A stretch of 49,244 bases of DNA from a virus. Below are positions 1 through 49,244 of this stretch, piece after piece (position 1 is the stretch's first letter; every line of letters starts with the position of its first letter). The notes beneath the pieces are model-generated. The model was given only the letters and a program-made list of their open reading frames with translations. It was not told where the DNA came from and did no database searches. Both the position numbers and the translations under genes were made by a program. The stretch spans positions 1 through 49,244 of IMG/VR virus record IMGVR_UViG_3300046171_000177. One strand, given 5' to 3'.

Positions 1-2
1 GT

Positions 3-1697
3 TATTTAAAAAACAGACGTAGTGGTTTTTCTTTTATGAGTTCAGCTGAAACCGTTAATTTAGCTACTATATCGAGTGACTCTAGATATGGAATACTATC
101 TAAAAGTGGTGGTGATGCTAAAAAAATGTTTACCGATAAAGTTGTACCAATATCTGTTAACTATCCGTTTTTCTTTAAACCGATACAAGACGGTATGGAC
201 CGACCTAAAAGTGAACTTGCTTATAGGGTTCCTGCAAGTAAGTTTACGCGTAGAAAAATTACTGCGAACGAAAAGCAGGAAGAGTTGGTTGGACTTGATA
301 CTACTATTGACTGGAAAAACACTGGAGACAACAGTTATGATGGTGAAAAGCTTAGCTTGTTAGTACACGATGAAAGTGGTAAGTGGGAAAGACCTGATAA
401 TATTCTAAACAACTGGCGAGTAACTAAAACTTGTTTAAGGCTAGGTGCTCGTATAGTTGGTAAATGCATGATGGGATCAACGAGCAATGCTCTTGATAAA
501 GGTGGAGATAATTTTAAAAAACTGTACAATGACTCAGATGTCACTTCTAGAAACCGCAATGGACAAACAAAGTCTGGTTTATATTCTTTGTTTATCCCAA
601 TGGAGTGGAACTATGAAGGATTTATTGACGAGTACGGACAACCTGTATTTAATAACCCAGATCATGATGTATACGGACCCGACGGTGAATTAATTGACTA
701 TGGTATAATTGATCATTGGAATAACGAAGCTGACGGGTTAAAAGGAGATCAAGACGGTTTAAATGAATTTTACCGTCAATTTCCAAGAACTGAAGAGCAT
801 GCTTTTAGAGATGAAGCAAAAAATAGTATATTTAATTTAGTTAAGATATACGAGCAAATAGATTACAACGAAGGTATAGGTAATGATAACGCTATTACTA
901 CCGGTAACTTTCAATGGTTAAATGGCGTTAAAGACAGTAGCGTTATATTTTATCCTAACGCACAAGGTAGGTTTAAAATAAGCTGGGTGCCGCCAAGTCA
1001 TTTGCAGAATAAAATAATAGTAAAAAATGGAGTTAAATATCCTGGTAACGAACACGTTGGAGCTTTTGGTTGTGACAGCTACGACATTAGCGGTACTGTT
1101 GGTGGCAAAGGTTCTAAAGGATCGCTACATGGATTAACTAAGTTTTCTATGGAAGACGCTCCACCAAACCATATGTTCTTAGAATATATAGCTAGACCAC
1201 AAACTGCAGACATATTTTTTGAAGATGTGTTAATGTCATTAGTATTTTATGGCATGCCTCTACTAGCAGAAAACAATAAGCCAAGATTACTCTATTATTT
1301 AAAGCGTAGAGGTTACAGAGGTTTTAGCATGAATAGACCAGACAAGGTTTGGAATAAACTATCTGTTACTGAGAAAGAAATAGGTGGTATACCAAACTCC
1401 AGTGAAGATATTAAGCAAGCTCACGCAGCTGCAATTGAGATGTATATACAAGAACACGTTGGCCATAAAGGTGACGGCGTGTACGGAAATATATATTTTA
1501 ATGAAACGCTAAACGACTGGAGTAGGTTTGATATAAATAAAAGAACTAAGTTTGATGCAACTATAAGTTCAGGTTTAGCTATAATGGCTTGCAACAGACA
1601 CCTTTACACACCATCAGCAACAAGAATAAAACCAAAATTAAACGTAAACGTATCAACATACGATAATAAAGGATATACATCTACAATAATAAAATAA
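3..1697 (+). CDS. terL: Terminase large subunit, 5' truncated by window start
   Basis: Packaging motor ATPase/nuclease that cuts concatemeric DNA and pumps it through the portal. The reading frame is open to the window edge; the first ATG at 36 is internal, since the codons before it (KNRRSGFSF) continue the Walker A/adenine-motif region typical of terminases, so the N-terminus is missing. Counting from that ATG, the Walker B-like acidic pair is D112-E113 (in VHDESGK). The RNase H-like nuclease domain follows, with D347 (in GCDSYD), E412 (in LLAENN) and D507 (in FDATISSGLA) as the likely metal ligands. It is followed after 3 bases by the portal gene, the usual packaging-module order. The small terminase would lie to the left, outside the window. 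The family call is firm; the exact subfamily is not determined. Confidence 0.93.
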   Translation, partial: YLKNRRSGFSFMSSAETVNLATISSDSRYGILSKSGGDAKKMFTDKVVPISVNYPFFFKPIQDGMDRPKSELAYRVPASKFTRRKITANEKQEELVGLDTTIDWKNTGDNSYDGEKLSLLVHDESGKWERPDNILNNWRVTKTCLRLGARIVGKCMMGSTSNALDKGGDNFKKLYNDSDVTSRNRNGQTKSGLYSLFIPMEWNYEGFIDEYGQPVFNNPDHDVYGPDGELIDYGIIDHWNNEADGLKGDQDGLNEFYRQFPRTEEHAFRDEAKNSIFNLVKIYEQIDYNEGIGNDNAITTGNFQWLNGVKDSSVIFYPNAQGRFKISWVPPSHLQNKIIVKNGVKYPGNEHVGAFGCDSYDISGTVGGKGSKGSLHGLTKFSMEDAPPNHMFLEYIARPQTADIFFEDVLMSLVFYGMPLLAENNKPRLLYYLKRRGYRGFSMNRPDKVWNKLSVTEKEIGGIPNSSEDIKQAHAAAIEMYIQEHVGHKGDGVYGNIYFNETLNDWSRFDINKRTKFDATISSGLAIMACNRHLYTPSATRIKPKLNVNVSTYDNKGYTSTIIK

Positions 1698-1700
1698 AAT

Positions 1701-4119
1701 ATGGCAGAGTCTGTTATAAAAAGTTATTTTCCAAGTCAAGTAGTTAGCGATGCTGAAAAGTTAAGCTATGACTACGGTTTAAAGGTTGCTAAAGCAATAG
1801 AGACAGAGTGGTTTTACGATGATAGAAGTCACACTAGATATGACACAAACTTTAATAATTTTCACAAGTTAAGATTATACGCTAGAGGCGAACAGTCTAT
1901 ACAAAAATATAAAGATGAGTTATCTATAAACGGTGACTTAAGCTACTTAAACTTAGACTGGAGCCCTGTTCCAATAATACCTAAGTTTGTAGACATAGTT
2001 GTTAATGGTATTGCAGATAGAATATGAGGTTAAAGCGTACTCTCAAGATATGTTTGGTGTTAGTAAAAGAACTGAGTATATGGAGTCTATATTGTCAGAT
2101 ATGAATACTAGAGCTTTTAATGACAAAGTTCAACAGGAGTTTGGTATTAATTTATATGATAACGATAAAGAAACTTTACCAGAAGATACTGACGAGCTTG
2201 GACTTCACATGCAATTAAACTACAAACAAGCTGTAGAGCTAGCAGAAGAGCAAGCGTTAAACGTATTGTTAGATGGTAGTAGATATGACTTAATTAAGCG
2301 TAGATTTTATTACGATTTAACAGTTTTAGGTATTGGCGCTGTTAAAACAAGCTTTAATACGTCTGAAGGCGCAATAGTTGAATATGTAGATCCAGCTGAT
2401 CTTGTTTACTCATTTACAGACTCACCGTACTTTGACGACGTGTATTATGTTGGTGAAATTAAAAACATACCTATAAACGAACTAGTTAAACAGTTTCCGC
2501 ATCTTAGTCAAGAAGACATAGAAGAAATACAACAATCAGGTTATCCACAAAGATCTAATTCTTATAATTCAGGACCAAGATATGAAGACATAGATCGCAA
2601 TAAAGTTCAAGTTTTATATTTTAATTATAAAACGTATATGAACGAAGTATATAAAGTAAAAGAAACAGGTAGCGGTGCAGACAAGCTTATACAAAAAGAT
2701 GATAGCTTTAATCCACCTGAAGGTGTTGAAGGTAATTTTTCTAAGCTTGAAAGAGCAATAGAAACTTTATATGAAGGTGCTTTAATTTTAGGTACAAACA
2801 AGTTGCTTAAGTGGGAGATGTCAGAAAACATGATGCGACCTAAGAGTAACTTTACTAAAGTTAAAATGAACTATAGTATCGTTGCGCCGCGCATGTACAA
2901 AGGTAAAATTGAATCATTAGTAAAACGTATTACAGGTTTTGCTGATATGATACAACTAACACACTTAAAGCTACAACAAGTAATGTCGCGTATGGTGCCT
3001 GATGGTGTTTATTTAGACGCAGACGGTTTAGCTGAAGTTGATTTAGGTAATGGCACAAACTATAATCCGCAGGAAGCTTTAAACATGTTCTTCCAAACAG
3101 GTAGTGTTATTGGTAGATCATTTACCCAAGAAGGTGATATGAATCCAGGTAAAGTACCTATTCAAGAAATAACATCTGGATCTGGCGGTAATAAAATACA
3201 AGCGTTAATAGGTAATTACAACTATTACTTGCAAATGATACGTGACGTGACCGGACTTAACGAAGCTCGTGATGGTAGCATGCCTGATGAAAGAGCTTTG
3301 GTTGGTGTACAAAAACTAGCAGCTGCAAATAGTAATACCGCAACAAGACATATATTAAACTCAGGGCTATTCTTGACAGCGGAGATATGTGAGTGTTTAT
3401 CTCTTAGAATATCTGACATTATAGAGTATTCACCTACAAAAGAAGCGTTTATACAGAGTATAGGCGTGCACAACGTTGCTACGCTACAAGAAATGTCAGA
3501 GCTACACTTGTATGACTTTGGCATATTCTTAGAATTAGCGCCAGATGAAGAAGAAAAAGCAATGCTTGAAAATAATATACAGCAAGCTCTAGCTCAAAAC
3601 AATATTGATTTAGAAGATGCTATTGATATTAGAAACGTTAGAAACACAAAGCTAGCTAATCAACTTTTAAAGCTTAGAAGAAAAAGAAAAGAAAAAGCAG
3701 ACCTAGAAAAACAACAACAATTGCAGCAGTCTCAAGCTATGGCTAATGCTCAAGCACAACAAGCGGCTGCTCAAGCTGAAGTTCAGAAACAACAAGTAAT
3801 AACTCAAATGCAAATGCAAATGGAGCAAATGAAGTCTAGCTTGAGAACTCAAGAAAACTCATCTGACGCTGAACTTAAAAAACAGTTGATGATGTTAGAG
3901 TTTGAAATGAATATGAGACTTAAACAAATGGAAGTTGAAAGCTATAAGTCTAGAGAATCTGAAAAAGAAGATAGGAAAGACGAAAGAACTAGAATACAAG
4001 CTTCACAACAAAGTGAGCTTATAGATCAAAGAAAAACAGGTGGTTCACCTAAAAAGTTTGAATCTGCAGGTAATGATGTACTTGGTGGATTTGATTTAGG
4101 TGGATTTGAACCTAGATAA
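1701..4119 (+). CDS. Portal protein, interrupted by a +1 frameshift near 2021
   Basis: Dodecameric portal at the packaging vertex. Two open frames (1701-2027 and from about 1999 to 4119) are halves of one protein: the first ends in VDIVVNGIADR and the second continues YEVKAYSQDMFG. Removing one A from the pair at 2021-2022 fuses them into about 805 residues, a normal size for podovirus or crAss-like portals. The body is mixed alpha/beta. Residues from about 560 to the end form a long helical Q/K/E-rich tail (QQQLQQSQAMANAQAQQAAA and similar), as in portals with a C-terminal barrel. Position between terminase and scaffold supports the call. No Shine-Dalgarno is visible upstream of the ATG. The break is more likely a sequencing insertion than a lost gene, since a phage needs its portal. 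Confidence 0.88.
2021..2022 (+). other. Frameshift site in portal gene (apparent extra A)
   Basis: The frame changes by +1 here. AGA-ATA-TGA stops the first frame, while deleting one A gives AGA-TAT-GAG and joins both portal halves. Confidence 0.8.
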
Positions 4120-4141
4120 TTACTAATTTATATTTTATATT

Positions 4142-5347
4142 ATGGAAGAACAGAAAGAAAAACCAGAGGTTGATAACACAGTAGAGAAACAAACTATTAA
4201 AAAACCAAAAATTAAAAAGTACAGCAACAGCGATGAGCCTGTTAAACTTGATTTAAAAAAGCCTGAAGTTGTTGAGCAAGAAGAGACCGTAACTAAAGTA
4301 GACTTAACAAATGACAGTCAAGAAAAGCCAGTTGAAAATGACTCAGTTGACGAGACAAGAGTGGTTGGAAGCGATGAAAGTGCCGTTACCGAAGAGAAAC
4401 AAGAAGAAGTATCTCAGGAAACAAAAGCACAAGAGTCAGTACTAGAAGAAGTAACTGAAGAAGAGGTTGAGCAGATTGTTGATAAAGTTGAAGAAGCTAT
4501 AGTTGAAGCTGAAGCTACAGGAGACCCGCTGCCAGAAAACATTCAAAAGTTAGTTGACTTTATGGAAGAGACTGGTGGCGATGTTGAAGATTATGTGGCT
4601 TTAAATAGAGATTATTCTAAAATGGATAATTTAACAGCTCTTCAAGAGTACTATAAAAAAACAAAACCTCATTTGTCAGACGAAGAGATTAACTTTTTAA
4701 TGGAAGATAATTTTAACTTCGACGAAGAAATCGATGACGAAAGAGATGTTAAAAGAAAAAAATTAGCTTTTAAAGAAGAAGTTGCTAATGCAAAAGATTA
4801 TTTAGAAAGCCAAAAAGGCAAATATTACGATGATATTAAGGCTGGCTCTAAATTAACTTCAGAACAGCAAAAAGCAATGGACTTTTTTAATAGATATAAT
4901 AAAGAGTCTGAAGAGGCTCAAAAACAGAAAAACGTTTTTCAACAAAAAACAAACAACTTGTTTAACGAGAAGTTCAAAGGTTTTGAATATCAAGTTGGCG
5001 ATAAAAAGTTTCGTTTTAATGTTAAAGACGTAGAAGGGGTTAAGACAACTCAAAGCGATATTAATAACTTTGTCAAAAAGTTTTTGGCAGAAGACAATAC
5101 AATATCAGATGCTAAAGGTTATCACAAGTCTCTTTATACAGCGATGAACGCTGATGCTATCGCTCAACATTTTTATGAGCAAGGTAAAGCCGATGCATTG
5201 AAAGACAGTATTGCTAGAAGTAAGAATGTCGATATGCAACCTAGACAATCTCATGGTGAGCTAAACCTTGGTGGTAAAAAGTTTAAGGTAGTTACTGGTG
5301 ATTCATCAAATGACTTCAAAGTCAAATTTAAAACAAAACGAAAATAA
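4142..5347 (+). CDS. Putative capsid scaffolding/assembly protein
   Basis: A 401-residue highly charged protein lying between portal and major capsid, the standard place for a scaffold. Residues 1-130 are extremely acidic and low in complexity (many E/V/K/T), and the middle part is predicted helical with coiled-coil character. The last 30 residues are basic (KFKVVTG... KVKFKTKRK), the pattern by which scaffolds contact the capsid shell. No catalytic motif is visible. It is called by position and composition, not by recognised homology; a minor head protein with a scaffold domain is an alternative. Confidence 0.65.
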   Translation: MEEQKEKPEVDNTVEKQTIKKPKIKKYSNSDEPVKLDLKKPEVVEQEETVTKVDLTNDSQEKPVENDSVDETRVVGSDESAVTEEKQEEVSQETKAQESVLEEVTEEEVEQIVDKVEEAIVEAEATGDPLPENIQKLVDFMEETGGDVEDYVALNRDYSKMDNLTALQEYYKKTKPHLSDEEINFLMEDNFNFDEEIDDERDVKRKKLAFKEEVANAKDYLESQKGKYYDDIKAGSKLTSEQQKAMDFFNRYNKESEEAQKQKNVFQQKTNNLFNEKFKGFEYQVGDKKFRFNVKDVEGVKTTQSDINNFVKKFLAEDNTISDAKGYHKSLYTAMNADAIAQHFYEQGKADALKDSIARSKNVDMQPRQSHGELNLGGKKFKVVTGDSSNDFKVKFKTKRK

Positions 5348-5368
5348 TTAATTTAAAAACATTTAACA

Positions 5369-6802
5369 ATGGCAATTACTCCAAATTACGTGCCAGCTCC
5401 AGCTCCGGCAAAGCAAACATTAGCTTCTGCTTATATTGACTTTACTAGTACTGGTTCTAACAGTGCAAACTGGGCACAACAATACTTACCAGACCTTATG
5501 GAACAAGAAGCCGAGGTCTTTGGTGATAGAACTATTTCTGGCTTCTTATCAATGGTTGGCGCTGAAGAGTCAATGACTGCTGATCAGGTTGTATGGTCTG
5601 AGCAAGGTCGTTTGCACTTAGCTTACGAGGTAACTTTTGCTTCAGGTCCAGTTTTCAACGTAGACAAGGACGCTGATGGCGTTGTTCCAGATCCTTATTC
5701 ATCTGCTGACACTTCTAAAGCTCACGGTATTCGTCCAGGCGATATGCTTGTGGTAGCAACTGCTACTAAGACTTTTACTGCTTATGCTACAGCTGTAGAC
5801 GCTGACGGTGAAGTTTCTGTATCACAGTACAATACTGAGTCTGGCTTTCCTACTTCAGGAACTGCTAAAGTTTTAGTATTTGGTTCTGAATATGCTAAAG
5901 GTCAAGAAGGTAGAGCTGGTGCTAACACTCCAGGCTTTAAGTCTTTTGACAACAAGCCAATCATTATCAAAGATAAGTATGAGATCTCTGGATCTGACGC
6001 TTCTCAAATTGGTTGGGTTGAAGTTTCTGGTGAAGAAGGACAAAACGGTTACTTATGGTATTTAAAAGCTGAAGGTGACACTAGAGCTCGATTCACTGAT
6101 TATTTAGAAATGACTATGGTAGAGTCTCAGAAAAGAACTGCAACTGCATTCAACGGTCATAGAGGCGGAACAATTGAAGGTACTGAAGGTTTATTCGCTG
6201 CTCTTGAAGCAAGAGGTAACGAGTCAACTGGTATTACTGGTGTTAACGCTGCTACTGATTTAGCTGAGTTTGATGCTATTCTAGCTGAGTTTGATAAGAA
6301 CGGTTCTATCGAAGAGAACATGATGTTCTTGAACAGAGGTACTTCTTTAGCTATCGATGATATGTTAGCTTCTATGAACTCATACGGCGCTGGTGGTACA
6401 TCTTACGGTGTATTTAACAACGATGCTGATATGGCGTTGAACTTAGGTTTCTCTGGATTCCGTAGAGGTTCTTATGACTTCTATAAGTCTGACTGGAAAT
6501 ATCTAAACGATGCTTCAACTAGAGGTATTATCAATGACTTTAACACTGTAGGCGCTGTCCGCGGGGTTATTGTTCCTGCTGGTGTATCTTCAGTTTATGA
6601 TGAGCAGTTAGGTAGAAACTTAAAGCGTCCGTTCTTACACGTTCGTTATAGAGCTTCTCAAACTGACGATCGTAGATTAAAGACTTGGGTTACTGGTTCT
6701 GTTGGAGCTGTAACTTCTGATCTTGATGCGATGGAAGTAAACTACTTATCTGAAAGATGTTTAGTAGTTCAAGGTGCTAACAACTTCATGTTGTTAAACT
6801 AA
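5369..6802 (+). CDS. Major capsid protein
   Basis: A 477-residue protein directly after the scaffold, resembling HK97-fold major capsid proteins of marine and crAss-like phages (N-terminal segment with YLPDLMEQEAEVFGDRTISG, then a beta-rich middle, then a C-terminal RPFLHVRYRAS/LVVQGANNF stretch). Codon choice differs from most neighbours: GCT, GGT, CGT and C-ending codons such as TTC and AAC are common, which suggests selection for high expression. A strong intrinsic terminator follows the stop codon, which would isolate or boost this transcript. No Shine-Dalgarno precedes the start (leader AATTTAAAAACATTTAACA). Confidence 0.9.
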   Translation: MAITPNYVPAPAPAKQTLASAYIDFTSTGSNSANWAQQYLPDLMEQEAEVFGDRTISGFLSMVGAEESMTADQVVWSEQGRLHLAYEVTFASGPVFNVDKDADGVVPDPYSSADTSKAHGIRPGDMLVVATATKTFTAYATAVDADGEVSVSQYNTESGFPTSGTAKVLVFGSEYAKGQEGRAGANTPGFKSFDNKPIIIKDKYEISGSDASQIGWVEVSGEEGQNGYLWYLKAEGDTRARFTDYLEMTMVESQKRTATAFNGHRGGTIEGTEGLFAALEARGNESTGITGVNAATDLAEFDAILAEFDKNGSIEENMMFLNRGTSLAIDDMLASMNSYGAGGTSYGVFNNDADMALNLGFSGFRRGSYDFYKSDWKYLNDASTRGIINDFNTVGAVRGVIVPAGVSSVYDEQLGRNLKRPFLHVRYRASQTDDRRLKTWVTGSVGAVTSDLDAMEVNYLSERCLVVQGANNFMLLN

Positions 6803-6811
6803 TGTTATTAT

Positions 6812-6849
6812 GAGGTCGGGGGCTACGGCCCTCGATCTTTTTTTTTTAA
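6812..6849 (+). terminator. Intrinsic terminator after the major capsid gene
   Basis: A 12-bp stem (GAGGTCGGGGGC paired with GCCCTCGATCTT, including G-U pairs) is closed by a TACG loop on a C-G pair, a stable UNCG-type tetraloop. It is followed by an uninterrupted T tract. It lies ten bases after the capsid stop codon and is the clearest terminator in the window. Confidence 0.93.
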
Positions 6850-6867
6850 TTTTTATTTTATATTATT

Positions 6868-7743
6868 ATGTCAAAAAAGAAACAAGAAGAGCAAAACAAT
6901 CAAGAGGATTATTATGTGCAACCAGAAGACTTTACCCCTACGGTAGAAGCTGCACAACAACAACCTCAAGTAAAAGAAAAACCTGTCAAAGTAAAACTAC
7001 AGGTTGAAAACAAAACAAAAGATAACTGGGAGATAAAAGACAGGCTTTATGTTTTAGCAAATGGCAAAAAGCCATTAAGCAAATCTATTAGAGCAAGCGA
7101 TATATTCTGGTTTGACGAAGAAAAGGGTTACGAAAGAGAACTAAAGCTAACATCTAATCAACGAACAGTTTTTGTTGATGAAATGAAAGGTGACCAAAGG
7201 TTAGAGCATATTGTTTTTAGAAACGGAACTTTATTTGTGCCTAAAAACAAAGTTGTTTTACAAAAACTTTTATCATTATATCACCCTCATAGAAACATAT
7301 TGTTTGAAGAGGTGAATAAAGTTAAAGAGGCTGCAACAGATTTAGATGTTTTAGAAATGCAGCTAGACGCTATGAATTTAGCTACAGCTTTAGATATTGA
7401 TGTTGCTGAAGCTGTAATGAGAGTAGAAGTTGGATCTGAAGTATCTACGATGAGTTCTAAGGAGCTTAGAAGAGATCTAATGCTGTTTGCTAAAAACAAT
7501 CCCGCTTTGTTCATAGAGCTCGCCTCTGACGATAATGTTCAATTAAGAAACATTGGAGTAAAAGCAGCCGAGCAAGGTATTATAACTTTGTCGCAAGATC
7601 AAAGACATTTCAACTGGTCTAGCACTGGAAGAAAGTTAATGACAATTCCTTTTGATGAAAATCCATATTCAGCACTAGCTGCTTGGTTTAAAACTGACGA
7701 AGGTGTTGAAGTATTTTCTTCGATTGAAAAAAGATTGAAATAG
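6868..7743 (+). CDS. Hypothetical head-associated protein
   Basis: A 291-residue protein between the major capsid and the connector genes. Residues 1-55 are polar and Q/E/K-rich; residues 60-125 look like a small mixed domain (WEIKDRLYVLANGKKPLSKS... NGTLFVPKNK). The rest is helical with acidic patches. There are no signal peptide, membrane segments or catalytic motifs. Its place right after a terminator suggests separate transcription or read-through from the capsid gene. Proteins of this shape in this position occur in marine podoviruses, but their role is not known to me; a head-completion or decoration role is only a guess. Confidence 0.7.
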   Translation: MSKKKQEEQNNQEDYYVQPEDFTPTVEAAQQQPQVKEKPVKVKLQVENKTKDNWEIKDRLYVLANGKKPLSKSIRASDIFWFDEEKGYERELKLTSNQRTVFVDEMKGDQRLEHIVFRNGTLFVPKNKVVLQKLLSLYHPHRNILFEEVNKVKEAATDLDVLEMQLDAMNLATALDIDVAEAVMRVEVGSEVSTMSSKELRRDLMLFAKNNPALFIELASDDNVQLRNIGVKAAEQGIITLSQDQRHFNWSSTGRKLMTIPFDENPYSALAAWFKTDEGVEVFSSIEKRLK

Positions 7744-7750
7744 GTGATTA

Positions 7751-7796
7751 TTTGTAGTAGCTAGGTCACTACATTGGTGGCCTAGTTAACTACAAA
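7751..7796 (+). promoter_or_regulatory. Two-tier hairpin upstream of a connector gene
   Basis: Outer arm TTTGTAG (7751-7757) pairs with CTACAAA (7790-7796). Inside it, CTAGGTCAC (7761-7769) pairs with GTGGCCTAG (7777-7785) around a 7-base loop. There is no T tract on either strand, so it is not a standard terminator. It ends ten bases before the next start codon and could be an RNA processing site, an operator or a translation control element. Confidence 0.55.
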
Positions 7797-7805
7797 AAAC
7801 ACAAG

Positions 7806-8516
7806 ATGGCTGTAAACATAAACACCGTATATCAAAGAGTATTAACTATTGCCAACAAAGAGCAAAGAGGCTATATAACGCCTCAAGAGTTTAACATACT
7901 TGCTAATCAAGCTCAGATGGATATATTTGAGCAATATTTCTACGATCAACATCAATTTTCACAAGTAAGAGGTAGTCAGCCAAAACAAGTTGATCCTACA
8001 GAAATTTTAAAAGACAAAATAAGTTTATTTGAAACTTTTAATGCTGCGGTATCTCATAGCGGTAGCGCTTACGCTTTGCCTAGCGATACTTATAGACTAT
8101 CTAACGTAAAGTATGATGATACTATAGCGGACTACGTTTCAATAAGAGAATTTGAAGCTATGAAAGGCCACCCACTGCTTAGACCTCACGACAATCGCCC
8201 TGTTTACATAAAAACTAAAGATGGTGTAAAAGTTTATACTGGAGGCACTGATAATTCAGTAACACAAGCTACAGGTAGCGATGTAACTGTTGATTACGTT
8301 AAAAAGCCAGCTGCAGCATCTTGGAGCTATGTAGTTGTTAGTGGATCAGCTTTATATGATTCAAATAATTCTACTAACTTTGAGCTTCATGAATCTGAAG
8401 AAGTAAACCTAGTTAATAGAATACTAGTATTAGCTGGAGTAATGATGAAAGACCCAAGTTTATATCAAACCGCAGCTACCGAAGAGGTTAAAGATATTCA
8501 ACAAGAAAAACAATAA
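7806..8516 (+). CDS. Head-tail connector/adaptor-type structural protein
   Basis: A 236-residue protein beginning with the motif IANKEQRGYITPQEFN followed by a helical segment (NQAQMDIFEQYF), a signature I associate with a structural protein found after the capsid gene in marine podoviruses and crAss-like phages. The middle is beta-rich (VYIKTKDGVKVYTGG) and the end helical. Together with the next gene it occupies the place of the two connector ring proteins. No enzymatic motif is seen. The gene-level call is firm; the precise ring assignment is inference. Confidence 0.72.
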   Translation: MAVNINTVYQRVLTIANKEQRGYITPQEFNILANQAQMDIFEQYFYDQHQFSQVRGSQPKQVDPTEILKDKISLFETFNAAVSHSGSAYALPSDTYRLSNVKYDDTIADYVSIREFEAMKGHPLLRPHDNRPVYIKTKDGVKVYTGGTDNSVTQATGSDVTVDYVKKPAAASWSYVVVSGSALYDSNNSTNFELHESEEVNLVNRILVLAGVMMKDPSLYQTAATEEVKDIQQEKQ

Positions 8517-8519
8517 TAG

Positions 8520-9392
8520 ATGGCATTAATAGATGAATCACAAAATAGTTATTACACTGGCTCAGAGTTTGGAGACTATCAATTTACTTCGCTGTCTAAT
8601 ATTATAAATGCTTTTGAAGTTATTTATGTTGGTGAAGGTAAGCTAATAGGCAAATGCTCAAGAACAGAAATAGCTTTTCACGCTCAGCGAGCGCTGCAAG
8701 AACTAAGTTTTGACACTTTAAGATCTGTTAAAGCACAAGAAATAACAGTTCCCAACACTTTAAAAATGATAATACCTCAAGACTACGTCAACTACGTAAA
8801 AATAGCTATGGTAGGAGAAGATGGTTTAGAAAGAGTGTTGTATCCTGAAACAAAATCTTCAAACCCAACGGCAATATCACAAGATGCTAACGGTGATTAC
8901 CAAGATGACGGAACTGATTTAACATTGAAAAGTGAATCTGAATCATGGGCCAATTATAAGTCTATAAGCGCTAGTAATGATGATGACGCTACTAGTTACG
9001 ATAAAGAATTATACGATTTATTTTTAGGACAAAGATACGGTATAAATCCAGAGCGAACGCAAGCTAACGGTCATTTTTACATTGACGAAAACAAAGGCTA
9101 CATACACTTCAGCTCTCAGCTAGCTGGTCAAACAGTTATAGTAAAGTACATTAGCGATGGTCTTGGCACAGAAGACGAGATGAGAGTTCACAAGTTTGCT
9201 GAAGAAGCAATGTATAGAAATATGGCTTACGCTATAGCAAACATGCAAGCGGGAATACCAGAGTATGTTGTAAGAAGATTTAGAAAAGAAAAAATAGCCG
9301 CAACAAGAAAGGCTAAGTTAAGATTATCTAATATTAAGCTTGAAGAAATATCTCAAGTATTAAGAGGCAAGTCTAAACATATTAAACATTAA
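8520..9392 (+). CDS. Second head-tail connector/tail tube-type protein
   Basis: A 290-residue protein, 3 bases after the previous gene and probably translationally linked. Residues 20-100 carry the motif FTSLSNIINAFEVIYVGEGK, then FHAQRALQELSFDTL, then IIPQDYVNYVKI, a conserved block of a marine/crAss-like structural protein that is thought to sit at the head-tail junction. The C-terminus is basic and helical (RRFRKEKIAATRKAKLRL). There are no catalytic motifs. The function is inferred from position and family resemblance only. Confidence 0.7.
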   Translation: MALIDESQNSYYTGSEFGDYQFTSLSNIINAFEVIYVGEGKLIGKCSRTEIAFHAQRALQELSFDTLRSVKAQEITVPNTLKMIIPQDYVNYVKIAMVGEDGLERVLYPETKSSNPTAISQDANGDYQDDGTDLTLKSESESWANYKSISASNDDDATSYDKELYDLFLGQRYGINPERTQANGHFYIDENKGYIHFSSQLAGQTVIVKYISDGLGTEDEMRVHKFAEEAMYRNMAYAIANMQAGIPEYVVRRFRKEKIAATRKAKLRLSNIKLEEISQVLRGKSKHIKH

Positions 9393-9397
9393 ATTTA

Positions 9398-12300
9398 ATG
9401 GCTAAGTTAAGTAGAAATTTTCTCAAAGGTAGAATGAACAAAGACCTTGACGAGAGGTTAGTTCCTAATGGAGAATATAAAGATGGTCTAAACATTAGCG
9501 TTTCAAACGCTGAAGACGGTCAAGTTGGCTCTGTAGAAAACATAAAAGGTAATAAGGATATTGAAAACAACTCTTTTACTTTGTCTAGTTCTGCTGAAAC
9601 TATAGGTAGCTATGTTGATGACGAAAACAATTGTATATACAACTTTATAAGATCTGCTTCAGACTTGGTTGCTGACACTAGCTACACAGACTACTCAGAT
9701 TTTAATAAACCTAGATATACAGGTTACAAGTCTGACATGATCACTAGATTTACTAGAAATGAATCTTCAGACTCTAATGTTACAGAATCTATATTGTGTG
9801 ATGTATATGAAGTTAGAGCTACTGCAAATGCTTTTACTGGAACAATAATTTCTGGATTAGCAAATGACATGCCTTTGTATTTAAGGCCCGGCATGAGAGT
9901 TCAAGCTATAGACGTTAATGGAAATGATCTTTGGGGCGCACACAATGACGTCAGAGTAGTTCAAGCTGCTTGGCCAACTTTAATAGGCGCTTCTACAGGA
10001 ACAGTAGTTATAACGCCAGTTTTAGACGTAACAAACATATACACCTCATCAATGATTGACGACGGTGTAGTTCTTCGCTTTACTGACGAAAGAGTGTTAA
10101 ACTTTAGAGCTGGTACTCAAGAAATAGAACAAAACCACTTTAACGGAGCAGGAGCTGCGGTAAATGCCGGCGCAGTGTATACACCTAAAAATAATATTAT
10201 AACAGGTATAAATGTTATTGATAGTTTATTGTATTTTACCGACGGTCACGACGAACCTAAGAAAATAAACATTGAAAGAGGCCAATCTGGTGGAGGTAAA
10301 TCTACAATTAAAGCGCCAAAGCACCATACTAGACTTGTTATAAGTAAAGACGGTGTAGTTAAAAACATGGGGCATATAAAAAAGCAGAACATTACTGTTA
10401 TTAAACCTGCTCCAACTAAAGCTCCAACAGCAATAGGTTTTTCTACAACAAGAGACAATGTAACATCATCTTATTTATACGACACTAATAACTCTGCTTT
10501 CGCGCTTATACAAAACGATGCAGTGTTGTCAAATCAAGATACTTTGACTGTTATTTCAGGTGTTGGAAACTTAGACTGGCGAAGTGGCGACATAATAAAG
10601 ATTACTGGATTAACATCATCTACTGAGGTAGACGTGGCGTACGTGCAGTCTACAGACTCTACAACGCATGAGTTTATAATAAAAAATATACCTAGCACAT
10701 ATACTGCTTCAACGGCGCCAGAAGTTTGGCTTGCAACATTATATCAATCAGAAGAAATATATGAAGATAAGTTTGCTTGTTTTGCTTATAGATATAAATA
10801 TGCTGATAACGAGTACTCTGTAATATCACCATATTCTAAGCCTATATTTATACCTGGAAAGTATAGCTACGACCCTGTTTCAGGATTTAACTCTGGAATG
10901 GTCAACAACTTAAGAAGAATAAAAATATCAGATTATATTCCTAGAGATATTCCTAAAGATGTTGTTGAAGTTGAACTTATATATAGAGCCACTAACACAG
11001 GCGCAGACAGTCCAGCGTATACGATTAAAAAAGTTACAATGCTTGACGATGAGTGGATAGATAGTATTAGTAGCTTTCATAAAGGTGAGACTATTATAAA
11101 CTCTCAAGTTTTTGGTAGCACTTTACCTACAGCTCAAGTTGATAGGCTTCAAGATGCAGTGCCTTTAAAGGCTGTTGCTCAAGAAATTACAGAGTCAAGA
11201 TTAATGTATGGAAACTACACTGAAAACTACGATTTAATAGATGATTCTAAAAATTCTGTTAAAGCTTCAATAACTAGTAGTATAGTTTCTGAAGATGTTA
11301 GCTCGCTCTTACTCACTAACTCAATAAACACTTTAGAAGTTTCTCAATCTACTTCTTTAACAAACTCTTACGATACGTTAATACCTTTTAACTTAGAAGC
11401 TGACGGCGGCGATGCTGGAAATAATTACAACACTACGAACTATTATTACGAAGCGCCAATGGATGGCGACTATACTTTTGAAGCTAGCGCTTTGTGGGTT
11501 GCTCATAATAAATTAGAATGCGACACCGTCGGCACTAATCTCCAAAGGTTTTTATGGATATACCCTTGGGCCAAGCTACAGTTAGTAGACTATGATAGTC
11601 AAAGTACAGTTTTAGCAGAAGGATTTTTAGATATTCAAGGTGATTTTAGCGGCGGTGGATTTGGGCAGTTTACAGACACTGCTTGGAGTAGTGGTAAATA
11701 TAACCCTAGAGCTACAGGTGATGGATCTTCAGACTTTCCTTATTGGCTAAACACTGCTGGAGAAACTCCGCCTAGCTGGTCAAACCAAACTATCACGCTT
11801 AATCAAACTGTAACGCTATCTCAAGGTGATAAGGTAGCAATAAAAATAGTTGCTCAAGATGCTACAGATAACTCTAGCATACTACCATCTGGAACAACAA
11901 CATTTGCTTACACTTACAACACGACTACAGGTGGTCAGAGTAACCTTGATACGTTTGAGTGGGTTAACAACACGCATACATCAACAGTTTCAAACGGAAT
12001 GTTTAAGTGCACTCAAGCGCCTGAAGAAAGTTCAACAATAACCTTAACTGGAGGTAATTTGTCAATTAAGTCTCAAAGAGAGTATCAATTAGGTGTAGTG
12101 TATCGAGATGCTTACAACAGGCAATCAACGGTTTTAATGGACGACAGAAGTCTTTTAAAAATACCAAAATCAGATTCTGTAAATGTTAATAAAATAAAAG
12201 CTAGATTAAATAATAAAGCCCCATATTGGGCCACTCATTATAAATATTTTATAAAAGAAAACACAGGGCCTTTCTATAATATGGTTATGTCTGGCGCGTA

Positions 12301-15300
12301 TGATAATAACGATTCTTCTACTCTAGCGGCTCATATATGGATTGCGTTTAACGAAAGCAACAAAGATAAAGTTAAAATTGGAGATTTCATAGCCATTAAA
12401 AAGTTTAACGGTCAAAATGTTGCTGCTACAAATCCAAACTATAGGTGGAAAGTACTGGACATATCCAAAGGTGTTCCTATGGTTGGGGAAGGAAGTGATG
12501 AAACAGCTTTGATTGTTAACGCGGCAGATGCTGTTGGTAAGTTTTTTGTTAAAATTGCTAATGATGCTTTTACTGTAGCAACGTTTGGTACTAGTTATCC
12601 TAAAAATCCAAACCCAGACGGAGGTTTGTTTGAAGTAGAGCCTCAAGAAAGGCAAGATTTAGATATTTATTATGAAGTTGGAAATGCTTACCCAATAAGA
12701 TTAGCTGGAGACGCAGCTAGATCTTTTATTGATTACGGCGCAAAAGTAAACTTAGATAGTATTTTTGATCATGCTTGGGTTTCTGGCGAGGCTGGGGTTT
12801 ACAGAGAAGGTAGTGTCTCTGAAATAAAAGCTAATTTTAACAGCGACGACGTTAAAGTTCGCCAAGTTTATGGTGCTAAATCTTTAGGGGCTTATGGCAT
12901 TAACTCTAAAAGCAATGAAAGCTTAGTTAGAATTGTTTTAAACAAACCTGTTAACATTAGAGTGCCAGAAGAAGGTAGCGTAGGACTAAGCTTTGAAAAC
13001 AAAAACGGTGAAAAAGTTACTCTAAAGCTAGCTAAGACTGCTTTAAATACGAAGACTTTATATTTTGTTCCTTACACTCATTCAGCAGATGGCGTTAATG
13101 TTTCTTCAAGTATAACTTTGCCTTGGTATAATTGTGTTTCTTTTGGCAACGGGGTTGAGTCAGAGTCTATTAAAGATGAATATGGACTAACCAATACTAT
13201 ATTCCAATATTCTTCTATTGGCAAAGCAAGTGGGTTTAATATTAATAGAGTTTTTGATGACTACAAGCAAGAGCACAAAAAGAACAATATAATATTTTCT
13301 CAGATATACAACGAAACTTCAGGCGTAAATAGGTTTAACGAGTTTTTAATAAGTGAAGGCATAGTAAAACAAATAAGTCCAGAGTATGGTAGCATACAAA
13401 AGCTTTATACAAGAGACTTTGACTTACTAGCTTTTTGCGAAAAGAAAGTTTTAAAAATACTAGCAAACAAAGACGAGTTGTTTAACGCCGATGGTAACTC
13501 ACAACTTTTATCTTCTACTAATACTCTTGGATCTTATTTTGGATTTTCAGGAGATTTTGGTATTGGCAAAAATCCTGAAAGCTTTGCTGTAGATGAATAT
13601 AGAATATACTTTGTAGACAAAAACAGATCAGCTGTTTTAAGGTTGTCTGGCGATGGAATTACAGAAATATCAAGCTACGGCATGGGTGATTGGTTTGATG
13701 ATCATTTAAAAAAGAGTCAAGCTATAATAGGTAGCTTTGATCAAGATAAAGGCGAATACAATATTACACTGCATGAAGTAACTTCGCCTAACTACAAGAA
13801 AAATGTATACACATTAAGTTTTGATGAGTCTGTCAATGGGTGGACAAGCTTTAAATCTTTTATAAAAGAACAAGGCGTTAGTTTAAATAACACTTATTAT
13901 ACGTTTAAAAACGGTAAGATATGGTCGCACAATAATGACACTGTAAATAGAAATATATTTTACGCGGTTCAGTACAATTCTACTGTTACACCTATAATAA
14001 ACGAATCTCCAGAAGTTGTTAAAAGCTTTTCAGCTATTAATTACGAAGGTAGTCAATCAAAAGTAAATCAATTTACCACTGTTAACTCTGGAGGAGTAGA
14101 TTACACTGACGGTCAATACTATAATCTTGTTGCTAAAAACGGTTGGAGCGTTGAAAATATACAAACAGATTTGCAAGAAGGTGAAGTTTCAGAGTTTGTA
14201 AATAAAGAAGGAAAATGGTTTAACTATATATCTGGCGTTAGTTCTACTTACACTAACGAAAAAGACGGTGGATCAACAAGCAACAACATAGATTTAAAAG
14301 AGTTTTCTGTGCAAGGCTTAGGGTTTCCAACAAGCATATCTGGAACTACCACTGGCTTTGGCCACAAGCTAACTGTTGCTATGACTGAATCTGGAGAAGG
14401 TTGGGAAAGTGACGGTTATGTAGAGTATAACGTAAGCTCTAAAACTAACGGTAGTACAAACACTTTTATTATATCGCCTTTACCTGGTAATTCTATATCA
14501 GCGGAAAACTTTACTAATGTTTCAGCTAATACATACGTTAATTCTATTGCATTTACGAACACTGGCACAGCTAATACGCCGTTGAACACAGTGCTAGCTA
14601 CAATAAATTGGAAAAAACATAACGTTAACTTCAGATGTAAACATCGACGTTACAGAAGCAGGTGGTTATAACGACAACGAGTTTACTTATTTTTTAGAGC
14701 TTTTTGTAAATAGAGACAGAACGAAAGAGAATATTACAATAACAGACTACGTTCCAGGAGCAACCGTAGATTCTACGCCTATAGTAAATAGTAACGCTGA
14801 AATATTGCAGACTGCAGATGAATCTAACTACGCGGAGTTTTCTATTAGTGGATCAACAGCTGAAAACGTGCCTATATCATTATTTAAAGTTACTATGACT
14901 GCTAGGCAAGACTATCAAGGCACGACGGGGTTGCACTACTTTAGCACTGGCCCTAACATGACGTTTTCTCAAAACGCGTCTAATGCAAATGCTTTTAACA
15001 TCGTTAGCGAGACTGTTGTTAGAAACTCTAACGATTTAATAACAAGTAAAAGCTTTATAGTAGAATACAATCCTCAGGCTAATATAAGTCTTGTAGATCA
15101 ATACGCAGTATACATTAGCGGTGGTGTTCCAATAAGTGGTTTTGCGGTGTTTAACGGTAACGAGCTTATAGTAGATAATTCTGCTCAAGAAGTGTCAATA
15201 CCATTTAATACTAACGTAGGTTATAGACAGTTTTTTGCAGAAACTGCCAGCTCAGATATTTCAAACTTAACAGTAAACCAAGAGTCTAAAGAAGTTGTAT

Positions 15301-16484
15301 TTGACTTTGGTAGTGGCTCAGGAAACACAACGCATACTGTAAACTTGTTTATAGACTGGAACCCTAGCACAACGCCTAACGACTCTATAGTTGTTAGAAG
15401 AGAAAGTGGTAATTATGTCAATGTAACAGACGGAGACGGAAACTCAACATTTACGTTGCTTCCAAACGGAGGAGACAACGCTTCGCTATTTGAAGAAGAC
15501 GGTTTGTATTACTTTAAGTTTAGCGTGTATTTGTATACTAATGGATCAGCGCCTGCTGTGGCGGCAAATCCTGGGTTCCATGAAAATCCAATTTCAACTT
15601 GGCTAAATATATTTGCTGTCTATACTACCAGCACTCCTAACGTTTACATAGCAAGAGTTTCTGCCAAGATAAATACTACAGGAGCAACAAGAACAGATAC
15701 ACTAAGATTAATGCACTCAGACGCAAGTACAAATCAAAGTATAACTATAAGTCAGCAGGGCTACGACTCAAGCACTCATACGGCTACGTTTGACGTAAGT
15801 AGCGTGTCTATACCAAAAGAAGGTGGCTCAGGTACTATTAATATAACGGCTGCTAGCACAAATAATTATTTACCTGTTGTTGAGCCTATCTCTACAAGCT
15901 CATTTATATCTTTAGGTAATGTTGTTGATTTAGGTAGTGGTAGTTTTAGTATAGATTACACTGCAGGGCCTAACGGTAGCTTTGAAAGTAATAGTGTTTC
16001 TTTAAACTTGTACCACCCGTATAATTTTACGCCAGCAAACACGTCTTCTGTACTTACTGCAGACGATACTATAACAGTTTCGCAAGCTGCTCAGCCTTAC
16101 ATTAACTTTGAGCCAGCGCAAGCTATACAAGGTATTATTACAGTTAGTTCGTCTGCGCAGACAAATTTTGTTATAAACGTTAGCCATAATGACTATACTG
16201 CAGGTGACGAATCAGCTGCTGATCCTAAGTTTTTAGCTTACAACTCATCTACTGAAGCATACGATATAGACCTCACGCAGTCGCCGGGTGTTAGCTGGAT
16301 TCCTCATGCAAATTTTGATTGGGTCGCAGCCGTGAGCCAAATAGATGGTAACGGTAAGATAGAGTTTGACATTAGCGCTAACTCAACAGGGTCTGAAAGA
16401 AGTGTTTTAATAGGTGTATTCCACTCGACTAACTCTACTTCTACTCCAAACGATACAATAACAATTAAACAACCAGCAAGCTAA
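9398..16484 (+). CDS. Giant tail/stabilisation protein with C-terminal BACON-like domains, +1 frameshift near 14612
   Basis: Two open frames (9398-14671 and the frame open through 14805-16484) join into one protein of about 2,361 residues if one A is removed from the A6 run at 14612-14617 (..TINWK then NITLTSDVNIDVTEAGG). The N-terminus carries the motif GRMNKDLDERLVPNGEYKDGLN, characteristic of the large tail or 'stabilisation' proteins of marine podoviruses and crAss-like phages. The long middle is beta-rich. The last ~430 residues contain about four Ig-like units ending in the BACON pattern (ITISQQG, DTITVSQAA, DTITIKQPA), a fold tied to Bacteroidota carbohydrate binding. It is probably part of the tail barrel or appendages and may contact host glycans. 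The stop codon overlaps the next start (TAATG). Confidence 0.82.
14612..14617 (+). other. Frameshift site in giant tail gene (A6 run)
   Basis: Reading moves from one frame to the +1 frame across an A6 run. Deleting one A restores a continuous protein; the upstream frame otherwise stops at 14671 after 19 residues of atypical sequence. Confidence 0.8.
15172..16484 (+). repeat. About four tandem BACON/Ig-like domains
   Basis: Within the giant tail protein, successive units of roughly 80-120 residues end in similar strands: NDSIVVRRESG, NQSITISQQG, DDTITVSQAA and NDTITIKQPA. The third unit contains PKEGGSGTINITA and FSIDYTAGPN; the fourth contains VSWI and FDISANSTGSERSVLIGV. This matches the BACON layout (G-rich opening, aromatic/WI strand, N-x-R turn, final T-I-T-V-x-Q strand). 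Boundaries are approximate and the repeats have diverged at DNA level. Confidence 0.68.
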
Positions 16485-16837
16485 TGCCAGATGTAACAAT
16501 AACTTTTAATGAAGATTTAAACACCTTAGTAAGCGTTAACGACATAGCTTATTACACAACGCCAGCTGCGTTAGGTGGTTTTGAAAATAACTCCGCAATA
16601 AGCGACGTTATAAAAATGGGTGCTATAACTGCTATTAGCGGCAAGACTATTACAATTGATTGTGCCAATAACGTTACAGTACCTACTACTAATGATTTTA
16701 TTTTGTTTAGCAAAAACAATGCTCAAGAGATGAGTTCTATATCTGGCTATTATGCTGAAGTTAAGTTTAAGAACGACTCTACAGAAGAGGCAGAGCTATT
16801 TAGAATAACCCTAGAGGCAGTAGAAAGTAGCAAATAA
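16484..16837 (+). CDS. Hypothetical small structural protein
   Basis: A 117-residue, beta-rich, acidic protein whose ATG overlaps the preceding stop codon (TAATG), so it is probably co-translated with the giant tail protein. There is no signal peptide, membrane segment or known motif. The context suggests a minor tail or fibre-attachment component; the family is not recognised. Confidence 0.72.
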   Translation: MPDVTITFNEDLNTLVSVNDIAYYTTPAALGGFENNSAISDVIKMGAITAISGKTITIDCANNVTVPTTNDFILFSKNNAQEMSSISGYYAEVKFKNDSTEEAELFRITLEAVESSK

Positions 16838-16870
16838 GTGTAATTATAAACATACAATTGAATTAAAAAT

Positions 16871-17434
16871 ATGACAAATTCAAGTCCAAATAAATTCTTT
16901 AGAAGCAAAGCTAGAAAAGAATATTTAAGAAACGTCAAGCAAGCTGAAAGTGATAGAAAAGGTTTGATGCAGCAATATGAAGACTATGAGTTGAAAGCTG
17001 TTCAAAATCCATACTCTCAAATGTCTCTCAGAACGGAAGCTATGGAGCTTCAACAGCAAGGTTTAGCTCAACAGCAAGCCGATATATTAGCTGGGCTTCA
17101 AGGTGCGGCAGGTGGTGCTGGTATTGCATCGCTTGGTCAAGGCTTAGCTAGACAGGCTGCTAAAGCTCAGTCTGAAGTTGCTGGTCAAATGGCGCAGCAA
17201 GAGAATCAACTAAAAATGATGGAAGCTCAAGCTCAAATGAGAATAGAAGAAGCTCAACAACAGTTTGATTTAGGTAGAATGGAAACTATGCTTGGCATGT
17301 CAATGGAAAGAGAAGCAGCTATAAGAGAAGGTGAGCTTGCTAGAAGAGGTCAAAACAAAGCGTTGTTTGGTAACATTGTTTCTTCTTTAATTGGCGGTGG
17401 ATCAGACGTAGCGGCAGCGTACGTTGGAAGATAA
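16871..17434 (+). CDS. Helical Q/A-rich internal virion-type protein
   Basis: A 187-residue protein, almost wholly helical. The N-terminus is basic and residues 40-150 are rich in Q, A and E. A glycine/alanine stretch around residue 75-85 (GLQGAAGGAGIASLGQGL) and a hydrophobic C-terminal segment (ALFGNIVSSLIGGGSDVAAAYV) could insert in membranes. The pattern resembles small internal or ejected proteins of podoviruses (T7 gp14-like in character, not proven by homology). It is followed by two further candidates for internal proteins. The leader contains GTAATTATAAA at 16841, shared with another intergenic gap. Confidence 0.68.
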   Translation: MTNSSPNKFFRSKARKEYLRNVKQAESDRKGLMQQYEDYELKAVQNPYSQMSLRTEAMELQQQGLAQQQADILAGLQGAAGGAGIASLGQGLARQAAKAQSEVAGQMAQQENQLKMMEAQAQMRIEEAQQQFDLGRMETMLGMSMEREAAIREGELARRGQNKALFGNIVSSLIGGGSDVAAAYVGR

Positions 17435-17449
17435 TAATCAATATAAAAA

Positions 17450-18883
17450 ATGGCAGTAAACGAATCATTATTACAATCAGCTAGACGTATGTACAGATCA
17501 ATGTACATGCCTGAAAGCAAGGCTTGGATCGGACAAATAGCTAAGTCTGCAGAGAACGCTGTTTCTAATATAGCGGCGGCTGTAGAGCAAAAAAGAGCTG
17601 AAAATGAGGCTGAGTTTAAAGTGGCTGAAAAAAGTCTTTTAAACGAAATGAAAGACAATAAAATCAGTAGAGATCAATTTGAAGGTAGACTTAGAGATTT
17701 AAAAGATCAATATGATCAAGCTAGTAGAACGAGTACTAGAGTGTTTGGGAACAAAGAACTAAAGTCAGACGCCAAGTCTCAAATGCAAGATGTATTGAAT
17801 AGTGTTGAAAGATACACTGAAGATATAGACTATGTTGATCAGTATTTAAAAACACCTACTAACAGCTCTAAAGCCAATAACTTAGGGGATCAAATTGATC
17901 AAACATACATTGCTTCAAGTAGGTCTGTAGAAGATCTTATATATAAAGACGATGGCGTCTATGTTATGAATCATTTAGGCGAAGAAGAAAGATTAAGTAA
18001 GTTTAAACCTCCTATGCAGGTTTGGAATGAAGGTATTGATACGCTAAGTAAATCTCTAGAGCTTATTGCTCAACGCGCAGATAAAAGAGATTGGGACAAT
18101 GATATGTCTAAGACGTACAGAGGAACTTTAAATAAAATTGTTCAAAACAAAAACTTTAAGTCTGTATTATTTGACGACATAGATGATTTTAACTGGGCTG
18201 TAGAAGAAATAAAAGAGCGCAACGAAGCTTTACCTGCAAATGAAAAAATAGACATAAACGACGACGACGCCATGCAAAGAGCTATAGAGGTTTTGCGAGT
18301 AGAATACGACGAAAATCCAGAAAAGTTTAAAAAGCTTTTTATAGAAGACATGATGGAAGTTGGTAAAGATAGACACACAGAAAACAAAACACAAGGTGGG
18401 GTTGACGGTGGCTTTAATCCAAATAAATCTTATAACACTGCGCTTGGCGCTGGAAACTATCAGTTTGTTCAAGGTTTGTTTAACTCTATAGAAACTGGCT
18501 TTGTACAAAGATCTAAAGGTGTAATCTATGAAAGAGACGAAAAAGATGGATTATTTTATCAAAAAGATACTCAAGGCGGTAATAGAGGCAAAGGCTTGAC
18601 GAAAGAGCAAATGGCTGTTTTACTAGGTATATCTGGCTACGCTGAAGAGTTTGGTGTTGATTTTACTAAAACTCAAGGCGAAGGTGAAGTGAAAGATAAT
18701 GAGTTAACTAAGCTAAAAGCTCAGCTTAAAATACTACAAGCAGAAGCTGATGAAGCTGAAGTTAAAGCGGCAGGAGCGGTGTGGAGCCCAACAAGAAAGA
18801 AAAATCAAAAAATATTTGAGCAAAAAACGAGGCAAATAGAAGAGCTTCAAAATCAAATTAAACAACTAGAATCACAACAATAA
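17450..18883 (+). CDS. Coiled-coil internal virion-type protein
   Basis: A 477-residue charged helical protein. Residues 30-140 and 415-477 are strong coiled coils (for example KLKAQLKILQAEADEAE and IEELQNQIKQLESQ). A short glycine-containing domain at about 310-400 has some resemblance to lytic or virion domains (GAGNYQFVQGLFNSIETGFVQ) but no catalytic Glu can be assigned. The stop codon is followed by the giant ejected protein after one base. An internal core or ejection role is inferred from position. Confidence 0.68.
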   Translation: MAVNESLLQSARRMYRSMYMPESKAWIGQIAKSAENAVSNIAAAVEQKRAENEAEFKVAEKSLLNEMKDNKISRDQFEGRLRDLKDQYDQASRTSTRVFGNKELKSDAKSQMQDVLNSVERYTEDIDYVDQYLKTPTNSSKANNLGDQIDQTYIASSRSVEDLIYKDDGVYVMNHLGEEERLSKFKPPMQVWNEGIDTLSKSLELIAQRADKRDWDNDMSKTYRGTLNKIVQNKNFKSVLFDDIDDFNWAVEEIKERNEALPANEKIDINDDDAMQRAIEVLRVEYDENPEKFKKLFIEDMMEVGKDRHTENKTQGGVDGGFNPNKSYNTALGAGNYQFVQGLFNSIETGFVQRSKGVIYERDEKDGLFYQKDTQGGNRGKGLTKEQMAVLLGISGYAEEFGVDFTKTQGEGEVKDNELTKLKAQLKILQAEADEAEVKAAGAVWSPTRKKNQKIFEQKTRQIEELQNQIKQLESQQ

Positions 18884-18884
18884 T

Positions 18885-21800
18885 ATGTTTGAACTTGACG
18901 GTGATATTTTATCGGTAGAAGACATACAGTCTATAGCTGATAGCTTAAACATTTCTTACGACGATGCTTTTGCTAAGCTTGCGCAGCAAGGTTTAATACA
19001 ACCTACGTCTACAAATAATATGGATCTTGACCCGCAGCAAGAACCTGAAAACGTAGCTAAAAGCGAAAAGTTTGATTTTACATTTAAAAACGTAGCTAAT
19101 GATGTTTTTGGCCCTAGTCTAAGTATACTATCTAGCTTTGCAAAAGGAGTAGTAGACATTACCGACTCAGCGTTTGATTTAGCAGAAGCAGCGGTTCAAA
19201 TGCAAAACCCTGTCACATCACATCTATATTTTGCTAAAAGAAGAGCCGCTGCTATGGCAGGCATGACTTATGACGAGTTTGAAGAGCAAATTGACGATCC
19301 TTACAATATTGTAGATTTATCTGGCGTTTCAAATTTTTTAGATAAAAGCGTTATTAAGTTTGAAGATGAAGAAGGTAAAAGATTAGACTATACAGAACTT
19401 GCAGAGCAAGGACGATACGGCGACGCTGCTACGAGCTTTGTTATGGAGACGGCAGGAGCTGCGCCATCTTTGATAGTGAGCATGGCTCCAGGCGGGTACG
19501 CACTGCTAGGTGGAACTTCTTTTATAGACAAATTAAATACAGACTTAGTAGAAAGACCTGATGAAACTATAAGCCAAATAATGGGTAACGCCGTTGTGTT
19601 TGGCGGAGCTGATATGGTTGGAGAATATTTTGGAGGTAGATTTTTAAGAAAAATGGTTAAAGGCGTTGTGCCGAGAACTGGCGCTAAAATACCTAAAGAA
19701 GTTGAAGACGCTATGGTTGGCGGTGTTGGAGGCGTTGTAAGATCTATATTCAAAGGTGGTGGCTCTGAGTTTATGCAAGAATCTATAACTTCTGTAATAC
19801 AAAGTGCTGGAGATGAGTTAATATATGGTGACGAAACAAGTGCTTCGCAGTATTTTAGAAAAGCGTTACACGCTGGTATGATTGGCTTTGCTTTAGGCGG
19901 TGGAACAGGTACAGTGTCTACGTTAAAAAATAGAAAAGACAATGAAAAGTTTTACGAATATTTAGCGCCTAAGAGCTATAAAAAACAACAAGTAGAACTT
20001 AGTCAAGCTTTAGAAGAAGCTGAGTCTGATCTAGAAAATGCACCGGCGGATAATAAAGATGTTTTTCAAAAAAGAGTTGACGATATAAAAAATAAAAAGC
20101 AAGAATTAAAAGATCAGCTTTACGACAGGTTTCAAACAATGCAGCAAGATGAAAACGAAATGCAATATTATCTTGATAATTTGAACGATCAGCACAAACA
20201 ACTAGATATAATAACAGGTGGTCGTAAGTTTTCTGACTCTGCTAAAAATCAAGCTAAAAAAGATTTTACAGAATCGGCCAAAAACAATGAAGACTTGTTT
20301 GCTGTTACTGACTTAAACTATGACAAAGATGTAGAGCTAGAGCTATCTAAGTATTTTAAGTTGGCCTCTGACATTGATAATAGAAACAAAAACTTATGGT
20401 TTAAAGCAAAAGATCTAAGCTACGAATATATAGACACTCAAGAGAAGTTTGATGAACTTAAAAAACAATACGGTAAAGATATAGCTAATGAAGCTGACGG
20501 CTTTTTTGAAACTACTGTTGATGGTAAAAAGAAAATATTTATAAATAGAGATGTAGCCGCTATGGCAGAGGCTACGAATGTTATTGGTCACGAGCTACTG
20601 CATTACGCTATAAGTAATAGATTTGCTAATGATCCTCAAGCACTAAGGGCCTCTGTGGTAGAGTTTACTAAGTATTTAGATCAAGTAGATCCTTTTATTA
20701 AAAAGTCTATTGAAAAAAGATTAGCAAATCCTAAAAATCGCTATGCTAAGCTAGACGCAAACGGAAAGGTTCAAAGAGATCAAGACGGTCTTATAGTAAT
20801 GAATAAAGAAAGCTATATTGAAGAATACTTTAACATGTTCTCTGATCTTATAGATAAGAAAAAAATAAAAGCTGTAGAAGAAGCTTCAGATGGTATTAAA
20901 AATAGCTTTAGATCTATGGTTAGAGGCTTAGGAGGCTTTAGCAAAGTAGACTTTAATAGCGGTCAGGAAGTGTTTAACCTGCTTATAGACTATAACAAGA
21001 ATATAAATAGAGAAGGTTTATTAGGTAGAGTTACTCAAAAGAAAATTATTGAAACTGTATCTGGCAAAAAAGTACAAGCAGGCGAAGCAGGTGTAAGCAA
21101 ATCTATGACTGCTGAGCAAAAAGCTACAGCTGAAAGCGAAATAAAAAGACTTGGTAGAGAAGGTTTGGTAGGCGATAATCTTAGAGAAAAAGGCATTGGT
21201 AAAGTTTTATTTGACGCTAGCTTTGAAGATATATACAGTAGAATAAAAAGTGAGGGTTATCTTGACAATTTAATAGCGTCTAAATTTAAAGGTGACGTAG
21301 TGCCTAGAGACTTTGTCGACAAAGTATATTCAGAACTAACTTCGCATGCTAAGAACTTTAACCCCGAGCAAAACGATGACTTCTTCGGCTATTTAAACTC
21401 ACAAATAGCTAATAAAGCTGGCAATGTATATAACAGAGAATATAAGGTTGATCAAACAGCTGCTGGTAGAGCCAGAGACATAGGCGAGACGACGCAAGAG
21501 GGTGAAATTAAAGTACAAGTCGAAGCAGACACAGATGCTGCGTTAGAAGCGCTAGAAACAGAAGATTTATCTGTAGCAGGTCGAGCTAGAGCGCAAGCTA
21601 AAGAAGGCGCAAAGCAGTCTAAGTTTAGAAGAGCTATTGGTTTTGAAACAGACGGCAAAAACTACAACAATATATTAGATGCTACTAAAAAAAGCTTGGC
21701 GCTAGCTTATAGAAAAACACAAGATATAAAAGATCCTGCTAAAAGAGCTAGGGCTATAAAGAAAATATTAAGAGAAGAATACTTTACTAAAGGTCTTACT

Positions 21801-24800
21801 AGTGATGTGTTTAAACCTCTTAAAAACTTTTTAGGTACAAAAGATTACATTAAAAACTTAAAGCAGCATAGAGAAGCTATTGTAGAGGCTATATCAACAG
21901 CTGACTTTGTGCAAATAGAACGTAAAGTTCCTGACAACGAAAGAATATTTACTACGTTCGTGCGTAAGCTTACTAGTAAAAAAGAAGTCGAAGACGCTGT
22001 AAATAGAGATTTATTACCTCTTGATGCTTTAAACAAAATAGACAAAGGCCAGGCTGTAAATTTGTATAAAAAACGCATGCCTACAGAGGCAGAGTTTATT
22101 GAGTTTGCAGATCAGCCAGCTATAAACCCAGTAACAGGCGCTAGATCTGGTTTAAAAGGTACTAGAAAAGATGGCTTTGCAAAAGCTATGGGTAACACTT
22201 TAGTTCTTGACGCTGTTATGGAGGCAAGACAAAGCGATGATGTTATAGGTCTAATTGATCAAGATGTTCAAACAGGCCTTGATATTCAAGAATTATCAGC
22301 GGCTATAGGCAGGGACGTCGACATAAAGTTTTCAAAAACTTTTAATAAAGATGTAAAAGACTTTATGGCTGCTATTAAAAAACACGGCGTAGATGAGATT
22401 CTTACGCCAACAGGTAGAATTAGAAGAAAAAATGGTAAGCCAGTTTTTGGTTTAAATACTCCTAAATATATAACAGATTTCTACGCTGACTTAGCAGATG
22501 ATAGACCAGGTCAATTTGAGTTTTTTGTACACGAGTTTGACACAAAAGGATTTAAAAGAGTTCAAGATAGATTACCTAAAGGCGCTACTAAAGGAGATGT
22601 ATACGAAGCTTTAATGCAAGAGCTATCTCATCAAACTTTTGCTAAAGAACTAGGTTTAAAAGTATACTCTAAAGATCAAGTAGTTAAAGCTTGGCCTAAA
22701 ATATTTGAAAGTAAGATAAACAAAAACGATATACCAGATATAATAATATGGGACGGTAAGAAAAACGGCGTGCTGTTTACTATAGAAACTAAAGTTGGTC
22801 CTGCTAGAGCTGGTAGTTACGCGTGGAACGATGTATCTTTTAACAAAGTTGATGCTAATGGAAACTGGATAAAGGAGTGGCCAATGGCTGAGTTGTTAAG
22901 CGACGAACAACTAAAACAGTTGTCAGAGCCTTTAATTGAGCCTATAAAAAAGCTAACAAGCGTTCTTAACATTAACAACGCTCAAGATGTAGTTAGTATT
23001 CCTGATCACTTAAGCGTTGGTAGAAACGGTAAAGGTGAAAACAAAAACTTAAAGTTTGCTGTAAGATCTACTACTTCTGTTGACGCTAGTTTTTTAAGAG
23101 AGTATTACAATAGCGGTAGGGTGAAGCTAATAAGTACAAACGCCATACAAATACAAGGTGTAGGTATATTTCACCTAGGAAACGACGTGCATAACTTAGA
23201 AGCTCTTGGCATAAACCAGCTTGAAGGTACGTTTGACTTAACTGTTAGAATAATGCCTAGAAGCGTTAAGAAAAGAATAAATAAAAAAGATGTTACCGTA
23301 GGTTATAGATACGGATTGAGAGCTGAGCTGCAGTTAAGAAAATCTAAAATAACTAGCAAAGCTGCGTTAGACCTAGGTAGAGCAGCTGACGCTGAGCGTA
23401 TTGCTCAACATGTAGTTAATCAAACATCGGCTAGAGAAAGATCTGTAGAAAAAGCTATTTTAGCTAGTAGAAGTATAAACAGCAAAACAGAGTCAAGAGG
23501 TATGTCTACGTTTGACTTTGACGAAACATTAATTATAGACGGTAAAAACTTTATAACAGCAACTAAAGGTGATGATGTTGTAAAAATTAGTAGTGGCGAT
23601 TGGCCTTTAGTAGGTAGCAAGTATGCTGAGCAAGGTTATGAGTTTGACTTTTCAGACTTTGTAAACGTAAGAGGCGGTGTTGACGGACCACTATTACAAA
23701 AAATGAAAAATCAAATTAAAAAATACGGTCCTGACAATGTGTACGTGCTTACAGCTAGACCAGCTGAGTCTGCAACCTGCAATACATGAATGGCTAAAAA
23801 GTAAAGATATTAATATACCGCTAAGTAATATAACAGGCCTAGGTAATAGCACAGGTGAAGCTAAAGCTCTTTGGATGCTAGACAAGTTTGCCGAAGGTTA
23901 TAATGACATGTATTTTGTCGATGATGCTTTACCAAACGTTGAGGCTGTTAAAAATGTATTAGATCAACTAGATGTTAAAGGCAAGTCGGTTCAAGCTAGA
24001 ATACAGTTCAGCAGAACAATGAGCGATGACTTTAATAAAATGCTTGAAAGAACCAAAGGCGTACCGTTTGACGAGGCTTTTTCAAGGGCCTAAAGCTTTG
24101 AGACTTGGTAAAAACAAGGGTAAGTTTCAAATATTTGTACCACCATCGGCTGATGACTTTGAAGGCTTACTGTATTATTTTGTTGGCAAAAGGCGAGCAA
24201 GGTAATAAAGACTTAGAGTTTTTCAAGCAAGCTGTAATAGATCCGTTCTCAAGAGCTTATACAGAGCTTGATCCAGTCAAGACAAACAATAATAAACGAC
24301 TGGGATAGATTAAGAAAAAATCACAAAGAAGTAACTAAAAAGCTAGGCAAAATGATGCCTGGTAGTGAGTTTACTTTTGATAACGCTATTAGAGTATATC
24401 TTTATAATAAAGCTGGTCATAGCGTACCAGGTTTATCAGAGCAGGAGGTTGATAATATGGTTGAAAGAGTTAAGACAGACAAAGCTCTTTTAGCATTTGC
24501 TGAAAACCTGCAGGTTATACTAAAGCTTGACGAAGTATACGTAAAGCCAAACGAGTATTGGGTGGCTGGTAGCACAGCGTCAGACGTACAAGAAGTATCA
24601 GAAAAAATACGTAGAGCTGAATTTTTAGGCGAGTGGGTTGAAAATAAAAACGAAATATTTAGCGAAGAAAACTTAAACAAAGTAGAGGCTATATATGGTA
24701 GTAGATTTAGATCAGCACTTGAAGATGTGCTATATCGTATGGAAACCGGTAGAACAAGATCTGAAGGCAGCAAAGATGCAATATCTAGTAGGTGGATGCG

Positions 24801-26007
24801 CTGGTTAAACAACTCTGTTGGAGCTATAATGTTTATTAACGTTAAATCTTCATTGCTACAAACTATATCAATGATAAACTACGTTAACTATGTAGACAAT
24901 AACCCTTATCAAGCAGCTAAAGCTTTTGCAAATCAAAAGCAGTACTGGGCTGATTTTACTATGATATTTAACTCTGACTTTTTAAAGCAAAGACGTAAAG
25001 GTTTAAAAACAGACGTTCAAACTGCTGAAATAGCTTCGGCTGTTGCTAACGCTACTAACAAAGCTCAAGCAGCTGTAGCGTACTTGCTTAAAAAAGGTTT
25101 TTTACCTACGCAAATGGCTGATAGCTTTGCTATTGCTGCAGGCGGTGCTACGTTCTATAGAAACAGAGTAAAGACTTATTTAAACGAAGGTTTAAGTCAA
25201 AAAGAAGCAGAAGAAAAAGCGTTTAACGATTTTAGAAATACTACAGAAGAGTCACAGCAGTCTGCAAGACCAGATCGTTTATCTCAACAACAAGTATCTA
25301 ACGCTGGTAGACTTTTGCTAAACTTTCAGAATTATCCGATGCAGCAAGCTAGATTATTTAAAAAAGCTATACTTGGATTAGCTAGAGGAACTGGTAGCAG
25401 AAAAGAGCATTTGTCTCGTATTGTGTTTTACGGGTTTGCTCAAAACATGATATTCTTAAGCTTGCAAAACGCTTTGTTTGCTATGCTGTTTGATATAGAT
25501 GATGAAGAAGAAAAACAAGAGCTTTTTGATACTAAAATGGAGCGTATATTAAACGGTATGGTTGATACTATGCTTAGAGGTTCTGGTATTACAGGTGGTG
25601 TTATTGCTACAGCTAAAAACACTATGCTAACAGCGATAAAAGAATTAGATAAAAAAGGTACAGGAAAGTTTGGTAATGTAGTATTAGAAGCTTTAAACTT
25701 ATCGCCAGCTATAGGATCTAAGCTTAGAAAAATAGCAAAAGGATATAAGAACTATGATTGGAATAGAGACGCTATTAATGAAATTAGCAAGCTTGATATT
25801 GATAATCCAATATGGACAACCGCAGCGCCTGTAATAGAAGGTGTTACTAATGCTCCAACCGATAGAACTATTAGATTAATAAATCAAGTTAGAGAAGGTT
25901 TTAACACTGACAACAGCGTTGCTCAAAGAATGTCTATACTACTTGGCTTTAGTCCTTACGAGATAGGTGTTAAGCCAATAGGCAAGAAAAAAGTTGAAGA
26001 AGGCTAA
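18885..26007 (+). CDS. Giant ejected polyvalent protein: metallopeptidase, PD-(D/E)XK-like and HAD-like motifs; four frameshifts
   Basis: Four +1 frameshifts (23774, 24089, 24188, 24288) split one gene of about 2,372 residues; a possible fifth would extend it to 26134. Order of parts by residue: helical start; glycine-rich membrane-like segments about 175-350; coiled coils 365-450; zinc metallopeptidase motif H569-E-L-L-H573 followed by a helix with EEYFNMFSDL that could supply the third ligand; a FNPEQNDDFFGYLNSQI region about 825-845; a PD-(D/E)XK-like motif with D1285, E1301 and K1303 (IPDIII ... IETKVG); a HAD-type phosphatase motif D1544-F-D1546-E-T, then VLTARP and YFVDDALPN; finally a long helical domain typical of large marine phage internal proteins. 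Such proteins travel in the capsid and enter the cell with the DNA. The enzymatic activities are predicted from motifs only. Confidence 0.85.
23774..23775 (+). other. Frameshift site 1 in giant ejected protein (extra A)
   Basis: GCAACCTGCA read as GCA-CCT-GCA joins VLTARPAESA to PAIHEWLKSKDINIP inside the HAD-like domain. Confidence 0.8.
24089..24090 (+). other. Frameshift site 2 in giant ejected protein (extra C)
   Basis: AGGGCCTAAAGC read with one C fewer gives SRAKALRLGKNKGKFQ instead of a stop. Confidence 0.78.
24188..24191 (+). other. Frameshift site 3 in giant ejected protein (A4, extra A)
   Basis: GGCAAAAGGC read as GGC-AAA-GGC gives FVGKGEQGNKDLEF and removes a stop at the end of the short middle frame. 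Confidence 0.78.
24288..24289 (+). other. Frameshift site 4 in giant ejected protein (extra A)
   Basis: ACAAACAATAATAAAC read with one A fewer gives TNIINDWDRLRKN and joins the C-terminal domain. Confidence 0.78.
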
Positions 26008-26134
26008 AAAAGAAGCTAGACAAAAAGGCACAAGTTTAACAGGAAAAAATAGATGTGCTGCTTTCACTAGCTCAGGTGGTAGATGCAAAAACCAAGTAAA
26101 GAAGGGCAAAGCATATTGTTATGCTCACGACTAA
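25994..26134 (+). CDS. Small Cys-rich zinc-finger-like peptide or C-terminus of the giant ejected protein
   Basis: A 46-codon open frame in the +1 frame relative to the end of the giant protein. It reads RCAAFTSSGGRC, then about 11 residues on CYAHD: a C-x10-C-x9-C-x2-H pattern I recognise from many phage proteins, so the frame is very likely coding. It has no ATG; TTG at 25994 is the only visible start. The A6 run at 25987-25992 is a possible fifth insertion site: one A fewer would fuse it in frame after KPIGKKK, giving a total of about 2,414 residues. The Cys/His module suggests zinc binding, perhaps to nucleic acid. Confidence 0.62.
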   Translation: MKKAKKEARQKGTSLTGKNRCAAFTSSGGRCKNQVKKGKAYCYAHD

Positions 26135-26155
26135 TCATGTAATTATAAATAGGAA

Positions 26156-26395
26156 ATGGCAACGGTTGACAAAGAAATAGCATTAATGCAGCAGAGAATG
26201 GATCAGATGGATAAAAAGCTCGACAAAATGGACGAGAAGTTAGATATGCTTACTAAGCAATTATTAGACCCTGACAAAGGTGTTACTGCTAGAGTTAATC
26301 AAAACACATCGGCTCGAAAAACTTTAGCTAGAGCTATGTGGATTATATACGGTATAGTTGCTGCCGCCCTTGCTAAAATGTTTTTTGGATCGTAA
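26156..26395 (+). CDS. Coiled-coil plus single-TM protein, holin/XhlA-like
   Basis: 79 residues: a heptad coiled coil (MDQMDKKLDKMDEKLDMLTKQL) followed by a short linker and one C-terminal membrane segment (AMWIIYGIVAAALAKMFF). This layout resembles XhlA-type lysis accessory proteins. It begins a four-gene cassette with overlapping or abutting genes ending in the DUF5675 protein. The leader includes GTAATTATAAA at about 26138. Function is inferred from topology and neighbours. Confidence 0.65.
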   Translation: MATVDKEIALMQQRMDQMDKKLDKMDEKLDMLTKQLLDPDKGVTARVNQNTSARKTLARAMWIIYGIVAAALAKMFFGS

Positions 26396-26396
26396 T

Positions 26397-26609
26397 ATGG
26401 AAGAAGTTTTAAAATTAATAGAAGGTTACGGATTGCCATTAGTATTACTTTTAGGCGCTTTGTACGCGCTTTACAGATTCTTGGTGTTTAGCCTATATGA
26501 AGTTAAAAATCAATTTTCACGTCATCACGAAAAAGCTGCAGATAATATAAACGAGATGATGAAAAAAATTGATATAATACTAGAGTTTATCAAGAGAAGT
26601 GATAAGTAA
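26397..26609 (+). CDS. Small membrane protein, candidate holin
   Basis: 70 residues from the ATG at 26397, one base after the previous stop; a longer frame opening at 26358 only overlaps that gene. One membrane segment lies near the N-terminus (GLPLVLLLGALYALYRFLVF), followed by a charged helical cytoplasmic tail (NINEMMKKIDIILEFIKR). Size, topology and cassette position fit a small holin, without recognised homology. Confidence 0.65.
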   Translation: MEEVLKLIEGYGLPLVLLLGALYALYRFLVFSLYEVKNQFSRHHEKAADNINEMMKKIDIILEFIKRSDK

Positions 26610-26817
26610 AAACCTAGAAATATCAGTAGGTAATATAATATGGATAATAGGTATTATATTTACTATGGGCATTGCTTATAGTCAAATAGGTCAGCTAGAT
26701 GAAGATATAAAAGTCTTGGAACAAAGACTTGAGAAAAAGATAAAGATAATCAACGAAAACGAAGATCGTATAGTTGAGCTTGAAAAAGAGTTAGCAAAAC
26801 TAAAATCTTGCGAATGA
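26599..26817 (+). CDS. Small membrane/coiled-coil protein, candidate spanin or holin partner
   Basis: 72 residues from a GTG start that overlaps the previous gene by 11 bases. An N-terminal membrane segment (NIIWIIGIIFTMGIAYS) is followed by a continuous coiled coil (IKVLEQRLEKKIKIINENEDRIVELEKELAKLK in part). This N-in, C-out shape resembles inner-membrane spanins of Gram-negative phages. Its end overlaps the start of the next gene (ATGA). No outer-membrane lipoprotein partner was found, so the spanin role is tentative. Confidence 0.6.
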   Translation: MISKNLEISVGNIIWIIGIIFTMGIAYSQIGQLDEDIKVLEQRLEKKIKIINENEDRIVELEKELAKLKSCE

Positions 26818-27281
26818 AATTACAAGTATTAAGATTTAGCAGCCAGGCAGATTCTACGTCTGGTTTGTTATTTGAGGTCAATGAGTTAGGTAAACATTTT
26901 TTGTGTTATACGCTAGAAGATGAAGCTAGAGTTTTAAAGGTCAAAGGTGAGACTAGAGTGCCGGCAGGCGTGTATAGCATAGAGCTAAGAAAAGAAGGTG
27001 GGTTTCATGCCAGATATACTAAGAAATATGGTGGTTTTCACATTGGTATGCTTCATATCACTAATGTGCCTGGGTTTGAGTATATTCTCATACATACTGG
27101 AAACACTGATGAACACACTGCTGGTTGTCTTCTCGTTGGCGACTCCCAAGAAAATAACACTATTATTAAAGACGGTTTTGTTGGAAAAAGTGGTAATGCC
27201 TATAAAAGAATTTATCCACGCATTGCAAAAGCAGTAGAGCGTGGCGAAGAAGTAACAATTGAATATATTGATTTTGATTAA
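26814..27281 (+). CDS. DUF5675-family protein, candidate lytic enzyme
   Basis: 155 residues from the ATG that overlaps the preceding stop (ATGA). It carries the DUF5675 signature: KVKGETRVPAGVYSIELR, VPGFEYILIHTGNT and TAGCLLVGDS. His94 and Cys105 sit in an H-x10-C arrangement that recalls L,D-transpeptidase-type active sites, which suggests a peptidoglycan-active enzyme; this resemblance is inference. It is placed after three small membrane proteins, as an endolysin would be, and no other lysozyme or amidase is seen in the window. The stop overlaps the fibre start (TAATG). Confidence 0.75.
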   Translation: MKLQVLRFSSQADSTSGLLFEVNELGKHFLCYTLEDEARVLKVKGETRVPAGVYSIELRKEGGFHARYTKKYGGFHIGMLHITNVPGFEYILIHTGNTDEHTAGCLLVGDSQENNTIIKDGFVGKSGNAYKRIYPRIAKAVERGEEVTIEYIDFD

Positions 27282-30200
27282 TGAAATGGATAGGCGAACA
27301 CATATGGGATTTAAGATCTAGGTTTAGAAACACAATATCTATAGGTAAAGATAGTAGTATTTTAACCAACGTAGATCAGTCTATAAGTGACATCTCTACA
27401 TGGCAGCTTCAGCCTGAAAACTTCTATGTTGGTAGTACTGAGCAAACTCCTGAAGCCATATTCTTTAAGCCTGATGGAACTAAGATGTACATTCTTTGTA
27501 GATCTGGAGATGATATAAATGAATACGCTTTATCTACGGCTTGGGATATTTCTACGGCTTCACGTACAGACGCTTTAACTGGTTTAGGTTCTTCGCCAGC
27601 TAGTGAAGGAAATCCTTACGGCATGTATATTTCTCCCGACGGTATTTATTTATATATCGTTGGACACAGTGTTGATCAGGTAATACAATACACCATGAGC
27701 ACTGCTTGGGACATTTCTACAGCGTCTTATACTAGAGAGCAAGGACTAACAGATTCTGGAGGAACTTTTGCAAACCCAACAGGAATACACTTTAAGCCTG
27801 ACGGAACTATGTTTTGGGCTTGTTCTTACGACGAAGACACTATTCAACAATACACCTTGTCTACCGCGTGGGACGTGTCTACGCTATCTGTAGGTCACAG
27901 CTTTAGCTTAATAGACTTTTTCACCTTCAACAAGCTAGACGGTACTACATCATCTGACATATCAAGCGCTGAAGACTTATTTTTTAGTGAAGACGGTACA
28001 AAAGTTTGGGTAACAGAAAATAGCTACGATTCCGTACATCAGCTGAACTTATCAACAGCTTGGGATATAAGAACCGCGGTATACGATGGTAAAGGAATAA
28101 GACATGGTCAGTTTGAGAGTTCAGTAGAAGGAATATATGTGAACGAAACCGCTGGCAAAGCTTTTACTGTTTCAAGTAGCAGCGACAGAGTAAGAAGTTT
28201 TAATATTGGTGGAGCTGTTTTTTCTAGCGTCAACAACGCTAGCGTGGGTTTTGATAGTGGCATTGGCGTAAAAGGTAACGCTTCTTTCAGCGGAGCAACC
28301 TCGTTTGTAGATGTTCAAGCTCAATCTGTTTATGTTTACGGTGGCTTTGCTACATATTCAACAAGCAGTCTTGTTCATGGAAACGGAGGTACTACAAACA
28401 TAAACGACGGAACAGTATACACTGGCGACTCTACATTAGACGTCATGACCAACGTTTTCTATGGAGCTAACTCCGCAGACTTGTCAGTGCAAGACACCTA
28501 TATACACAATATGAATCTTGGGAGGCCAAGAGGTGGGGCAAAAGTTACTTTAAATATTGGTCGTAGAGTTAGTAGCACAGGAATCATTGCTAACCACACT
28601 GGTATAATGGACGTTGTTTCTATGGCTCAGACTTTTGACCATTACGGCTCTTTAGACGTGGGTAGAACTTTACAGGTAGATGGTAAAGCTGACCTTGAAG
28701 TGTTTGACTTTAGGTGGAACTGTAGTATTTAACGATACATTTACAGAGACTAATACAACAGCTATAGAATCTCATACTCCAGATTTGGGCGCTGGCTGGA
28801 CTAAAGTATTTGATACTGGCTCTACTACAACGTTTAACATTATAGGTGGAGGTGGGTATGGTCAGCTTAGCAATAGTGAAACTAGTGATGGTGTTATGTT
28901 CTTAGCAGACACCTACGCCAACGAGCGTTGATTACGAAGTTAGAGTTGATTTTAAAAGAAGAGACAATGGCGACGATACATTTCTTATTATAATAAAGTA
29001 TCAAGACGCAAACAACTATTATGCTTTGCAGTGGTCGGCTAGCTACGGCACCTACTGCAAGTTGTTTAGAGTTGAAGGTGGTTCTGTAGTAAACGTAGAA
29101 AGTAACTTCGCTTACGGAGTAATAAATCAAACTACTGATAATTATTCTACAGCGTTGAAGTTAAGGTTTATAGACAATACTTTAATGGTGTGGGATATTG
29201 ATAACAACGACTACAAAGCTTTTAGAGGCTCATATCCTGTTACTACAGATTTTAACGACGGTAATGGAGGCACGTACCATAAGGTTGGTATGGCGTTTGG
29301 TGATTTGTTTGGAGGCGGTTTAGATTCTACCGCATTTTGGAAGATAGATAAGTTTGAAGTTAAAATGCTTTCATCTGCCGCTACACTCGCTGCCGCAACA
29401 AAAAGTTATGTAGACGCTGGTAATTTTGGTGTAGGTATAACAAATCCTACAAGTAAGTTCCACGTTGTTGGTGATGCTAGAATACAAGGTAATCTTACTG
29501 TCAACGGCACGTACACTCAAATAGATACAGACGTAAACACTACAGAGCAATGGCTTGTTACAAATGACGGTACAGGTCCTGCCGCTGTAATAAATCAAAA
29601 AGGTAGTGAAGATATATTTGACGTTCAAGATGATGGTACTAGCGTATTTTACATTGAAGATGGTGGTCAGATAGGTATTGGTACTACTAGCCCAACAGCA
29701 AGACTACATGTTGAATCGGCAGATGACGTTGTCGTAAGATTAAAATCTACGGATAATAAGGCTTATATTGCTTTATCAGACAATGATACTAACGGTTATA
29801 TTTCTTCTGAAAACGGTAAGCTGTCTTTAGGTGCAAACACTGGAGTTAACGCTAACAATTTAAACATTGACCTATCCAATAGCAACGTCGGTATTGGAAC
29901 TAGTAGTCCTTCTGAAAAGTTAGAGGTTACAGGGTACGCAAAAGCTTCCACAGGTTTTAAAGCAGGCAATTACACAATTCTTAATGAGTCCGGTAACGAG
30001 ACATCATTAGGCAACTCTGCTTACTACCCTATGTTCTTTAAAACAAATAATTCTGTTAGAATGACTATTTCTAATGCCGGCAGCGTGGGCATTGGTACTA
30101 CTTCTCCTAGTGAAAAGCTACATGTTGTAGGAGATTTAAAAATACAAACAAACGCTGATGCTGGCGTCATACATTTTGGCGATACAAGTGATGAAACAAA

Positions 30201-32829
30201 AATAGTGGGATATGACTCTAGCGACTCCAACACAAGATTTGATTTTTTTACATCTGGCTCTAAAAAACTAACTATACTTGATAGCGGTAACGTTGGTATT
30301 GGAACTGATAGTCCTAGCGCTAATTTAGAAATAGGTTCTGATGGAGCAGGTGAAAAAACATTAAAAATACATAGCGATACAGCAAATTCATATTTTGAAA
30401 TTGAGTCTTTAGGAAATATAGCTAGGTTAAAAGCTACAAACAATACTAACCTTATGCTACGCTCTGATGGTGGTGGTGGATATATAACTAATTGGACTAA
30501 TGGCGCTGAGCGAATGCGTATTACTAGCGCTGGAAATGTTGGTATTGGAATTAATAATCCCGCGTATGTTTTAGACACACACTCAGGTACTACTAACGTG
30601 GCTGCTAGATTTAAGTCTGGTGACAATCAAGCTTGGATAAGTGTTCAAGATGATGACAGTGGAACGTACGGAGCTTTGTTTGGAACAGATAGTGACGCAG
30701 GTCACGATATAATATTAGCGGATAGTAGCGCTAATAAAAGATTGGTTATTAACGGGTCTGGTCACGTTGGTATTGGAACAACTAGTCCTGATTCTTTATT
30801 ACACGTTTCAGCAGACGTTTCAAGTGGTGGCGTAACTAACACAGGAACTATAACTATAGAGGGTAGACCCGCTGGGTACTTAGGAGATGATATTGCCACC
30901 ATAGACTTTCATAATACTGGAGTAAAGTATGCTGATATTAGAATGGAAAGAGGTAACGCTGCTAACGACTCTCAGCTTGTTTTTTCAACGTCAGACACTG
31001 GAACTCTTAACGACGCATTAATAATAAATGAGGTTGGCAACGTAGGAATTGGTACAACCACACCTTCTGAAAAGCTAGAAGTCAATGGTAATATAAAAGT
31101 TGGAGATGGTAATGAAGCTAGATTTGGTGCTGACAATGATTTAAGAATATACCACAACGGAACAAATTCTAATATAGAAAACTTTACTGGTACTTTACAG
31201 ATTGTACAAACCGTAGATGATGATGACATTACTTTCAGATGTGACGACGGTTCTGGCGGTACAACGCCTTATTTAACTATTGATGGTAGTGCTGTAGCAA
31301 ACAAATTTAGTGAAAAAGTACAAATATATAAAGTTGACGCTACAGCAAATCCAAGATTATCTCTTGGTAGACAAGCAGAAGAAAGCATAAACTTTGACGT
31401 TGAAGATAGGACAGCTAGAATATATCACAGACAAGATGAAACAACAGGCAATCATGTTTTAAAGCTTACTGTAGATTCAGATACTTCTGACACTAAGGAT
31501 ATACATTTAGGATTTAGAGATGCAGATGGTTCTAATGAGTCTATTAAATTTACTGTTGATGAAAGTGGCAATGTAGGTGTTGGTACTACTGATCCATCTG
31601 AAAAACTACATGTTGCTGGTAATATAAAAGTTGCAGATAATAATGAGCTTAGAGTTGGCACTGGTAATGATTTAAGATTTACACACACAGGCACTGGTTC
31701 TTATATAGATAATTATACTGGAAATTTAAGTATAAGAAATTTTGCTGATGACAGCGATATATTATTCCAATCAGACGATGGTTCTGGTGGTGTTGAAACA
31801 TATTTCTTTTTAGATGGTGGTTCTGTTGCAACGCAATTTAACAAGAACACGCTGCATCCCGATGGCGTAAAAGCTAGATTTGGTAGTTCTGCAGATATGT
31901 ACATAAATCACGATGGTACTAATAGCTATATTGAAAACGAAACTGGAAACTTATATATATTAAACAGGTCTGACGACAAAGACATAGTATTACAGTCTGA
32001 TGACGGTAGCGGAGGTTTAGCAACTTATCTTCAGCTCGACGGAAGCAGCGTGAGAACAAGAGCGTTTAAAGATGTTAACTTTGACGACAGCGTTCAAGCA
32101 ACGTTTGGAGCTTCTTCAGATTTAAAAATATACCACGATGGTAGTAATAGTTATATAAAAGATGGTGGAACTGGTAATTTAAGAATAGCTGGGCAGTCAG
32201 TAGATATTCTTAATCCTGATGCAAATGAGTTTAAAGCAAGATTTAAAGACAACGCAGAAGTTGAATTATACTACGACAATAGCAAAAAGTTTGAAACAAC
32301 ATCTACAGGTGTTGAGGTTACGGGTAATATATCTTTAACTGGTAGTGTACAAAAACAAATACAAGTTTTCCCAATGAACTTTGTAGATGATTTAGGTACA
32401 GATAAACACTTTATGCCGTTTGTAACTAATACAGAACAAACAGTTAACTACCAGGAAGAAGCTGCTATGGTTATGCCAGCAGACGGTAGAGTTGTATCTG
32501 TAACGGTACACTACGCTCAAATGCACGGAGCAGCAAGTGATATAACAGTTGGTATTGAAACATCGCCTTGTGGACAATCATATACTAACGCTTGGACTAT
32601 AGAAGAAACTGAAACTATATCAGCTTCAGCAGATGACGACCACCATGTATTTCACTTTGCTTTTGATAATGCAAAACATTTTGAGTCTACAGATAAAATG
32701 GCGCTATCAATACAGCAATCTGTTGATTTACAAAATGCTAATAGATTTTTTTGGGTAACAGCAGTAATAGAATATGACTGGTCAACCTTTTTAGGTGGAA
32801 CTAGCGCTGAATATACAACAACACCTTAA
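27281..32829 (+). CDS. Giant repeat-rich tail fibre/adhesin, two +1 frameshifts
   Basis: Three open frames join into about 1,848 residues after removing one T at 28709-28711 and one C at 28912-28913. The N-terminus MKWIGEHIWDLRSRFRN is a typical attachment end of marine phage fibres. Residues about 35-290 hold four propeller-like units (FKPDGTKMYIL then LSTAWDISTAS). A lectin-like beta domain follows (NDTFTETNTTAIES to DKFEVKM). Then come about nine GNVGIGTTSPSEKLHV units, four DLRIYHNGTNS/DDGSGG units, and a C-terminal beta domain (QIQVFPMNFVDDLGTDKHFMP to the end). It is the probable receptor-binding fibre. No S74-type self-cleaving chaperone triad was identified. Confidence 0.83.
27440..28095 (+). 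repeat. Four propeller-like repeats in the fibre N-terminal domain
   Basis: Each unit pairs a strand such as FKPDGTKMYIL, ISPDGIYLYIV, FKPDGTMFWAC or FSEDGTKVWVT with a closing LSTAWDISTAS-type strand (variants MSTAWDISTAS, LSTAWDVSTLS, LSTAWDIRTAV). Spacing of about 55-75 residues fits blades of a small beta-propeller or a solenoid. Confidence 0.72.
28709..28711 (+). other. Frameshift site 1 in fibre gene (T3, extra T)
   Basis: GACTTTAGGTGG read with one T fewer gives VFDLGGTVVFNDTF and removes the early stop at 28732. Confidence 0.8.
28912..28913 (+). other. Frameshift site 2 in fibre gene (extra C)
   Basis: GACACCTACGCC read with one C fewer gives LADTTPTSVDYEVRVDF and removes the stop at 28931. 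Confidence 0.78.
29428..31620 (+). repeat. About nine GIGTTSPSEKLHV repeats in the fibre
   Basis: Variants include GVGITNPTSKFHVV, GIGTTSPTARLHVE, VGIGTSSPSEKLEV, VGIGTTSPSEKLHV, VGIGTDSPSANLEI, VGIGINNPAYVLDT, VGIGTTSPDSLLHV, VGIGTTTPSEKLEV and VGVGTTDPSEKLHV. Spacing is irregular (about 40-110 residues). This is a common shaft repeat of marine phage and Bacteroidota adhesins. Confidence 0.9.
31108..32210 (+). repeat. Four DLRIYHNGTNS/DDGSGG repeats in the fibre
   Basis: Units contain DLRIYHNGTNSNIEN, DLRFTHTGTGSYIDN, DMYINHDGTNSYIEN and DLKIYHDGSNSYIKD, the first three followed by a D-rich strand and DDGSGG. Unit length is about 70-150 residues. They partly interleave with the last GIGTT-type repeats. 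Confidence 0.88.
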
Positions 32830-32874
32830 TTTTATATAATATGAATTATTCTAAAAACGAGTAATAATAATAGT

Positions 32875-33198
32875 ATGGCAGGTATAACTAAAAATTTAGA
32901 CGACTTTACTGAAGGCGCTAGTGGATCTCAAAGCTTCGTTGTTAGCTCATCTTTGAGTAACATTATAATATCGAACTCAAGCTCAACGCTAGATATACAT
33001 GTTACAGTTGTTTTGTCTTTGCCAGAATATACTGCTGTATCGCATTTAGTTAAAGAAATCAAAATACCGCCGACAGTAAGTTTGAATTTATTAGAAAACA
33101 ACACATTAAAAGTAAAAAGCGCTAAAGCGGCGATATATTACGACGAGCCAACAGCGAACACTGACGACTTAATGACGGTAACATATACATCACAATAA
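32875..33198 (+). CDS. Hypothetical small beta-rich structural protein
   Basis: 107 residues, serine/threonine-rich and mostly beta, with no signal peptide or membrane segment. It lies directly after the fibre and may be a fibre-associated or head-fibre protein. The 45-base gap before it is very AT-rich and holds no clear signal. The family is not recognised. Confidence 0.7.
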   Translation: MAGITKNLDDFTEGASGSQSFVVSSSLSNIIISNSSSTLDIHVTVVLSLPEYTAVSHLVKEIKIPPTVSLNLLENNTLKVKSAKAAIYYDEPTANTDDLMTVTYTSQ

Positions 33199-33199
33199 A

Positions 33200-33475
33200 A
33201 TGGCATACATACAAAATAATCCGTTTAAAAAATTAAAAAAAACTACCAGAGGTAAAGGTAGGCACTTTCTTCATGCTGATGAAGGTGGAGGAATGACCGA
33301 GGCTGGTAGAAAAGCTTATAAAAAAGAAAACCCTGGGAGTACACTTTCTGCGCCTGTTACAGGTAAAGTTAAGCCTGGTAGTAAAGCTGCTAAGCGTAGA
33401 AAGTCATTTTGCGCTAGATCAAAAAGTTGGACTAGCGAAAGAGGTAAAGCAGCTAGAAGAAGATGGAAATGTTAA
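33200..33475 (+). CDS. Small basic DUF6321-like protein
   Basis: 91 residues, strongly basic. It contains GMTEAGRKAYKKENPGSTLSAPVTGKVKPGSKAAKRRKSFCARS and ends in RRRWKC; the pattern matches the DUF6321-type module common in marine phages (quoted here in outline: TEAGRKAY, PGS, APVTGKV, RRKSFCAR). Two cysteines and many K/R could bind nucleic acid or a metal. It is the first of three consecutive tiny basic proteins. Biochemical role unknown. Confidence 0.78.
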   Translation: MAYIQNNPFKKLKKTTRGKGRHFLHADEGGGMTEAGRKAYKKENPGSTLSAPVTGKVKPGSKAAKRRKSFCARSKSWTSERGKAARRRWKC

Positions 33476-33486
33476 AATAAATAGAT

Positions 33487-33672
33487 ATGGCTTATAAGAT
33501 GAAATACGCTTCGCCGATGGTTAAGCATTGCTTTAAAATGACTGACGAATCGCCGATGAAAAGAAAGTTAACAGCTTCATGTAAAGCTGCGGCTAGAAGG
33601 AAGTTTAAAGTTTATCCAAGCGCTTATGCTAATATGTGGGCATCTAAGCAGCAAGGTAAAGGTAAGTGCTAA
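33487..33672 (+). CDS. Tiny basic protein with KAAARRKFKVYPSAYANMWA motif
   Basis: 61 residues, basic. The stretch SCKAAARRKFKVYPSAYANM is a recognisable module found in many marine phage and giant virus small proteins. Function unknown; DNA packing or virion filling is possible. Its stop overlaps the next start (TAATG). Confidence 0.78.
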   Translation: MAYKMKYASPMVKHCFKMTDESPMKRKLTASCKAAARRKFKVYPSAYANMWASKQQGKGKC

Positions 33673-33950
33673 TGGCTTTTAAGATGAAGTCGCCGTTCGC
33701 TAAGAAAACAAAGGCAAAAGGCGGTGGCACTACAAAAGTTTGCCTACCAAAAGCTAAAATTGCTAGCATGAGTCAGTCTGAAAGACAAGCCGTAATACGC
33801 GCTAAAAGATCCGCTGGTAAAGCTGGTAAATATAAAAGATCTAGCAAAAGCAACGTCACTGGCACTAGCAGCGGCGGTAGCTTAAAGACTTGGGTAAAAC
33901 AAGACTGGAGACAGGTTGGTGACCCAAGCAAAAAGTGCGGAGAAAAATAA
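33672..33950 (+). CDS. Small basic protein, DUF5872-like in character
   Basis: 92 residues from the ATG overlapping the preceding stop; a longer frame beginning at 33666 is unnecessary. It is Lys/Arg/Ser-rich, with KVCLPKAKIASMSQSERQAV near the middle and LKTWVKQDWRQVGDPSKKCGEK at the end. The latter recalls the W-x5-W ending of DUF5872-type proteins. With its two neighbours it forms a basic-protein trio at the end of the virion block. Confidence 0.72.
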   Translation: MAFKMKSPFAKKTKAKGGGTTKVCLPKAKIASMSQSERQAVIRAKRSAGKAGKYKRSSKSNVTGTSSGGSLKTWVKQDWRQVGDPSKKCGEK

Positions 33951-33974
33951 CAGTTACTTAGCGATTACTTAATA

Positions 33975-34015
33975 TAAAAAACGGCCCACAAGGTAATTAT
34001 AACCCTATGGACCGT
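33975..34015 (-). terminator. Intrinsic terminator for the leftward block
   Basis: Read on the minus strand, ACGG/CCGT, TGG/CCA and ACC/GGT helices separated by small internal loops form one hairpin (arms 33981-33994 and 34002-34015) followed by TTTTTT and TATATT. It lies about 60 bases beyond the last leftward gene. On the plus strand no T tract follows, so it should act mainly on leftward transcription. Confidence 0.75.
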
Positions 34016-34081
34016 AAAATTGATATAAGCAAAGTGCTTTACGTAGCGATAATGATTATCGTTTACGTTATAGCTATCTAA
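34007..34081 (+). CDS. Possible 24-residue hydrophobic peptide
   Basis: An ATG-started frame encodes MDRKIDISKVLYVAIMIIVY plus VIAI, a charged start and one membrane segment. It follows the last rightward gene and ends inside the stop region of the convergent Hc1-like gene. The start codon lies in the arm of the leftward terminator hairpin, so the frame may be accidental. Tiny membrane peptides of this type are common in phages, but nothing else supports it. Confidence 0.3.
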   Translation: MDRKIDISKVLYVAIMIIVYVIAI

Positions 34082-34269
34082 GCTGCAACAGAGTTTTTTT
34101 GTTCTTGAACCTCAACTCTAATTGTTTGAGCTAAGTTCTTAACATTCTGCATGGTCTTGCGGATTCTAGTCCCCGCAGACTTATTGCCTTCTGCAAACTT
34201 TTCTACATCATCAATGCTATTTTGCAGCATTACTAACATTTCTTCGTAATAATTTTCAATTTTGTTCAT
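34078..34269 (-). CDS. Histone H1-like (Hc1 family) protein
   Basis: 63 residues. The core VEKFAEGNKSAGTRIRKTMQ followed by NVKNLAQTIRVEVQEQKN matches Hc1-type histone H1-like proteins of Bacteroidota and Chlamydiae (pattern K-F-x-x-G-N-x-x-A-G-T-R-x-R-K). The family is known for small DNA-associated helical proteins; here it could compact phage DNA or modulate host chromatin. It is the last gene of the leftward block and lies just before the leftward terminator. Unlike larger Hc1 proteins it lacks a long Lys/Ala-rich tail. Confidence 0.82.
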   Translation of the reverse strand: MNKIENYYEEMLVMLQNSIDDVEKFAEGNKSAGTRIRKTMQNVKNLAQTIRVEVQEQKNSVAA

Positions 34270-34285
34270 AATATTAAATTTAAGA

Positions 34286-36142
34286 TTAAATTACTTCACA
34301 GTTACCACCAGCGCAAGCAAGCTCGCCTGATAGGTCTGTGTTATCGTCCATCTCAATAACCTTCGTTAAATCAACGTCAGATAATACTTTGGACATTTTA
34401 GTAAATGTAGCTTCGTCAATGTCCTCAAACGGAGCTTGTGTGTATGTACCGCCGTTATATGGCAATACTGATAAACCATTGTAGTGTTCTCTGTTTTCCC
34501 ACATCCAATCACCAGCTTTATCCCACTCATCATCTTTCAATGATATAGTAGCTGATACGTTATGAGTGTTAGAACCAACACGGTGACCAGGCTTAACCCA
34601 CTCTGTAGCCACGCGCTTAACACGCTCAAGCGTATCAAACGGTGATTCAGTTCTTAATATTGATCCTTCAGGAGCTTTCTGAGGTACAGAAATTACAGCT
34701 GTATCGTGAGGTCTGAAGAACTCGTCTTCAATTAACTCAGGGTGATGTATTGAAAGATACGTATATATAGCTTCATTTTTCCCTACGCGCATTCTACGCA
34801 CATAATAGTCATTATGCCATGCGTGAATACCAGATGAAGTTCCTAATACCAGAGATGTCGTCCCTGCAGGTTTTACGGTTGTGCATCTAGCACTTTTGTT
34901 TATGCCTAAAAGCTTCGCTACTCTCGTGTTTTCTCTCTTTACGATACTTGCAGCGGCCTTCATATCCATTTGGAGCACAGCGGCACTCCCGATCCCTGTC
35001 ATTGACACACCTATAAGAGCGTCTTTCTCTGTTGTCTCTCTCCATATTTCCCTTAAATAATGAAAGTCAGTGTAGCTAGCTTGTAATGTACCGATAAACG
35101 CAGCAGCTTTAACTCTAGCTTCAAAGTCTTCTTGTGATTCAATATTAGATACGTTAACCTCACATAAGTTACAGAACTGAAACGGACGCAATGCTATTTC
35201 ACAACATGGATTAGTGCCCCAGTCTTTGTCGTTATTAAAATAAATACCAGGTTCACCAGCACCAGAAAGCTCAACACGTTTCCACAGATCCATAAAGAAC
35301 TCTTTAGTGATTTTGTGTCTCATTAAAACAGCAGAGTTATTAGCTCGTCCACGTTGTGGATCAGTCTCCCACCAATTCCCTGACTTGCAAGACACCATTT
35401 GATCATCTGTAGCACTGAATAAACTAATGAGAGCCGCACGGCGTATACCACCAGCCAAAACAGCATCAGCAATATGGCAAATAATGTCATGAACTTCAAG
35501 AGAAGTGAGTTGCGTTCCATCTTGTTTTTCATCTAATATACCTTGTATTTTAATTAAACACTCTTTTAAAGGCTGTGGGCCAGGTGCTTTACCACCAGAA
35601 GTTACAAGCCTTGCGCCTTTAGGTCTAATGTCTGTATAATCAAATTTTATCTTCGACGCACGCTTATCACCTAAGTAAGACTTTATCAATACTTTTACAG
35701 CATCAGACCAACCTTCAATACTATCACCAATAACAAAACGTCTACTGCGTTTGTCAAATGGTTTTATAATAGCTGGTAGTCTTTTAATATGATGCTGTTG
35801 AACTGAATACCCTACGCCACATCCAGACAACAATAAGAACATTATCTCATTAAAAGCATCAACGCTATCAGCTGGAAGATATGAGCAATTATATAGGCGA
35901 TTAGGAGATATTTCAACTGGTTTGCCGGCAAATTGTAACGATCGCATAGATGGTAATACTTTTTTGCTATAAACGAACTTATACGCTTCATTGATTTGTT
36001 CTTTTAACTGTGGATATTTTTTAATGTGCATTTGGACGTTACGGTCAATGAGTTCCTCCCAAGTCTCCCGGCGGTTAAGCTCGGGATTATACTTGGCGTA
36101 CTTCATGTGAACAGTAATATCCGATAGGATGTTGTTGTTCAT
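34286..36142 (-). CDS. nrdJ: Adenosylcobalamin-dependent ribonucleoside-triphosphate reductase (class II)
   Basis: Reduces ribonucleoside triphosphates to deoxyribonucleotides using B12, independent of oxygen. 618 residues. Visible motifs: VLPSMRSLQFAG, N85-C86 in YNCSYLP (one of the redox cysteines), SGCGVGYSVQ, the active-site stretch TNPCCEIALRPFQFCNLCEVN with C313 (thiyl radical position) and E315, the TTVKPAGTTS substrate loop, and the C-terminal redox pair C610/C615 in CAGGNC. It belongs with the Lactobacillus leichmannii RTPR type rather than the large class II enzymes. It stands in a nucleotide-metabolism group with ThyA-like and MazG-like genes. It implies that infected cells have B12 available. 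Confidence 0.95.
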   Translation of the reverse strand: MNNNILSDITVHMKYAKYNPELNRRETWEELIDRNVQMHIKKYPQLKEQINEAYKFVYSKKVLPSMRSLQFAGKPVEISPNRLYNCSYLPADSVDAFNEIMFLLLSGCGVGYSVQQHHIKRLPAIIKPFDKRSRRFVIGDSIEGWSDAVKVLIKSYLGDKRASKIKFDYTDIRPKGARLVTSGGKAPGPQPLKECLIKIQGILDEKQDGTQLTSLEVHDIICHIADAVLAGGIRRAALISLFSATDDQMVSCKSGNWWETDPQRGRANNSAVLMRHKITKEFFMDLWKRVELSGAGEPGIYFNNDKDWGTNPCCEIALRPFQFCNLCEVNVSNIESQEDFEARVKAAAFIGTLQASYTDFHYLREIWRETTEKDALIGVSMTGIGSAAVLQMDMKAAASIVKRENTRVAKLLGINKSARCTTVKPAGTTSLVLGTSSGIHAWHNDYYVRRMRVGKNEAIYTYLSIHHPELIEDEFFRPHDTAVISVPQKAPEGSILRTESPFDTLERVKRVATEWVKPGHRVGSNTHNVSATISLKDDEWDKAGDWMWENREHYNGLSVLPYNGGTYTQAPFEDIDEATFTKMSKVLSDVDLTKVIEMDDNTDLSGELACAGGNCEVI

Positions 36143-36145
36143 TGA

Positions 36146-36283
36146 TTAGTTTTTGTATATTGTTAAACATGCGTCTATAAAACCTACGTATATAACGTGG
36201 TTTGTTCTGAATTCTTCTTGGTATGTTCTAATACCAAATAATAGCCCCGGAAAAGTACCGAAACTTAATTCCCATTCTCTCAT
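36146..36283 (-). CDS. Small conserved hypothetical protein (45 aa)
   Basis: The reading starts at ATG 36283, overlapping the stop of the upstream endonuclease gene (ATGA), and ends just before the reductase start. The peptide MREWELSFGTFPGLLFGIRT continues YQEEFRTNHVIYVGFIDACLTIYKN. The W-E-x-S-F-G-x-F-P-G-x-L-F-G-x-R pattern is one I recognise from marine phage small proteins. Function unknown; no membrane segment long enough to call. Confidence 0.75.
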   Translation of the reverse strand: MREWELSFGTFPGLLFGIRTYQEEFRTNHVIYVGFIDACLTIYKN

Positions 36284-36729
36284 TTGTTTTGATTTTGGAT
36301 TAATTTAATAGTTTCGTCGCAGTCCTTTTGGTTCTGAGGTTTATATAAAGTTACATGAGGTAAATTCTCTTTTACGTACTTTTTAAACATTTTCCATCGC
36401 ATTGGAAAACTTTCGTTTGCACGGCCTTTACATTCAATAATGAAGTCTTTGCCAACGAAATCTGGAGTATATTTAACTGGTAGTATTTTTTTATTTCCTC
36501 TGTTCTTATATTCACCTTTACCGTTAGACTGCTTTTCATAAGCAGCTTGAGTAAACTCAAAGCCTTCTTGCACAACGTAGGTTTCACCTTCATATGCAGC
36601 TTTGATCTTTGCTTTTTTCAGAGCTAGATACATATATCGTTCTAGCCCTGAAGCAAAGTTAATACCGTCCTGTCGTACGCGTTTAGCTCTTACAGGACCA
36701 CGCTTTTTAGATCTCTTCTTCATCTTCAA
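36280..36729 (-). CDS. T7 endonuclease I-like Holliday-junction resolvase
   Basis: 149 residues, basic N-terminus (MKMKKRSKKRGPVRAKRVRQ). The PD-(D/E)XK core aligns with T7 endonuclease I: SGLE with E30, YTPD with D90, IIECKG with E99 and K101, corresponding to E20, D55, E65 and K67 of the T7 enzyme. It cleaves branched DNA (four-way junctions and mismatches) during replication, recombination and packaging. Compared with T7 there is an insertion of about 20 residues between the first Glu and the catalytic Asp (ending in KILPVK). It may start at M3 (36723); it overlaps the upstream MazG-like gene slightly. Confidence 0.85.
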   Translation of the reverse strand: MKMKKRSKKRGPVRAKRVRQDGINFASGLERYMYLALKKAKIKAAYEGETYVVQEGFEFTQAAYEKQSNGKGEYKNRGNKKILPVKYTPDFVGKDFIIECKGRANESFPMRWKMFKKYVKENLPHVTLYKPQNQKDCDETIKLIQNQNK

Positions 36730-36976
36730 ACTTTTTAATCAAAGCTTCTTCAGATAAGTCTCTAATCTCTTCACGTGCAGCTTGAATATACAGTATTGCA
36801 TCCATCAACTCTTCTTGTATGTCATTTAAATAACCTAAAAGATTTTTGTGACCTTCAGTTCTTTCGTCGTGTAGTGTTCTACCGTACTTTTGATAACCTA
36901 TATTAGAACGCTCAACAAACTTGTTTACAACGTTTCTAACCACAGGATCTCTAAATTTAATTGTTTGCTCTGTCAT
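36707..36976 (-). CDS. MazG-like nucleotide pyrophosphohydrolase (small, all-alpha)
   Basis: 89 residues from the ATG at 36976; a longer frame to 37039 would only read back into the upstream gene. Residues 21-70 (ERSNIGYQKYGRTLH ... GYLNDIQEELMDAILYIQ) carry the E-E-x-x-D arrangement (E55, E56, D59) of all-alpha NTP pyrophosphatases and resemble MazG-like phage proteins. The likely role is hydrolysis of unwanted (d)NTPs. The start overlaps the stop of the membrane protein gene upstream. Confidence 0.68.
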   Translation of the reverse strand: MTEQTIKFRDPVVRNVVNKFVERSNIGYQKYGRTLHDERTEGHKNLLGYLNDIQEELMDAILYIQAAREEIRDLSEEALIKKFEDEEEI

Positions 36977-37203
36977 TATGCTAATATTGTTAAAATATAA
37001 TAAAATAATACTGGTGCTATTGTAGCAAGCACATCCCATTTATCGAATACGCCGTAATCAAAATAGTCATAAACTTCTTTAGCTACACCAACTGCTAGCA
37101 CTAGCCATAGTGTTGTTAAAGCTGTTAACCCAAGTTCTGTAAATATAACCGCGAATATAATACCCGCGATAGCGTGTTTGTATTTGTCTTTTCCTATGTG
37201 CAT
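36976..37203 (-). CDS. Small membrane protein, two to three TM segments
   Basis: 75 residues: HIGKDKYKHAIAGIIFAVIF, then TLWLVLAVGVAKEVYDYFDY, then WDVLATIAPVLFYYILTIL. The D-K-x-K-H-x-x-A-G and A-K-E-x-Y-D motifs match a family of small phage/bacterial membrane proteins of unknown function (YfiM-like in appearance). It lies between two MazG-family genes with minimal spacing. It could alter the host envelope during infection; this is inference. Confidence 0.75.
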   Translation of the reverse strand: MHIGKDKYKHAIAGIIFAVIFTELGLTALTTLWLVLAVGVAKEVYDYFDYGVFDKWDVLATIAPVLFYYILTILA

Positions 37204-37205
37204 AA

Positions 37206-38135
37206 TTATCCTTTTTGTGTTAGATTAGCTCTACCGTAGCTAGTTATTGGTTGATCTTTTACAAACGTGCCGTTGATCATTTTGCCTGTACGCTTTGATA
37301 TAACATCGTAAGCTGATTGTATACACTCTTCAATTGGTACACCAATTAACTCAGCTAAGTTAGTTAATACAACTACAGCATCACCGATACCATCAACAAT
37401 TTCGTTTGTATCATCTTTTAACAAAGCTCTACCAATCTCTCCAGTCTCTTCCATTAACTTAATATACTGAGTCTTTGGATCGCCTTTGTCGTACAAGCCA
37501 CGCTCATCAGCCCACTCTCTAATACAGTCAAATATAGGTTTATGGCAGTCTTTACAGTTAACATCAGGTTTTTCAAACACTTTACCATTTACTCTTGCCA
37601 ACTCTCTTTCAGACGCTTGCTTGGAAACCTCTGCTTTATGAGTTGTTCCAACAGTGATGTTTCTGTGTGGATTGTGGTCATAATACTTAGCCATAGCTTT
37701 ATTATATATATAACATCTATCGTTACTGTACTGTGATGTTTTTACGTTAGCCATAATCCAATTTATAGTTGGTTGAGTTATAGTAAACTCACCGTGAGCA
37801 GTTTCCCACTGCATACCAAGCTCGTCCATTAGTTGACCTTTCAATTTATTTATAGGGCACGGAAAGGTAGTCGTTGCCTCTGTTACGTTGATCTTCATTT
37901 TATTAAATTCTTTAAAATCGTTAGTAAAAAGTTTTTCATAGAGTTTTTCGTCAACAGGATAACCATATTGAACTTGCATTTCACGTTCTAATGTAGAAAT
38001 GTAAGATATATCGTCAGACCAAGCAAGTATTTCATACTCGCCAGGTTCGTAACCTTGTTGTTCTTCAACCCTATATTTCAAGTTGTTTGTCACCCCTATT
38101 TTTTTACCTGGGATGTGGTATAGTGCATACTTCAT
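37206..38135 (-). CDS. GIY-YIG-like domain fused to MazG pyrophosphohydrolase
   Basis: 309 residues in three parts. Residues 1-75 (YALYHIPGKKIGVTNNLKYR ... LAWSDDISYISTLEREMQ) look like a degenerate GIY-YIG fold with the G-x-T-x-N-x6-R core but a weak catalytic set. Residues 90-190 are a linker/unknown domain ending in a Cys pair (NCKDC). Residues 205-295 are a MazG domain with KLMEETGEIGRALL (E229, E230, E233) and NEIVDGIGDAVVVLTNLA (E245, D248, D252). MazG enzymes remove NTPs or ppGpp and help phage nucleotide supply. The stop and start overlap neighbours by a few bases (ATGA with the ThyA-like gene). Confidence 0.82.
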   Translation of the reverse strand: MKYALYHIPGKKIGVTNNLKYRVEEQQGYEPGEYEILAWSDDISYISTLEREMQVQYGYPVDEKLYEKLFTNDFKEFNKMKINVTEATTTFPCPINKLKGQLMDELGMQWETAHGEFTITQPTINWIMANVKTSQYSNDRCYIYNKAMAKYYDHNPHRNITVGTTHKAEVSKQASERELARVNGKVFEKPDVNCKDCHKPIFDCIREWADERGLYDKGDPKTQYIKLMEETGEIGRALLKDDTNEIVDGIGDAVVVLTNLAELIGVPIEECIQSAYDVISKRTGKMINGTFVKDQPITSYGRANLTQKG

Positions 38136-38839
38136 ATATGAAATTTTCTAGTTTTATTTTCTGGTAATTTATCGTTGTACAAATGCAAGTTATGCGCAAA
38201 GTGATAGTATGTACCAACTGGCAAGCCAAGCTGATAGGCGACATACATTTGTAAATTTGAAAACTGATACTGATCGTTACAGAAACCATACCAGAGATCA
38301 TTAGAACGCATTACAACAGACATATTAAGCTTGTCATTCAATATTGTAAACTGTACAGCGTACGTGCACGGAGTGTCGAAAGTATATTTGTCCCACTCTT
38401 TAGCGTCATATATAGATATAGCTGCTTGCCTAGTTTCAGGATTGTCTTTTAGCATTTGTATAACAAGCTCTAGCTGATTGTTACGCTTCCACTGCCAACC
38501 GTAGTTAGAGTTTACATTACCGTCATCATCAGCCATGCGCTTCCATATAGCTGGTACTTTACCGTACAACTCGCCAAGCTTTTTTATGTTACGATCACCA
38601 GAGCAATACCATTGCCATTCGGCTTCAGCATATTCTGCAGACCAGTCACGTTTTACTTTACCGTTGTGTATAGCACTGTGTGCTGGAAACTTCATTTCAA
38701 AGCCTACGTTAAATAAAGCTTTAGTGCCTGCAAAATCTACGCCATCACGAACTATACGCCAGTATAGACTGTGAAAAGCATTGTCTGCTGTATCAAACGT
38801 GTTTGTTGTATTTGTCATAATAGTAATAATAATATTCAA
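38132..38839 (-). CDS. Thymidylate synthase-family enzyme, possibly dCMP hydroxymethylase
   Basis: 235 residues (228 if started at the second Met, 38818). Family signatures: SNYGWQW near 111-117, catalytic C158 in DTPCTYAVQF, R178-S179-N180-D181 (R-S-x-D motif), and HNLHLYNDKLP at the end. By hand alignment the residue matching Asn177 of E. coli ThyA is D189 (in GFCNDQ). In this family Asp at that site is known to favour dCMP over dUMP (T4 dCMP hydroxymethylase; engineered thymidylate synthase N-to-D). The protein may therefore modify cytosine rather than make dTMP. It lies beside MazG-family genes that could remove dCTP. Substrate assignment is inference. Confidence 0.8.
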   Translation of the reverse strand: MNIIITIMTNTTNTFDTADNAFHSLYWRIVRDGVDFAGTKALFNVGFEMKFPAHSAIHNGKVKRDWSAEYAEAEWQWYCSGDRNIKKLGELYGKVPAIWKRMADDDGNVNSNYGWQWKRNNQLELVIQMLKDNPETRQAAISIYDAKEWDKYTFDTPCTYAVQFTILNDKLNMSVVMRSNDLWYGFCNDQYQFSNLQMYVAYQLGLPVGTYYHFAHNLHLYNDKLPENKTRKFHI

Positions 38840-39056
38840 TTTGTTTTTCTAATACCTCTTGCTTTTCAAAACAAGGACCTACATTAGTTTTGCCTTTAAT
38901 AACTATTTCAATACCAAAATCATTTTTTGGTCCTGAATATTTATCGCAAGGCACTACACATACAGATATACCATTTTTGATACACCATGTAATAACTTCA
39001 GAATCTTTTTTTGTAAGAGGTCGAAACCCAGGTTTAAATGGTCTACGCTTAGCCAT
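38793..39056 (-). CDS. Hypothetical small protein
   Basis: 87 residues from ATG 39056, which overlaps the stop of the primase-helicase (TAATG). N-terminus KRRPFKPGFRPLTKKDSEVITWCIKNGI, then a beta-rich part (VCVVPCDKYSGPKNDFGIEIVIKG). A tyrosine run (YYYYYY) near the end comes from a simple ATA/ATA-rich DNA tract at 38819-38834. Three cysteines are present. Function unknown; co-transcribed with replication genes. Confidence 0.68.
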   Translation of the reverse strand: MAKRRPFKPGFRPLTKKDSEVITWCIKNGISVCVVPCDKYSGPKNDFGIEIVIKGKTNVGPCFEKQEVLEKQIEYYYYYYDKYNKHV

Positions 39057-40768
39057 TATTCCCAAGGCATTGCTTCTTCTTCAGCAATATCAGCAGCTAA
39101 AGGAAGAAAACTACCAGACCTGCGCTCCCACGTAAAATGGGCTTCAGCTCCGTTTTCACCAAGGTTTTGAAACTTAACTTTTAAAACTTTAGCTTTAACA
39201 GTTTTAGCTTCATAGTCTCTGTGAACTAAAAGACCATGATAACTAGCATCGTACCATTCACCACCACCCTTAATGTTATACATCGTTGGCTCTTCAATCT
39301 TGCCATCTTTGTCTTTGTACATTTTAGTAGGGTGAGCTACTACAATAACTAATACATCATACTTTTTTGCAAACACTTCTATCTTTTGTAAATACTCAAG
39401 CGTATAGCGGTTAACATCATCTGAGTTAGCGTTAACATCTCTAACCTTATTAAATGGATCGATAACAAGACATTTAATGCCTTTACGCTTTACAAGCTCA
39501 GCGCCTTTGCGCAATACAGCTTCAAGCGAATACTTGTCCATGTCAATAAAGAAAAAGTTATCGTTAACGTGATCAGCAACTTGATTCCACTTGTCACCAC
39601 CAATGTCGCCGGGCGATGGCATATCCATCCAAACCTTACGCATTAGCTTGTGGGCATGTAAGAACGTTGGTTGATTTTCAGGTGACGCGAACGCCGTTTT
39701 CCATCCATAATTTTTATTATAGCCTACGCACATTTGGTCAACAAAATCAGACTTACCAGAGCTAGGTATACCAGTAACAGTAATAAATTGGGACGTGTAT
39801 GTAGAAAAGATTTTATCGAAGTTATCGATACCAATCTGAAACCCTGGTTTAAAACCGTTTTTAACAAAGTCTTGTAATTCATCTTCTATATCTCTTAATG
39901 TAGACACGCCTTCAAGAGGCACGGGTCTAACGTTTTCAACTGCATGTCTGAGAGCAGACTTTCCATACTTAACTAAATAATCGTTTGCGTCTTTACAATC
40001 ATCGAAATCAATTAAATAGCAGACTTCAGCGCCAAGACGTCGTATAAACTCTTGTTTTAATGCTTGGCCAGGCTCATCAGCATCAACTGCTAATATAACC
40101 TTTTCTTTGTCTTCAAAATAATCGATGCAATTATCTAAATAATCGAGATTGTTTGAGTTCAACGTAGCACCGTTAGGTACTGATATAACGTTTTTAACTC
40201 CCGCTTCGTGCATTGCAAGCACGTCCATTTCACCTTCAACTATAACACAAGTATCATAACCGATAATACTATTGATATTGTAAAATATTTTCTCTGCACC
40301 CTTGTACAGTTTAAAGTTTTTACGACCATCTCTGTATTTAACGTTTATGAGTTGATCACCCATATAATAGTTAAACTGAATTGTATTCTCTGACTTACCT
40401 GTCTGTGGCATAAACTCTTGGCCTTCACCTACACTTAGGTCAGCCAAGGTTTGTTTTGTTATACCTCTTGCTTCAAACCACTCTTCAACCTTTGTGCTAG
40501 TAGGATTAAACTCAACCTGTGGTCGAGCATAAACTTTTTCACTAGCACCTTTACGTTGGTACGTATGTAGTTGAAAACTAGTATCACAGTTGTGACAGGT
40601 GCCGAGACCACGTTCCCAGTCATAAGAAGCGCATTTAGCTTTCTTATTTTCGGGTTTCCTATTGTGAGAGCACAAGGGGCAAACCCCCTGTGTCTTCCCA
40701 ACTTCTAGGTCATGCTGATTGAACATATCAATCGCAAATCCATTGATCTCTTTACTTTCTACGCTCAT
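39056..40768 (-). CDS. Bifunctional DNA primase-helicase (T7 gp4/DnaB type)
   Basis: 570 residues. Zinc-binding domain with C30-x2-C33 and C58-x2-C61; TOPRIM primase domain with E178 (VIVEGEMDVL) and D229/D231 (AVDADEPG); RecA-like helicase domain with Walker A GIPSSGKS (333-340), Walker B CLVIDPFN (D436) and VVAHPTK (H478). It lays RNA primers and unwinds the fork, as T7 gp4 does. It precedes the SSB-like, exonuclease and ERF genes in reverse order, forming the replication core. The start ATG follows the SSB stop after a few bases. No frameshift is present, in contrast to the large virion genes. Confidence 0.95.
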   Translation of the reverse strand: MSVESKEINGFAIDMFNQHDLEVGKTQGVCPLCSHNRKPENKKAKCASYDWERGLGTCHNCDTSFQLHTYQRKGASEKVYARPQVEFNPTSTKVEEWFEARGITKQTLADLSVGEGQEFMPQTGKSENTIQFNYYMGDQLINVKYRDGRKNFKLYKGAEKIFYNINSIIGYDTCVIVEGEMDVLAMHEAGVKNVISVPNGATLNSNNLDYLDNCIDYFEDKEKVILAVDADEPGQALKQEFIRRLGAEVCYLIDFDDCKDANDYLVKYGKSALRHAVENVRPVPLEGVSTLRDIEDELQDFVKNGFKPGFQIGIDNFDKIFSTYTSQFITVTGIPSSGKSDFVDQMCVGYNKNYGWKTAFASPENQPTFLHAHKLMRKVWMDMPSPGDIGGDKWNQVADHVNDNFFFIDMDKYSLEAVLRKGAELVKRKGIKCLVIDPFNKVRDVNANSDDVNRYTLEYLQKIEVFAKKYDVLVIVVAHPTKMYKDKDGKIEEPTMYNIKGGGEWYDASYHGLLVHRDYEAKTVKAKVLKVKFQNLGENGAEAHFTWERRSGSFLPLAADIAEEEAMPWE

Positions 40769-40771
40769 TTA

Positions 40772-41080
40772 CTAAAACGGTAAATCGTTATCTTCAACTG
40801 CTGTAGGCGCTGGTGCTGACTGTACGTTATCACGCGGTGCAGCATCAACATTAGTACCATTTGTCCAAACAACTTTTACGTTACCTAAATAGGTTTTAGC
40901 CGCTTTAGAATCACGCTCTTCTTTTGTTTGCTCAACGACAATAGGTCCTTGGTTACCGAACTGATCAGGTTCGTCATTTAGGGTAATTGCAATAGGTAAG
41001 TATTTACCTTTTTTACCCACGATAATTTTGTCTTTAGGAATCTCATTAAGATTAATAGACGCTTTAATAATACTAGCCAT
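40772..41080 (-). CDS. ssb: Single-stranded DNA-binding protein (phage type)
   Basis: 102 residues: a beta-rich N-terminal body (KDKIIVGKKGKYLPIAITL, GNVKVVWT) and a flexible tail ending in the acidic EDNDLPF tip typical of bacterial and phage SSBs (D-D-x-P-F). Position between primase-helicase and exonuclease supports the role. The leader is a tandem (TTAA) tract at 41090-41112. Confidence 0.82.
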   Translation of the reverse strand: MASIIKASINLNEIPKDKIIVGKKGKYLPIAITLNDEPDQFGNQGPIVVEQTKEERDSKAAKTYLGNVKVVWTNGTNVDAAPRDNVQSAPAPTAVEDNDLPF

Positions 41081-41087
41081 AATAAAA

Positions 41088-41113
41088 TAAAATTAGTTAA
41101 TTAATTAATTAAA
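41088..41113 (-). promoter_or_regulatory. TTAATTAA-type tandem leader upstream of SSB
   Basis: An uninterrupted ATTAATTAATTAATTAA tract lies just upstream of the SSB start. Such A/T-only leaders precede many genes here and may serve as a promoter discriminator or an S1-type ribosome landing site. It could also help DNA unwinding. Confidence 0.35.
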
Positions 41114-41115
41114 GT

Positions 41116-41844
41116 TTACAGTGTCTCTGTTTTAAGATACTGTTTTGGGTCAAAGTTATCATTTTTAAAGAACAACTCATATTGTTCTGTAGCCATTTCA
41201 ACTTTCTTTTGACCTTGCTCATAAAACTGCGGCGAACAGTCGAACAAGCCAATTTGCTTTGTGTTTTTATCTATTACGATAAACAACATCTCGTAGCCAA
41301 ACAACTTACTATATATATAAGCTTGGCTATCGTAATTATATTTCTTAGCATTCCATCTAAATTTTTCAATATCAGACGTAGTCTTAAGATCTATAATTAG
41401 TTTTTCTTCGTGATTTAAAACGTCAGCTTTACCTTTCCATTTGTTGCCAAATAGTTCTGTAATGCCAGGTTCTTCAAAATCACATTTAGTACCGTGTATT
41501 AGACCTCTACAAATATCATTTTCTAAAACCGTGTCAATAAGTAGCTGGGCATTATCAACTTCTGATTGTAACAAGCACATTTCGCCACCAGACAACTCTT
41601 TGTAAGCCTTGGTGTTACGTGTTGTAGCTTCTACAACTTTAAAACTTTTCAACTTGTGAGGCTCTAATATTGCGGTATGAAAATAACCACCAACTAAAAA
41701 AGCTGGTATAAGTTTTTGCGGTTTGTGCAGATCTAAAGGATTTTTTAACAAGGTTGATATGTCAGAGTTGCTAAGAAACTGCTTGCCGTAATCACCATAA
41801 TAGTGCTTATCGCTTTTTAGTTTGTAGTAATTTTCTTTTGTCAT
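41116..41844 (-). CDS. RecE-like exonuclease (PD-(D/E)XK)
   Basis: 242 residues. Contains GGYFHTAILEP (the G-x3-H-x3-L-x-P motif with H56) and the nuclease core KGKADVLNHEEKLIIDLKTT with D141, D152 and K154. It is a 5'-3' double-strand exonuclease that works with the adjacent ERF annealing protein, as in phage RecE/RecT and lambda Exo/Beta pairs. The start overlaps the ERF stop (TAATG), consistent with coordinated expression. Confidence 0.88.
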   Translation of the reverse strand: MTKENYYKLKSDKHYYGDYGKQFLSNSDISTLLKNPLDLHKPQKLIPAFLVGGYFHTAILEPHKLKSFKVVEATTRNTKAYKELSGGEMCLLQSEVDNAQLLIDTVLENDICRGLIHGTKCDFEEPGITELFGNKWKGKADVLNHEEKLIIDLKTTSDIEKFRWNAKKYNYDSQAYIYSKLFGYEMLFIVIDKNTKQIGLFDCSPQFYEQGQKKVEMATEQYELFFKNDNFDPKQYLKTETL

Positions 41845-42395
41845 TACTTAGTTAGTTGTTTCTCCTGAGCTGGAGTTAGTTTATACTTATTTTTAATAGC
41901 AGTAATGTCACCGCCGCCAGCTATATATTCTGCAGCTTTAGATAACTGTTCTTTAGTAATAGCAGGTTTTGCTTTAGCAACAACTTTAGCCGCAGCGCCT
42001 TTACCGTGCTGATTTGTAGCGTCTGCGTCTTCAGTATCATCAATTAAGAATAAATTACCAAGCGCATACTTTTTAGCATATGTAGATGCTGCGCCAAACT
42101 GTTGGGCAGTCTGCATACCTTTTTGCTGCATATCAACGCCGACAACGGCTGTGGCGTGTATAGCATCGGCGCCGTCGCTGATCGTGGCAGTAGACTTAAT
42201 CATTGGAACTGGATCTGTAGCGATTAGTTCTTCTGATATTGTTACTGATATATTGTGTTGTAATAAAAAAGGTTTTACACCTTCTAAGATGTCTTCAGCT
42301 TTACGGAAGTAGTACTTACCAAAGCTATTATATGAAGACTTTTTTGCTTTTAACTTAGTCTGAACATCAGCTAGTTTTTTAGTTAAATCTTTCAT
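41844..42395 (-). CDS. erf: ERF-family single-strand annealing protein
   Basis: 183 residues. Residues 90-125 carry the ERF signature MQTAQQFGAASTYAKKYALG and DDTEDADA. A C-terminal Ala/Lys linker leads to a small helical domain (ITKEQLSKAAEYIAGGG). It catalyses strand annealing in recombination-dependent replication and repair of ends. It is paired with the exonuclease gene. Confidence 0.92.
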   Translation of the reverse strand: MKDLTKKLADVQTKLKAKKSSYNSFGKYYFRKAEDILEGVKPFLLQHNISVTISEELIATDPVPMIKSTATISDGADAIHATAVVGVDMQQKGMQTAQQFGAASTYAKKYALGNLFLIDDTEDADATNQHGKGAAAKVVAKAKPAITKEQLSKAAEYIAGGGDITAIKNKYKLTPAQEKQLTK

Positions 42396-42458
42396 TGGTA
42401 TAATTGGTTTTAGGTTATATATATAATTACGTATTAATTATTAGTTTTAAACGGTAAC

Positions 42459-43208
42459 TTACAGATAATCAATCACTTGCAAGTGAGTTACATTAGCTTT
42501 TAACTTATCAATTGCTTGTTTTTTTAACTGAGAAACTCTAACGTAAGAGCTGCTTCCGTTTATATTTAACTTGTCAGCTATTTCTTTAGCAGATAGTTTA
42601 TCACAACCAAGCCCGTAGCTTAATCTAATCACATGATATTCTTTATCTGTCAAGTGTTTAAGCATAAGCTTGTTTAGTTGTTGATATAGTTTTTCTTTTT
42701 TATATGGGTCTTCGCTTTCATCTTCATATTGTGGCAACATGTTGTCGTCAACCTCTTCATCAATACTTTGAAACATAGAGTTGTAGAACATAGCTTGCTT
42801 ATCAGGATCATCTTCAAAGCCTTTACGTATGTCATTTAACTTATGCTCAGGTATACGCATTGGTGATCTATTAGCATCAGTGCCACGGCGTATTGCACCG
42901 CGTATACGTTTAGCTAAGTAAGACTTTAATGTTTTTTCAGGATCAGCAGACTCAACTATAGTTGACCAAGTTATTTTGTCAACAGCTTGTATTAAACCTA
43001 TTTGACCCATACCCATTAAGTCTTGTATGTTCATTATACCCGATGCAGAATCAGACGTTGAAAACTTACGAGCTATATTTTCTACAAGCGGTAAAAACTT
43101 AACTATAAGTTCGTCGCGAGTATACTCGTCCCAAAACTTACCATTAGGCTGTGACGCTTTTAAATCGTCTTTATACCTCTTGTAATTATAACTGTTATAA
43201 TTTTTCAT
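42459..43208 (-). CDS. RNA polymerase sigma-70-type factor (phage sigma)
   Basis: 249 residues. Region 2 covers VENIARKFS ... IQDLMGMGQIGLIQAVDKI ... LKSYLAKRIRGAIRRG; region 3 is short (RIPEHKLNDIRKGF); region 4 is LTDKEYHVIRLSYGLGCDKL and SAKEIADKLNINGSSSYVRVSQLKKQAIDKL, a helix-turn-helix. No region 1.1 is present. The phage has no RNA polymerase in the window, so this factor probably directs host RNA polymerase to phage middle or late promoters, for example those of the rightward virion block. A 63-base AT-rich gap with TATATATATAA follows it, before the ERF gene. Confidence 0.92.
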   Translation of the reverse strand: MKNYNSYNYKRYKDDLKASQPNGKFWDEYTRDELIVKFLPLVENIARKFSTSDSASGIMNIQDLMGMGQIGLIQAVDKITWSTIVESADPEKTLKSYLAKRIRGAIRRGTDANRSPMRIPEHKLNDIRKGFEDDPDKQAMFYNSMFQSIDEEVDDNMLPQYEDESEDPYKKEKLYQQLNKLMLKHLTDKEYHVIRLSYGLGCDKLSAKEIADKLNINGSSSYVRVSQLKKQAIDKLKANVTHLQVIDYL

Positions 43209-43267
43209 TGCGCTAATATAAACTTTTTTTTATTACGATGGCCAAATAGTTACTAACCTATCTTTGT

Positions 43268-43891
43268 TCATAACTGTTGATTTAATAATTCTTTTTCTTT
43301 TTTTAGGTCTTGACACATGTGTCTGTGTATTGTGCGACTAGATACGCCTAAAAGCTCAGAGATGCGTCGTATTGTAATCTTTTGTCCTGTATCATTTAAG
43401 TCTATCATACATGCGTAAACGTCATCTGGATGTATTTTATTTGTTACACCTATTAATGAACCTACAATAGATAGTTTCTGCTCTTTTGTTAAACCTGAAA
43501 AAGGTTTAAATACAACTTTGCGCAACTTATTTGTAGGCGGTTTATCAAGATCAGACATGTATACTTCGTGTAATATTCGCTCTCGTGATGATTCATTTAT
43601 ATTAAAGCTAATGAAGCCGTTTGGTTTGTAGCATATAATATCCATTAAATCATCTAACATATCAGGCGATAGCTGAGGGTTTAAATACCAAAGAACTAAC
43701 ATATGCCATTTAAGCGATTTAAACGTAGTTATTTTTGCTTTAGATCTAAACAACTCGTAACACTGATACGTACCATCTTCAAAAAACATATATTCTTTAG
43801 TTTCAATAGTAGGTATATCTGTAATTGGTAACCTTCTATATATTAGTCGATGCTCATTGAGCCATTTCATATTTCGGTCGATGTGTGACAT
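43268..43891 (-). CDS. HTH-containing protein, probable transcription or replication regulator
   Basis: 207 residues. The C-terminal helix-turn-helix is clear (TIRRISELLGVSSRTIHRHM followed by CQDLKKEKELLN). The N-terminal 150 residues are unrecognised, with W/F-rich segments. Its place next to the sigma factor and its lone HTH suggest control of early-to-late switching. A replication-initiator with a terminal HTH is an alternative. Confidence 0.75.
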   Translation of the reverse strand: MSHIDRNMKWLNEHRLIYRRLPITDIPTIETKEYMFFEDGTYQCYELFRSKAKITTFKSLKWHMLVLWYLNPQLSPDMLDDLMDIICYKPNGFISFNINESSRERILHEVYMSDLDKPPTNKLRKVVFKPFSGLTKEQKLSIVGSLIGVTNKIHPDDVYACMIDLNDTGQKITIRRISELLGVSSRTIHRHMCQDLKKEKELLNQQL

Positions 43892-43898
43892 AAGCCTG

Positions 43899-44060
43899 TT
43901 ATTCAGTATCTTTAGAGCCTTGTGTCACAGTTTTGTCTTCGACAAACCATTTTTTGCCACTATTAACCGTAAGATGTCCAATAATAATTCTTTTACTCTT
44001 GTCATTAGCAAATTTAATTTTATTAAATTGCTTGATACGTGTCTTCAGGTCGTTGCTCAT
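43899..44060 (-). CDS. Small hypothetical basic protein
   Basis: 53 residues from ATG 44060 (MSNDLKTRIKQFNKIKFAND); a longer frame to 44102 is possible but would overlap the upstream gene by 80 bases. It is Lys-rich and ends in an acidic tip. No motif recognised. Confidence 0.6.
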   Translation of the reverse strand: MSNDLKTRIKQFNKIKFANDKSKRIIIGHLTVNSGKKWFVEDKTVTQGSKDTE

Positions 44061-44517
44061 ATAATGTTTCGGTTTTAGGGTTTGCAATATGCTTTTTATC
44101 ATTTATGTAATAGTTCCAATAAGCCTGTATACTACATTCGTCTTTGTATTCGTCAGGCATACACTGTGGAGGCTGTTCAAAGCCTGTATAAACTAACTCA
44201 CCAGGCATTATGCTAAGTTTATCTTTACATTTTATATAAGATAAATGATCTTTACCATAACGTCTTTTGTATTCAGCTGATAAAGCTACAAAATGATGAT
44301 ATAGCCACTCGTAGTTATTAGCTGATCTTCTAGCCCATACGGTTGACGGATGATTTTTATGTGCTATTTTATACGGCACATCAGCAAATTCAGTATCAAT
44401 ACAGTGGTGTGCAGTACATAGCATTTGAGCGGACTCAAGTATCATCTTAACTATATGTTTGTTGTACTGGTATTGAGCGGCTTTTTGTGGGTCTCGGTGT
44501 AAATAAAATATATTCAT
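44023..44517 (-). CDS. Pyrimidine-dimer DNA glycosylase-like phage protein
   Basis: 164 residues with the family pattern YNKHIVKMILESAQMLCTAH, then HKNHPSTVWARRSANNYEWL, then MPDEYKD...AYWNYYINDKKHIA. This family is widespread in phages and is annotated as pyrimidine-dimer glycosylase-like (Pyr_excise). True T4 DenV activity is not established for it. A role in repair of UV damage suits a surface-ocean phage. Its start and the stop of the gene upstream overlap (ATGA). Confidence 0.72.
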   Translation of the reverse strand: MNIFYLHRDPQKAAQYQYNKHIVKMILESAQMLCTAHHCIDTEFADVPYKIAHKNHPSTVWARRSANNYEWLYHHFVALSAEYKRRYGKDHLSYIKCKDKLSIMPGELVYTGFEQPPQCMPDEYKDECSIQAYWNYYINDKKHIANPKTETLYEQRPEDTYQAI

Positions 44518-44789
44518 AGGTTTTCTACAATTTTTTCTAATCGTTTAATATGTTTGTTTACTAAATGGCATTTTTCATACTCTTCACGCTCTGTATAAAG
44601 ATTTAATAGTGTCATTAGCCTAGCTAACTCACCTATAGCTTCATCATCTTCGCGATCACAGTGCCAAACTTTATCGTCTCTTGGATCTTCAACGTCATTA
44701 GCTACTCCGTATATACGTTTAACTAAGCCATCTGCTAATCCATCTATTAGCTGTCTTAACTGTGCGTCTGTCATTTTAATATTATCCAT
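44514..44789 (-). CDS. Hypothetical acidic helical protein
   Basis: 91 residues, helical. The last third (YTEREEYEKCHLVNKHIKRLEKI) resembles a UvrB/UvrC-type helical hairpin motif, which is a weak hint only. No other motif. It overlaps the next gene by four bases (ATGA). Confidence 0.65.
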   Translation of the reverse strand: MDNIKMTDAQLRQLIDGLADGLVKRIYGVANDVEDPRDDKVWHCDREDDEAIGELARLMTLLNLYTEREEYEKCHLVNKHIKRLEKIVENL

Positions 44790-44801
44790 AAGTAATCGTT
44801 T

Positions 44802-45212
44802 TTAGTTTGTGTATCTGTTTATAAGATCACATGGCTTACCAACAAACAGACACTCATCAGAGTCGTATCTGAATATGCTAATCCATATTTCATCACCACG
44901 ACCAGTCCATACGTAGTATGTATAATCAAGGTCTCCTTGCTTTTGGTCAGGATGCTCTAGATATACAACGCCTCTACTAACTTGCAGCTTATCGTAGTGT
45001 AAACCTAGTTTTAACTTACATAATAATTGTGCAGCTAAACAGTCTGTACCGTTATGATCTGCATTTTCTACAAATTTAGCTATAGCTACACCTAAAAAGT
45101 CTGGATAGCCGTCGTAGTGGTGGTATATTTGATGTGTAACATCTTTTGGTTTTTTGGCAAATGATTGCCCTGGTGTGCGCTCTGCAAACCTAATTGTTGC
45201 TCTAGTCGACAT
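44802..45212 (-). CDS. Conserved hypothetical phage protein
   Basis: 136 residues beginning MSTRATIRFAE, with QIYHHYDGYPDFLGVAIAKF and a beta-rich C-terminus (YYVWTGRGDEIWISIFRYD). The S-T-R-A-T-I and H-x-D-G-Y-P elements are shared by a broad family in phages and bacteria whose function I do not know. Confidence 0.75.
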   Translation of the reverse strand: MSTRATIRFAERTPGQSFAKKPKDVTHQIYHHYDGYPDFLGVAIAKFVENADHNGTDCLAAQLLCKLKLGLHYDKLQVSRGVVYLEHPDQKQGDLDYTYYVWTGRGDEIWISIFRYDSDECLFVGKPCDLINRYTN

Positions 45213-45468
45213 AAAATTGTACTTCGGTATGATAAATATCTATCATGCTTTCTATTAACGACCTACCGTTAGCCGTATGAAAGCCATAGCTATGCGTATG
45301 CAAAGCGTCTATTGGTTTATTTTCTAGCAATAGCCTCATAAGTGCAAAAGAGTCATACTCAACTTCTTCTGCAACTTTGTTTATAGCTTCTGCTAAAGCC
45401 GTGCAGTTATGCCTTGGTTTACTATCAAGCTCGTTGATAATATAGTTTTCTATCTGTTCTGCTGTCAT
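45202..45468 (-). CDS. Hypothetical small acidic protein
   Basis: 88 residues, helical, starting MTAEQIENYIINELDSKPRH. It overlaps the next gene by 11 bases. No recognised motif; part of the early-type small gene string. Confidence 0.65.
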   Translation of the reverse strand: MTAEQIENYIINELDSKPRHNCTALAEAINKVAEEVEYDSFALMRLLLENKPIDALHTHSYGFHTANGRSLIESMIDIYHTEVQFYVD

Positions 45469-45470
45469 AA

Positions 45471-45722
45471 TTAATCTAATAATACGTAATACGCTTCTGG
45501 GTTATTTTTTCTGAACCACGTAAGACCTTTACGCATGTCGTCAACTGTTTTTGGCGCGTACATACCTAACTCTATAAGTTGATTTGCACCTATAATAAAG
45601 TCGTACATACTTAGTTCTTCAGCTGTAAGTTCGTAACTTTGTCCGCTAAACGGGTTTGTAACCTCGCCGCCTTCGCTGTATAGTTCGCCATTGAACCATT
45701 TTGGTAATTCTGTTTTTGTCAT
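45471..45722 (-). CDS. Conserved hypothetical phage protein (WFNGE...NPFSGQ type)
   Basis: 83 residues with LPKWFNGELYSEGGEVTNPF and then SGQSYELTAEELSMYDFI, a pattern found in many marine phage small proteins. Acidic; no membrane segment. Function unknown. Confidence 0.72.
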   Translation of the reverse strand: MTKTELPKWFNGELYSEGGEVTNPFSGQSYELTAEELSMYDFIIGANQLIELGMYAPKTVDDMRKGLTWFRKNNPEAYYVLLD

Positions 45723-45732
45723 AATTTTAATT

Positions 45733-46338
45733 TTAGTGAAATATTAGTCCTACTTTATTTGTTTTGTTAAACCATTTTGTGGCCATTAAGTCAATATTAG
45801 AAGCGTCAGTATAACCAGCAGAAACAAGCTCGTTATGGCTATGAAATATTCTGGTGTGTCGATCTTTCTTTTCGTCTATTAAATGTTTTTGTTTGCCTGA
45901 ATCACTGAATATAATGTCGTAATTGTCAGGCAGGTTAGTATTTTTAAGCATTTGAACACAGTTAGTATAGCTATAAAAGCGTACGCGTGGGTTGTGTATA
46001 GCAACTTGCAACCATTTCTCTAAATAAATTTGTGAGTAATAGTCGCCGCTGTCATGCACCCTTACGTAATCAGGACGTTTTTTAGCTATTTCTTGGTTCA
46101 TAATATTAACAAAGTCATCTGTTTTAGTAAGTTGATAACGTTTTTCAAACGCTGGTTGAACGTTTGACCATATGTAAGCACCTTTTTTGGCATAACAAAA
46201 CTTGACGCACGCATCAGCAAACGGGCATGTCAACTTACCCGATGCTGATTTGTACGCCGGAATACCAAAATTAAATACTCGTAAGCCTAACGCTTTACTA
46301 GTTTTTTTCAACTTACTGTTTTGCGTTAGCAAATTCAT
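45733..46338 (-). CDS. Gp88-family protein with Cys cluster
   Basis: 201 residues. The N-terminal part has CPFADACVKFCYAKKGAY (C-x6-C-x3-C), followed by YVRVHDSGDYYSQIYLEKWL and RFYSYTNCVQML. This matches the phage Gp88-type family (a C-rich motif, then R-x-H-D-S-G-D). The Cys triplet could bind a metal or an Fe-S cluster, but the spacing is not the radical-SAM CX3CX2C motif. Function is not established. The start overlaps the stop of the upstream gene (ATGA). Confidence 0.75.
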   Translation of the reverse strand: MNLLTQNSKLKKTSKALGLRVFNFGIPAYKSASGKLTCPFADACVKFCYAKKGAYIWSNVQPAFEKRYQLTKTDDFVNIMNQEIAKKRPDYVRVHDSGDYYSQIYLEKWLQVAIHNPRVRFYSYTNCVQMLKNTNLPDNYDIIFSDSGKQKHLIDEKKDRHTRIFHSHNELVSAGYTDASNIDLMATKWFNKTNKVGLIFH

Positions 46339-46580
46339 GACTTGTCGTTTGGTACTAAGAACTTATCGCCATAAGACCAGTCGTAGTATGATATACTGCC
46401 GAAAGTTTGGTCTGTAAAAGATATAACATCTTTAGCTTGACTGATAGTTAAATCATTCCAAAAATAATTGCTTTTTAGTACTTCAACTAAACTACTAGTT
46501 ATAAATGGATATTTTTTTTCGTTTTTAGATATAGCCTTTCTATATTCTGGCTTTAGTCTGTCATACAATGTTTTTGTCAT
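46335..46580 (-). CDS. Hypothetical small protein
   Basis: 81 residues, mixed, with aromatic C-terminus (GSISYYDWSYGDKFLVPNDKS). No recognised family. Overlaps the Gp88-like gene by four bases. Confidence 0.65.
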   Translation of the reverse strand: MTKTLYDRLKPEYRKAISKNEKKYPFITSSLVEVLKSNYFWNDLTISQAKDVISFTDQTFGSISYYDWSYGDKFLVPNDKS

Positions 46581-46581
46581 A

Positions 46582-46959
46582 TTAGTCTTGGTTTAATTGG
46601 TTATCATCTTCAGGTGCAGTGGCTTCGGCAAACAACCCTTCTATTTGACTGTATATTTCACGTACTAGTTCGTCGGCATTTAGAAACGACATGCTTTCAA
46701 TAGCTATTCTGCTGTCATAGTCAATATGAAAATCAGTGTCGTAGTTGTCACTGTCATCAAAGTCAAATGAGCCGACAGCTTCTTCGATAGCTGTATGCAA
46801 CTCGTCGAACTGTAATGGCGTAAGCTTTGGTTTATTTAAGTCTGCAAGCTGTTTTTCTAATGCTTGTAACTCACTTGTGTAATTGTTTGTTAAGTCATCG
46901 CTTTGTTTAATAGATAGCCTTAGTGAGTCTATCTTTAGTTGTAACTGGTTTTTAGTCAT
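46582..46959 (-). CDS. Hypothetical coiled-coil acidic protein
   Basis: 125 residues: N-terminal coiled coil (KNQLQLKIDSLRLSIKQSDD ... ALEKQLADL), then a very acidic stretch (GSFDFDDSDNYDTDFHIDYD). DNA-mimic or anti-host proteins can look like this, but no family is recognised. The leader contains ATTAAATTAAATAC before the start. Confidence 0.65.
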   Translation of the reverse strand: MTKNQLQLKIDSLRLSIKQSDDLTNNYTSELQALEKQLADLNKPKLTPLQFDELHTAIEEAVGSFDFDDSDNYDTDFHIDYDSRIAIESMSFLNADELVREIYSQIEGLFAEATAPEDDNQLNQD

Positions 46960-47009
46960 AATAGTATTTAATTTAATTGGTTTATAATATTATCTGTTAG
47001 TAATTGTTT

Positions 47010-47165
47010 TTATTTTGTGCAAAGCTTCTTAAGCTCAAGTTTAACAATGTTCCATGTGTACCACACAACGTATCGAGCAAACGAGTAGCTAGGATTTATT
47101 TTGCTCCATCTACCATCTTTGTAGATTTTCCAGCAGGCTCTGATATTATTGATGTATGTTTTCAT
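47010..47165 (-). CDS. Small hypothetical basic protein
   Basis: 51 residues from ATG 47165 (MKTYINNIRACWKIYKDGRW ...), ending KLELKKLCTK. The ATG follows the stop of the 47-residue gene by one base (TAATATG), favouring this start over the longer frame from 47234. Four Trp residues and many Lys. Confidence 0.6.
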   Translation of the reverse strand: MKTYINNIRACWKIYKDGRWSKINPSYSFARYVVWYTWNIVKLELKKLCTK

Positions 47166-47166
47166 A

Positions 47167-47310
47167 TTAGTTAGCGTAAAACGTTGCATATACTTTAGCA
47201 CCTTTAACTTCTTTAATAAGTATTTGTTTAGCAATTGGTTGTTGCTCTAATTTAATTTGTGCTTCTGACCTATACTTAGGGTTTTTGCTGTTTAGTTTTC
47301 TTTTCTTCAT
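47167..47310 (-). CDS. Small basic protein (47 aa)
   Basis: The minus-strand frame from ATG 47310 encodes MKKRKLNSKNPKYRSEAQIK and then LEQQPIAKQILIKEVKGAKV with YATFYAN at the end. It fills an otherwise empty 140-base gap and has an A-rich leader, and the next gene starts one base after it. No homology recognised. Confidence 0.62.
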   Translation of the reverse strand: MKKRKLNSKNPKYRSEAQIKLEQQPIAKQILIKEVKGAKVYATFYAN

Positions 47311-47510
47311 AATGTATTTATTTTATCAAAGTCTTCTCTTTCATAATACAAAGCATATAGTTGTGCCTTGTAATCGTTTACTTTAGCTTTCCAATACGTA
47401 GTATCTTCAATAAAACCATAATCACTCCACTTCTTAGCTTCTGCTTCAGCGTGTGACAATAGCTGCTTAAGTGTTCTTTCGTTCTTGTATCTTACTGTTA
47501 ATTTAGTCAT
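47307..47510 (-). CDS. Small helical hypothetical protein
   Basis: 67 residues from ATG 47510 (MTKLTVRYKNERTLKQLLSH), chosen because this ATG overlaps the upstream stop (ATGA); a longer frame from 47534 is possible. Helical, mixed charge. No family recognised. Confidence 0.62.
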   Translation of the reverse strand: MTKLTVRYKNERTLKQLLSHAEAEAKKWSDYGFIEDTTYWKAKVNDYKAQLYALYYEREDFDKINTL

Positions 47511-47713
47511 TCTACTATATAATCTGTTATACACTCGTTTGATGGTTGGCCGTCAATGTATAGCATAGCGCTTGGGCAGATGCCTTCGCTTAATACTATG
47601 TCGACTAGCTTTTCTACTGTGCTAGCGCCGAGCCATTGCTCGTCGTTAACCTTAATACTATATTCGTGTACAGACTTACCATACACTACTGTATCTCTAT
47701 AAAATGCGCTCAT
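47507..47713 (-). CDS. Small hypothetical protein
   Basis: 68 residues, beta/alpha (MSAFYRDTVVYGKSVHEYSI, then VEKLVDIVLSEGICPSAMLY). No recognised motif. It overlaps both neighbours by four bases, so it sits in a tightly packed operon. Confidence 0.65.
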   Translation of the reverse strand: MSAFYRDTVVYGKSVHEYSIKVNDEQWLGASTVEKLVDIVLSEGICPSAMLYIDGQPSNECITDYIVE

Positions 47714-48219
47714 GATAAATTGTATCTATGTCCGTTAACTATCACTTGTACTTCATCACCGAATGGCAATCTGTTGCTTGGCTGATTGTTGTAATCTCTT
47801 TTGTACGCTTCACGCAAGCAATCCATGACATAGTCGCTCATTATATACGTAGTCTTTTGATAGTAGTTCTTGATAATGAACTTAGCTAAGTATATTAGAC
47901 GTTCTTCCCAACCGTCAATAAGTATACGCTCTTTACCTGTCATACCTGACTCGTATACTACTGGTTTAGTTTTGTTGATTTGGTAAGAACTTGACAAGCC
48001 TTCGGTAACATTACGTACATAACCTGTTTCATACGTAGCAAAACGTATAGGTTTAGGTTGTAGTGTTTGCCATACTTGGCTGATTGGTAATTCGTATACT
48101 GTTGTACCGTTCTTACGTTGACGCTCTGTTGTAATCTCTTTGATACCTAGTATCTTGAAGATAGTCATTGCCTCGCGGGCACTTCTAATTTCTGTTGACA
48201 TGTAATTCATATTATTCAA
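47710..48219 (-). CDS. Hypothetical protein, possible small DNA-binding or early protein
   Basis: 169 residues, basic, with a helical N-terminus (EIRSAREAMTIFKILGIKEI) and a longer mixed body. It may start at M7 (48201). No recognised family. Confidence 0.68.
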   Translation of the reverse strand: MNNMNYMSTEIRSAREAMTIFKILGIKEITTERQRKNGTTVYELPISQVWQTLQPKPIRFATYETGYVRNVTEGLSSSYQINKTKPVVYESGMTGKERILIDGWEERLIYLAKFIIKNYYQKTTYIMSDYVMDCLREAYKRDYNNQPSNRLPFGDEVQVIVNGHRYNLS

Positions 48220-48532
48220 ATATTTCTAGTTTAGATATTAATTCACTTGTGTATTTAGCTACAAGTTTTTCTTTGTAGTTTTTAGCTAAATCTTGTTGGT
48301 ACTTAAGCTTCATTGCTGAAGGAGAACTAGACGTAAAGTATTTACCTCTGTTTGCTTGTAAATCGTTACTGTAATCGTGATAGTCAGTGATGTAGTCAAT
48401 GTAGCTTGGGAGAGACCCACCTAAATACATAGCTATTTCTCTGTGTATTTCAAACATTTCTTCTGCTTTTTGTTTAATGTACTTGTCAGCTTTGTGCTGT
48501 AATTGCTTTTCAATTTCATTAGTGTCTTTCAT
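48212..48532 (-). CDS. Hypothetical helical protein
   Basis: 106 residues, strongly helical with coiled-coil ends (EIEKQLQHKADKYIKQKAEE and LAKNYKEKLVAKYTSELISK). No motif recognised. Overlaps the next gene by eight bases. Confidence 0.66.
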   Translation of the reverse strand: MKDTNEIEKQLQHKADKYIKQKAEEMFEIHREIAMYLGGSLPSYIDYITDYHDYSNDLQANRGKYFTSSSPSAMKLKYQQDLAKNYKEKLVAKYTSELISKLEIFE

Positions 48533-48714
48533 AATTCAATTTTAATTAAGTTAATTCTTCCGTCAGAGTGAGACATCCACTCACAATCGTCTATTTTATG
48601 ACCTTGATCAAGCATAATCTTTTCAAAGTCTTCTGTTTGTAGTTCTTTGTCAGTATCTATAATATACTGATATACTAAGCCATCTTCAAAGTCTAATACT
48701 GTTAATGTATTCAT
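48529..48714 (-). CDS. Small acidic hypothetical protein
   Basis: 61 residues, acidic beta/alpha (LTVLDFEDGLVYQYIIDTDK, then HKIDDCEWMSHSDG). The leader AAATTAAATAACT precedes the ATG. It is the first gene downstream of the GC-rich structured gap. Function unknown. Confidence 0.66.
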   Translation of the reverse strand: MNTLTVLDFEDGLVYQYIIDTDKELQTEDFEKIMLDQGHKIDDCEWMSHSDGRINLIKIEL

Positions 48715-48745
48715 AGTTATTTAATTTAATTTGTTACTTTATAAA

Positions 48746-48927
48746 ACGAGGTGGCCAAGTGAGTAAGATTGTAGCTTCGTTACTATCACTGATCGAGCCA
48801 ATTCACTACATACACATCTCACGCGCCACACTCGTATACCGGCGTCAGGTGAGCAGGGATTTTTAGGGCACTCGCGACCCATCGGGTCCAATGCCACTAC
48901 TCTTCGACTCCCACAGTACTTCTACTG
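48746..48927. ncRNA. Candidate structured RNA or origin element in a GC-rich gap
   Basis: In the 244-base gap 48715-48958, 62 of 110 bases at 48811-48920 are G or C, in a genome that is otherwise AT-rich. Nested helices are visible. ACGAGGTGGC (48746-48755) pairs with GCCAC-a-CTCGT (48825-48835, one bulge). AGTGAGT (48758-48764) pairs with ATTCACT (48801-48807). 48767-48774 pairs with 48780-48787 around a CTTCG loop. Further 3' are GACCC/GGGTC (48876-48888) inside GGCA/TGCC, and CAGTA/TACTG (48914-48927). Several pairs are G-U when read on the plus strand, weakly favouring that strand. No known RNA family was matched. A replication origin is an alternative. Confidence 0.5.
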
Positions 48928-48958
48928 CTTCGCTTATTGTTAAACCTGACTAGTTTCT

Positions 48959-49174
48959 TTATCTAAGACAAGTACCGTAACCTTTACGTCTACCTGCTTT
49001 GTATAATGCTTTTGCTACTTCTTGAGTAACCACTTGTATTGTGTTACCTGTTTTATGGTTTATAACTGGTGCTGATGCTACACGCTCAACGCCACTACAA
49101 GGCATACACGTTTTGTACCCGTATTTTTGTCTTACTGGGTGTACGGGTTCACCACATCTACAATATTTTGCCAT
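48959..49174 (-). CDS. Small zinc-ribbon-like protein
   Basis: 71 residues with two cysteine pairs at the N-terminus (CRCGEPVHP and KTCMPCSGVE), likely a zinc ribbon, followed by a mixed domain (NTIQVVTQEVAKALYKAGRR). It is probably an early gene; the stretch between it and the next leftward gene is the structured gap. Function unknown. Confidence 0.7.
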   Translation of the reverse strand: MAKYCRCGEPVHPVRQKYGYKTCMPCSGVERVASAPVINHKTGNTIQVVTQEVAKALYKAGRRKGYGTCLR

Positions 49175-49176
49175 AG

Positions 49177-49242
49177 TTAATAAGCTTTTGTCATATATAA
49201 TATCTGACGGTGGTCGTTTTTTATTTGTGATAGTACAGCCAT
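49177..49242 (-). CDS. Possible tiny ORF or 3' end of a gene continuing past the window
   Basis: A minus-strand frame from ATG 49242 gives MAVLSQIKNDHRQILYMTKA and then Y before a stop at 49177. The window ends two bases upstream, so this may be the end of a longer gene. Too short to assign. Confidence 0.35.
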   Translation of the reverse strand: MAVLSQIKNDHRQILYMTKAY

Positions 49243-49244
49243 TC

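Follow-up and report, generated by a model that had tools for sequence, protein, structure and literature searches.

The window analysed here, a stretch of viral DNA of 49,244 nucleotides in full, carries on its minus strand a series of genes around a member of the thymidylate synthase (TS) superfamily. Their positions are listed in Table 1. The open reading frame of the TS-superfamily gene encodes 235 amino acids when read from its TTG codon, with Met8 (38818) as the likelier start. The protein matches Pfam PF00303 (E=8.9e-28) and phrog_160 (E=3.9e-43), both of which bear the name thymidylate synthase. Among its best sequence matches in the PDB are a bacterial ThyA (6auj, 3.8e-18), MilA (5jnh, 1.4e-17) and the T4 dCMP hydroxymethylase (1b49, 1.5e-17). 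Its stop codon overlaps the start of the next gene (ATGA), which encodes a C-terminal MazG domain and is referred to below as the partner gene.

Table 1 Features at and around the TS-superfamily gene of the window
Feature	Position	Strand	Basis or remark
TS-superfamily gene, predicted dCMP 5-hydroxymethylase	38132..38839	minus	PF00303, alignment with T4 dCMP hydroxymethylase, signature residues, model
Codon of Asp189, GAT	38273..38275 (read 38275-38273)	minus	corresponds to Asp179 of T4 and Asn177 of E. coli ThyA
Codon of Cys158, TGC	38366..38368	minus	catalytic nucleophile by homology to T4 Cys148
Partner gene: weakly GIY-YIG-like N-terminus, middle, C-terminal MazG; candidate dCTP pyrophosphatase	37206..38135	minus	overlaps the enzyme gene by ATGA
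Small conserved gene directly upstream of the enzyme	38793..39065	minus	upstream in 73/80 loci; delimits the slot on that side
DNA primase/helicase	39056..40768	minus	used for the slot-content tree
Small conserved operon gene with QEELMDA.LY block	36707..37039	minus	
DUF1064 / Holliday-junction-resolvase-like operon gene	36280..36729	minus	
Ribonucleotide reductase with B12-type insertion domain	34286..36142	minus	

Several other features of the window were recorded in passing. The QEELMDA.LY block of the small operon gene looks MazG-like by eye, and its product may be another all-alpha pyrophosphatase. The ribonucleotide reductase shares 65% identity with one of a Microcystis phage; the gene was seen in 29 of 80 loci and is missing from the operons of many relatives, some loci being too short to tell. 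A pyrimidine dimer DNA glycosylase domain (Pyr_excise) lies at 44023-44517 and a GP88 family protein at 45733-46338 (E=2e-38).

Active-site residues of the enzyme

The first-pass annotation had placed, by hand alignment, an aspartate at the site of E. coli ThyA Asn177, the residue that selects the pyrimidine. The alignments made here bear this out. With phmmer, residues 68-190 align to the T4 dCMP hydroxymethylase (1b49) without a gap from the MRSND motif to the ND motif, so that Asp189 falls on T4 Asp179, and in alignments with E. coli ThyA it stands opposite Asn177. T4 Asp179 is credited with dCMP recognition and N3 protonation in the study of the T4 enzyme (PMC6400193). The MetaGPA study names positions 177 and 147 as those that best separate the TS proteins of cytosine-modified from those of unmodified contigs, and links Asp177 TS genes with modified contigs (PMC8670742). 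The window enzyme departs from ThyA at both positions, with Asp189 for Asn177 and Thr159 for His147, and also has Asp155 for Leu143 and Ser111 for Pro.

To sample the family, we took the best 80 of 575 relatives from a scan of viral contigs with six search peptides; a rough k-mer filter leaves 66 of them. Asp189, Asp155, Cys158, Thr159, Ser111, Tyr113, Ser179, Asp181, His219 and Tyr221 are invariant in all of these best 80, and Glu74 is kept in 79, with a gap in the remaining one. Because one of the six peptides spans Asp189, a second set weighs more for that residue: among the TS-family ORFs fetched through the neighbouring MazG gene, Asp stands at this site in 76 of 77 and one has a gap. The PF00303 gene is single-copy in the records of 28 of 29 relatives, and on the 29th contig one and the same gene stands at either end. 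The annotation had proposed dCMP rather than dUMP as the substrate, a prediction for which Asp189, Thr159 and the conservation across the family give good support.

As for the product, the annotation had left both 5-hydroxymethyl-dCMP and 5-methyl-dCMP open. In the T4 study, Asp145 (three residues before the catalytic Cys), Ser94 and Tyr96 together form a mark of hydroxymethylation, and the missing ThyA tail is a major difference between the T4 enzyme and ThyA (PMC6400193). The equivalents of the three residues, Asp155, Ser111 and Tyr113, are present in the window enzyme and in 80/80 relatives, and alignment shows the ThyA C-terminal tail to be absent from the window enzyme. Because this mark is present, His147 is replaced by Thr and the tail is lacking, hydroxymethyl-dCMP is the predicted product and methyl-dCMP is disfavoured.

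Two neighbouring specificities were compared as well. MilA, the CMP 5-hydroxymethylase (5jnh), also has Asp at the cytosine site, but owes its preference for ribose to Ala176 and Lys133 (PMC5175136), whereas the window enzyme has Ser179 and Arg137, the deoxyribose type. In the dUMP 5-hydroxymethylase group (SPO1 gp29), Asn occupies the 177 site in 5/5 sequences, as against Asp in the window. Judged by its residues, the window enzyme is predicted to be a dCMP 5-hydroxymethylase.

Structural model and phylogeny

We searched for similar folds with an AlphaFold model of the enzyme, which has a mean pLDDT of 90.2 and values below 50 at residues 1-10. The best structural match was MilA (Z 24.7), and AfhB (9iqc) and the T4 dCMP hydroxymethylase scored Z 24.6 and 21.8, respectively. 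In a 37-row tree, from which the long row BF486P2_27 was left out, the window enzyme lies on the hydroxymethylase side, split from the ThyA side at 100/98, and is joined with T4-like and AfhB-like enzymes at 80/94. The deep branches of a smaller 28-row tree, including that between the window enzyme and T4 gp42, are without resolution.

AfhB is a dCMP hydroxylase (9iqc, 9iqu) to which RB69 ORF048 is nearly identical. According to a 2026 paper, Mosigvirus makes 5-hydroxy-dCMP by means of an enzyme homologous to the hydroxymethylase (PMC13390438). These enzymes share with ours the fold and the Asp at the cytosine site, but differ at seven residues of the active-site region. In a set drawn up for this work, three flavin-type sequences have in common Ala99, Thr111, Phe112, Glu155, Gln180, Asn181 and Phe221 (window numbering). 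The window enzyme has Trp, Ser, Asn, Asp, Asn, Asp and Tyr at these positions, like T4 gp42, and none of the seven flavin-type residues. The Glu58 column was left out for the RB69-type rows, which show Glu in one alignment and Phe in another. Our literature search, which covered few subscription journals and no bioRxiv preprints, returned no paper joining hydroxycytosine, flavin, thymidylate synthase and phage.

The partner gene

In 78 of 80 loci the enzyme gene has the partner gene downstream of it, and in 71 the two ORFs are at most 60 bases apart. At three loci with another gene context (L020, L022 and L023), only a MazG ORF of 112 residues follows the enzyme, 392 bases away. The MazG metal site, EExxE...ExxD (E229, E230, E233, D248 and D252), is invariant in 60/60 partner proteins. 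At E<=0.1, profile PF03819 matches all 60 and PF01503 matches 56; for PF03819 the window copy scores 21.6, just below the cut-off of 22. In a fold search that covered residues 187-288, PRA-PH and bacterial MazG proteins came out at Z ~10, DCTPP1 at 9.4 and mouse dCTPase at 8.8 (8.4-9.4 for the dCTPase matches together), where rows within 1 Z count as tied and the dCTPase matches speak for the fold only.

The N-terminus of the partner protein shows weak similarity to T5orf172 (27 of 60 proteins, best 5.2e-5), MUG113 (22 of 60) and GIY-YIG (1 of 60), with the window copy below the cut-off, and its residues Y6, R22 and E50 are invariant. We take T5orf172 and MUG113 to be members of the GIY-YIG clan. 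The whole protein has a conserved N-terminal stretch of 65 residues and a conserved middle (80-150) without a family match, fused to MazG.

Since many different NTPs are substrates of MazG domains, a specificity of the partner for dCTP is a prediction. The dCTPase of T4 supplies dCMP and removes dCTP, and by analogy the partner likely converts dCTP to dCMP. In the MetaGPA study, TS co-occurs with phosphoribosyl-ATP pyrophosphohydrolase (PF01503), and such co-occurrences are often specific to modified contigs (PMC8670742).

Two enzyme types in one operon slot

We also approached the operon from the side of the partner gene, taking the best 80 of 574 relatives, whose loci include 73 with at least 700 bases upstream. 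A TS-family gene stands upstream of the partner in 71 of these 73 loci, within 400 bases in 68. At the other two (L127 and L131) no such gene is found upstream, nor PF00303 anywhere in either record; here the slot is empty (L127 3241-4333, L131 3727-4813), and the MazG gene comes straight after the small upstream gene.

Six of the TS genes fetched in this way are of the full-length ThyA type, with Leu143, His147 and an intact C-terminal tail, but with Asp177 (E. coli numbering). We scanned for this type with peptides chosen outside position 177 and took the best 80 of 142 relatives (L197-L276), or 56 after a rough k-mer filter. All of these best 80 have Asp177, His147, Leu143, Trp80 and Arg166, as well as Ser in the Trp83 column, and in all 80 the partner MazG gene follows on the same strand. 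The first six loci are not additional, because their contigs recur among the 80. ThyA-type controls (E. coli, BSTP3, BenitoAntonio, phiLLS, BF344P1 and D6E) have Asn at 177 in 6/6. In the 37-row tree the Asp177 slot enzymes, together with the Bosavirus and RDJL2 enzymes, fall on the canonical ThyA side, apart from the hydroxymethylases (100/98).

According to the MetaGPA study, a canonical TS becomes a dCMP methylase when its Asn177 is replaced by Asp (PMC8670742), and for this reason the Asp177 ThyA-type slot enzymes are predicted to be natural dCMP methylases. That two separate Asp lineages occupy one slot argues for a dCMP-modifying position. The MazG neighbour stays the same with both enzyme types, and so does dCMP, their predicted substrate. 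To follow the content of the slot, we built a tree of the primase-helicase from 50 sequences that remained after length and similarity filters (28 with a hydroxymethylase, 21 with a ThyA-type enzyme and one with an empty slot). This tree needs seven changes of slot content (bootstrap 6-8), of which strongly supported branches force only two; hydroxymethylase and ThyA-type occupants seem to have been swapped repeatedly. The swap is not named among the papers listed by a literature search on phage dCMP methylases, which covered few subscription journals and no bioRxiv preprints.

Phage, host and other pathway genes

Among the matches listed for the terminase, the closest is the uncultured podovirus ctfjg026 (MW202828), at 65% identity, followed by Flavobacterium phages at 48%. 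Of 87 matching records, all but one carry the name of Flavobacterium, Cellulophaga, Tenacibaculum or Maribacter, so that a Bacteroidota host is likely. A scan of genome contigs found seven loci in MAGs labelled Flavobacteriaceae and Saprospiraceae, and also Aliivibrio, Halieaceae and Verrucomicrobiales; these may be phage contigs binned by chance.

Thirty records, which may be incomplete, were searched for further pathway genes. The first-pass annotation had proposed looking for a dNMP kinase nearby, and the T4 gp1 family (PF21448) had no match in any of the 30. Neither did ThyX or the PF00534 (GT1) glycosyltransferases that could further protect hydroxymethylcytosine, while a dCMP deaminase occurs in one. 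The window record itself may miss genes, because it has 49,244 bases against 61-72 kb for the relatives searched. No DNA polymerase is named among those ORFs of one relative (G003) that were scanned. The same relative encodes its own GroEL and GroES (L090 13988-15553 and 9836-10426).

Comparison with known systems

T4 gp42 (1b49, 6a9a) is matched by the window enzyme at Asp179, Asp145, Ser94, Tyr96, Cys148, Ser169 and Glu60, likewise lacks the ThyA tail and lies on the same side of the family tree. The two differ in that their identity is only ~25% in structural alignment, that T4 Val85 corresponds to Met102 and T4 Arg124 to Gln138, and that the T4-type kinase and GT1 glycosyltransferase were not found in the 30 records. 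The nearest relative in a named phage, WAX06796.1 of Bacteroides phage BF486P2, is annotated as a deoxycytidylate 5-hydroxymethyltransferase and is 48.5% identical over 86% of the query. It has the active-site letters of the window enzyme except for Arg in place of Gln138, but in 40.6 kb the phage shows no match to the partner gene, and it has a second, divergent paralogue nearby. Both TS-family paralogues of BF486P2 (L082 17129-17890 and 19962-20642) have Asp at the 177 site; the first is very divergent, and the usual Glu is missing from it in the alignment.

The ThyA-type slot enzymes of the relatives resemble the engineered N177D TS in having Asp177 within an otherwise complete ThyA framework, whereas the window enzyme is not of the ThyA type. 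An Asp-type TS gene is also present in Bosavirus, the genus of close kin of the 5-methylcytosine phage Xp12; we regard its enzyme as another lineage because it has Asn and Pro at E. coli positions 143 and 147 and the aligned tail is missing. AXL1, a relative of Xp12 in which all cytosine is 5-methylcytosine, has a TS (gp63) and a nucleotide pyrophosphohydrolase (gp64) numbered consecutively (PMC9206674). Shewanella phage Thanatos, too, combines modified cytosine with genes for a dCTP pyrophosphatase and a TS-type enzyme (PMC12838424).

Elemovirus, a group of Flavobacterium phages, and ctfjg026 (MW202828) share with our phages a related terminase and an annotated GroEL, and Elemovirus also annotated primase/helicase, Erf-like and exonuclease genes. 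A phmmer search of one record for each, over its first 50 kb, found no enzyme of the window's family; MW202828 differs further in an annotated FAD-dependent thymidylate synthase.

Discussion

We consider it probable that the window gene encodes a dCMP 5-hydroxymethylase, that its MazG partner feeds it dCMP, that hydroxymethyl-dCTP is incorporated into DNA and that the slot serves C5-modification of dCMP. By homology to T4 gp42, Cys158 would attack dCMP at C6, with Asp189 holding the cytosine and donating a proton to N3. The methylene of CH2-THF would then pass to C5, and a water positioned by Asp155 and Ser111/Tyr113 would capture the exocyclic methylene, yielding 5-hydroxymethyl-dCMP and THF. 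The MazG-domain protein encoded by the overlapping gene is probably a dCTP hydrolase that releases dCMP, an activity that would both remove the normal precursor and feed the enzyme. With no T4-type dNMP kinase found in the 30 records, a host kinase or an unrecognised one would be needed to raise hydroxymethyl-dCMP to hydroxymethyl-dCTP; much or all of the cytosine would be replaced, and the DNA may be protected from nucleases in this way. In related phages the Asp177 ThyA-type enzyme is predicted to make 5-methyl-dCMP, and because it fills the same slot, the constant job of the slot would be C5-modification of dCMP.

Other functions of the enzyme have to be weighed against hydroxymethylation. 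Its family names would make it an ordinary thymidylate synthase supplying dTMP, with which the lack of ThyX in 30 records and of a second PF00303 gene in 28 of 29 relatives would agree. This reading is hardly credible, however, given the hydroxymethylase marks, the absent tail and an invariant Asp where the six ThyA-type controls have Asn; dTMP synthesis was rejected on the residues (Asp, Thr and Asp at E. coli positions 177, 147 and 143, and no tail). A dCMP methylase that makes 5-methyl-dCMP, as predicted for its slot-mates, would suit the operon slot held in common with the ThyA-type Asp177 enzymes. It is nevertheless improbable, since Asp155 for Leu143, Ser111 for Pro, Thr for His147 and the lost tail are differences that the T4 study ties to hydroxymethylation or to the T4 enzyme (PMC6400193). 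The structural search would also allow a flavin-dependent dCMP 5-hydroxylase of the AfhB/RB69 type, producing 5-hydroxy-dCMP: AfhB is tied with MilA and above the T4 enzyme, and it has Asp at the key site as well (read through the nearly identical RB69 ORF048). But the seven residues common to the three flavin-type sequences all differ in the window enzyme, which matches T4 gp42 there; because it has none of these substitutions, we predict a hydroxymethylase and hold the flavin type to be very improbable.

The hydroxymethylase reading itself leaves room for different fates of its product and different roles of its partner. Hydroxymethyl-dCMP might be made but incorporated only in part, or serve pool control, so that virion cytosine stays largely unmodified; the records in which no T4-type dNMP kinase and no PF00534 glycosyltransferase were found would fit this. 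We think it unlikely, as a candidate dCTPase coupled to two predicted types of dCMP-modifying enzyme fits replacement of dCTP, and the MetaGPA study ties Asp177 TS genes to modified contigs (PMC8670742). There is a more substantial chance, though we lean the other way, that the MazG partner is a general nucleotide house-cleaning enzyme or an alarmone hydrolase, unrelated to the supply of substrate. PRA-PH and bacterial MazG score slightly above DCTPP1, within the range of a tie, and two records have the MazG gene without any PF00303 gene. Mammalian relatives, moreover, hydrolyse 5-methyl-dCTP (PMC10742078), an activity that would be counterproductive here. Against such a general role stands the coupling of the partner to two different enzymes, both with Asp at the dCMP site.

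By itself, the window enzyme that we predict to be a dCMP 5-hydroxymethylase is a further member of a known enzyme family; it is the slot with two enzyme types that is of interest. In T4, gp56 is the dCTPase and DenA a nuclease that cuts host DNA. A bolder reading, which we put forward as a long shot, is that the operon forms an exchangeable cassette for cytosine replacement. Its slot would hold either a hydroxymethylase or a natural Asp177 dCMP methylase, next to a fused dCTPase (MazG) and GIY-YIG nuclease that leaves the modified DNA of the phage intact and cleaves that of the host. Over evolution the phages would have changed their base modification several times, perhaps to evade defences directed at one of the two bases. 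If this were true, the functions of T4 gp42, gp56 and DenA would be held in two genes.

The slot appears to be nature's parallel to the classic experiment in which N177D was engineered, and its ThyA-type occupants are candidate natural dCMP methylases. It predicts that closely related phages of marine type differ in their DNA, with hydroxymethylcytosine in some and 5-methylcytosine in others. Such pairs of phages would offer a test of how defences aimed at a single modified base shape the chemistry of phage DNA.

Follow-up and report, generated by a model that had tools for sequence, protein, structure and literature searches.

GOLLD and ROOL, large ornate RNAs of phages and prophages, are found near tRNA islands and measure 600-800 nt or more (PMC12286853). 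Phage tRNAs evade tRNA-cleaving defences (PMC11555353), Racrs act as RNA anti-CRISPRs (PMC10651486) and an RNA of phage phiTE mimics ToxI (PMC3475682). Hammerhead ribozymes (Rfam RF00163 and RF03152) are also known in phages (PMC3088659). Structured phage RNAs are usually known as single fixed families; at the loci described here, predicted hairpins instead behave like protein domains.

Here we analysed an intergenic gap in a window of 49,244 nt, which is a 49-kb virus record. From comparison with related loci, we predict that the gap comprises a pair of structured non-coding RNAs, A (116 nt) and B (96 nt), both encoded on the minus strand. They share with GOLLD and ROOL that these are phage-encoded, structured, non-coding, often beside tRNA genes and of unknown function (PMC12286853). 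GOLLD and ROOL are, however, large single families, whereas A and B measure ~100 nt, carry exchangeable hairpins and occur alongside tRNA-like and ribozyme scaffolds. Clustering of tRNAs or tRNA-like RNAs and a possible counter-defence role recall the defence-evading phage tRNAs (PMC11555353), but the companion RNAs here have no anticodon arms and cannot decode, and neither A nor B is tRNA-like. Racrs and the ToxI mimic, as small phage RNAs and decoys of a host RNA, offer a possible working analogy only: each is one mimic, whereas many modules on many scaffolds occur here, with no resemblance to CRISPR repeats or ToxI in view. As for phage hammerheads, related contigs carry canonical cores behind genes, one of them with a module of the window in stem III, but neither A nor B contains such a core. 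Finally, an 81-nt RNA in related contig L110, outside the window, has the tRNA-like ends of tmRNA (RF00023) but is too short for an mRNA-like domain, pseudoknots or a tag frame.

Searches of known families returned little. No Rfam 15 family matched the window at the gathering threshold; the best permissive match, DUF805 RNA, scored 16.9 of the 51.1 bits needed (E = 2.8) on the opposite strand, and no GOLLD or ROOL covariance model matched in the window. Among 50,697 phage records, no DNA similarity was found for the window's end, and a three-element array from a related contig (L012, order E-B-D) gave just three short weak matches (E = 0.4). The larger gaps of the cultured elemo phage NC_055853 and of MW202828, inspected by eye, showed no A/B-like sequence; both genomes contain other GC-rich structured stretches. 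In a literature search that did not cover most subscription journals, we found no description of a hairpin common to hammerhead stem III and other RNAs, nor of phage RNAs that exchange hairpin modules among tRNA-like, tmRNA-like, ribozyme and other frames. This gives weak evidence that the module-exchange system is new in kind; on their own, A and B would each make a new family of structured RNA.

Two candidate RNA elements in a GC-rich gap

The gap (48715-48958) is flanked exactly by minus-strand genes. The gene upstream of the array encodes a 71-amino-acid protein with no match in PHROG or Pfam, which served as the anchor for finding 67 relatives in IMG/VR. The terminase of the window is closest to that of MW202828 (65%) and also to those of Flavobacterium elemo and Cellulophaga phages. 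The host is thus likely to be one of the Flavobacteriia, from marine or fresh water. When the gap was compared by BLAST with the relatives' loci, it split into two parts that are combined differently among loci. The features are as follows, all on the minus strand.

48959..49174: open reading frame, 71-aa zinc-ribbon-like gene, directly upstream of the RNA array
48839..48954: predicted RNA element A (long form), three arms, closed by GUCAGGU/ACCUGAC; 11 relatives plus the window
48844..48950: A outer helix P1 (48944-48950 with 48844-48850), sequence nearly invariant
48913..48928: A hairpin P2 with GAAG loop, pairing in 100% of cells across the 12 copies
48851..48902: A third arm, comprising P3 and the apical module P4
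48897-48902 with 48851-48856: A P3
48867-48895: A P4, removable apical module; 5 relatives have a short loop in its place
48742..48837: predicted RNA element B, outer stem CGAG(u)GUGGC/GCCACCUCG, then P2 and an internal loop; U-run at its end
48770..48810: B exchangeable apical module UGUAG[UGAAUUGGCUCGAUCAGUGAUAGUAACGAAG]CUACA, which recurs elsewhere and is supported by a swap test
48715..48741: AT-rich leader preceding the next gene's ATG, unpaired in the predicted fold
48529..48714: open reading frame, 61-aa gene downstream of the array, LTVLDFEDGLVYQY family

An earlier note, made from the window's letters alone, had described the gap as GC-rich and highly foldable within an AT-rich genome. 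The composition agrees: G+C is 44% over the gap and peaks at 59% in a stretch of 100 nt, against ~36% genome-wide. The gap does fold, but its fold energy is only moderately unusual relative to chance, with RNA z-scores of -2.07 on the minus strand and -2.19 on the plus strand (3-5 of 200 shuffles equally good), a DNA z-score of -1.49, and values of -2.10 for A and -2.41 for B folded singly. It is the comparative evidence, from pairing in A and the swap test in B, rather than energy, that places the gap far beyond chance. The nested helices and outer stem of about 10 bp in the earlier description are present, the stem with a one-base bulge, but this stem is confined to B; a second independent structure, A, occupies the other half of the gap.

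Element A and the strand of the RNA

We aligned A from 11 relatives and the window (12 copies, 31 predicted pairs, 279 cells). Standard pairs form in 99.3% of cells, a percentage inflated by deriving the structure partly from the window's own fold, against at most 49% in slid controls. Both sides had changed in 7 cells, against 1.8 in shuffles, a count that is unaffected by the source of the structure, as is the strand asymmetry below. On four of five pairing measures none of 500 shuffles matched the alignment; on the fifth, 29 of 500 did. The P2 stem reads CAGUA/UACUG, CACCA/UGGUG or CAUCA/UGAUG beneath a constant GAAG loop, with both-side changes at two pairs across the 12 copies. A module related to P4 was found on another scaffold in contig L109.

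Read on the minus strand, the non-Watson-Crick standard cells of the alignment are 28 G-U and 0 A-C. The RNA sense of A is therefore the minus strand, leftward and co-directional with the neighbouring genes; in a plus-strand RNA those 28 cells would be mismatches. This overturns the original reading, in which G-U pairs pointed rightward, against the genes. The test uses A alone, and B is taken to run leftward because it shares the array with A.

Element B, a predicted platform for exchangeable hairpins

B was parsed in 26 distinct copies from the relatives and the window. Constant among them are the outer stem, of general form CGAG(n)GUGGC/GCCACCUCG, and the internal loop AYGUGUA/AUCUUA (AUGUGUA/AUCUUA in the window). 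P2 is GUGAG/CUCAC in the window and becomes GCGAG/CUCGC in remoter loci and GAAGG/CCUUC in L052, with the internal loop unchanged; these changes were taken from a pattern scan, MAFFT having misaligned L054. That scan, a lenient one, gave 22 matches, at least 2 of which look spurious, against 3.0 expected from shuffling, and 4 of 32 B-core matches (L094, L095, L101 and L105) were judged chance.

The apical insert, 14 to 104 nt long, is mostly unrelated in sequence among copies, yet the contiguous stem that closes it averages 4.30 bp, against 2.20 bp with swapped halves (0 of 20,000 permutations), in a test free of any predicted structure. From these comparisons, B is a constant platform with an exchangeable apical hairpin. 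A second arm, CRCRG.../...YUGUG, occurs in ten copies; the permutation scan of its closing stem reached just the invariant outer part. In L026 and L050 the platform is nested inside a larger structure, and B-type elements also lie behind other genes in relatives.

Taken together, the two elements uphold the earlier proposal of a novel structured phage RNA, as bases change among relatives while pairs persist, both in A (99.3% of cells) and in the covarying insert-closing stems of B; the loss of pairs that the note held would count against it was not seen. Its other contrary sign, a conserved protein frame, was also absent: a 52-aa frame (48739-48897) crosses both A and B, and within it relatives differ by entire hairpins, with varying lengths.

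Arrays of elements in related phages

An array of one to five elements lies behind the 71-aa gene in ~25 relatives, which are podoviruses of Flavobacterium/Cellulophaga type. Its order is consistent, running from A or a tRNA-like element E through C or F and then B, or a shortened B, to a tRNA-like element D or a tRNA-Arg (C, D, E and F being named by eye); the window itself carries A followed by B. Every copy was found on a metagenomic contig, with several independent samples represented. Identical or near-identical arrays recur across different metagenomes (L012/L013 and L023/L025), so they are not single-assembly chimeras.

The gene after the array belongs to one small family in 16 of 23 relatives and to other families in the remaining 7; three unrelated gene families follow the array in relatives. 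In four relatives (L004, L007, L015 and L021) a promoter-like motif, AAATACGA n8-11 GATAA, lies between array and gene.

The same motif also precedes many genes in relatives, and a sigma-70-like protein of the window (42459-43208, minus strand) might read it. Separately, an inverted repeat, GTGACAATAGCCTGTTACTA...TAGGCTAATGTCACA, recurs in AT-rich intergenic DNA of L026, L036, L039, L050, L054, L085, L111 and L118.

Hairpin modules moving between frames

Comparison of these loci shows that entire predicted hairpin modules come and go, and that they are grafted from one scaffold to another, unrelated one. The hairpin M1 (UAU-GAGGUUCUUAGCCCUC-C) occurs within phages in 9 unrelated flank contexts. 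Its hosts include B, other dedicated hairpins, tRNA-like frames (L116) and an E-like frame (L112), and in L018 and L110 it is nested in another module. The M1 closing stem varies by context and stays complementary (14 flank variants, permutation p = 1e-4); three contexts have no adjacent closing stem. As an RNA, M1 was not found in 84,980 bacterial and archaeal species. Two archaeal matches with homologous flanks look coding and were dismissed as coding or chance.

The insert of the window's B occupies four settings, including the window, and its closing stem differs or is re-paired each time. In L073/L084 it serves as B's second arm, in L039 it sits on a B-like platform with a different outer frame, and in L143 it lies in stem III of a predicted hammerhead of type I. 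A loose pattern for this module gave 21 matches in viral contigs, with structured RNA just in L084/L073, L134/L039 and L143. The remaining matches look coding or chance.

Hairpins in this lineage thus appear to be reused, nested and transplanted between unrelated frames, a putative ribozyme among them, with helices re-paired at the junctions. If transcribed, they would represent natural combinatorial RNA design by viruses.

Companion RNAs

The scaffolds that accompany A and B in relatives include, as judged from their predicted folds, anticodon-less tRNA-like RNAs, a tmRNA-like RNA and hammerhead ribozymes. The tRNA-like RNAs have a T-arm and a 7-bp acceptor stem without an anticodon arm. ARAGORN does not call them, reporting in these relatives only tRNA-Arg(UCU) in L008 and L073; in the window it finds no tRNA or tmRNA, and a T-arm/acceptor scan gives no window entry. 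The tmRNA-like RNA lies at L110:8368-8448 on the minus strand (RF00023, 69.4 bits).

Canonical hammerhead cores are present in seven contigs, some immediately after stop codons. They were sought by regular expression (CUGANGA...GAAA...UH) with checks of three stems, and the same scan found none in the window.

L143 ~13159 and ~13481, minus strand of L143: predicted type I hammerheads directly behind genes
L043:4147, L085:2111, L099:3394, L106:4310, L119:7174 and L073:1744: predicted type I hammerheads directly behind genes

Rfam gave Hammerhead_1 for the short L099 ribozyme, submitted in isolation, at 23.9 bits (E = 0.00037, below gathering) and did not recover that of L143, so the hammerhead calls rest mainly on the core pattern and the three stems.

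Several further features of these companions were observed. The true tRNA that recurs in this phage group has the sequence of tRNA-Arg(UCU) (L008, L044, L046, L048, L049, L051, L058, L073 and L118), and several tRNA-like elements resemble its D-arm. Stem III of the predicted hammerheads in L143 and L043 holds long module-like inserts. At L036:8642-8788 the extra arm of a tRNA-like element is exceptionally long (the element measures 150 nt overall), and L052 (~7030-7318) has a possible giant tRNA-like RNA with acceptor GCAGCUCG...CGAGCUGC, T-arm GGGAGGUUCGAUUCCUCCC and ~250 nt enclosed.

Proposed function and alternatives

We consider it somewhat probable that the elements are modular trans-acting phage RNAs, each with a conserved scaffold and exchangeable arms. 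The array would be co-transcribed behind the 71-aa gene, and its elements excised by RNase P/Z at tRNA-like ends and by hammerhead self-cleavage elsewhere. The excised elements would persist as small stable RNAs. Two observations suggest action in trans: 7 of 23 relatives have a different next gene, the promoter-like motif intervening in four, and the conserved parts are hairpin motifs kept in any frame.

Hairpins of this kind resemble binding sites. That a lytic-type phage should swap binding sites rapidly hints at a conflict with host factors that vary, and by analogy with Racrs (PMC10651486), the phiTE ToxI mimic (PMC3475682) and defence-evading tRNAs (PMC11555353) we tentatively propose that the hairpins bind proteins or RNAs in trans, most likely as decoys titrating host factors, for instance defence proteins that bind or cleave RNA. 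Module exchange would then represent adaptation to changing host targets. Equally conjectural is the wider suggestion that a marine phage lineage may possess a combinatorial arsenal, with modules on tRNA-like, tmRNA-like, ribozyme and dedicated (A-F) scaffolds neutralizing host, probably defence, factors. If so, each phage would have its own small-RNA set. Provided that they are transcribed, the modules would supply ready RNA-binding baits for bacterial targets and allow a direct test of whether phages use diversified RNAs against defence in the way they use proteins.

A rather unlikely alternative is that the elements are spacers that process or stabilize transcripts, serving as 3'-end protection, attenuators or cleavage marks with neutral module identity. 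Such spacers would fit the placement between co-directional genes, the hammerheads immediately after stop codons at related loci, and the U-run of B, which resembles an imperfect terminator. Mere stable hairpins would, however, need neither the conserved internal loop (AYGUGUA/AUCUUA) nor modules such as M1 and that of the window, and one element would suffice where arrays contain up to five different ones.

Somewhat less plausible still, and on the whole unlikely, is a cis-acting leader, in which the next gene would be regulated from its 5' side by the elements, as a riboswitch or by protein binding. Structured leaders do occur in tandem in general. The array lies directly upstream of a gene, B ends 27 nt ahead of the ATG in the window, and the recurrence of one gene family in 16 of 23 relatives would allow for a cis role; the riboswitch-like leader suggested in the earlier note is weakly supported. 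Against it stand the three unrelated gene families among those that follow, the unrelated next genes of 7 relatives, the AAATACGA-n-GATAA motif intervening in four, the B-type elements behind other genes, and the tRNA-like elements and true tRNA-Arg that fill the same slots. A ligand-binding leader would also keep its apical part, which varies here.

Mobile DNA repeats, with the hairpins as miniature elements inserting into one another as DNA, seem quite improbable. Nested insertion of module in module in scaffold (for example M1 in L018, L110 and L117) and the recurrence of the same hairpins in different places would be expected of them, but every junction keeps an RNA helix, the closing stems covary, G-U pairs occur in one sense only, and a non-systematic look revealed no target duplications. 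A replication origin or other DNA-level structure, the remaining suggestion of the earlier note and one invited by a GC-rich, foldable gap in an AT-rich genome, is barely credible: DNA folding reaches a z-score of only -1.49, several different elements stand in tandem and are variable and dispersed in relatives, the GC skew of the window turns at 33.5-34.5 kb rather than at the gap (a turn that may reflect gene direction), and the G-U asymmetry points to selection at the RNA level.
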